Assembly: GCA_019233695.1 (NCBI GenBank)
Contig: JAFAME010000137.1
Coordinates: forward strand, 1 to 34,432
DNA: 34,432 bases
Origin: Methylobacteriaceae bacterium
GTDB taxonomy: Bacteria; Pseudomonadota; Alphaproteobacteria; Rhizobiales; Beijerinckiaceae
Reading direction: 5' to 3'
Positions 1 through 34,432 of the stretch are shown here, piece by piece. A program made the translations under genes and the position numbers. Position 1 is the first letter of the stretch, and each line of letters starts with the position of its first letter. The notes under the pieces were generated by a model. It saw nothing but the letters and a program-made list of their open reading frames with translations, had not been told where the DNA came from and did no database searches.

Positions 1-50
1 GGATCCCGGCTCTGCGCACCGCTTCGAGGCGCTTCGGCCGGGATGACATC
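1..50. repeat. Imperfect extragenic palindrome at window start
   Basis: The first bases contain gatcccggc, and gccgggatga follows at about 38-47; these are near-perfect reverse complements around a GC-rich centre with its own small dyad (gcttcgaggcgcttc). Elements built from an inverted CCGGGAT core are common between genes in Hyphomicrobiales genomes. It lies just past the stop of the minus-strand operon, so the hairpin could also help 3'-end formation, but no T-run follows. The repeat may begin before base 1. Confidence 0.45.
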
Positions 51-94
51 GCAGCGCATTTGTTCACAAGCTCCACGGCTGGCCGTGAAGCCGC

Positions 95-1171
95 TCACGG
101 CGTGGCCGGCTCGTCGTCCGAACCCGCATAGAGATGCTCCAGCCCTAACTTGACGATCGAGGCGACCGGAACGGCAAGCAAAAGCCCGATCACGCCGAAC
201 AGCACGGCGCCGCATACGAAGGCGAATATCACGACGACCGGGTGGATGTTGGCCGATCGGCCGAGCACGATCGGCCCGACGAGGTTGTCGACCGACAGTC
301 GCAAGCCGACGACGAACGCCATCAGCATGGCACCGCTCCAGATGTCGTTGCGCTGCAAGGCCATCAGTCCGACCAGCAAGGCAGCCATCACGGGCCCGAC
401 GAAAGGGATCATTTCGAGAACCGCCACTGTGACGGCAAGCAAGGGCGCGTGCGGGAGGCCGAAGAGCGGCCCGAAGGCGACCCATGCGGTGACGGCCGTG
501 TAGGCGAAAACCAGGAAGAGGCCGATCAGATACCGCTGCAGGAGCGGTACAAGCTTGGACAACATATTGCGCGCCACACCGCGTCGGCGCGGCGGCACCA
601 GCCATATGAGCCCAGCCGCAATCCGCGGTCCGCAGATCAGGAAATAGGGGATCAGCACCAGGGTCAGGACCGCGTCGAAGATGCCGTAGAGCGCGGGAAT
701 GCCGCCGCCGGCGAGGATGACGGCGGGCGACCAGGTCTCGCCGGCAAACAGCCGTTGGGCGATCTCATCCGGGGTATAGAGATGGCCCGCGATATCGAGG
801 CCGCTTCCCACGACCGAGGCGACGAGGTTTTGGGCGATTTGCGGCCAGCGCTCCAGAACGGAAGCGGCATCGAGGACGACGACGGTCCCGACCCTAATTG
901 CGCCGATACATATGCTGCCGACGAGGAGCGCCGAGAGGAGCACCGCGGCAGGCCAGCGCCGCCCGCCGGTGCACCGCCGGCCCCATTCGAGCAATGGCTC
1001 GGCAGCAAAGCCGATGATGCCGGCCACGATGAACGGCAGCAGGGCGTAGCGCACCGCATAGAGCAGGAGGGCGACCGCTGCCACCGCAGCCGCGAGAGGC
1101 CATCCCTCCGTGGCCGGCCGGCGTACGATCATGGCACGGTGCCGGATCGGGCAGGCCGCGGCGCCTTGCAC
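95..1171 (-). CDS. AI-2E family transporter (PerM/YdiK-like membrane protein)
   Basis: A 358-residue polytopic membrane protein. Hydrophobic segments appear near residues 27-60, 78-100, 160-185, 215-240, 245-270, 280-300 and 310-345, the spacing usual for the AI-2E transporter/PerM family (normally 340-380 residues). The C-terminal part has family-typical loops, with FVGPVMAALL followed by a DNLVGPIVLG segment. Members range from autoinducer-2 exporters to Na+/H+ antiporters, so the substrate cannot be assigned. The start used is a GTG at 1171, 12 bp after the upstream glycosyltransferase stop; an ATG at 1132 (MIVRRP) is a real alternative because neither has a strong ribosome-binding site. 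It is the last gene of a three-gene minus-strand unit. Confidence 0.85.
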   Translation of the reverse strand: MQGAAACPIRHRAMIVRRPATEGWPLAAAVAAVALLLYAVRYALLPFIVAGIIGFAAEPLLEWGRRCTGGRRWPAAVLLSALLVGSICIGAIRVGTVVVLDAASVLERWPQIAQNLVASVVGSGLDIAGHLYTPDEIAQRLFAGETWSPAVILAGGGIPALYGIFDAVLTLVLIPYFLICGPRIAAGLIWLVPPRRRGVARNMLSKLVPLLQRYLIGLFLVFAYTAVTAWVAFGPLFGLPHAPLLAVTVAVLEMIPFVGPVMAALLVGLMALQRNDIWSGAMLMAFVVGLRLSVDNLVGPIVLGRSANIHPVVVIFAFVCGAVLFGVIGLLLAVPVASIVKLGLEHLYAGSDDEPATP

Positions 1172-1183
1172 CTCGCCACAGGC

Positions 1184-2356
1184 TCAACGGACGTTCCGCC
1201 CGACTTCATAGGACCGGCCTTTCCAGGTCGTTCGTCCACGCAACCGCAGAACGATGCTGTGAACGGCAATGGCCGCCGCGATGCTGACCCCGACCGGGAA
1301 TAGAAAGACATAAAGGGCGGAGGTTTGGAAATGCCTCAGCGTCCCGACCTGCACAGCGACGATGACCAGCGAGCCTATTCCGGCGACAACGAACCCGAGC
1401 CATCCTTTGACCGAGGCGGCCTCGCTCGCCAGGGTCACAGCGACGATCGGAATCAACCAGGTCGACCAGCCGATGAGGAGGCCGCCGACGGCGGTAGCCA
1501 GGGTGCCGTGGGCGGTACCCATGATTTCGATGGCGTTTTTGGAGAAGCCCTCCCACAGGGATTGCAGGCCCGTATACATGCGGGTCCTTATGAACTTCTC
1601 GCCACCGACGGCGCGCAGATGATGCCCGGACTGCTTGACCAACCGCGCCAGGGCTTGGTCCTCGCAGATTTGCATTCGAACCGCGGCGTGTCCACCCACG
1701 GCGAAATAGATATCGCGACGAATCAAGATGAACTGGCCGTTTGCTGTGGCCTCGGGTGAAATCGGATCCTGAGCTGCACTGTGATCTTTTGCGCAGGCGA
1801 TCATCAGCATTCCGGCCGGAAGCACCACTCGCTCCCAAAATCCACCGAGCTCTTGGTGCGGGTGGAGCGATAGCATGTGAAGATGCTGTGTCTTGGCGGT
1901 AAGCAGCGCGACACGCAACAAGTCGGGAGAGGCGCGCACGTCCGCATCGATGAAGCAGAGCCAGTCGCTTCTGCTGGCCAATGCCCCGCGCCAGCACGCG
2001 TGCGGCTTTCCCAGCCAGCCGGAAGGGAGGGGACCGGCGGCAAGAACCTCCACCGGCATGCTGCCGCCGGCATATTTGCCAGCAATTTCCGGAGTGCCGT
2101 CCTGCGACTCGTCGTCGAGGACGAAAACCGAAATCCTGCCCTCGACGCCGCTCTGGGCCAGGAGATGGGTGAGGCAGGTTTCGATGTTGCCGGCCTCGTC
2201 GCGGGTCGGCACGACCACTGCCACCGACGGCAACGGCTCGCCGCACTCAAGCGCACGGAGGGAGCCGCACTCGTGCACCCGAAACTGGCGAATGACCCGC
2301 GCCAGCAGCCACATCACGACCGCAAACCACATCAGGCCCAGGATCAGAGCCGGCAT
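1184..2356 (-). CDS. GT2 glycosyltransferase, HpnB-like
   Basis: A 390-residue membrane-anchored family 2 glycosyltransferase. An N-terminal membrane helix (about residues 4-22) is followed by a GT-A fold: PSVAVVVPTRDEAGNI near 43-58, a DDES nucleotide-binding segment at 81-84, and the metal-binding DAD at 137-139 in CFIDADV. An ICEDQALARLV segment lies in the acceptor half, and three or four membrane segments end the protein. Length and layout match the 'hopene-associated' HpnB group; no other hopanoid gene is visible, so the acceptor is open. The open frame runs upstream to 2584, but the ATG at 2356 overlaps the stop of the preceding gene as TGATG, and the extra upstream residues are an Arg/Pro-rich shadow. 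Confidence 0.82.
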   Translation of the reverse strand: MPALILGLMWFAVVMWLLARVIRQFRVHECGSLRALECGEPLPSVAVVVPTRDEAGNIETCLTHLLAQSGVEGRISVFVLDDESQDGTPEIAGKYAGGSMPVEVLAAGPLPSGWLGKPHACWRGALASRSDWLCFIDADVRASPDLLRVALLTAKTQHLHMLSLHPHQELGGFWERVVLPAGMLMIACAKDHSAAQDPISPEATANGQFILIRRDIYFAVGGHAAVRMQICEDQALARLVKQSGHHLRAVGGEKFIRTRMYTGLQSLWEGFSKNAIEIMGTAHGTLATAVGGLLIGWSTWLIPIVAVTLASEAASVKGWLGFVVAGIGSLVIVAVQVGTLRHFQTSALYVFLFPVGVSIAAAIAVHSIVLRLRGRTTWKGRSYEVGRNVR

Positions 2357-3048
2357 CACCCATCCGGCCGGTCGGTGTCGTTGTAATAACGCCGGAGGAG
2401 GACCTGCCGGGAAATCCACAGCTGGTGCCGATGCCGCAAGAACGCCTGACGGGGCAGGGCGGCGGGATTGAATGCGAGCGTCAGGGCAAACGCAACAAAG
2501 CTGTCGGCAAGGTCGCTCAGGCTCTGCGCGATCGACCCATCGATGGCGACGAGGTCGAACCCGAAGGCGGACGCCGCCCGCCATCTACGTCGCCTCCCGG
2601 AAAGCGGCGCGTTGGCATAGAGCGCCCGGACGTCGAGCCACGCCGGATCGGTTTCGAGGTGATGGGCAAGACGGCTCAGCGAGTGGTGCACGCGCCGCGT
2701 CACGCGCTTGGCCCATATCAGGTCGGGCCCCTGCGGCGCGAAGGGCAGCAGGCGCTCATTCCACAGGTGAAGAATGCCAACGCTCTCGCCTGCCCGAATG
2801 TACGTGCCGTCCGAGAGGAGCACGCCGGAGCGGGAGACGCCGCGTCCCAGCCGTAGCATGCACTCGCGATCCTGCGTGAATTCGCAAACGCGATGCAGAC
2901 GCCGCAATCCGGCATCGAGGGTGCCGATCAGCCGTGCCGCGGCGCGGCGCGCCGGTCCCGCTTCGGCGGCAAGCGTGTCGCCCTCCCGCCATTCTTCCCA
3001 GGTGGGCGCTTGGGCCAAGGATTCGCTGGAGGGTATGCCTGTCGCCAT
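2356..3048 (-). CDS. YkoP-like conserved protein
   Basis: A soluble protein of 230 residues from the ATG at 3048 (MATGIPSS), or 241 from a TTG at 3081; a GGGG run 9 bases before the ATG favours it slightly. The central part resembles the Bacillus YkoP family as I remember it: VLLSDGTYI, then a hydrophobic strand and HLWNERL, then an Arg-rich helix (WAKRVTRRVHHSL), a DVRALYANAPL strand and FGFDLVAI. The biochemical role of YkoP is not known. These proteins are often encoded beside glycosyltransferases and polysaccharide-modifying enzymes, and here the gene overlaps the next glycosyltransferase by one base, so a shared envelope-glycan role is an inference. No signal peptide or membrane segment is seen apart from a weak hydrophobic stretch near the C-terminus. 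Confidence 0.6.
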   Translation of the reverse strand: MATGIPSSESLAQAPTWEEWREGDTLAAEAGPARRAAARLIGTLDAGLRRLHRVCEFTQDRECMLRLGRGVSRSGVLLSDGTYIRAGESVGILHLWNERLLPFAPQGPDLIWAKRVTRRVHHSLSRLAHHLETDPAWLDVRALYANAPLSGRRRRWRAASAFGFDLVAIDGSIAQSLSDLADSFVAFALTLAFNPAALPRQAFLRHRHQLWISRQVLLRRYYNDTDRPDG

Positions 3049-3355
3049 TCGATCGAACCCCGGCAAGCGATCATCGAACAAACGTAGGCTTCGAGGCGCG
3101 GTTCCACAGACTGGACCATCGCGCGCTCGGACGCAGCTACAAACCTATCGCGAAAACCGAAGTTTTCCAGAGCGTTGTTCAACTGCTCCACGGCCCTGTC
3201 AGCCCATCGCAACAGGCCTTTGATCAGACTGGCAGGACCCGCCCACGACAGGCGGGGCGACGAGAGCCATCGGTGGCGACCCGATGCATGCTATACCTGG
3301 GTTCCACTGGACGGGTTGGCGCACGTCGGCGCGCATTCAGGAGTCATTCACGCCC
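3049..3355. other. Divergent intergenic region with a protein-like minus-strand frame
   Basis: This stretch separates the minus-strand glycosyltransferase unit from the plus-strand PepSY/two-component unit and should hold both promoters; no clear -35/-10 pair was found. On the minus strand one frame from about 3260 to 3050 is free of stops and reads like real protein (RWADRAVEQL, then ENFGFRDRFVAASERA), in a different frame from the YkoP-like gene. It lacks an ATG start, having only a TTG at 3212. It could be a decayed short gene or chance. Confidence 0.35.
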
Positions 3356-3709
3356 ATGCCGCCAGAATGGCAACGCATGACTTTGGCGCTTCTTCCTCTC
3401 GCTCTCGGCGTCACCATCGCGGCCGGCGCGAGTTCAGGTGCGCTTCCCGACCAGCCCGCCGGCAAGCACGTCTGCCTGTCTCCTGCAGAGACGCGTGAAA
3501 TTGTCGCTGCACGCAAGCTCTCGGCACCGTTTGCGGTCTTGCGCACCGCGGGTACGCACGCTCACGGCGAGACGATCGGGGTGCACCTGTGCAGGCTCAA
3601 CGAGGAGTTGATGTACGAGGTGACGGTCCTTCGTCGTGACGGACGGGTTGTCAAGGTAGTTCTGGACGCGGCCAGCGGTAAAATCGTACGAACGCTCAAT
3701 GATCGTTGA
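3356..3709 (+). CDS. Small exported PepSY-like protein upstream of a two-component pair (FeuN-like role?)
   Basis: A 117-residue protein from the ATG at 3356. A signal peptide (residues 8-25, LALLPLALGVTIAAGASS) is followed by a mature domain with two cysteines (in HVCLSP and HLCRLN) that could form a disulfide. The C-terminal strand pair MYEVTVLRRDGRVVKVVLD-ASG resembles a PepSY repeat. AGGAG at 3339-3343 is 12 bases from this ATG; ATGs at 3284 and 3377 are alternatives. It lies 20 bp before a response regulator and sensor kinase. PepSY-like proteins placed this way often modulate the kinase from the periplasm, and in Sinorhizobium meliloti a small periplasmic protein, FeuN, is reported to restrain FeuPQ. 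Equivalence to FeuN is inference from position, export and size. Confidence 0.6.
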   Translation: MPPEWQRMTLALLPLALGVTIAAGASSGALPDQPAGKHVCLSPAETREIVAARKLSAPFAVLRTAGTHAHGETIGVHLCRLNEELMYEVTVLRRDGRVVKVVLDAASGKIVRTLNDR

Positions 3710-3716
3710 TCGAATC

Positions 3717-3720
3717 GGAG
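3717..3720 (+). promoter_or_regulatory. Ribosome-binding site deciding a TTG start
   Basis: GGAG lies 9 bases before the TTG at 3730. The frame is open further up to a TTG at 3706, but that codon overlaps the previous stop and has no Shine-Dalgarno match. Starting at 3730 gives the usual beginning of an OmpR-type receiver (M-RLLVIEDD). Confidence 0.55.
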
Positions 3721-3729
3721 ACACGCAAG

Positions 3730-4455
3730 TTGCGGCTGCTGGTCATCGAGGACGACCGGGATCTCAATCGGCAGATCGTCACCGCGCTCGAACAGGCCGG
3801 TTATGCCGTCGACCGCGCGTTCGATGGCGAGGAGGGGCACTTCCTCGGCGACACCGAGCCCTATGACGCAGTGGTGCTCGACATCGGACTCCCGAAACGA
3901 GACGGAATCTCGGTGCTGGAGGAATGGCGCGCTGCCGGGCGCGTGATGCCCGTCCTGATCCTTACCGCGCGGGATCGCTGGAGCGAGAAGGTCGAGGGGT
4001 TCGACGCCGGCGCCGACGATTACGTCGCCAAGCCCTTTCACATGGAAGAGATCCTCGCCCGGCTGAGAGCTCTGTTGCGGCGCGCCGCGGGCCACGCGAC
4101 CAACGAGATCGTGTGCGGGGCCGTCCGCCTCGACGTCAAGGCCGGACGGGTGCTCGTCGACGGCAACCCGGTGAAGCTCACGTCGCACGAGTACCGGCTC
4201 CTTGCCTACCTCATGCATCACTGTGGGCGAATCGTGCCGCGCTCGGAGATCGTCGAGCATCTTTATGATCAGGACTTCGACCGTGATTCAAACACGATCG
4301 AAGTCTTCGTCGGGCGGCTGCGCAAGAAGCTCGGTGTCGATATCATCCAGACGATCCGCGGGCTCGGCTATCTGGTCGCGCCGCCCGAGGCGGAACGTTC
4401 CAGTGTCCGCACCGAAGCCGAAACGATGAAGTCGGCGCCGAAGCCCGGCCGTTGA
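3730..4455 (+). CDS. feuP: OmpR/PhoP-family response regulator (FeuP-like)
   Basis: A 241-residue DNA-binding response regulator. The receiver domain (about 1-115) carries the acidic pair in VIEDD, phosphoacceptor D51 (VVLDIGLPKRDG), T79 and K101 (AKPF). The winged-helix domain (about 125-222) has the typical LTSHEYRLLAYL, VEHLYD and IEVFVGRLRKKLG segments, ending in TIRGLGYLV. A short hydrophilic tail follows. The kinase starts 3 bp after the stop. Position beside ccmI-ccmE-ccmF-ccmH and the preceding PepSY-like gene match the feuP region of rhizobia, where FeuPQ controls cyclic glucan export (ndvA) and related envelope genes. The symbol rests on gene order plus family and is less certain than the family call. 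Confidence 0.85.
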   Translation: MRLLVIEDDRDLNRQIVTALEQAGYAVDRAFDGEEGHFLGDTEPYDAVVLDIGLPKRDGISVLEEWRAAGRVMPVLILTARDRWSEKVEGFDAGADDYVAKPFHMEEILARLRALLRRAAGHATNEIVCGAVRLDVKAGRVLVDGNPVKLTSHEYRLLAYLMHHCGRIVPRSEIVEHLYDQDFDRDSNTIEVFVGRLRKKLGVDIIQTIRGLGYLVAPPEAERSSVRTEAETMKSAPKPGR

Positions 4456-4458
4456 GGC

Positions 4459-5841
4459 ATGATCCTTGGTCGGTTGAATACCCAATCGATCGCTGCCCGC
4501 CTCTATCTGTCGGCCGCCTTCTGGAGCTTGACGATTCTCGTCGTTGCCGGGGTGATCCTGTCGGCCGTCTACAGTCGGGCCAGCATCGATGGCTTCGACC
4601 AGCGGCTCGGGGTCTATCTGCGGGTGATAGTGGCGGACGTCGCGTCCTCGGGCGAGGAGTCGCTCGACACCGAGCAGCTCGGCGAGCCGCAGTTCAACCT
4701 GGCGCTGTCGGGCTGGTATTGGCAGGTGACCCGTCTCGACACCGACCCGCCCGGAATCAAAGCGTCCCGCTCGCTGTTCGCTGCCCGGCTGCCCCGACTT
4801 GCCGAGCTCGGCGTGCCGGAGGACGCCGGCGGGGCCCGCAAGGGCTACTCGATCGGGCCGGACGAGCGGCGGCTTCGCATCGTCGAACGATTCATCGATG
4901 TGGGCGACAGCGGGCGATATCTGGTGCAGGTCGCCGCGACGACCGAGGAGGTCGACCGCGACATCAGCCGCTTTCAGCTCTCCCTCGGCCTCACCTTTGG
5001 CATCCTTGCGCTCGCCCTGGTCGGCACCACTGCTTTGCAGGTCCGCTTCGGCCTGCGCCCGCTGCGCCGGTTGCAGGAGGGTGTCAGCGCCATTCGGCGC
5101 GGCGAGGCCGAAAGAATCGCCGGCAACTATCCGCAGGACATCGCGCCTCTGGCAAGCGAGCTCAACCTCCTGATCGATTCGAACCACGAGATCGTCGAGC
5201 GGGCGAGAACCCAGGTCGGCAATCTCGCCCACGCATTGAAGACGCCGCTCAGCGTCATCGTCAACGAGGCTGATGTCGAGGCAAGTCCGTTCGGCGCCAA
5301 GGTGCGCGAACAGGCCGAGGTGATGGGGCGCCAGGTCAGGCACTATCTCGACCGCGCCCGAGCCGCGGCGCGGGCCGGCGCAATGGGAGCGGCGACCGAC
5401 GTGCGCCCGGTGGTCGATGCACTCGTGCGCACCTTCGAGAAGATCTATCGGGACCGGGACATCGGCTTTTCGACCGAAATCGCCGATGACGTGCGCTTCC
5501 GCGGCGAGCGACAGGACCTCCAGGAGATGATCGGCAACCTGGTCGACAATGCCGGCAAATGGGCGCGACGACAGGTCGCGGTCCGGGCCCAGCGCGACGC
5601 CGCCGATCGCGCCGCACGGCCATTTTTCGTCGTGGTCATCGACGATGATGGGCCTGGATTGCCGCAAGGTCTGCGCGAGGCCGCCCTGCAGCGCGGCCGC
5701 CGGCTCGACGAATCGAAGCCGGGCACGGGGCTCGGGCTTTCCATTGTCGTTGAGCTCGCAGGAGTTTACGGCGGAGCCTTCAGCCTCAACGACAGCCCGC
5801 TCGGCGGGCTTCGGGCGATCTTGCGCCTGCCGGCATTGTGA
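4459..5841 (+). CDS. feuQ: Membrane sensor histidine kinase (FeuQ/PhoQ-like)
   Basis: A 460-residue kinase. Membrane helices lie at about 16-38 and 174-194 and enclose a periplasmic sensor of roughly 135 residues. A HAMP linker (about 195-247) follows, then a PhoQ-type H-box with H258 (NLAHALKTPL), the N-box around N360/N364 (IGNLVDNAGKWA), G1 at DDDGPGLP (395-402) and G2 at GTGLGLSI (422-429). The LAHALKTPLS form of the H-box is characteristic of PhoQ/FeuQ-type kinases rather than the common SHELRTPL. It is coupled to the regulator before it, its presumed partner. The feuQ symbol rests on neighbourhood. Confidence 0.85.
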   Translation: MILGRLNTQSIAARLYLSAAFWSLTILVVAGVILSAVYSRASIDGFDQRLGVYLRVIVADVASSGEESLDTEQLGEPQFNLALSGWYWQVTRLDTDPPGIKASRSLFAARLPRLAELGVPEDAGGARKGYSIGPDERRLRIVERFIDVGDSGRYLVQVAATTEEVDRDISRFQLSLGLTFGILALALVGTTALQVRFGLRPLRRLQEGVSAIRRGEAERIAGNYPQDIAPLASELNLLIDSNHEIVERARTQVGNLAHALKTPLSVIVNEADVEASPFGAKVREQAEVMGRQVRHYLDRARAAARAGAMGAATDVRPVVDALVRTFEKIYRDRDIGFSTEIADDVRFRGERQDLQEMIGNLVDNAGKWARRQVAVRAQRDAADRAARPFFVVVIDDDGPGLPQGLREAALQRGRRLDESKPGTGLGLSIVVELAGVYGGAFSLNDSPLGGLRAILRLPAL

Positions 5842-5866
5842 TCGCGATCAGGCGCCGGAGTTTTGT
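5830..5866 (+). terminator. Possible intrinsic terminator with a 12-bp palindrome over the stop codon
   Basis: An outer CCGGC/GCCGG stem (5830-5834 with 5854-5858) encloses TGATCGCGATCA (5839-5850), a perfect palindrome whose first three bases are the kinase stop codon. It is followed by AGTTTTGTTCTC from 5859. The T-run is interrupted and the stem has internal loops, so it may be an imperfect terminator or a protein-binding dyad. Confidence 0.4.
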
Positions 5867-5947
5867 TCTCTTTACCTGCATCGCGTAATGTCGATCCGAT
5901 CCCGACGCCTTCGTTGAGGGCCAGAGCGAGGAGAAGGGAGCGAAAGC

Positions 5948-6445
5948 TTGATTCTGAACGTGGATTTAAGCGCCAGGATGCCTCCTGGTTCCGGCTTCCC
6001 ATGGGCGCAGCTCCTCGCGAAGGCGCGGCACCGGGCTCCCGATTGCTGCCTGCGTCGGCTGGGCGTCTGGAGTATCGGATCCTTCATGGTGGTCGCTCTT
6101 GCCGGATGTGTCGGCATGGGATCGAGCGACCCCCCGGTGGCCACTGCCGCGGTCCCGGCACCAGCGGTCGGCGGTCCTCTCGGCGCCTCGCTCGCGGGCA
6201 AGGTCGACGATGCCGATCGGCAGGCCGCCTTCAACGCCGAACTCGATGCGGTCAGTGCCGGCGAGCGGCGCAGCTGGCGGGGCCCGCACGGCACCTACGG
6301 CTACGTCGACCCTGGGCCGCAGGTGATGCGGACGGAAGGCTTTTGTCGCCAATACACGCTTACCATCTACGTCGGCGGGCGCCCGCAGACGGGTACCGGG
6401 CTTGCCTGCCACCACGCTGACGGCGAGTGGCACGTCGTCAGCTGA
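5948..6445 (+). CDS. RT0821/Lpp0805-type surface lipoprotein
   Basis: A 165-residue predicted outer-membrane lipoprotein. A long basic N-region leads to a hydrophobic stretch ending in the lipobox LAGC near residues 51-54. A low-complexity Ala/Pro linker and a helical segment (DDADRQAAFNAELDAV) follow, then the conserved C-terminal domain: SWRGPHGTYGYVDPG, a cysteine in GFCRQYT, then GTGLACHHADGEWHVV. This is the arrangement of the RT0821/Lpp0805 (17 kDa antigen-related) surface proteins, whose molecular role is unknown. The start is a TTG at 5948, 7 bases after a strong purine-rich site (GAGAAGGGAG, 5931-5940); a GTG at 5960 and an ATG at 5978 are weaker options. It sits between the feuPQ-like genes and ccmI. 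Confidence 0.75.
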   Translation: MILNVDLSARMPPGSGFPWAQLLAKARHRAPDCCLRRLGVWSIGSFMVVALAGCVGMGSSDPPVATAAVPAPAVGGPLGASLAGKVDDADRQAAFNAELDAVSAGERRSWRGPHGTYGYVDPGPQVMRTEGFCRQYTLTIYVGGRPQTGTGLACHHADGEWHVVS

Positions 6446-6507
6446 CGGGGTGCGCGTGACAGCATGCGAGAGCTTGGGATCGCGAAGATACAGCCGGGGC
6501 AGGCGCC

Positions 6508-7635
6508 ATGATCTGGGTGGTGTTCGCCCTGATGACGGGCGTCGCGCTCATCTGCGTTCTCTGGCCTCTGGCGAGCCCTCGCGTGAGCCACAGCCGGGCG
6601 ACGGCCGATGTGACCTTCTACCGCGAGCAGCTGGCGGAGATCGACCGTGATGCCTCCGGCGGCCTGATTGCTCCGGCCGAGGTCGCGGTCGCTCGCGCCG
6701 AGACGGCGCGGCGATTGCTGCGTGCCGGCGAGGAGCGCGAACGGGAAGGGCCAGCCCACACGCCGCCCAAATGGCGGCAAGGCGCCGCGGCAGCCTTTGC
6801 GCTTGTGACAATCCCCGCGGTTGCGCTCGGCCTCTATGTCGGCGTGCCAAGCTGGTTCGTCGGGCTGGGCAGCCCCGACTTGCCTGATGCACCGCTCGAG
6901 GCGCGGCTGAATGCCTCCCTGGCTGATATGGATGTCTCGGTGGCGATCGCGCGCCTTGAGGCCCGCCTCGCAAAACATCCCGACGACGGCATGGGCCAGG
7001 AGGTGATCGCCAAGCTCTACCTGGCAGTCGGACGGGCGGACGAGGCTGCGGCCGCCTACGCCAAGGCTCTGGAACTCCTCGGCGAAACGCCACAGCGGCG
7101 CGAGGACTACGGCGAAGCGCTGGTCGCCGCGGCAAACGGCGTCGTTACGGCCGATGCCCGGGCTGCCTTCGAGACCACGCTGCGGGCCGATCCATCTCGT
7201 CCGAAGGCGAGATATTATCTTGGCCTCGCCGCCGAACAGGCCGGCGACAGGAATCATGCGGTCGAAATTTTCTCGAAGCTTGTCGCCGAGGCGCCAAACG
7301 CGCCCTGGGCCGCCGCCGTGCGTGCCCGTCTCGCCGCTCTCGGCGCCGCTTCGCCCTCGCCTGGTGCCGGCGCAGCCGCTGAAATTGCCGCCCTGCCGCC
7401 GGCCGACCGCGACGCGGCCATCCGAGGCATGGTCGACCAGCTCGCCGCGCGCCTGGCACGCGACGGCCATGACGCCGAGGGCTGGTTGAAGCTGGTGCGC
7501 TCCTACGTGGTGATGAACGAGACCGACAAGGCTCGCGCCGCGCTCCTCGACGCCCGCCGCTCGCTGGCCGAGGACTCGGCAGCGCTCGCGCGGCTCGATG
7601 ATCTTGCACGCGAACTCGGTCTTGGGGGGTCGTGA
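6508..7635 (+). CDS. ccmI: c-type cytochrome biogenesis protein CcmI (CycH)
   Basis: A 375-residue apocytochrome c chaperone of System I maturation. An N-terminal helix (residues 2-20) precedes the family's cytoplasmic segment (VTFYREQLAEIDRDASGGLI, then ARAETARRLL). A second helix (about 93-113) is followed by a periplasmic TPR region (roughly 130-260, e.g. DEAAAAYAKALELLGE and ARYYLGLAAEQAGDRNHAVEIFSKL) and a C-terminal TPR-like part. CcmI binds the C-terminus of apocytochrome c and presents it to the CcmF/CcmH ligation complex. It starts the ccmI-ccmE-ccmF-ccmH operon, and its stop lies 2 bp before the chosen ccmE start. Confidence 0.93.
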   Translation: MIWVVFALMTGVALICVLWPLASPRVSHSRATADVTFYREQLAEIDRDASGGLIAPAEVAVARAETARRLLRAGEEREREGPAHTPPKWRQGAAAAFALVTIPAVALGLYVGVPSWFVGLGSPDLPDAPLEARLNASLADMDVSVAIARLEARLAKHPDDGMGQEVIAKLYLAVGRADEAAAAYAKALELLGETPQRREDYGEALVAAANGVVTADARAAFETTLRADPSRPKARYYLGLAAEQAGDRNHAVEIFSKLVAEAPNAPWAAAVRARLAALGAASPSPGAGAAAEIAALPPADRDAAIRGMVDQLAARLARDGHDAEGWLKLVRSYVVMNETDKARAALLDARRSLAEDSAALARLDDLARELGLGGS

Positions 7636-7637
7636 GC

Positions 7638-8117
7638 ATGACGCGCAAGGGCCGACGGCTCGCTCTGATCGGTTCGGCGGTCGGCCTCATGGCGCTCGCC
7701 GTCGGGCTTATTCTGTTCGCGCTGAAGGACAATATCGTGTTTTTCTATGCGCCGGCGGAGCTCGCAGAGAAGGGCGTGCAGCCCGGGACGCGGCTGCGCA
7801 TCGGCGGGCTCGTCAAACAAGGCACGGTCGAGCGCGCGCCGGGCAAACCGATCAGCTTCACCGTTACCGACAATGTCAAGGACGTCGCGGTGACCTACGA
7901 CGGCCTTCTTCCCGATCTCTTCCGCGAAGGACAGGGTGTGGTGGTCGAAGGCGTCCTTGAGACAAAGGACACGTTTCGCGCCGACAGCGTGCTTGCCAAG
8001 CACGACGAGACGTATATGCCGCGAGAGGTGGCCGACGCGCTCAAGAAGCAGGGTCTTTGGCGTGGCGGGACCGCCCAGAACGGGCCACCGACCACGCAAT
8101 CGCAGGGATCGCCTTGA
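7638..8117 (+). CDS. ccmE: Cytochrome c maturation heme chaperone CcmE (CycJ)
   Basis: A 159-residue periplasmic heme chaperone with one N-terminal membrane anchor (about residues 9-28), an OB-fold core (FYAPAELAEKG, RLRIGGLVKQGTVE, VTDNVKDVAVTYDGLLPDLFREGQGVVVEG) and the heme-handling motif LAKHDETYMP. The His that takes the covalent heme is H122 and the axial Tyr is Y126 in this numbering. The ATG at 7638 is preferred over the GTG at 7632 because a run of six G (7624-7629) is 8 bases before it. CcmE receives heme from CcmC and hands it to CcmF, encoded next with a TGATG overlap. Confidence 0.95.
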   Translation: MTRKGRRLALIGSAVGLMALAVGLILFALKDNIVFFYAPAELAEKGVQPGTRLRIGGLVKQGTVERAPGKPISFTVTDNVKDVAVTYDGLLPDLFREGQGVVVEGVLETKDTFRADSVLAKHDETYMPREVADALKKQGLWRGGTAQNGPPTTQSQGSP

Positions 8118-10099
8118 TGGTCGTTGAAGCGGGCCATTTTGCGCTCGTCCTCGCCCTCGCGCTGGCGCTCGTGCAGGCCGTCGTGCCGTTCTGGGGCGCG
8201 CAGACCGGCGATGGACAATTGATGAGCGTCGCTCGTCCGGCCGCCCTCGTGATTTTCGGCCTCGTCGCAGTCGCCTTCGCCGCCCTGATGTATGCGCACG
8301 TCGTCTCGGATTTCTCCCTGGTCAACGTCTTCGAGAACTCGCACTCGGCGAAACCGCTCGTCTACAAGATCTCGGGTGTATGGGGGAACCACGAAGGCTC
8401 GATGATCCTTTGGGTGTTCATTCTTGCGCTGTTCGGCGCGCTGGTCGCCTTGTTCGGCCGCGGCATGCCCGATCAGCTGCGGGCCAATGCATTGGCGGCG
8501 CAGGGGTTTCTCGCCGCCACCTTCATCCTTTTCATCCTTTTGACCTCGAACCCGTTCGCGCGCCTCGTTCCGGCCCCGATCGAAGGGCGCGATCTCAATC
8601 CCATCCTTCAGGATCCGGGCCTCGCCATCCATCCGCCGCTGCTCTACCTCGGCTATGTCGGCTTCTCGATCGCCTTCTCGTTCGCCGTTGCGGCCCTGGT
8701 CGACGGAAGGATCGATGCCGCCTGGGCGCGCTGGGTCAGGCCATGGGTGCTCACCGCCTGGATCTTCCTTACGCTAGGCATCGCAATGGGCTCATACTGG
8801 GCCTACTACACGCTCGGCTGGGGCGGGTTCTGGTTCTGGGACCCCGTCGAGAACGCCTCGCTGATGCCGTGGCTCGCGGGCACCGCTCTCCTTCATTCGG
8901 CGACCGTGATGGAAAAGCGCGACGCACTCAAAGTGTGGACGATATTCCTCGCCATCCTGGCCTTCTCGTTGTCGCTCCTCGGCACATTCCTGGTGCGCTC
9001 GGGCGTCCTGACCTCGGTGCATGCCTTTGCGAGCGATCCGACACGCGGCATCTTCATTCTGGCGATTCTGGTCCTCTTCATCGGCGGCTCCCTCACGCTC
9101 TACGCCTGGCGAGGGCCCCGGCTGAAGCCGGGCGGCATCTTTGCTCCGGTGTCGCGCGAGGGTGCGCTCGTTCTCAACAACCTGCTCCTGACCACGGCTT
9201 GTCTTACTGTCTTCGTCGGAACGCTCTATCCGCTCGCTCTCGAGGCATTGACCAAGGACAAGATCTCCGTCGGCCCGCCCTTCTATGCCCTGACTTTCGG
9301 TCCGGTGGCGCTGGTTCTCCTGTGTGCGTTGCCGTTCGGGCCGTCGCTCGCCTGGAAGCGCGGTGAACTCCTGGGCGTCGCGCAACGCCTCAGCGTGGCG
9401 GCCGCGGCAGCGCTTGCGATCGCGCTTCTCATCGTCTCGCTGCGACGGCATGGGCCTATCCTCGCCCCCCTTGGGGTCGGCGTCGCCGTCTTCATCATTC
9501 TGGGCTCGCTCATCGACATCGGCGGGCGCGTGGTCAAACGAGGCGCTTCGCTCTCCGTCACCTGGTCGCGGGCCATCGGCCTGCCGCGCTCGATCTGGGG
9601 GACCGCGGCAGCCCACGTCGGGCTCGGCGTGACGGTCCTTGGCCTCGCAGCGACAGTCTGGGGCGTCGAACTCATCGTCACGGCCCGCGCCGGGAATACG
9701 TTCGACCTCGGGCCATATCAGGTGACGATTGCCGATGTCGCCTCGCGCGAGGGGCCGAACTACCGCGAGACCTATGCTGAGGCCATCGTCCGGTCCGGCG
9801 GTGTGATCGTGGCGCATGTCGAGCCGGCCAAGCGCTTCTTTTCGAGCCGTCAGACGTCGACGACGCAGGCCGGAATCGTGACGCTCGGCCTTGGCCAAGT
9901 CTACATCAGCCTCGGCGACGCCAACGCCGACGGCACGATGGCGGTGCGCCTCTACTGGAAGCCTCTCGTGACGTTGATCTGGATCGGCGCGATGATCATG
10001 GCGTTCGGCGGCGCCTTGTCGCTGTCCGACCGGCGCATGCGCATCGGCGTTGCCCGCCGCGCCGTCACCGCCCGGCAACTGCCTCAACCGGCCGAATAG
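8117..10099 (+). CDS. ccmF: Heme lyase subunit CcmF (CycK)
   Basis: A 660-residue polytopic protein with about 14-15 membrane helices. The WWD heme-handling signature is at about 235-253 (WGGFWFWDPVENASLMPWL). Candidate heme-ligand histidines flank it in IHPPLLYLGY (H172) and ALLHSATVMEKR (H260). A periplasmic domain near 560-620 (VTIADVASREGPNYRETYAEA) precedes the last helix. CcmF takes heme from CcmE and ligates it to apocytochrome c with CcmH and CcmI. The frame extends upstream to 8057, but the ATG at 8117 shares its A with the ccmE stop and gives the usual CcmF beginning (GHFALVLALALAL). Confidence 0.95.
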   Translation: MVVEAGHFALVLALALALVQAVVPFWGAQTGDGQLMSVARPAALVIFGLVAVAFAALMYAHVVSDFSLVNVFENSHSAKPLVYKISGVWGNHEGSMILWVFILALFGALVALFGRGMPDQLRANALAAQGFLAATFILFILLTSNPFARLVPAPIEGRDLNPILQDPGLAIHPPLLYLGYVGFSIAFSFAVAALVDGRIDAAWARWVRPWVLTAWIFLTLGIAMGSYWAYYTLGWGGFWFWDPVENASLMPWLAGTALLHSATVMEKRDALKVWTIFLAILAFSLSLLGTFLVRSGVLTSVHAFASDPTRGIFILAILVLFIGGSLTLYAWRGPRLKPGGIFAPVSREGALVLNNLLLTTACLTVFVGTLYPLALEALTKDKISVGPPFYALTFGPVALVLLCALPFGPSLAWKRGELLGVAQRLSVAAAAALAIALLIVSLRRHGPILAPLGVGVAVFIILGSLIDIGGRVVKRGASLSVTWSRAIGLPRSIWGTAAAHVGLGVTVLGLAATVWGVELIVTARAGNTFDLGPYQVTIADVASREGPNYRETYAEAIVRSGGVIVAHVEPAKRFFSSRQTSTTQAGIVTLGLGQVYISLGDANADGTMAVRLYWKPLVTLIWIGAMIMAFGGALSLSDRRMRIGVARRAVTARQLPQPAE

Positions 10100-10561
10100 A
10101 TGCGGGCTTTGCGCATCCTCTTCGGGACCGCATGGCTAATGGTGGCGACCGCCGCCGGCGCGGTGCAGCCCGACGAGATCATGAGCGATCCGGCGCTCGA
10201 GGCCCGGGCGCGCGCCCTTTCGGCACAGCTGCGCTGCATGGTCTGCCAGAACCAGTCGATCGACGATTCGGATGCGGCGCTCGCCCGCGATATTCGGTTG
10301 CTGGTGCGCGACCGCCTGAAGTCTGGCGACAGCGACGCGGCGATCAAGCAGTTTCTCGTCGCCCGCTACGGCAACTTCATTCTGTTGAAGCCGCCCTTCA
10401 CCATCGAGACGCTGCTGTTGTGGCTGACGCCGCTCCTGGCCCTTGCGCTTGGGTCGATCGCGATCTGGCGCGCCGGCATCGCCAAGCGCAGCATCGAGAC
10501 GGCGCCGCTCGACGCCGCCGAGGCCGCACGGGTCGATGCGCTGCTTGCCGGCGACGAATAG
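10100..10561 (+). CDS. ccmH: Cytochrome c maturation protein CcmH (CycL)
   Basis: A 153-residue thiol oxidoreductase of the heme ligation complex. A signal sequence (about 1-21) precedes the three-helix periplasmic domain with the redox motif LRCMVCQNQSIDDSDA (C46 and C49), then RDRLKSGDSDAAIKQFLVARYGNFIL and a C-terminal membrane helix (about 102-124). It reduces the CXXCH disulfide of apocytochromes. The ATG follows the ccmF stop directly. No ccmG (thioredoxin-like) gene is present here; in rhizobia that gene (cycY) lies with ccmABCD elsewhere, so its absence is expected. It ends the operon, meeting a convergent gene 34 bp on across a small CCGGC/GCCGG hairpin (10577-10591). Confidence 0.94.
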   Translation: MRALRILFGTAWLMVATAAGAVQPDEIMSDPALEARARALSAQLRCMVCQNQSIDDSDAALARDIRLLVRDRLKSGDSDAAIKQFLVARYGNFILLKPPFTIETLLLWLTPLLALALGSIAIWRAGIAKRSIETAPLDAAEAARVDALLAGDE

Positions 10562-10595
10562 GCGCGGGCGCGATTTCCGGCGGCCCGCCGGCACC

Positions 10596-10916
10596 TCAGT
10601 TGGCGACTACCGCGCCGCCGTCGCAGATATCGACGTTGAGAAAGATGCGCTCGTAGCCGTCGTCGAACCTGACTTTCAGGTCCTGGTAGCAAGCCGTCTC
10701 GTCGAGGGTGAAGCTGCCGGTCGCACGCGGGCCGATGGGTGTGAGATCCACAATGTCCCAGCCGTCCTCGTAGGAGCCGTGCCGAGCATAGGAAAGGCCG
10801 ACGATGCTGGCCGTGGAGCTCGGATTGACAAGTTCGAATCCCTGGTTGGCGCTGGCCGGAGGAGCTGCGAGAGCGCAAAAGCCGGCGAGAGCAATGGCAA
10901 TGAATCTGGCAATCAT
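10596..10916 (-). CDS. Small secreted protein of unknown function
   Basis: A 106-residue exported protein. The ATG at 10916 has a GGGAG site 6 bases upstream and begins a standard signal peptide (MIARFIAIALAGFCALAAPPASA). The mature part is about 82 residues: NQGFELVNPSSTASIVGLSYARH, DLTPIGPRATGSFTLD, then ETACYQDLKVRFDDG and IFLNVDIC. This matches the pattern of a family of small periplasmic proteins with one small beta-domain carrying two cysteines (ETACxxDLKVxxxDG ... DxC), which databases have often misnamed argininosuccinate lyase. No enzymatic residues are visible. It is convergent with ccmH and divergent from degP, so it is probably transcribed alone. Confidence 0.7.
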   Translation of the reverse strand: MIARFIAIALAGFCALAAPPASANQGFELVNPSSTASIVGLSYARHGSYEDGWDIVDLTPIGPRATGSFTLDETACYQDLKVRFDDGYERIFLNVDICDGGAVVAN

Positions 10917-11185
10917 GGGAAGCTCCCGTAAGGTTGAGGGGCATCTCTCCTGCCCGCCTTTCCCACCGGGATTGAGCCAAAATTTCACGTGCGAGGCTTG
11001 ATTAGGTTGTCGGCTCGCCGGAGGCGCGGCCCGGGAGGGAAATTCCCCGCCCGGAAGCTCATTGCCACCTTACCAAGATTTCATCTGGCCGACATGGCGC
11101 TGTAAGTGGGGCCGTCCCATGTTCCGCCCCGGTAGGTCGGCGGGTTGGAATCGCGCCGAGGACCTGATCAACGGAGAAAATCAAA

Positions 11186-12769
11186 ATGTCACTACCAGTT
11201 CCGCTGAATGTGCAGGGCGAGCATGGTCACGGCTCAGGCGCCGAGAGCCATTCCTTCCGTTTGCGCCGTCCGCGCCCAGGCGCGCGCGCGCTCCTGCTCG
11301 GCGCCGTTGCAGCGGTTGCGCTGACGGGTGCCTTCGCCGACGTGAACGTCGCTTTTCCGCAAAGCGCCAAGGCCTTGGTCAGCGCCCCGGAGGCGAGCCA
11401 GCCGGGGGCGCCGCAGTCCTTCGCCGACGTCGTGGAACGCGTCAAAGGCGCGGTCGTCTCGGTCAAGGTCAAGACCATGCAGGCGACGGCGGATGACGGC
11501 GACGGGCCGCCCGACATGCCCCAGCTGCCGCCCGGCAATCCGCTCGAAAAGTTCTTCCACCAGTTCGGCGAGAACCAGAACCACGACTTCGGCAATTTCC
11601 CCGAGCGCCGGCCGCGCAGCGGGATGGCGCAGGGCTCCGGATTCTTCATCACCGGCGACGGCTATATCGTCACCAACAATCACGTCGTCGAGAACGCCAC
11701 CGAAGTGACGGTCACGACCGTTGACGGCAAGACGATGGCGGCCAAGGTCGTCGGCCTCGACAAGAAGACCGACCTTGCGCTTCTCAAGGTCAACGGCGGC
11801 GGGCCGTATCCGTTCGTGACATTTGCGTCCAAGCAGCCGCGGGTCGGCGATTGGGTGCTGGCGGTCGGCAATCCGTTCGGCCTCGGCGGCACGGTGACGG
11901 CGGGCATTGTCTCGGCCCGCGGCCGCGACATCGGCGCCGGCCCCTATGACGACTTCCTGCAGATCGATGCGCCGGTCAACCGCGGCAACTCCGGCGGCCC
12001 GACCTTCAACACGGAAGGCGAGGTCGTCGGCGTCAACACCGCGATCTACTCGCCGTCGGGCGGCAGCGTCGGCATCGGCTTTGCCATCACCGCAGACGTC
12101 GCCCAGAGCGTCGTCGCCCAGCTTGAAAAGACGGGCACGGTGGCGCGCGGCTGGATGGGCGTGCAGATCCAGCCGGTCACCGACGAGATCGCCGACAGCA
12201 TGGGGCTGAAGGACGCCAAGGGCGCGCTCGTCGCCGAGGCGCAGAAAGGCTCGCCGGCGCTCGATGCGGGAATTGCGGCCGGTGACGTGATCACGGCCGT
12301 CAACGGCGATCTCATCGAGGGCCCGAAGGAGCTGGCGCGCAAGATCGCTTCGCTTGGGCCGGGATCGACCGCCGAGATCACTTATCTCCGCGACGGAGCT
12401 CCGCACACGGTCTCGATCAAGCTCGGCACGCTGCCCGAAGAGAAGAAGGCATCCCAGGGCCGCGCCGAGCCGGATAAATCCTCGCTTGCCTCGCTTGGCC
12501 TCGAGCTTGCGCCGGCCGCTTCGGTTGCGGGCGCCGGCAAGGAGGGCGTCGTCGTCATCAACGTCGATCCGGACGGCGCGGGCGCCCAGCGCGGCCTGAA
12601 GTCAGGCGATGTGATCCTGGAGGCTGCCGGCAAGCCGGTGTCCCGCCCGTCTGATGTCACGGCCGCCATCGATGCGGCCAAGAAGGAGGGGCACAAGGCG
12701 ATCCTGCTGCGGGTGAAATCGGAGGACGGCACGCGCTATGTCGCGCTCGCCACTCAGAAGGCCTCCTGA
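11186..12769 (+). CDS. degP: Periplasmic serine endoprotease DegP/HtrA (Do family)
   Basis: A 527-residue DegQ/DegP-type protease. An N-terminal signal/anchor region (about 33-58) is followed by the trypsin-like domain with catalytic H166 (VTNNHVV), D196 (KTDLALLK) and S269 (NRGNSGGPTF). A Q-rich, poorly conserved LA-loop lies at about 100-147. PDZ1 covers roughly 320-415 (GWMGVQIQPV, GDVITAVNG) and PDZ2 roughly 435-525 (GLKSGDVILEAAG). It degrades or refolds misfolded envelope proteins. The ATG is preceded by GGAG at 11173-11176. The gene is single, with about 200 bp of non-coding DNA before it and a strong terminator after it. Position between ccmH and a two-component pair matches rhizobial gene order. 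Confidence 0.93.
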   Translation: MSLPVPLNVQGEHGHGSGAESHSFRLRRPRPGARALLLGAVAAVALTGAFADVNVAFPQSAKALVSAPEASQPGAPQSFADVVERVKGAVVSVKVKTMQATADDGDGPPDMPQLPPGNPLEKFFHQFGENQNHDFGNFPERRPRSGMAQGSGFFITGDGYIVTNNHVVENATEVTVTTVDGKTMAAKVVGLDKKTDLALLKVNGGGPYPFVTFASKQPRVGDWVLAVGNPFGLGGTVTAGIVSARGRDIGAGPYDDFLQIDAPVNRGNSGGPTFNTEGEVVGVNTAIYSPSGGSVGIGFAITADVAQSVVAQLEKTGTVARGWMGVQIQPVTDEIADSMGLKDAKGALVAEAQKGSPALDAGIAAGDVITAVNGDLIEGPKELARKIASLGPGSTAEITYLRDGAPHTVSIKLGTLPEEKKASQGRAEPDKSSLASLGLELAPAASVAGAGKEGVVVINVDPDGAGAQRGLKSGDVILEAAGKPVSRPSDVTAAIDAAKKEGHKAILLRVKSEDGTRYVALATQKAS

Positions 12770-12837
12770 TGCAACGAGCTTGATCTAGGCGCGCCGCGGC
12801 TAACTCGCCCCCCGCCGCGCGGGCGCCCAGACAGGAG

Positions 12838-12870
12838 CGGCAGGTCGAGTCACCTCGACCTGCCGTTTTT
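12838..12870 (+). terminator. Strong rho-independent terminator after degP
   Basis: A perfect 12-bp stem (CGGCAGGTCGAG at 12838-12849 with its complement at 12854-12865), a TCAC loop and TTTTT at 12866-12870. The next gene starts 17 bases on, so the following operon's promoter must overlap this hairpin or it depends on read-through. Confidence 0.9.
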
Positions 12871-12886
12871 CGTGAGGAGCATCTAT

Positions 12887-13579
12887 ATGTGGTCCATGCG
12901 GATTCTCATCATCGAAGATGATGCCGAGGCGGCGGGCTACCTGGTCAAGGCGTTCCGCGAGTCGGGCCATGTCGCCGACCACGCATTCGATGGCATCGAG
13001 GGCTACTCGCTCGCCCGCGACGGCAACTATGACGTTCTCATCATCGACCGCATGCTGCCGAAGCTCGACGGACTGTCGCTGATCGGCGGCCTGCGCAGCC
13101 AGAAGATCGAGACGCCGGTGCTCATCCTTTCCGCGCTCGGCCAGGTCGATGACCGGGTGAAAGGCTTGCGGGCCGGCGGCGACGACTATCTCGGCAAGCC
13201 GTACGCGTTTTCCGAATTGCTCGCCCGCGTCGAGGTGCTGGCCCGCCGCAAGGGCTCGGGAACCGCGGAGGACACGATCTATCGGGTCGGCGGCCTCGAA
13301 ATGGATCGCCTCTCCCACAAGGTGACACGCGAAGGCCGCGAGATTCCGCTGCAGCCGCGCGAGTTCCGCCTGCTTGAATATTTGCTGAAGCACGCCGGCC
13401 AGGTCGTGACGCGGACGATGCTTTTGGAGAATGTCTGGGACTATCATTTCGATCCGCAGACCAACGTCATCGACGTCCACATCTCGCGCCTGCGGTCGAA
13501 GATCGACAAGGGCTTCGATGCGGCGCTCCTGCACACGGTGCGCGGCGCTGGATACATGGTCCGTGACGGCGCTCGTTAG
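12887..13579 (+). CDS. OmpR/TctD-family response regulator
   Basis: A 230-residue regulator with receiver residues D54 (LIIDRMLPKLDG), S82 in place of the more common Thr (LILSALG) and K104 (GKPY). A winged-helix domain (about 130-228) follows, with LQPREFRLLEYLLKH, ENVWDYHFDP, NVIDVHISRLRSKID and TVRGAGYMV. The start at ATG 12887 is supported by AGGAG at 12875-12879, 7 bases upstream; a GTG at 12872 lacks this. It is the first gene of a coupled three-gene unit with its kinase and glnE. Output genes are not visible; such pairs (TctD/QseB/CopR-like) often sense metals or metabolites. Confidence 0.9.
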   Translation: MWSMRILIIEDDAEAAGYLVKAFRESGHVADHAFDGIEGYSLARDGNYDVLIIDRMLPKLDGLSLIGGLRSQKIETPVLILSALGQVDDRVKGLRAGGDDYLGKPYAFSELLARVEVLARRKGSGTAEDTIYRVGGLEMDRLSHKVTREGREIPLQPREFRLLEYLLKHAGQVVTRTMLLENVWDYHFDPQTNVIDVHISRLRSKIDKGFDAALLHTVRGAGYMVRDGAR

Positions 13580-15086
13580 GCTCTTCCGCACGACGGCCTT
13601 CAAGCTGTCGCTTCTCTATCTGGCGATCTTTGCCGTGGGTACGGGCCTGGTGCTGGCCCGTCTCGGGTCGGGAGTCCAGGAGCTCCTCGACCGCCAGATC
13701 AAGCTCACCATCCAGGCCGAAATCGACGATCTCGCCGAACAATTCGGGAGCGGCGGACTTGGCGGAGCCTGGCGCCTCGAAAGCGCCATCACCAGCCGCA
13801 CGCTGCAGCCGACGTCGGCACTCTATCTTTTGACGAACTATGCCGGGGTTCCGCTAATCGGCAACGTGGCGGCCTTGCCGGAAGGCACGCTCGATCGCGA
13901 CGGCATCGTCGAGACGACCTATCGACAGGTCGGTTCGCGGGCGCCCCACCTGGCGCTGGCGCGCACGGTCACGCTCGAAGGCGGTTTTCACCTTCTGGTC
14001 GGCCGCGACATCGAGCTTCGCGAGCGCCTTCTCGCCGCGGTCGGGCAGGCGCTCATCACGGCGCTCATCTGCATTGCCGTGGTCGGGCTTCTCGGCGGCC
14101 TCTATGTCGCGAGCCGAGTGCTGCATCGCATCAACGGCATGACCGCGACGGCAAAGACGATCATGGCGGGCAATCTCGCCGGCCGCTTGCCGATTGCCGG
14201 CACCGGCGATGAGCTTGATCGTCTGGCCGAGAACCTCAACGCCATGCTCGAGCGGATCGCCGAACTGATGGCTGGCCTCAAGCAGGTCTCGGACAATATC
14301 GCCCACGATCTCAAGACGCCGCTGACGCGATTGCACAACGACGCCGAGCAGGCGCTGCGCGGAGCACGCGAGCCGGCCCAGTATCGGGCGGCCCTGGAAC
14401 GCATCATCGAGGAGTCGGACGGACTGATCCGCATCTTCAATGCGCTCTTGATGATTGCCCGGGCCGAGGCAGGGTCAGGCCGCGAAGGGATGACGGACTT
14501 CGATGCCGGCGCCGTCACGCGCGACGTTGCCGAGCTCTACGAGCCGCTGGCCGAGGAGGCGGGCGCCAGCCTGTCGGTTTCCATCGAACCTGCGCTGCCG
14601 GTGCACGGCAATCGCGAGCTCGTCAGCCAGGCGCTCGTCAATCTCGTCGACAACGCCCTGAAATATGGCGTGACGGCCGAGGGACGGGCGCCTGCCTTGG
14701 CGATGGCCGATGCCGTCGCGCCCGGCGCCTCCCCGGAGCCGCCGGACGGCCCTCTGCCCGCCGAACAAGGCGATTGGCGTGCACGCGGCGAGATCACGCT
14801 CAGTGCCCGTCGCGTCGGCCGGTCGATCGAGATTGCAGTTGCCGATCGGGGACCCGGCATCCGCGAAAGCGATCGCGCACGGGCCCGCGAGCGCTTCGTG
14901 CGCCTGGAGGACTCCCGGTCCCAGCCGGGCTCCGGCCTCGGCCTGTCGCTCGCCTCCGCCGTGGCGCACCTGCATGGCGGCGAATTGCGCATGGAAGACA
15001 ATGATCCCGGCCTGCGGGTCGTCATTGCCATCCCCGCTCGTGACACGGTCGCGTTGCCGGGGAAACAGCCCCCCGGGGCGCCGTGA
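13563..15086 (+). CDS. Membrane sensor histidine kinase, partner of the preceding regulator
   Basis: A 507-residue kinase starting at GTG 13563, inside the last 17 bases of the regulator gene. Membrane helices at about 13-33 and 160-183 enclose a periplasmic sensor of about 125 residues. HAMP spans roughly 184-237, then the H-box with H248 (NIAHDLKTPLTRL), the N-box N360/N364 (LVNLVDNALKYG), G1 DRGPGI (428-433) and G2 GSGLGLSL (456-463). A Pro/Ala-rich insert at about 371-408 lies between the N and G1 boxes, making the ATP lid region longer than usual. The H-box form is that of the QseC/TctE/CusS group. Its TGA overlaps the GTG of glnE. Confidence 0.88.
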   Translation: MTALVRLFRTTAFKLSLLYLAIFAVGTGLVLARLGSGVQELLDRQIKLTIQAEIDDLAEQFGSGGLGGAWRLESAITSRTLQPTSALYLLTNYAGVPLIGNVAALPEGTLDRDGIVETTYRQVGSRAPHLALARTVTLEGGFHLLVGRDIELRERLLAAVGQALITALICIAVVGLLGGLYVASRVLHRINGMTATAKTIMAGNLAGRLPIAGTGDELDRLAENLNAMLERIAELMAGLKQVSDNIAHDLKTPLTRLHNDAEQALRGAREPAQYRAALERIIEESDGLIRIFNALLMIARAEAGSGREGMTDFDAGAVTRDVAELYEPLAEEAGASLSVSIEPALPVHGNRELVSQALVNLVDNALKYGVTAEGRAPALAMADAVAPGASPEPPDGPLPAEQGDWRARGEITLSARRVGRSIEIAVADRGPGIRESDRARARERFVRLEDSRSQPGSGLGLSLASAVAHLHGGELRMEDNDPGLRVVIAIPARDTVALPGKQPPGAP

Positions 15087-18076
15087 ACGAGGCCGTGGGC
15101 AGGACTGCGCCCGGTGCGGCCCGCAACGAGCCGATGGCGGGCGCCTTGCGCCGGGCCCCGCCTGTCGCAGACCGCGCAACAGCCGAGCGTCGCCTCGCCG
15201 ATTTCCTGGCGGACAAGGCTTCCGATCCGAGCACTGCGTCGCTTGCCTCGCCATGCGGATCGGGGCCCGCACGCGAGCTTCTGCTCGCCATTGCCGATCA
15301 CTCCCCGTTTCTGTGGCGATTGGCGACCGCCGAGCCCGCGCGATTGTTGCGCCTGCTGAGCGAGGATCCGAACCGCCGTCTCGAATCGCTGCTCGATGAG
15401 GCAACCGGGGTTTGCGAACACGCCGCCGACGCGCAGGTCGTGATGCGCGCCCTGCGGCGAGCCAGGCAGGAAACGGCGCTTCTGGTTGCGTTTGCCGATA
15501 TCGGCGGCATCTGGACCCTCGTCGAGGTCACAGCCGCGTTGACGCGCTTTGCCGATATGGCCGTGGCTGCCGCCGTGCGCTTCCTGCTGCGTCAGGCGAC
15601 ACTCGAACGAAAGCTCGTCGGCATCGACGGCGACGCGCCGGAGACAGGGTCAGGCCTCGTCGTGCTGGCGCTCGGCAAGCATGGCGCGGGCGAGCTCAAC
15701 TATTCGAGCGACATCGACCTCATCGTGCTGGTCGATTCCGACGCCTCGGCGCTGGCGCCGGGGATCGAGCCGGCGCCGTTCTACGTCCGCTTGACCCGCG
15801 GTCTCGTGCGTCTGATGCAGGAGCGCACCGAGGACGGCTACGTGCTGCGCGTCGATCTGCGGCTGCGGCCGGACCCCGGTTCGACCGCCACCGCCATCTC
15901 GCTGGCTGCCGCCTTCACCTACTACGAAACCGTCGGGCAGAACTGGGAGCGCGCCGCCCTGATCAAGGCGCGGCCGGTCGCGGGCGACCTGCGGCTCGGC
16001 GAGCGCTTTCTCGGCGAGCTCGCGCCGTTCATCTGGCGCAAATATTTCGACTATGCGGCCATCGCCGACATCCATGCGATGAAGCGGCAGATCCATGCGG
16101 TGCGCGGTCATGCGCGGGTGACGGTCGCCGGTCACGACGTGAAGCTCGACCGCGGCGGCATTCGCGAGATCGAATTCTTCGTCCAGACCCAGCAGCTCAT
16201 CTTCGGTGGCCGGCGACCGGCGCTGCGCGGCGCGCGCACGCTCGACATGCTGGCGGAGCTGCACCGGGACGGCTGGGTGACCGAGGCGGCCCGCAGCGAG
16301 CTCGCCGACGCCTATATTTTCCTGCGTACGGTCGAGCACCGCTTGCAGATGGTCGGCGACGAGCAGACCCAGCGCCTTCCCGCCGAGCCAGCGCAGCTCG
16401 ATGATTTCGCGCGCTTTTGCGGGTTCGATTCGCTGCCGGATTTCGCCGGGACTTTGACCGGCCATCTCCGGCGCGTCGAGGCGCACTATGCCAGGCTGTT
16501 CGAGCACGCGCCCGGGCTTGCGGCGACGGCGGGCAGCCTCGTCTTCACAGGCGTTGCCGATGATCCCGAAACGCTGGAGACCCTGCGTCGCCTCGGCTTC
16601 AGGGAGCCGTCGCGGGCGGCCGAAACCGTGCGCGGCTGGCACTTCGGCCGGCGCGCGGCGATGCGCAGCGCCCGGGCGCGCGAGGTCCTGACCGAGCTCG
16701 TCCCGGCGCTGTTGGAAGCATTCTCCGGATCGGGCGATCCGGATGGGGCGCTGATCGCGTTCGACACGGCGCTGGCGCGCCTGCCGGCCGCGGTCGAGCT
16801 GTTCTCGCTCCTGAAATCCAATGCGGCGGTCCGCGAGCTCTTCGCCGATATCCTCGGCGCCGCGCCGCGGCTCGCCAGGATCGTGGCCATGCGGCCGCAC
16901 GTGCTCGACGGCGCCATCGATCCGGCGCTCATGGGGCCATATGATCCCCGCCGTCTCGAACGGCGGATCGGCCGTGCCCTCGCCCAGCCGGGGACAACCG
17001 AGGAGTTTCTCGATCGGGCGCGCGATGTCCGGCACGAGGAGGGCTTTCTCATCGGCGTCCGGCTTCTTGCCGGCGCCATTCGCCCGAGCGATGCCGCGCA
17101 GGCCTATTCGACGCTCGCCGGGACTGTGGTTCGCTTCACCTTGCAGCAGGTTGAGCACGACTTTGCACGCGAGCATGGCCGGGTGCCGGACGGGCGCTGC
17201 GCCGTGCTGGCCCTCGGCAAGCTCGGCTCGCGCGAAATGTCGGCTGCCTCCGATCTCGACCTGATTCTGGTCTATGATTTCGATGAGCGCGACCCCGCCT
17301 CGGATGGGGCAAAGCCGCTCCACGCCGTCCAGTACTACGCGCGGCTCACCCAGCGCCTCGTCTCGGCGCTCACCGTGCCGACGCGCCGCGGCCCGCTCTA
17401 TGCCGTCGACCTGCGCCTGCGGCCCTCCGGCGGCAAGGGACCGGTCGCCACCCAGTTCGAGAGTTTCCTCTTCTATCAGCACAGCGGCGCCGAGACATGG
17501 GAACACATGGCACTGAGCCGGGCCCGGCCGGTCGCCGGAGACGCATCGCTGGCGGTCGCGCTCGAAGCCGCGATCCGCGCCGTCCTCGCGCAGCCGCGCA
17601 ACAGGGCCCGCCTCGCCAAGGACATCCGCGACATGCGCGCCCTGATCGCGCGGGTGAAAGGTGCGGGCGGCGACTTCGACCTGAAGATCGCCCCCGGCGG
17701 GGTGATCGACGTCGAGTTCATCACGCAGTTCCTGGTGTTGGCGCATGCGCATGAGCACCCGGCTCTCATGCAGGTCGCCCCGCAGGACATCCTGCGCGCC
17801 GCCCGCGAAGCGGGCGTGATCGGGCGAGGGGAGGGGGAAGCGCTCGCCGAGGCGCATCGCCTGATGTCGGACTTCGTCGAAATGGTCGGCACCTGCCTCG
17901 AGGACGACTTCGATCCGGCGACGGCGCCCGAGGGCGTGCAGCGCAAGGTCGCCGCCGCCCTGAACCTTCCCGACTTCCGCACGGTGGAGCGCGAGCTTTC
18001 CGAGGCGAGGGCTCGCGTGCGGGTGATTTTCGCCGCCATGCTGGGCGAGGATGGGGAGGACGCCTCCGGCTTGTGA
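15083..18076 (+). CDS. glnE: Bifunctional glutamine synthetase adenylyltransferase/deadenylyltransferase GlnE
   Basis: A 997-residue enzyme with the two homologous nucleotidyltransferase halves of GlnE. The N-terminal deadenylating domain has LVVLALGKHGAGELNYSSDIDL with D210 and D212; the C-terminal adenylylating domain has AVLALGKLGSREMSAASDLDL with D724 and D726. Each half carries the following helical glnD-type region (DRGGIREIEFFVQ near 355-370; GGVIDVEFITQF near 875). It attaches and removes AMP on glutamine synthetase under PII control. The length is normal (930-1000 in alphaproteobacteria). The start is a GTG overlapping the kinase stop (GTGA), so expression is tied to the two-component genes. 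A long antisense open frame on the other strand is a codon-bias shadow. Confidence 0.96.
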   Translation: MNEAVGRTAPGAARNEPMAGALRRAPPVADRATAERRLADFLADKASDPSTASLASPCGSGPARELLLAIADHSPFLWRLATAEPARLLRLLSEDPNRRLESLLDEATGVCEHAADAQVVMRALRRARQETALLVAFADIGGIWTLVEVTAALTRFADMAVAAAVRFLLRQATLERKLVGIDGDAPETGSGLVVLALGKHGAGELNYSSDIDLIVLVDSDASALAPGIEPAPFYVRLTRGLVRLMQERTEDGYVLRVDLRLRPDPGSTATAISLAAAFTYYETVGQNWERAALIKARPVAGDLRLGERFLGELAPFIWRKYFDYAAIADIHAMKRQIHAVRGHARVTVAGHDVKLDRGGIREIEFFVQTQQLIFGGRRPALRGARTLDMLAELHRDGWVTEAARSELADAYIFLRTVEHRLQMVGDEQTQRLPAEPAQLDDFARFCGFDSLPDFAGTLTGHLRRVEAHYARLFEHAPGLAATAGSLVFTGVADDPETLETLRRLGFREPSRAAETVRGWHFGRRAAMRSARAREVLTELVPALLEAFSGSGDPDGALIAFDTALARLPAAVELFSLLKSNAAVRELFADILGAAPRLARIVAMRPHVLDGAIDPALMGPYDPRRLERRIGRALAQPGTTEEFLDRARDVRHEEGFLIGVRLLAGAIRPSDAAQAYSTLAGTVVRFTLQQVEHDFAREHGRVPDGRCAVLALGKLGSREMSAASDLDLILVYDFDERDPASDGAKPLHAVQYYARLTQRLVSALTVPTRRGPLYAVDLRLRPSGGKGPVATQFESFLFYQHSGAETWEHMALSRARPVAGDASLAVALEAAIRAVLAQPRNRARLAKDIRDMRALIARVKGAGGDFDLKIAPGGVIDVEFITQFLVLAHAHEHPALMQVAPQDILRAAREAGVIGRGEGEALAEAHRLMSDFVEMVGTCLEDDFDPATAPEGVQRKVAAALNLPDFRTVERELSEARARVRVIFAAMLGEDGEDASGL

Positions 18077-18575
18077 GCGGCGCGCGCAGCGCTTCCAAAA
18101 AGGTAAAAGCGGTCGTGTCACCGTAATTGCGAAAAGGCTTGACGGGGCTCTCACGGCGCCATGGTCGCTTGGAGGCAGAACGGCGGGCCGGCGGAGGCCA
18201 GTCATGGTCGAGAGCCGACTCGGCCGGGCGCGCGCAGCGCGAGCCATTGACCGGCCTCTGGCGACCCGGCAAGAGCGCCCAAGCATGTCATGGCTTCAAC
18301 GAGTTCCCAAGATGGCGCTCATACCAGCAGGACCAAGCGCTCCCCATGCTGCACGCCGTCGGGCCCATTGAAGAGTCAAGTCAATTCGAACGTTTCGATA
18401 TGCACGCCTAATGGTGAAACAGTAAACCGTCATCGAAAATTCGGAATTCAGATGCCGACTGCGGCAGTGCCTGCCTCGCCAGCCTTGGCCATCTGCGGTA
18501 GGAGGTCCCGGATGGAGCATCCCATTCCGACCACGTCCGTGCGGTTCAATCGAGCGAAATTGGGAACGACCCGAA
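18077..18575. other. Gene-free stretch after glnE with a solo repeat
   Basis: About 500 bases without a supported gene. It contains one copy of the 32-bp repeat at 18097-18128. The rest is lower in GC than its neighbours, and its open frames have no recognisable protein features. GGTGAAACAGTAAACCGT near 18412-18430 weakly recalls the same repeat but is too diverged to call. The promoter of the following gene should lie here; I cannot point to it. Confidence 0.5.
18097..18128 (+). repeat. RAYT-associated repeat, solo copy (B)
   Basis: This element has an A-run, then GGTAAA, CGGTCGTGTCACCGTA and TT. It matches, in the same orientation, the copy at 19406-19438 and, inverted, the copy at 19161-19192. 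Similarity to the 19406 copy extends upstream through a GCGCGC...TTCCAAA stretch, about 45 bp in all. It lies 20 bases after the glnE stop, a usual place for REP-like elements. Confidence 0.8.
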
Positions 18576-19136
18576 ATGCAGCAGATGAAATGGCGCGCTG
18601 ACCCTCTGGTCTGGGGCCACGGCCCGCGCGTGTTCGAAATGTTCCTCGAACCGACCTGCCCCTATTCGGGCAAGGCGTTCGGCAAGATCGACGACCTCCT
18701 TGCCGAGGCGCGCGAGGACCGCATCACCATAAAACTCCGACTTCACTCGCAGCCTTGGCACATGTATTCCGGCGTCGTCGTTCGCTGCATTCTGGCCGCT
18801 TCGACCCTCGAGCCTGGAAAGCAGGCCGCCAAGACCGTCATGGCGGCGGTCGCCGCACATCGACAGGAATTCGAATTCGACCACCATTGTGGCGGCCCAA
18901 ATCTCGCTGCCACCCCGAACGACATCATCACGCGAATCGAAGCCTACAGCGGCGTCAGGGTGGCCGAGGCCTTCGCGATTCCGGATCTGGATCGCGAGAT
19001 CAAATGGCATTGCAAATACGCTCGCCAGAACGGCATCCACGTGTCGCCGACGTTCATGATCGACGGCCTGGTCCAGGCCGACATGAGCAGCGGGGACGCG
19101 GTTTCCGCCTGGGTGTCCCGCCTGACGACCAGTTGA
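18576..19136 (+). CDS. DsbA/thioredoxin-fold protein with a CPYS active site
   Basis: A 186-residue cytoplasmic-type protein without a signal peptide. The thioredoxin-like start VFEMFLEPTCPYSGKAFGKI places a redox-type Cys at C28, but the second cysteine of CXXC is replaced by Ser (C-P-Y-S, S31). A helical insert follows, then the cis-Pro region NGIHVSPTFMIDGLV near the C-terminus, as in the DsbA-like 'thioredoxin_4' group. A single-Cys active site suggests a peroxidase-, isomerase- or glutathione-linked role rather than disulfide formation; this is inference. The ATG at 18576 has GGGA 10 bases upstream; ATG 18585 is an alternative. It lies in the accessory stretch between glnE and the catabolic genes, apparently alone. 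Confidence 0.72.
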   Translation: MQQMKWRADPLVWGHGPRVFEMFLEPTCPYSGKAFGKIDDLLAEAREDRITIKLRLHSQPWHMYSGVVVRCILAASTLEPGKQAAKTVMAAVAAHRQEFEFDHHCGGPNLAATPNDIITRIEAYSGVRVAEAFAIPDLDREIKWHCKYARQNGIHVSPTFMIDGLVQADMSSGDAVSAWVSRLTTS

Positions 19137-19160
19137 GCCGATCGAAGCACGATAGCACGA

Positions 19161-19192
19161 AATACGGTGACACGACCGTGTTTACCGTTTTT
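19161..19192 (-). repeat. RAYT-associated repeat, inverted copy (A)
   Basis: Read on the minus strand it gives an A-run, CGGTAAACA, CGGTCGTGTCACCGTA and TT, matching the copies at 18097-18128 and 19406-19438 over about 30 bases. It lies directly upstream of the RAYT remnant and faces the 19406 copy, so the two bound the remnant as an inverted pair. Confidence 0.85.
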
Positions 19193-19205
19193 CTGTGCCC
19201 AGTCC

Positions 19206-19360
19206 ATTGCCTCTCGCCTTGTGTCCGTCGGCCGCGGCCTCCTGCGTCACGTCACCCAGCGTGGCAATCGGGCTGGGACGGATCTTCTTCGAGCGGGCGA
19301 TCATCAGCTCTGCAGGAACCGGCTCGCGAATCCTGCCGCCGTTTTGGCGTTGCCTGAATT
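19206..19360 (+). pseudogene. Decayed REP-associated tyrosine transposase (RAYT/TnpA_REP), N-terminal remnant
   Basis: Three frames together give the family's N-terminal signature. SRLVSVG then HVTQRGNR (19248-19271) and DHQLCRNRLA (from 19299) are in one frame, FFER (19285-19296) in a second and ESCRRFGVA (19328-19354) in a third, followed by TGA. Intact RAYTs begin close to 'ARxVxxGxPHHVTQRGNR...TFFExxDYxLYRxLLAEACRRFGVxVWAYCLMPNHVH'. The frameshifts and the absence of the downstream HUH catalytic motif show a dead fragment. The flanking inverted repeats support the identification, since RAYTs act on REP-type palindromes. No full-length ORF covers it. Confidence 0.75.
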
Positions 19361-19405
19361 GCGGCTGGTGTGCGCTCGCCCGCTGATCGATCGCGCGCCG
19401 CGTTC

Positions 19406-19438
19406 CAAATAGGTAAAGACGGTCATGTCACCGTAACT
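19406..19438 (+). repeat. RAYT-associated repeat, copy (C)
   Basis: AAATAGGTAAAGACGG then TCATGTCACCGTAACT is a slightly diverged version of the 18097 copy, in the same orientation and opposite to the 19161 copy. The similarity to copy B extends upstream (GCGCGC...TTCCAAA) and downstream (TGCG). It closes the right side of the RAYT remnant. Confidence 0.82.
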
Positions 19439-19440
19439 GC

Positions 19441-19724
19441 GTAATTGTAGTTCTGCGCACCGGCCGCGAAGCCGGCCTTTGGCGCATGCTTCTGCGGATG
19501 GTCGGAGGCCGCCATGCCTTCAAAAGCCCGATGCGGCATCCTGCCGTGTTGCACCTGAGCTCATGGATGACATCATCGCCGATAGGGAGCGACCACTCCG
19601 GCGATCGAGTAACCACCCTCTGCCGCGACTCAAGATGGAGCGCTGATCCCGATGTCCGGCCGATCGCCGATTGTGCGAACCCGACGGATGGTCGGCTCAC
19701 CTCGCGAATGGATGGAGACAGACG
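19441..19724. other. Non-coding stretch before the VOC gene
   Basis: No supported gene. It contains a small dyad, CCGGC/GCCGG at 19460-19475, and the ribosome-binding GGAG (19714-19717) of the next gene. Short open frames here look like shadow. Confidence 0.4.
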
Positions 19725-20213
19725 TTGGCCAAGAACGTGATTTGTCTTTGGTATGACGGCACAGCCGAAGAAGCCGCCAGATTCTACGCGGAAACTTTTC
19801 CGGACAGCGCCGTGACAGCGGTTCACCATGCCCCCGGCGATTACCCGGATGGCAAACAGGGGCAAGTGCTCATGGTCGAGTTCATGGTGGTGGGGGTGCC
19901 CTGCCTCGGCCTGAATGGCGGCCCAGCCTTCAAGCATAGCGAAGCCTTCTCCTTTCAGATCCTCACCGAGGACCAGGCCGAGACTGACCGCTATTGGAAC
20001 GCCATCGTCGGGAATGGCGGCGCCGAGAGCGCATGCGGGTGGTGCAAGGACAAATGGGGCTTGTCCTGGCAGATCACCCCACGCGCACTGATGGAAGCAA
20101 CGACCGGTTCTGATCGTGCAGCCGCGAAGCGCGCGTTCGAGGCGATGATGACGATGAAGAAGATCGACATCGCGACGATCGAAGCAGCACGACGCGGGCC
20201 GGTCCGGCCCTAG
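19725..20213 (+). CDS. VOC-family PhnB-like protein
   Basis: A 162-residue protein of the glyoxalase/VOC superfamily, PhnB (3-demethylubiquinone-9 3-methyltransferase-like) group. It begins with the typical M-AKNVICLWYDGTAEEAARFYAETFPDS, continues with GQVLMVEFMVVGVPCLGLNGG and AFSFQILTEDQAETDRYWNAI, and ends with CGWCKDKWGLSWQITP and an AFEAMMTMKKIDIATIE helix, the family's C-terminal signature. The start is a TTG at 19725, 7 bases after GGAG at 19714-19717; the frame continues upstream to 19671 without family similarity. The enzymatic activity of this subgroup is generally not established. The gene stands alone after the RAYT remnant and converges on the isomerase-like gene. Confidence 0.87.
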   Translation: MAKNVICLWYDGTAEEAARFYAETFPDSAVTAVHHAPGDYPDGKQGQVLMVEFMVVGVPCLGLNGGPAFKHSEAFSFQILTEDQAETDRYWNAIVGNGGAESACGWCKDKWGLSWQITPRALMEATTGSDRAAAKRAFEAMMTMKKIDIATIEAARRGPVRP

Positions 20214-20314
20214 CGCTGCCTCCGCGCGCGCCAAAGCAAACACCAAGTCGCCGAAACCAAGTGCGGCACGATATGACGCGTCGTAGGGGAAGAGCAGAAG
20301 GTCGAGGGCGGCGG

Positions 20315-20331
20315 CGCATGCGACGCATGCG
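20315..20331. repeat. 17-bp palindrome made of two CGCATGCG units
   Basis: CGCATGCG occurs twice around a central A, so the block is at once a direct repeat and a palindrome. It lies between two convergent genes and has no T-run. It may be a transcript-end hairpin or a binding site. Confidence 0.4.
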
Positions 20332-20364
20332 ATCGGAGGCTCACGTCAGCGCGAACCTCCGGAT

Positions 20365-21324
20365 TCACAATTCCAGAGGCTTGTAGTCGGCCGCCTCCGC
20401 CGGCGCGACGGCTTTCAACAATGCCACGGATTTGTGAACCCCTTCTTCGCGCGAGAGCATCACGTCCTCATGCTCGATCGAAAGCCAACCGTCGTAACCG
20501 TTCAGGCGCAGGCGATAGCAGAAGTCTCGCCAGAAACTCTCGCCGTTGCCGAAGCCCAGCGTGATGTAGCTCCAGGCGCGCGCCGGGATGTCCACCAACG
20601 ATCCGTTCTCGAGGCGCGAATTCACGTCGCACACCGGCTTGTTGATGAACGTATCCTTGGCGTGGGTATGGTGGATGGCGCCGCGCAAGGCGTCGATGGC
20701 CGCGATCGGGTCGGCGCCCATCCACATGAGGTGGGAAGGGTCGAAGTTCGCCCCGACGGCGGCTCCGATTTCCTTGCGCAGCCGCAGCAGCGTGGCGACG
20801 TTGTAGACGAGCTGGTTGCCGTGGAGCTCCACGGCGAGGCGCACGCCGTTCTCCTTGGCGAAGGCGGCAACCTTCTGCCAATAAGGCAACAGCCTTTCTT
20901 CCCACTGATACTTCAATATCGTCTGCGTTTCGGGCGGCCACGAGGAGACGACCCAATTGGGCGCCTTGTCGCCTTTCGCGCCCTCGGGGAGGCCGGACAT
21001 GCACACGACCGTGTCGACGCCGAGCGCGTTCGCGAGCCGGATCGTGTCGTAGAGCCCCTCCGACTGCCGCTCGCCGTCCGTCGGATGAAGCTGGTTGCCG
21101 TTGGCGTTGAGCGCCATGATCTCGATGCCTCGGCGCTTCGCAGCCGCGAGCACGTTCTTGCGCTCGTCGGCGTTCGCCAAAGCCTGTTTCAGGTCGAGAT
21201 GCGGGGCGGAGGTCCAATTGGCGGCGTTGAGCTCGACGCCCTCGATGCCGAACCGCGCGGCGGCATCGAACATCGCGTCACGCGAAAGATGCCCCAGACT
21301 GTCCGAAACCATGCCGATCTTCAT
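20365..21324 (-). CDS. Sugar phosphate isomerase/epimerase-type TIM-barrel protein
   Basis: A 319-residue member of the xylose isomerase-like/AP endonuclease 2 superfamily. The barrel strands carry the expected metal-ligand positions: E166 (LAVELHGN), D195 (NFDPSH), H221 (HHTHAKD) and E284 (LSIEHED), with FGIEGVELNAANW near the N-terminus. It starts 9 bp after the stop of the Gfo/Idh/MocA gene. Such pairs are typical of inositol, keto-inositol or oxidised-sugar catabolism, or of C3-epimerisation, but the substrate cannot be read from sequence. No transporter or regulator for a sugar lies beside it. Confidence 0.88.
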   Translation of the reverse strand: MKIGMVSDSLGHLSRDAMFDAAARFGIEGVELNAANWTSAPHLDLKQALANADERKNVLAAAKRRGIEIMALNANGNQLHPTDGERQSEGLYDTIRLANALGVDTVVCMSGLPEGAKGDKAPNWVVSSWPPETQTILKYQWEERLLPYWQKVAAFAKENGVRLAVELHGNQLVYNVATLLRLRKEIGAAVGANFDPSHLMWMGADPIAAIDALRGAIHHTHAKDTFINKPVCDVNSRLENGSLVDIPARAWSYITLGFGNGESFWRDFCYRLRLNGYDGWLSIEHEDVMLSREEGVHKSVALLKAVAPAEAADYKPLEL

Positions 21325-21333
21325 CGGTTTGCC

Positions 21334-22332
21334 TCACGCATAGAAGCCTGGTCTTGCCACGTGCTCGACGGCGACGGTCTTGCCGGTGCGCAGCGCCGCC
21401 ACGCCGGCCTCGGCGACGGCCGTCGCACAATAGCCGTCCCAGGCGCTGGCGCCTGCGGGCACGCCCGACGCCAACGACTTCAACCAGGCCAGGTTCTGCC
21501 GACGATAGGCTTCGACGAAGCGCGGCCGCCAATCTTCGGGATAGACGCTGTAGCTTTTGAGGCCAAGGTTCACGTCCGCGAGCACCGGCGCGCGCAGGAA
21601 CGCCGAACCCTTTTCGCCGACCAGCTCGCCACGCACGTCGTAGCCGTAGGCCGCGCTGATGTTGACTTCGATATCGACGAGCTGGCCGCCCGCGGTCTCC
21701 AGCACCATGAAGACCGGCGCGCTCTGCGGGGCGTTGGCGCCGCCCGGACGAAAGACGCTGATCGAGGTGTAGTCGGAGCCGAGCATCCAGCGCGCGACGT
21801 CGAACTCGTGCGGCGCCGAATTGCAGATCGCCATCGAGTCCTGGACGCCGTAGGCGGGTGCGACATTGCGGTGAAAACAATGGAACATCAGCGCTTTGCC
21901 GAGCGCGCCGCTCGCCAGCAAGTTCTTGATCTCGACGTAGGACGGATCGAACCGGCGCATGAAGCCGATTTGGACGAGGCGCTTTCCGCGCCTCTCTTCG
22001 GCTTCCATCACCGCCAGACATTCGCGTGTCGATTGCGACAGCGGCTTTTCGCAAAGCACCGGCTTGGCGGCGGCGATGCAGGCCAATGTCAGCGGTGCGT
22101 GAAACGGGTCGGGCGCCGCGATGAGTACCGCGTCGACGTTCCCGTCCCGGATGGCGGCTTCGGGGTCGCTTGCAACATGCCGCGCGCCCACCTTGTCCGC
22201 CACCGCGCGGGCGCGCGCCGCGTCGGCGTCACAGATCGTCTGGAGCGTGACCCCGGGGATCTCCGCAGCGAACAGCCGCGCATGGTCGCCGCCCATGATG
22301 CCGGCGCCGATGATGGCCAACCGAACCGTCAA
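21334..22332 (-). CDS. Gfo/Idh/MocA family oxidoreductase (inositol 2-dehydrogenase-like)
   Basis: A 332-residue NAD(P)-dependent dehydrogenase. The N-terminal Rossmann fold has GAGIMGGDHA (9-18) and the AAPDPFHA loop. The family's EKP motif is at 95-97 (VLCEKPLSQ) and the C-terminal domain has the active-site HEFD at 175-178. The VQIGFMRRFDPSYVEIK and FHRNVAPAYG segments are those of the IolG-like subgroup (scyllo/myo-inositol or glucose-type substrates). It probably forms an operon with the isomerase-like gene that follows. The start is ATG 22332. Confidence 0.88.
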   Translation of the reverse strand: MTVRLAIIGAGIMGGDHARLFAAEIPGVTLQTICDADAARARAVADKVGARHVASDPEAAIRDGNVDAVLIAAPDPFHAPLTLACIAAAKPVLCEKPLSQSTRECLAVMEAEERRGKRLVQIGFMRRFDPSYVEIKNLLASGALGKALMFHCFHRNVAPAYGVQDSMAICNSAPHEFDVARWMLGSDYTSISVFRPGGANAPQSAPVFMVLETAGGQLVDIEVNISAAYGYDVRGELVGEKGSAFLRAPVLADVNLGLKSYSVYPEDWRPRFVEAYRRQNLAWLKSLASGVPAGASAWDGYCATAVAEAGVAALRTGKTVAVEHVARPGFYA

Positions 22333-22388
22333 TTCATGTCTCCTCTGAACAATGTCGGCGTCCGATGGGCACAGCCTCGCCGCGGGCG

Positions 22389-22574
22389 TCAGCGCCCGAT
22401 ACGCGCAATGAATTGCGCGTATTCGTCGTCGTCGATCGAAACGACGTGGTGCGGGGCGGGATAGGCGCCCGTCGCCACATCCGCGACCAACTCTCCGAAA
22501 GCCGCGATCCGCCCCTCTTGCAACCGGGCGAACCCCCCATGAAACCGATCCTTGTCATCCGGAAGCGGGAAGCG
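22389..22574 (-). pseudogene. Gene remnant, possibly the C-terminus of a PanB-like protein
   Basis: The minus strand has a stop-to-stop frame of 61 codons without an ATG, reading DKDRFHGGFARLQEGRIAAF, then ELVADVATGAYPAPHH, then SIDDDEYAQFIARIGR and TGA. It reads as normal protein. Its end (AF..V.DV..G.YPAP.H...I.D.E...F) resembles the C-terminus of ketopantoate hydroxymethyltransferase (PanB) relatives, from memory of the family pattern. A TAG at 22575-22577 closes it upstream and the HlyD gene begins 24 bases beyond. The rest of the gene is absent, so it looks like a deletion scar at the edge of the export cassette. Confidence 0.45.
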
Positions 22575-22600
22575 CTATCCGGGATCCGGCGCTGGCGCGT

Positions 22601-23587
22601 TCATGAGCGGTCCAGCCACACCGTCATTCCGGGTTCCAGTCCGTCCACCGGAGCGACCGGATCTGCCCGTACCAGGAAGCTGTTGATGTCATGGTCGCCA
22701 ACCGCGCGTGCGGCCCGCCAGACCGCGAATTCGCCCAACGGGCGCAGCTCTGTGACCCGCGCCTCGATGCGGTTCCCCCTCGCGGTCATGAACTGCAGCT
22801 TCGAGCCGATTGCGATGTCCGCGAGCCGGTCTTCCCTTATGGTCAAGGTGAACCAGCGCTCACTGCCGACTTCAAGCGTCATGACAGGCTGTCCGGGCGA
22901 AATCGCTTCGCCCAGTTCGGCTACCAGGAGGCCAACGACTCCGTCGGCCGGCGCGACGAGCGTGGTTTTTGCCAGTTTGGCCTCAAGATCGGCAATCGTT
23001 GCCTCGGCGAGGTCGACCTTGGCGTCCGCTATGGCGCGCTCTTCCTTCGTTGGCCCGGCCTGCGTCTGGGTGTAGACGGCCTTGAGGAGGGCGAGATTGG
23101 CGTCAGCCTTGGCCAGCGCGGCCGTGCTCTCGTCGAGCTGCTGCTTGCTCGCGAATTGCCGTGCGGCGAGGGTCGCGGCCCGCACCTGCTGCTGTTTCGC
23201 CAGCAGCTGATTGGCCTCGGCGATGCTGACATCCTGCGCCGCGATATCGACCTCCTCCTTGCGCGTGCCGGCATAGACATTCGTTCGATCGGCTTTCGCC
23301 GTGGCGGCGCTGGCTTTCGCCTCCTCGACGGCGGCCGTGAGCTCGGGGGTGCTGAGCACGGCCAGCACGTCGCCCTTGCGCACCGGCTGGCCTGGGGCGA
23401 CCCGGAACGAGGCCAGCCGGCCGCTGGTCTCGGGTGCGATGCGGATCTCGGTCTCGTGAACAACGCCGAGAATCGGTTGCGGCGGCGCGCGCTCCCCGTT
23501 GACCCGATAGGCGAAGATCACGGCTGCGCCGATCACGGCTGCGCCCCCCAGAAAGGCGAAGGCTCGGAGAACCCGGCTAGCGCGCAT
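22601..23587 (-). CDS. HlyD-family periplasmic adaptor (second of two)
   Basis: A 328-residue membrane fusion protein. An N-terminal helix (about 8-27) is followed by a barrel-sandwich half (RIAPETSGRLASFRVAPGQPVRKGDVLAVL), a long Ala/Glu/Gln-rich coiled coil (about 85-205), the second half (VAPADGVVGLLVAELGEAISPGQPVMTL) and a beta-barrel ending in LEPGMTVWLDRS. Such adaptors link an inner-membrane pump to an outer-membrane channel. The start overlaps the end of the fused ABC-2 permease gene by 11 bases, so the two are co-translated. It is the last intact gene of the cassette. No TolC-like gene is in view. Confidence 0.88.
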   Translation of the reverse strand: MRASRVLRAFAFLGGAAVIGAAVIFAYRVNGERAPPQPILGVVHETEIRIAPETSGRLASFRVAPGQPVRKGDVLAVLSTPELTAAVEEAKASAATAKADRTNVYAGTRKEEVDIAAQDVSIAEANQLLAKQQQVRAATLAARQFASKQQLDESTAALAKADANLALLKAVYTQTQAGPTKEERAIADAKVDLAEATIADLEAKLAKTTLVAPADGVVGLLVAELGEAISPGQPVMTLEVGSERWFTLTIREDRLADIAIGSKLQFMTARGNRIEARVTELRPLGEFAVWRAARAVGDHDINSFLVRADPVAPVDGLEPGMTVWLDRS

Positions 23588-25925
23588 CGGCGATCTTCCT
23601 TCGGCTCGACATGTGCGCCGCCAGCACCGCCAGCAGCCCGTAGACGCCGGTCAGAATCCAGAGGAACGTCCAGTCGCGGGAAACGTCGTGAAGGGTTGCG
23701 CCCATCTGGTTGATGCGCACCAGCCCGTCGATCGCCGACGTGCTCGGGAAGGCTCGACTCGCCGAGCGGATGAAGTCGGGAATGGCCTCGACCGGCCAGG
23801 ACACGCCGACCATGAAGAACAAGGGCAGACTCACGGCAATGAACAACACGACCGCCGTCTCGCGTCGCGTGAACCAGGCGCTGATGAACTGAGCGAGGAA
23901 GCTCACCGACAGGACGAACGGCAGGACCATCAGGAAAAGATCAACGAGCCGCCCAAGCGTCGAGAAGCCGTAGACGCGCGGCAGAATGATCAGGTAGAGA
24001 GCCATGCCTGGAAACGCGAGCCCAAGATGCGCCAGGGCCTGCCCGACGATGGCTCGCAGGCCGGCGCGTCGTCGCCGGCCGCGGGCGCCGGCCTCCTCGA
24101 AGGCGACGCCTCCCAAGGTCGCACAACCCAGGAACAGGGTCTGCTGCAGGATTAGCACGAAGGCGGCCGGCACGACATAGCTGGCATAGCCCCCCGTCGG
24201 GTTGAAAAGAGGTTGTGACAGCAGCTCGACCGGCGAGCTGCGAACAAGCGAGGCATGCGCAAGGCTGCCGTCGAGCCGTGCCCCGCGCGTGGCAATCTCC
24301 AATGTCGCCGCGCCGCTTGCCTCGGAGATGCCCTGGAGCATGCGATTGAACAAGAGAAAATAGGCGGAATCGACATAGGCCGGCAGCCGCGCCCGGTTGC
24401 CCTTCAGAACCTCACGTTCGCTGCCTTCCGGGATTCCCAGGATGGCGAAAACCTGGCGACGCGCCAACGCCGCCTGTCCTTCGGCCAGAGTATCGGCCCG
24501 CAGCGCGACCTCGACAGCCTCGTCGGCGTTCAAGGTCTGAACGAGATTGCGGCTGAGCTCGGTGTGGTCCTGATCCACAACCGCGATGGGGATGCGGCGC
24601 AACAACTGGCCGAGATAGGGTTGCGGATAGAGGAGACCATAGAGGATCGGCGCAAGCACGATGAGGCCGAAGACGCCACGATCATTGAGGATGCGACGCC
24701 ATTCGGCGACCATCGTGGCACCGACGCCGCTTCCTGTCGGCGCGACCTCGATCGGCGGGGGCTCGACGAGGCGTACCGGCTTCGTCCCGGCGATGCCTCG
24801 CAGGCGCAGCCAGGCGAGGCCGAACAGCACGCAGGCGAGCCCGCCCAGGATGATGAACGGCTGCGCGGAGATTGCCGGCGGCAAGCCGCGGACGGCCTGA
24901 TCGAACAGGATCTGCACATACCATCGCAGGGGCAGCATCGTGCCCCAGAAGCGGGCAAAATCACCCATCGCCAGAATGGGAAAACCGACGCCAGCGAAGC
25001 CGAATGCCGGGTTGCAGAAAATGGCAATGAGGCTCATGCCCGTGGCAAGATTGCGAACGAGCAGCTGAAGCAAGCTCCCGAGCGACAGGTAGGCGACCAG
25101 CAGCAGGCTCGCGGCGGCCCCCATCAGCATGGAACTGCCCCGGAACGGCACCTGGAAAACTCCATGGATGATGCCGGCATTGACCACCATCATGAGGATG
25201 AAAATCCCGAACAGCGGGGCCAGCTTCCCGACGAGCGCGGCGAGGGGGCTGCCACCGGCCGCCCTGAGCCAGGTCCTGACGCTGCGCCGCGAGAATTCCG
25301 AGCCGACGGCATATCCGGCCGAAATGGCGGTGATGACGTGCAGGACCGTCGGCAGAATGGCGCGCAGCAGGAATTGCGCATAGTTGAGCGCGGGGTTGGT
25401 GAGCACGTATTGCTCGACGACCAGCGAGCCCGGCGCGTAGGAAGCAGGTCTGGCCGACATCGCCGGCGGGAGTGCCTGCGTGGCCGCCGCGATTGCGTTC
25501 GAGATCGCGGCCGCCGCGCTGTTGCCGGGGGTGAAATATTGTCGATTGTAGAGGGCGACGATCTTCGGATATTTGCCCGCGATCAGGTCGCGCTCGAAAT
25601 TCTCCGGGATGTAGATGGCGGCGATCGCGTCGCCGGAGCGTACCGCGTGCATCGCGCCTGTCACGTCGCCTGAACGCTGCGCCACGCTGATGCCGGGTGC
25701 CGAGGCGACCGCCTGCACATAGATGAGCGAAGTCGCCGAGCGATCGGCATCGACGATGCTTACCCTGAGATTGCGAATGACGGCGTTGCTGAAGATCAGG
25801 GCCAGGACCGCGAAGGCGATGATCGGCACTCCGATCGCCAGGAAAAGGGCCAGGCGGTCGCGCCGCATCCAGCGCAATTCCCGTGTCGCCACGAGAAGAA
25901 TGCCCGGTTGAGCCGGCGCCCTCAC
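23577..25925 (-). CDS. Fused double ABC-2 type permease
   Basis: A 782-residue membrane protein made of two homologous ABC-2 permease halves (about 1-385 and 405-782). Each half has one early helix, a large external domain and about five clustered helices. The external domains correspond (VSIVDADRSATSL...SGDAIAAIYIPENFERDLIAG with IAVVDQDHTELSRN...RRQVFAILGIPEGSEREVLKG), which shows an internal duplication. No Walker A or ABC signature is present. The start is GTG 25925, overlapping the stop of the upstream HlyD gene as GTGA; the frame continues to 26054 but only as shadow. YhhJ/YbhS-type pumps export hydrophobic compounds with a separate ATPase, which is missing here. Confidence 0.87.
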   Translation of the reverse strand: MRAPAQPGILLVATRELRWMRRDRLALFLAIGVPIIAFAVLALIFSNAVIRNLRVSIVDADRSATSLIYVQAVASAPGISVAQRSGDVTGAMHAVRSGDAIAAIYIPENFERDLIAGKYPKIVALYNRQYFTPGNSAAAAISNAIAAATQALPPAMSARPASYAPGSLVVEQYVLTNPALNYAQFLLRAILPTVLHVITAISAGYAVGSEFSRRSVRTWLRAAGGSPLAALVGKLAPLFGIFILMMVVNAGIIHGVFQVPFRGSSMLMGAAASLLLVAYLSLGSLLQLLVRNLATGMSLIAIFCNPAFGFAGVGFPILAMGDFARFWGTMLPLRWYVQILFDQAVRGLPPAISAQPFIILGGLACVLFGLAWLRLRGIAGTKPVRLVEPPPIEVAPTGSGVGATMVAEWRRILNDRGVFGLIVLAPILYGLLYPQPYLGQLLRRIPIAVVDQDHTELSRNLVQTLNADEAVEVALRADTLAEGQAALARRQVFAILGIPEGSEREVLKGNRARLPAYVDSAYFLLFNRMLQGISEASGAATLEIATRGARLDGSLAHASLVRSSPVELLSQPLFNPTGGYASYVVPAAFVLILQQTLFLGCATLGGVAFEEAGARGRRRRAGLRAIVGQALAHLGLAFPGMALYLIILPRVYGFSTLGRLVDLFLMVLPFVLSVSFLAQFISAWFTRRETAVVLFIAVSLPLFFMVGVSWPVEAIPDFIRSASRAFPSTSAIDGLVRINQMGATLHDVSRDWTFLWILTGVYGLLAVLAAHMSSRRKIADAR

Positions 25926-27034
25926 CGCCCGCTGCCCTGCCAGTTGGCGTAGACGCTCATTCCGGGACGCAGCTCCGGCACCGGCGAGACTGGATAGGCG
26001 CGGATCTCGAACGTGCGCAGGTCGAAATCGCCAGTGGCGCGCGTGGCGCGCCACCCTGCATATTCGCCCTTCGTCGCGATCACCTTGATGGCGGCCGTGA
26101 TCGACCGGTCGCCGAGCGCGGGTATCCGCATCTCGAAGCGATCGCCTGGCTTCAGACCCTTCGCCAGGTCCTCGCGAAGGTCGAAGCGCAGCCAGACGTC
26201 GCTCAGATCGACGAGCGACAGGAGCGGCACGCCGGGAGATACATATTCGCCAACTTCCGCGCCGATCTGGTAGACCTGCGAGGCGACCGGCGCCTTGACG
26301 GTGAGCTCATCGACCTGCGCCTTGATCGTGTCGATCGAGGCCTGTGCCTTGGCGACATTGGCCCGGGCGATGCCTCGCTCCTCGGCCGTGTAGCCGTTGA
26401 CCGCCGCCTGCAGGGCAGATTTGGCCTGATCCAGGCCGCGCTGTGCGACCCGCAGAGAGTCCGTGACCTCGTCGAGACGCTGGATCGGCGCGTTGCCGCC
26501 ACCGGCGAGCTCCTTGGTGCGATCGTAGGTGTGCTGAGCCAGCGTGACATTGGCCTCGGCGGTGTCGACCGCGGCCTTGCGCTGCGCGATGACCTCGGCG
26601 CGCGTGCCGGCCTCGATATTCGCGAGCTGGGCATTGGCGACCGCCAGGCCGGCCTCGGCTTCGCGAAGTTTGGTGACGAGCTCGGGATTGTCGATCTCGA
26701 AGAGCAACTGCCCGGCCGCCACATTGTCGCCGCGCTCGACGGGCCGCTTGCCCACCCGGCCGTCGACGCGCGCCGCGATGTCGATGCGCGTCGCATCGGC
26801 CTCGCCCTGGATGATCAGCGGCTGCGGCTGGACGAGGTACCACAAGGAGAGGCCGACGATCGCGGCAATGATGATCGTGACAATGATCGCAGGGGCGCGC
26901 GCAACCCTGGCCGCCTGGGCCTGCGGCCGGGGGGCCGCAGGCGGCGGCTGGGCTTGCCTGGAGGCAACGGCCGCAGGGGTTGGCCGCGAGGCGTCTCCGA
27001 CGAACCCCGACTTGTCCTTGTCGATGCTGGTCAT
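25922..27034 (-). CDS. HlyD-family periplasmic adaptor (first of two)
   Basis: A 370-residue membrane fusion protein and the first gene of the export cassette. A Pro/Ala/Gln-rich cytoplasmic tail (about 1-45) precedes a membrane helix (about 48-69), then the barrel-sandwich half (IDIAARVDGRVGKRPVERGDNVAAGQLLFEI), a coiled coil (about 115-245), VKAPVASQVYQIGAEVGEYVSPGVPLLSL and a terminal beta-barrel ending in ELRPGMSVYANW. It is related to the second adaptor (both end RAYPVSPVPELRPGMS/RADPVAPVDGLEPGMT-like), so the cassette carries two paralogous adaptors around one pump. About 226 bp of non-coding DNA (27035-27260) lies upstream and should hold the promoter; I see a GTATAC dyad there but no convincing -35/-10 pair. 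Confidence 0.88.
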   Translation of the reverse strand: MTSIDKDKSGFVGDASRPTPAAVASRQAQPPPAAPRPQAQAARVARAPAIIVTIIIAAIVGLSLWYLVQPQPLIIQGEADATRIDIAARVDGRVGKRPVERGDNVAAGQLLFEIDNPELVTKLREAEAGLAVANAQLANIEAGTRAEVIAQRKAAVDTAEANVTLAQHTYDRTKELAGGGNAPIQRLDEVTDSLRVAQRGLDQAKSALQAAVNGYTAEERGIARANVAKAQASIDTIKAQVDELTVKAPVASQVYQIGAEVGEYVSPGVPLLSLVDLSDVWLRFDLREDLAKGLKPGDRFEMRIPALGDRSITAAIKVIATKGEYAGWRATRATGDFDLRTFEIRAYPVSPVPELRPGMSVYANWQGSGR

Positions 27035-27260
27035 CTCACCCGCCCCGATTGCCTAGAAGCGCTGATCCTCGGCTCGATGCCTCGATCTGGAAAAATTCAT
27101 GTATACGCCCGAAAAACCAATTGCTCTGACGCGAATGCGACTTGCTTCGCTCGCACGAAATAATGGCGATTGTTCACTCTTTCCCTTTTCCTGACCCGTT
27201 TCTCCGCGCGGTCATTTTCAGTACGTCGGCACCGCCACCGTCATTCGCCGGCAACCCAAG

Positions 27261-28385
27261 TCACTGCAGCTTGGCGTAGCGGCCGTCGTGCCAGATGTTG
27301 ATATCGTAGGTCATGCCCTCGGCATCGCCCTTGGCGTCGAAGGCGACCGGTCCGAACACCGTGTCGACCGGCTGTCCGGTGCGCAGGGCGCGAGCAACCG
27401 CGGCAGCGTCGACCTTGCCGGCGCGCCGCACCCCCTCGGCAAGCGCCTGGATCGTGGCATAGCTGAACAGCGTGAAGCCCTCCGGCTCGAAGCCGGTTGC
27501 CCTGAGTTCTGCGGCGACGCGCGCGGCGGCCGCCAGCCGGCGGGGGTCGGAGGTAAACGGGAACAGCGTTCCCTCGCCGGCCGGGCCGGCAATCGACCAG
27601 AACTCCGGCGTCACGAAGCCGGACGTCGTCACCATCTGGAACTTGTAGCCCTGATCTGCCGCTTGGCGCAGGAGAAGGCCGCCCTCGGCCGGATAGCCGC
27701 CATAGTACAGCACCTCCACGTTGAGGGCCCGCAGCTTGGTAACGACCGCCGTGTAGTCCTTCTCGCCGGGATTGATCCCTTCGTAGAGGATTTCGTGCAC
27801 GCCGGCGGCATTCATATGCGCCCTGACCTGGTCGGCAAGGCCCTTCCCATAGGCGCTCTTGTCGTGCAGGAAGGCGATGATCTTTCCTCTGTAGTTGGCC
27901 GCAATGTAGGAGCCGACCAGCGCGCCCTGCGCATCGTCGCGGGCATAAAAGCGCATGATCGTGGTCCAGCCTTTGGTGAAGGCATTGTCCGTGAGCTTCG
28001 AATTCACCGAAGCCGGCGTCATCATGAGAACGCCGCTCTCGGCATAGACTTCGGACGCCGGAATGGAGGCCCCCGAGCAGACGTGGCCGTCGACAAGCTT
28101 GATCTCTTCGCCGACGACACGGTTGGCGACCGAGACGGCCTGCTTGGGATCGCAGGCATCGTCCTCGACAGTGAGCACGATCTTGCTGCCGTCCACCCCG
28201 CCGGCGGCGTTGATGTCCTCGGCCGCAAGCTCCGCCCCGCGCCGCACCTGATCGCCGGCGCTGGCGTTCGGCCCGGTGAGCGAGGCGACGACCGCGATCC
28301 GGATGTCGGCTGCTTCGGCAGCCGTGAGACTGCAGAGCAAGACGAGCGGCAATGCGCCGTGCCCCAGGGTCGTGCGTAAGCTCAT
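27261..28385 (-). CDS. Leu/Ile/Val-type periplasmic ligand-binding protein
   Basis: A 374-residue type I periplasmic binding protein. A signal peptide (about 1-26) leads to DIRIAVVASLTGPNASAGDQVRRGAELAAEDINAAGG. The LivJ/LivK-type cysteine pair follows (EDDACDPKQAVSVANRVV and GHVCSGASIPASEVY), then AFLHDKSAYGKGLADQVR, GEKDYTAVVTKLRALNVEVLYYGGYPAEGGLLLRQA and a C-terminal EGMTYDINIWHDGRYAKL. The start at ATG 28385 begins the signal peptide; the frame is open to 28529 without family similarity. No livHMGF permease or ATPase genes lie nearby. Instead it follows a sensor kinase gene by 13 bp, which suggests a sensing role. Confidence 0.88.
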   Translation of the reverse strand: MSLRTTLGHGALPLVLLCSLTAAEAADIRIAVVASLTGPNASAGDQVRRGAELAAEDINAAGGVDGSKIVLTVEDDACDPKQAVSVANRVVGEEIKLVDGHVCSGASIPASEVYAESGVLMMTPASVNSKLTDNAFTKGWTTIMRFYARDDAQGALVGSYIAANYRGKIIAFLHDKSAYGKGLADQVRAHMNAAGVHEILYEGINPGEKDYTAVVTKLRALNVEVLYYGGYPAEGGLLLRQAADQGYKFQMVTTSGFVTPEFWSIAGPAGEGTLFPFTSDPRRLAAAARVAAELRATGFEPEGFTLFSYATIQALAEGVRRAGKVDAAAVARALRTGQPVDTVFGPVAFDAKGDAEGMTYDINIWHDGRYAKLQ

Positions 28386-28398
28386 CGGACCTGCAGCG

Positions 28399-30729
<2,331 letters not shown>

Positions 30730-30888
30730 GCCGGGGCCTCCTCGCTAGACCGCCTTCTTCGATCCGACGAAATGTGCCGCATCACGCCGGATCGAATCGG
30801 GGCATCTGAGTCTGCAATCGCCGACTTGTCCAGATGCGGCGCGCCTTGAAGGGTAAATATTTAATGACCGTGGCAGGAAGGGCGCATC

Positions 30889-31923
30889 TCAGCGCCGTTG
30901 CGCCAGCAATAGGTGGCTGTCACCGAACTCGTGCCAAAGGTAGTTCCCGCGCAACGCCTCCGCGTAGGCCTCCGACACCAAGGACCGCCCGGCGATGGCG
31001 TTCAGCATCGAGATGTGGCTTGCCTTCGGTTCGTGGAAGCCGGTGATCAGGCCGTCGACGGCGTTGACCGTGCTGTTTGACCGGATATGGCGCCGCGTGA
31101 AGCCGCGCACCGCTTGGATGCTCGTTCCGTCCCAGGCAGATTCAAGCGCGCGCACGACGGTCGTCCCCACCGCAATGACCGGCCGCCGCTGCCGGCGCGC
31201 CGCGCCGATGGCTTGCGCCGTCGCCGGCGGCACGACGAACGGCTCGGCATAGAGCGGCTGGTCCTCGCGCTCGACCTCCAGGCTCGAAACGCCGGTGTGG
31301 AGCTCGATCTCGAAGACGCCGATATCGCGGCGCGCCAGATCGTGGAGGGTCCGTTGTGTGAAGGGACGCGCGGCCGAAGGCATTTCGGCGCTGCCAGGTG
31401 CCTTGGCGAAGATCGTCTGATAGGCGCCGAGGTCAGGGTAGGGCGGCTCGATGTAGGCATAGCGGATCGGCTCGCCATGCCGCGCCATTGCCGTGTCGAT
31501 GTCGCCTGAAAACCGCACGAACCACAGGCGCGGCAGGCCAGGGTATCGGGCGATGAGGCGCGCCGGGACGCCGGCCGCCTCGATGACATCGCCTGCATCG
31601 AGCGGCAGGGGACCAGGTCGGCCGGGGGCCCAGCGCGGCTCGGCAAGCCACAGGCCGGGCCCATAGCGGGTTGACAGATTGAGGGTGAAGGCGAGCTTTG
31701 CCGCCTCGGCCGGCAGGCTTGCGGGCAACGTGGCGCTGCGGTTGACGACGACAAGCGATCCTGGCTCGAGGAAGCGCGGAAGCTCGTGAAAGCGGCCATG
31801 AACATGCCCGGCGCGGCTGCTCACCAGCAGACGCACCTCGTCGCGCGCGAGGCCGCGCGCTTCCGCCGGACCCGTCGCGACCGGGATTGCGGGGGCGTCG
31901 AGCACAAGGGGTTGGGCGTTCAC
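30889..31923 (-). CDS. Divergent QueA-like protein (SAM:tRNA ribosyltransferase-isomerase family)
   Basis: A 344-residue protein of the QueA fold and length, from a GTG at 31923 that overlaps the SDR stop (GTGA). Family landmarks are RGLARDEVRLLV, LEPGSLVVVNRSATLPASLPA, IEPPYPDLGAYQTIFA, FEIELHTGVSSLEVE, RPVIAVGTTVVRALESAWDG, VDGLITGFHEPKASHISMLNAIAG and YLWHEFGDSHLLL. Several differ from canonical QueA as I recall it: NDTRVIPARL has become NRSATLPASL, LHVGLGTFxPV has become LHTGVSSLEVE, and YRFFSxGDAMLIL has become YLWHEFGDSHLLL. True QueA transfers the ribosyl part of SAM to preQ1 in tRNA. This looks like the paralogous subgroup I associate with actinobacteria, whose substrate is not established, so I do not assign the queA symbol. 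Confidence 0.78.
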   Translation of the reverse strand: MNAQPLVLDAPAIPVATGPAEARGLARDEVRLLVSSRAGHVHGRFHELPRFLEPGSLVVVNRSATLPASLPAEAAKLAFTLNLSTRYGPGLWLAEPRWAPGRPGPLPLDAGDVIEAAGVPARLIARYPGLPRLWFVRFSGDIDTAMARHGEPIRYAYIEPPYPDLGAYQTIFAKAPGSAEMPSAARPFTQRTLHDLARRDIGVFEIELHTGVSSLEVEREDQPLYAEPFVVPPATAQAIGAARRQRRPVIAVGTTVVRALESAWDGTSIQAVRGFTRRHIRSNSTVNAVDGLITGFHEPKASHISMLNAIAGRSLVSEAYAEALRGNYLWHEFGDSHLLLAQRR

Positions 31924-32639
31924 GCGGCTGCCTCCCAGACCTCGCCCTGGGCGCGGAAGCGACGGCCGTTGATGCCCTCGTGGGGCTGGCCAAGCAGCCA
32001 GGCCCAGAACGGCAAGGTGGCCTCTGGCGGCGGCCGATCGGAAATGTCCTGCCCCGGGAAGGCCGCCTGATGCATGGCGGTGCGCATGTCGCCCGGATCG
32101 ACGCTCACCACGGCGACTTTGGCCTCGGCCAATTCCTTGGCGAGCGTAAGGGAGACGAGGTCGAGGGCCGCCTTGCTGGCGCCGTAGCCGCCCCAGCCGG
32201 GATAGCCGCCGATCGCCGCATCGCTCGACAGATTGACGATCAGCCCCTGAGTGCCGGAAAGGAGCGGCAGGCACACCTGCGCCAGCGCAAGCGGTGCGAC
32301 AACATTGGTGCGCAACACTGCCTCGAAATCGGCGAGCGAGTATTCGGCAAGGGAGGGCATCGGCGAGGGGCCGAGCGCGCTCGCGTTGTTGATGAGCAGG
32401 TTGAGGCGGCCGAGGCTCCAGGCCGCCTCGACCAGGCGAGCGCGATGGGCGGCATCGACCACGTCGCCCGCAAGAGCGTGAACGGAGACGCCGATCTCAC
32501 GGATGCTCTCGGCGACGCTCGCCAGTTTCTCGGCACCGCGGGCCGTGAGCACCAGATCGTAGTCGAGCCGCCCCAGAAATCGGGCAAGTGCGGCGCCGAG
32601 CCCGCGGCTCGCACCGGTCACGAGTGCAACTCGTCGCAT
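31920..32639 (-). CDS. SDR-family NAD(P)-dependent oxidoreductase
   Basis: A 239-residue classical short-chain dehydrogenase. The cofactor motif is TGASRGLG (8-15), followed by NNAS (84-87), an active-site Ser in LSSD (138-139) and YGASK (Y152, K156). The AVVSVDPGDMRTAMHQ segment after the active site and the C-terminal PFWAWLLGQPHEGINGRRFRAQGEVWEA are features of a group often annotated as an oxidoreductase beside QueA-like genes. The ATG at 32639 starts the Rossmann strand correctly; the frame continues to 32840 only through repeat DNA. Its stop overlaps the GTG of the QueA-like gene, so the two products are made together. Confidence 0.9.
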   Translation of the reverse strand: MRRVALVTGASRGLGAALARFLGRLDYDLVLTARGAEKLASVAESIREIGVSVHALAGDVVDAAHRARLVEAAWSLGRLNLLINNASALGPSPMPSLAEYSLADFEAVLRTNVVAPLALAQVCLPLLSGTQGLIVNLSSDAAIGGYPGWGGYGASKAALDLVSLTLAKELAEAKVAVVSVDPGDMRTAMHQAAFPGQDISDRPPPEATLPFWAWLLGQPHEGINGRRFRAQGEVWEAAA

Positions 32640-32768
32640 TTTTGGGTCCTCATGCGTCGCGGATGCGAAATGGGTCCGCCGCGCAGAGATGGCCCGGGGG
32701 CACGCGGCCCGCATCGCGCCTGCGGCCAGGGCGGCACCTGCCCTTGCGTACAGGCCGGCGGGCGCCAC

Positions 32769-32812
32769 CCCCTCTCCCCGGCATGGCGGGGAGAGGGCAG
32801 GGGTGAGGGGCC
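32769..32812 (-). repeat. 44-bp palindromic repeat, left member of an inverted pair
   Basis: CCCCTCTCCCCGGCATGGCG and the following GGGAGAGGGCAGGGGTGAGGGGCC form a hairpin with a GTGAGGGG extension. Reverse-complemented, it matches the repeat at 32887-32930 at nearly every position. This is the widespread proteobacterial CCCTCACCC...CTCTCCCC...GGGGAGAGGG intergenic family. Confidence 0.88.
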
Positions 32813-32886
32813 AAGCGACTGGCCACGATGGCCGCCGCACCTTTTTCTTTCGCTCGAAGGGCGATCGAGGTTCGGGCCAATCGCCA

Positions 32887-32930
32887 GGCCCCTCACCCTA
32901 ACCCTCTCCCCGCCATGGCGGGGAGAGGGG
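32887..32930 (+). repeat. 44-bp palindromic repeat, right member of an inverted pair
   Basis: GGCCCCTCACCCTAACC then CTCTCCCCGCCATGGCGGGG and AGAGGGG. An inner stem of about 11 bp (CCCTCTCCCCGCC with its complement) closes over ATG. Together with 32769-32812 and the 74-base spacer it can form one long hairpin, the arrangement called a REPIN. It begins 6 bases past the stop of the NarL-type regulator gene and could aid its transcript ending. Confidence 0.88.
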
Positions 32931-32936
32931 ATGCCC

Positions 32937-33560
32937 TCACAGCATCCCGCGCTCGCGCGCGGCGGCTGCTGCTTGCGTGCGGTTGGCGACGCCGAGCTTG
33001 CTCAACAGCGAGCTCACGTGGAACTTGGCCGTCCGTTCGGTGCAGCCGAGCTCGCGCGCGATCTGCTTGTTGGGTAGGCCCCGGGCGAGGAGTGCCAGCA
33101 CCTGCCGCTCGCGCGCGGTGAGCGCCGTCGCCTCCTCGCGGACGCGGCGGATCAGCTTTGCCGCGATGACCGGCTCGACGAGCGATTGGCCGGCATGGAC
33201 GGCCCGGATCGCCCGGAACACCTGGTCGCGCTCCGTCCCCTTGAGGAGATACCCCTGGGCGCCCGCCTGCAGCGCGCGCAGGATCTGATCGTCTCGATCG
33301 AAGGCGGTGAAGACGATCACGCGAGCCGTCGGCTGCTCGGTACGCAGCGCGGCGGTGACCGCGATGCCGTCGACCTCCGGCATTTCGATATCGAGGAGCA
33401 CGACGTCCGGCCGCAGCGCCTGGGCAAGACGAAGCGCCTCGACCCCGCCACCGACTGCGCCGGCGACCGCAAAGTCGGGTTGCGTGGCGAGCATCGCGGC
33501 AAGGCCGTCGCGCACCACGGGGTGATCATCGACAATGAGAATGCGGATCGGCTCGCTCAT
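32937..33560 (-). CDS. NarL/LuxR-family response regulator
   Basis: A 207-residue regulator. The receiver has D11/D12 (LIVDDHPVVRDGL), phosphoacceptor D57 (VVLLDIEMPEVDG), T85 and K107 (YLLKGTE). The LuxR-type helix-turn-helix at about 143-203 reads LTARERQVLALLARGLPNKQIARELGCTERTAKFHVSSLLSKLGVANRTQA. Its ATG overlaps the stop of the kinase gene before it (ATGA), so the two are a pair. The regulon is unknown. Confidence 0.93.
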   Translation of the reverse strand: MSEPIRILIVDDHPVVRDGLAAMLATQPDFAVAGAVGGGVEALRLAQALRPDVVLLDIEMPEVDGIAVTAALRTEQPTARVIVFTAFDRDDQILRALQAGAQGYLLKGTERDQVFRAIRAVHAGQSLVEPVIAAKLIRRVREEATALTARERQVLALLARGLPNKQIARELGCTERTAKFHVSSLLSKLGVANRTQAAAAARERGML

Positions 33561-34432
33561 GCGCCGAGCGTCCCGGTGGTGAGCGGGACGGCGGCGGCCA
33601 CCCGCGTTCCGGTGCCGATGGCGCTTGAGACCTCGAGCGTTCCGCCGATGAGCCGCGCACGCTCGCGCAGGCCGACGAGGCCGAAGCGGCCGGGCGCGGG
33701 GATGTCGGCTGCAAACCCGCTCCCATCGTCCTCGACGACGAGAGTGACCCCATCGGGCCGAAAGGTGAGTTGCAGCAGGACGCAGCGCGGCCCGCCATGG
33801 CGCAAGGCGTTAGCGAGCGCCTCCTGCGCAATGCGAAAGAGGCCGGCCTCGATATGCGGCGGCAGGGCGCGGTCGTTGCCGACGATCTCGGCCTTCACCT
33901 TGACCGGCGAGCTCCTCTCTCGCTCGGCAAGCGCTGCGACCGCCTGGCCGAGGGTTCGTCCTTCGAGCGGCGCCGCGCGCAGATCAAGGACGGAGCGGCG
34001 TACTTCGTCGAGACTCTGGCGGGTCAGGCGCAGCGCCTCGGCGGCCTCGGCGCGAATGCTGTCGCGGGACGCCTCGGCGCTCAGCAGGGCATCGACGGTG
34101 TCGAGCCGCAACGCCACCGCGCTCAGGCCCTGAGCCACGGTGTCGTGGATCTCGCGCGCCAGCCGGTTGCGCTCCTCGATGGCGCCGGCCTGAAGGCTGC
34201 CCGCATAGAGGCGCGAGCGCTCGACGGCGACGCCCAGCATGTCGCCGATGACGCGCATCAGGCGCAACTCCGCCGCCGACAATTCGCGCCAGGCAGCGCT
34301 GGCGACGTTCAATACGCCGAGGCAGCGGCCCTGGAAGGAGATCGGCGTGCTGGCGTGAAAGCGCAGGCCCTTGGCGTCCTCGCCAGTGAGCCATTTCAAT
34401 CGCGAACATGTGAGGACGTTGACACCCGCTGC
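33557..34432 (-). CDS. GAF/HisKA_3 sensor histidine kinase, 5' end outside the window
   Basis: A partial NarX/DegS-type kinase. The frame is open through base 34432 (codons A-A-G-V-N-V-L-T-C-S-R-L-K), so the apparent TTG start at 34399 is not the real one. The visible part, about 291 residues, has the end of a GAF domain (GLRFHASTPISFQGRCLGVLNVAS), a coiled linker, the HisKA_3 H-box EERNRLAREIHDTVAQGLSAVALRLD, then the ATPase with RIAQEALANALRHGG, VEDDGSGF and FGLVGLRERARLIGG. Cytoplasmic sensing through GAF is likely; any upstream membrane or PAS domain is off the window. Its partner regulator overlaps its stop. Confidence 0.92.
   Translation of the reverse strand, partial: AAGVNVLTCSRLKWLTGEDAKGLRFHASTPISFQGRCLGVLNVASAAWRELSAAELRLMRVIGDMLGVAVERSRLYAGSLQAGAIEERNRLAREIHDTVAQGLSAVALRLDTVDALLSAEASRDSIRAEAAEALRLTRQSLDEVRRSVLDLRAAPLEGRTLGQAVAALAERERSSPVKVKAEIVGNDRALPPHIEAGLFRIAQEALANALRHGGPRCVLLQLTFRPDGVTLVVEDDGSGFAADIPAPGRFGLVGLRERARLIGGTLEVSSAIGTGTRVAAAVPLTTGTLGA

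Follow-up and report, generated by a model that had tools for sequence, protein, structure and literature searches.

What does a second member of the QueA family do in a bacterium that carries queA elsewhere in its genome, and what does its tight attachment to an oxidoreductase gene say about its substrate? The question arises at the end of contig JAFAME010000137.1 of a Methylobacteriaceae genome (GCA_019233695.1, the host below), of which positions 1 to 34,432 were analysed and are called the window here. An earlier note, made from the sequence alone, had described a QueA-like paralogue with altered motifs that shares a GTGA with an oxidoreductase gene, and that overlap is present between the stop of a short-chain dehydrogenase/reductase (SDR) gene and the start of the QueA-like gene. 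The genes and the overlap are:

30889..31923, minus strand: QueA-like protein (PF02547), 344 aa, GTG start; belongs to group A of the SDR-associated clade described below
31920..31923, minus strand: GTGA overlap, comprising the TGA stop of the SDR gene and the GTG start of the QueA-like gene
31920..32639, minus strand: classical SDR oxidoreductase, 239 aa, ATG start; motifs TGxxxGxG and YxxxK read from the sequence
32937..33560, minus strand: NarL/LuxR-type response regulator, 297 bases upstream of the pair
33557..34432, minus strand: GAF-HisKA_3 sensor kinase, its 5' part cut by the contig end at 34432 and its sensory half missing

The SDR and the QueA-like protein are probably translationally coupled through the GTGA. 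In the gap between the regulator and SDR genes (32640-32936), palindromic sequences rich in G+C and resembling each other lie near 32765-32810 and 32885-32930, possibly a repeat element or a terminator.

The host genome has two PF02547 matches. One is the window gene (222 bits); the other, at 405 bits, is a canonical queA directly followed by tgt on another contig. A third contig has queG (440 bits). The host thus has queA, tgt and queG without counting the window gene, as the earlier note had proposed to check, and the absence of another queA, which would have spoken against a paralogue, was not what we found. The paralogue occurs in six genomes of the family sample, each of which also carries canonical queA and tgt. 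For the family we therefore reject the idea that it took the place of a lost queA (6/6 holders keep the canonical gene). The G+C and GC3 of the QueA-like gene (0.69 and 0.82) are similar to those of the host's canonical queA (0.70 and 0.85), so that composition is uninformative on transfer. The note's observation that no other queuosine gene is near agrees with our scan of the window, in which none was recognised among the ORFs covered, namely 10 larger ones, the sensor kinase, the response regulator and a PAS kinase.

Membership of the window protein in the QueA family is clear: it matches PF02547 along its length with 222.8 bits (gathering score 25), and by sequence it matches the QueA structures 1wdi, 1vky and 1yy3. 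It nevertheless fell short of the cut-offs of the three NCBIfam QueA equivalog models that it matches, scoring 157.4 bits where 324 are required, 116.5 where 267.45 are required and 79.2 where 588 are required. Like canonical QueA (PF02547, TIGR00113) it has a similar length, a full-length alignment and shared core residues; unlike canonical QueA it lies below the equivalog cut-offs, is 24-34% identical to the 32 canonical rows compared, falls in a separate clade, is coupled to an SDR and has altered blocks. These are:

31714..31743, minus strand: NRSATLPASL (residues 61-70), canonical NDTRVIPARL
31453..31467, minus strand: IRYAY (residues 153-157), canonical PLPPY; the final Y is retained in group A
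31360..31380, minus strand: PSAARPF (residues 182-188), canonical PTAGLHF
31270..31302, minus strand: LHTGVSSLEVE (residues 208-218), canonical LHVGxGTF block
30913..30936, minus strand: WHEFGDSH (residues 330-337), canonical FYSYGDA

The three changed blocks named in the earlier note (NRSATLPASL, LHTGVSSLEVE and WHEFGDSH) were thus all found, and the host's own canonical QueA has the standard NDTRVIPARL, LHVGAGTF and FYSYGDA at the corresponding places.

We compared residues among 32 canonical rows and 13 rows of the SDR-associated clade (3 of group A, 10 of group B), adding the four rows of a further group C (17 A, B and C rows) for positions 180 and 332. Fourteen columns are kept in all canonical, A and B rows, namely N61, G150, P182, A184, G211, E227, G253, T254, R258, E261, H297, A309, G334 and D335 in window numbering; A16 is kept as well, at a column where the B rows are unreliable. 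Several positions nearly invariant in canonical QueA are changed throughout A and B: PLPP of PLPPY, H184 of PTAGLHF, H223 and H226 (the H-x-M-H before E227 of the window protein), N299, L307 and S336, in numbers of the E. coli row. Single letters apart, the canonical motifs LPPY, PTAGLHF, LHVGxGTF, HxMHxE and F(Y/F)SYGDA are altered in 13/13 A and B rows. Conversely, Y155, G295, H303 and the H331 and E332 of WHEFGDSH are invariant in those 13 rows and not in canonical QueA, a descriptive list since the same rows defined it. E180 and E332 are common to groups A, B and C (17/17 rows), whereas 31/32 canonical rows have A and S instead. We take this pattern to mean that the core for handling SAM is retained and that the acceptor site is new. 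The two QueA structures cited in the accessible part of a review (PMC10491745) are without bound substrates, and the conserved core is therefore not assignable to SAM binding.

A tree of 52 rows was built from group A (window, G833 and Nonomuraea gerenzanensis), group B (four family genomes and six Rhizobium), the 32 canonical rows, two Bacteroidales second copies, the four C rows and one Salmonella plasmid homologue. Groups A and B stand together on one side of a branch with support 100/97, outside canonical QueA; support is moderate for A itself (92/74) and 100/100 for B. The canonical rows and the two Bacteroidales second copies group together at 99/98, and the four C rows and the Salmonella homologue fall between A+B and the canonical side. 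Long branches make the exact position of group B and of some C rows less certain. AU tests rejected uniting A with the 17 alphaproteobacterial canonical rows (p-AU 1.6e-5) and a grouping of A with all canonical rows that leaves B out (p-AU 3.3e-4). Placement inside canonical QueA, named in advance as an outcome against the paralogue, is thus contradicted by both tree and tests. A recent duplication of the host queA is ruled out by the same AU tests.

Some other non-canonical homologues deserve mention. (i) The C rows are 25-31% identical to the window protein (4 rows, including S. medicae). The plasmid homologues among them, from Sinorhizobium pRmeGR4a, Geobacillus pGeo12a and Streptococcus salivarius pSaLI10, resemble A and B in being non-canonical, in having no tgt annotated beside them and in E180 and E332; they differ from the window protein in lying outside A+B and in having no SDR annotated, but PqqD, thymidylate-synthase-like, decarboxylase or radical SAM neighbours. 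Each sits in a plasmid gene cluster (S. meliloti GR4 pRmeGR4a, L037 7959-14408; pGeo12a, L089 6701-16755; pSaLI10, L091 6437-13393) with varying sets of PqqD, thymidylate-synthase-like, diaminopimelate-decarboxylase-like, phosphotransferase, CYTH, NUDIX, radical SAM and CPBP genes. From their gene content these look like uncharacterised biosynthetic clusters using a QueA-type enzyme. (ii) The homologue on a Salmonella IncHI2 plasmid (L090 5767-9521) is likewise beside an oxidoreductase, along with a MarR-type regulator, but the oxidoreductase is FAD-dependent, RidA is present, no SDR is annotated, and the protein is 23% identical to the window protein and on a long branch; megablast gave no match to it in the E. 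coli genome collection. (iii) Prevotella and Bacteroides have second, longer QueA-family copies (L092 5980-7254 and L098 2965-4185), which the tree places on a long branch on the side of canonical QueA.

The attachment to an SDR gene is a property of the whole A+B clade. An SDR lies directly upstream with an in-frame ATGA or GTGA (RTGA) overlap in all 18 clade members read (13/13, then 5/5 later copies that were put in group B by their 61-80% identity to the R. jaguaris protein rather than by tree), and all 18 QueA-like copies have open full-length frames. At canonical queA, 0/55 loci (54 distinct genes, with flanks of at most 1.5 kb in nearly all) had a match to the module SDRs; with 18/18 on one side and 0/55 on the other, the pairing is more than chance. 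The window SDR has an adh_short domain (149.3 bits) and both classical-SDR motifs. Its best PDB matches by sequence are the classical SDRs 3i1j and YciK, with which it shares the family match and NADP(H)-type motifs; unlike these, the module SDRs form a separate clade in a comparison of 42 SDRs, in which all 13 are united at 100/98 and the remaining 29, also from the host, stand apart. The SDR tree mirrors the QueA-like tree in its A/B split and in placing G027 first in B; below that point the two trees branch differently within B, at weakly supported forks. Judging from these trees and overlaps, this is an old two-gene module whose genes share a long common inheritance in two phyla.

Regulatory neighbours are less constant. 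G833 repeats the window order kinase, regulator, SDR and QueA-like gene with 59-66% identity (regulator 62%, kinase 59%), and the response regulator is probably part of the module. A sensor kinase and regulator adjoin 3/3 group A copies, but the Nonomuraea pair is divergent and 35-42% identical, and since genes of this type are common its position may be coincidental. The GAF domain of the G833 kinase has a CYC...C pattern; the window copy is cut before that point. In group B the neighbour is SoxR, which adjoins 11/15 copies (9/10 first read, 2/5 later) and is absent beside the Rhizobium bangladeshense copy and in three genomes of one genus, in two of which the next upstream ORF resembles, by eye, DNA polymerase IV. 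SoxR has no match in the window and is beside 0/3 group A copies, so that the SoxR neighbour suggests redox regulation for group B only.

Two single occurrences were also seen around the module. In G833 the QueA-like gene is immediately followed by one for a B3/4-domain protein (L074 6648-7397), found in that one genome; the B3/4 domain is related to a domain of phenylalanyl-tRNA synthetase, and this neighbour is a possible link to tRNA. In G795 a macro-domain protein is convergent on the QueA-like gene (L071 4609-5145). No transporter, tailoring or resistance genes common to the neighbourhoods read were seen by eye.

A paralogue-only profile, built from five paralogues, separates cleanly from canonical QueA. 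In the family sample the scores have two peaks: 6/248 genomes (G000, G027, G795, G957, G820 and G833) score 354-574 bits, and the other matches listed at E <= 1e-45 score at most 175, among them the canonical copies of G000 and G027. Under stricter limits, strong matches elsewhere came from 1/385 class, 1/398 phylum and 6/397 order genomes; the window's own genome is counted in every sample, that of the family included, the samples overlap, and scoring was limited to the top 5-8 candidates of each genome. The earlier impression that the subgroup is rare in proteobacteria is borne out by these counts. Among plasmids, the window protein matches 86 records of the collection, a count that takes in canonical QueA; 32 of them are Rhizobium, of which six were read. 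The best match there is Nonomuraea gerenzanensis at 47.5%, the sole actinobacterial clade member compared. Against its identity of about 47%, group B reaches 30-33% and the canonical rows 24-34%, and transfer from actinobacteria, at which the earlier note had hinted, is possible. A scan of the genome contig collection with the single window protein gave one distant, canonical-type QueA. We discount a phage or viral origin: one scan of viral contigs yielded no relative; 18 phage records match, and the ten listed, at 27-33% identity, are no closer to the window protein than canonical QueA is.

Nonomuraea also bears on the substrate. Its 11.85-Mb record has one QueA-family place, whether the window protein or canonical QueA is the query, and a canonical QueA was found with neither query. 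Tgt of Nonomuraea was absent among the matches listed for an alphaproteobacterial Tgt query (60 of 71 records) and among those listed for a Nocardia Tgt query (20 of 69, led by three other actinobacterial Tgts at 66-70%, and, evenly spread, 60 of 67). Genus counts give five of the seven remaining records of the 67 to Enterobacter, Paracoccus, Acinetobacter, Providencia and Proteus; the other two are presumably Monoglobus and Collinsella, which had strong Tgt matches with the alphaproteobacterial query. If Tgt is missing, tRNA would not carry preQ1, and the group A enzyme of Nonomuraea should therefore have another substrate. This argument comes from one actinobacterial genome, and with it preQ1-tRNA is an unlikely substrate. 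The earlier note had thought a substrate other than preQ1-tRNA possible; the gene's presence in Nonomuraea, where Tgt and canonical QueA were not found among the matches listed, argues indirectly for that suggestion. A tRNA substrate in the six family holders remains compatible with the data because all six have tgt.

Our main reading builds on the following results: the module exists, it is conserved in two phyla, it stands apart from canonical QueA, and it occurs in a genome in which no Tgt was found. We propose, with a probability of about 0.55, that the two genes form a small enzyme module for the response to stress or xenobiotics, in which QueA-type SAM chemistry would be applied to an acceptor other than preQ1-tRNA, together with an SDR step. 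For QueA itself, the accessible part of the review describes a proposed course in which adenine is lost from SAM, an amine adds to the vinyl sulfonium, the epoxy-cyclopentane closes and methionine is lost (PMC10491745). In the module, redox stress might induce the genes; the QueA-like protein would then remove adenine from SAM, an amine of the acceptor would attack the resulting vinyl sulfonium, and the ring would close to an epoxy-cyclopentane as methionine leaves. The rearranged SAM ribose would thus be attached to an acceptor other than preQ1 in tRNA; the likeliest candidate is a small molecule with an amine group. The SDR would be translated from the shared mRNA in coupling with the QueA-like protein, and would use NADP(H) to act on the acceptor ahead of the transfer or on the product afterwards. 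Here we infer that the SAM chemistry is kept and that the SDR acts on the same compound as the QueA-like protein. A bolder version, in which the rearranged ribose (epoxy- or hydroxy-cyclopentane) and the NADP(H) step act on a small, redox-active amine, for instance an antibiotic or a toxin of the quinone type, and the pair is a redox-sensor-switched, two-gene detoxification module shared by alphaproteobacteria and actinobacteria, is speculative and we offer it tentatively.

The nearest departure from this reading is a second QueA acting on preQ1-tRNA or on another modified tRNA base during redox stress, where the SDR would work on the added ring, for example in place of QueG. The QueA family match with its many kept core residues, the tgt of the six family holders and the B3/4-domain neighbour would all suit it, and the accessible text of PMC9508795 links queuosine loss to oxidative stress in E. 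coli. Yet the blocks that are invariant in canonical QueA are replaced, the host already has canonical QueA and QueG, the B3/4 neighbour is in one genome only, and Nonomuraea has the module where Tgt and canonical QueA were not found among the matches listed; we consider this explanation rather unlikely. Alternatively, the module might serve the biosynthesis of a small specialised metabolite, like the group C plasmid clusters, and not defence or stress. The E180 and E332 shared by A, B and C against the A and S of canonical rows point that way, as do the PqqD-like, thymidylate-synthase-like, decarboxylase, radical SAM or CPBP genes that accompany the C homologues in varying sets. Just two genes are constant in A and B, however, and no shared transporter, tailoring or resistance genes were seen by eye, so that we give biosynthesis still less credence. 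The loss of several canonical invariant residues could also mean that catalysis is gone and that the protein is an inactive or regulatory relative, perhaps an SDR partner or a SAM sensor; this we regard as improbable in the face of fourteen columns invariant across canonical, A and B rows, full-length open frames in 18 copies and long co-inheritance with the SDR.

The two-gene module seems to be new to the literature: among the open-licence papers listed in our searches, none described it or a QueA paralogue with another function. The accessible portions of PMC8552645, checked for SoxR beside such genes, and of PMC1282579, checked for QueA paralogues, hold nothing on the module, and in that of PMC11760712 queA and an SDR are named in one figure legend. 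Public annotation calls the clade members S-adenosylmethionine:tRNA ribosyltransferase-isomerase, a label that is probably misleading for these proteins.

To our knowledge, QueA is the only well-known enzyme that transfers the ribose of SAM, and the clade may extend its chemistry to other substrates. How QueA binds SAM or tRNA is still open, according to the accessible part of the review (PMC10491745). A clade with a kept core and changed blocks could help to separate the residues of SAM chemistry from those of tRNA recognition.
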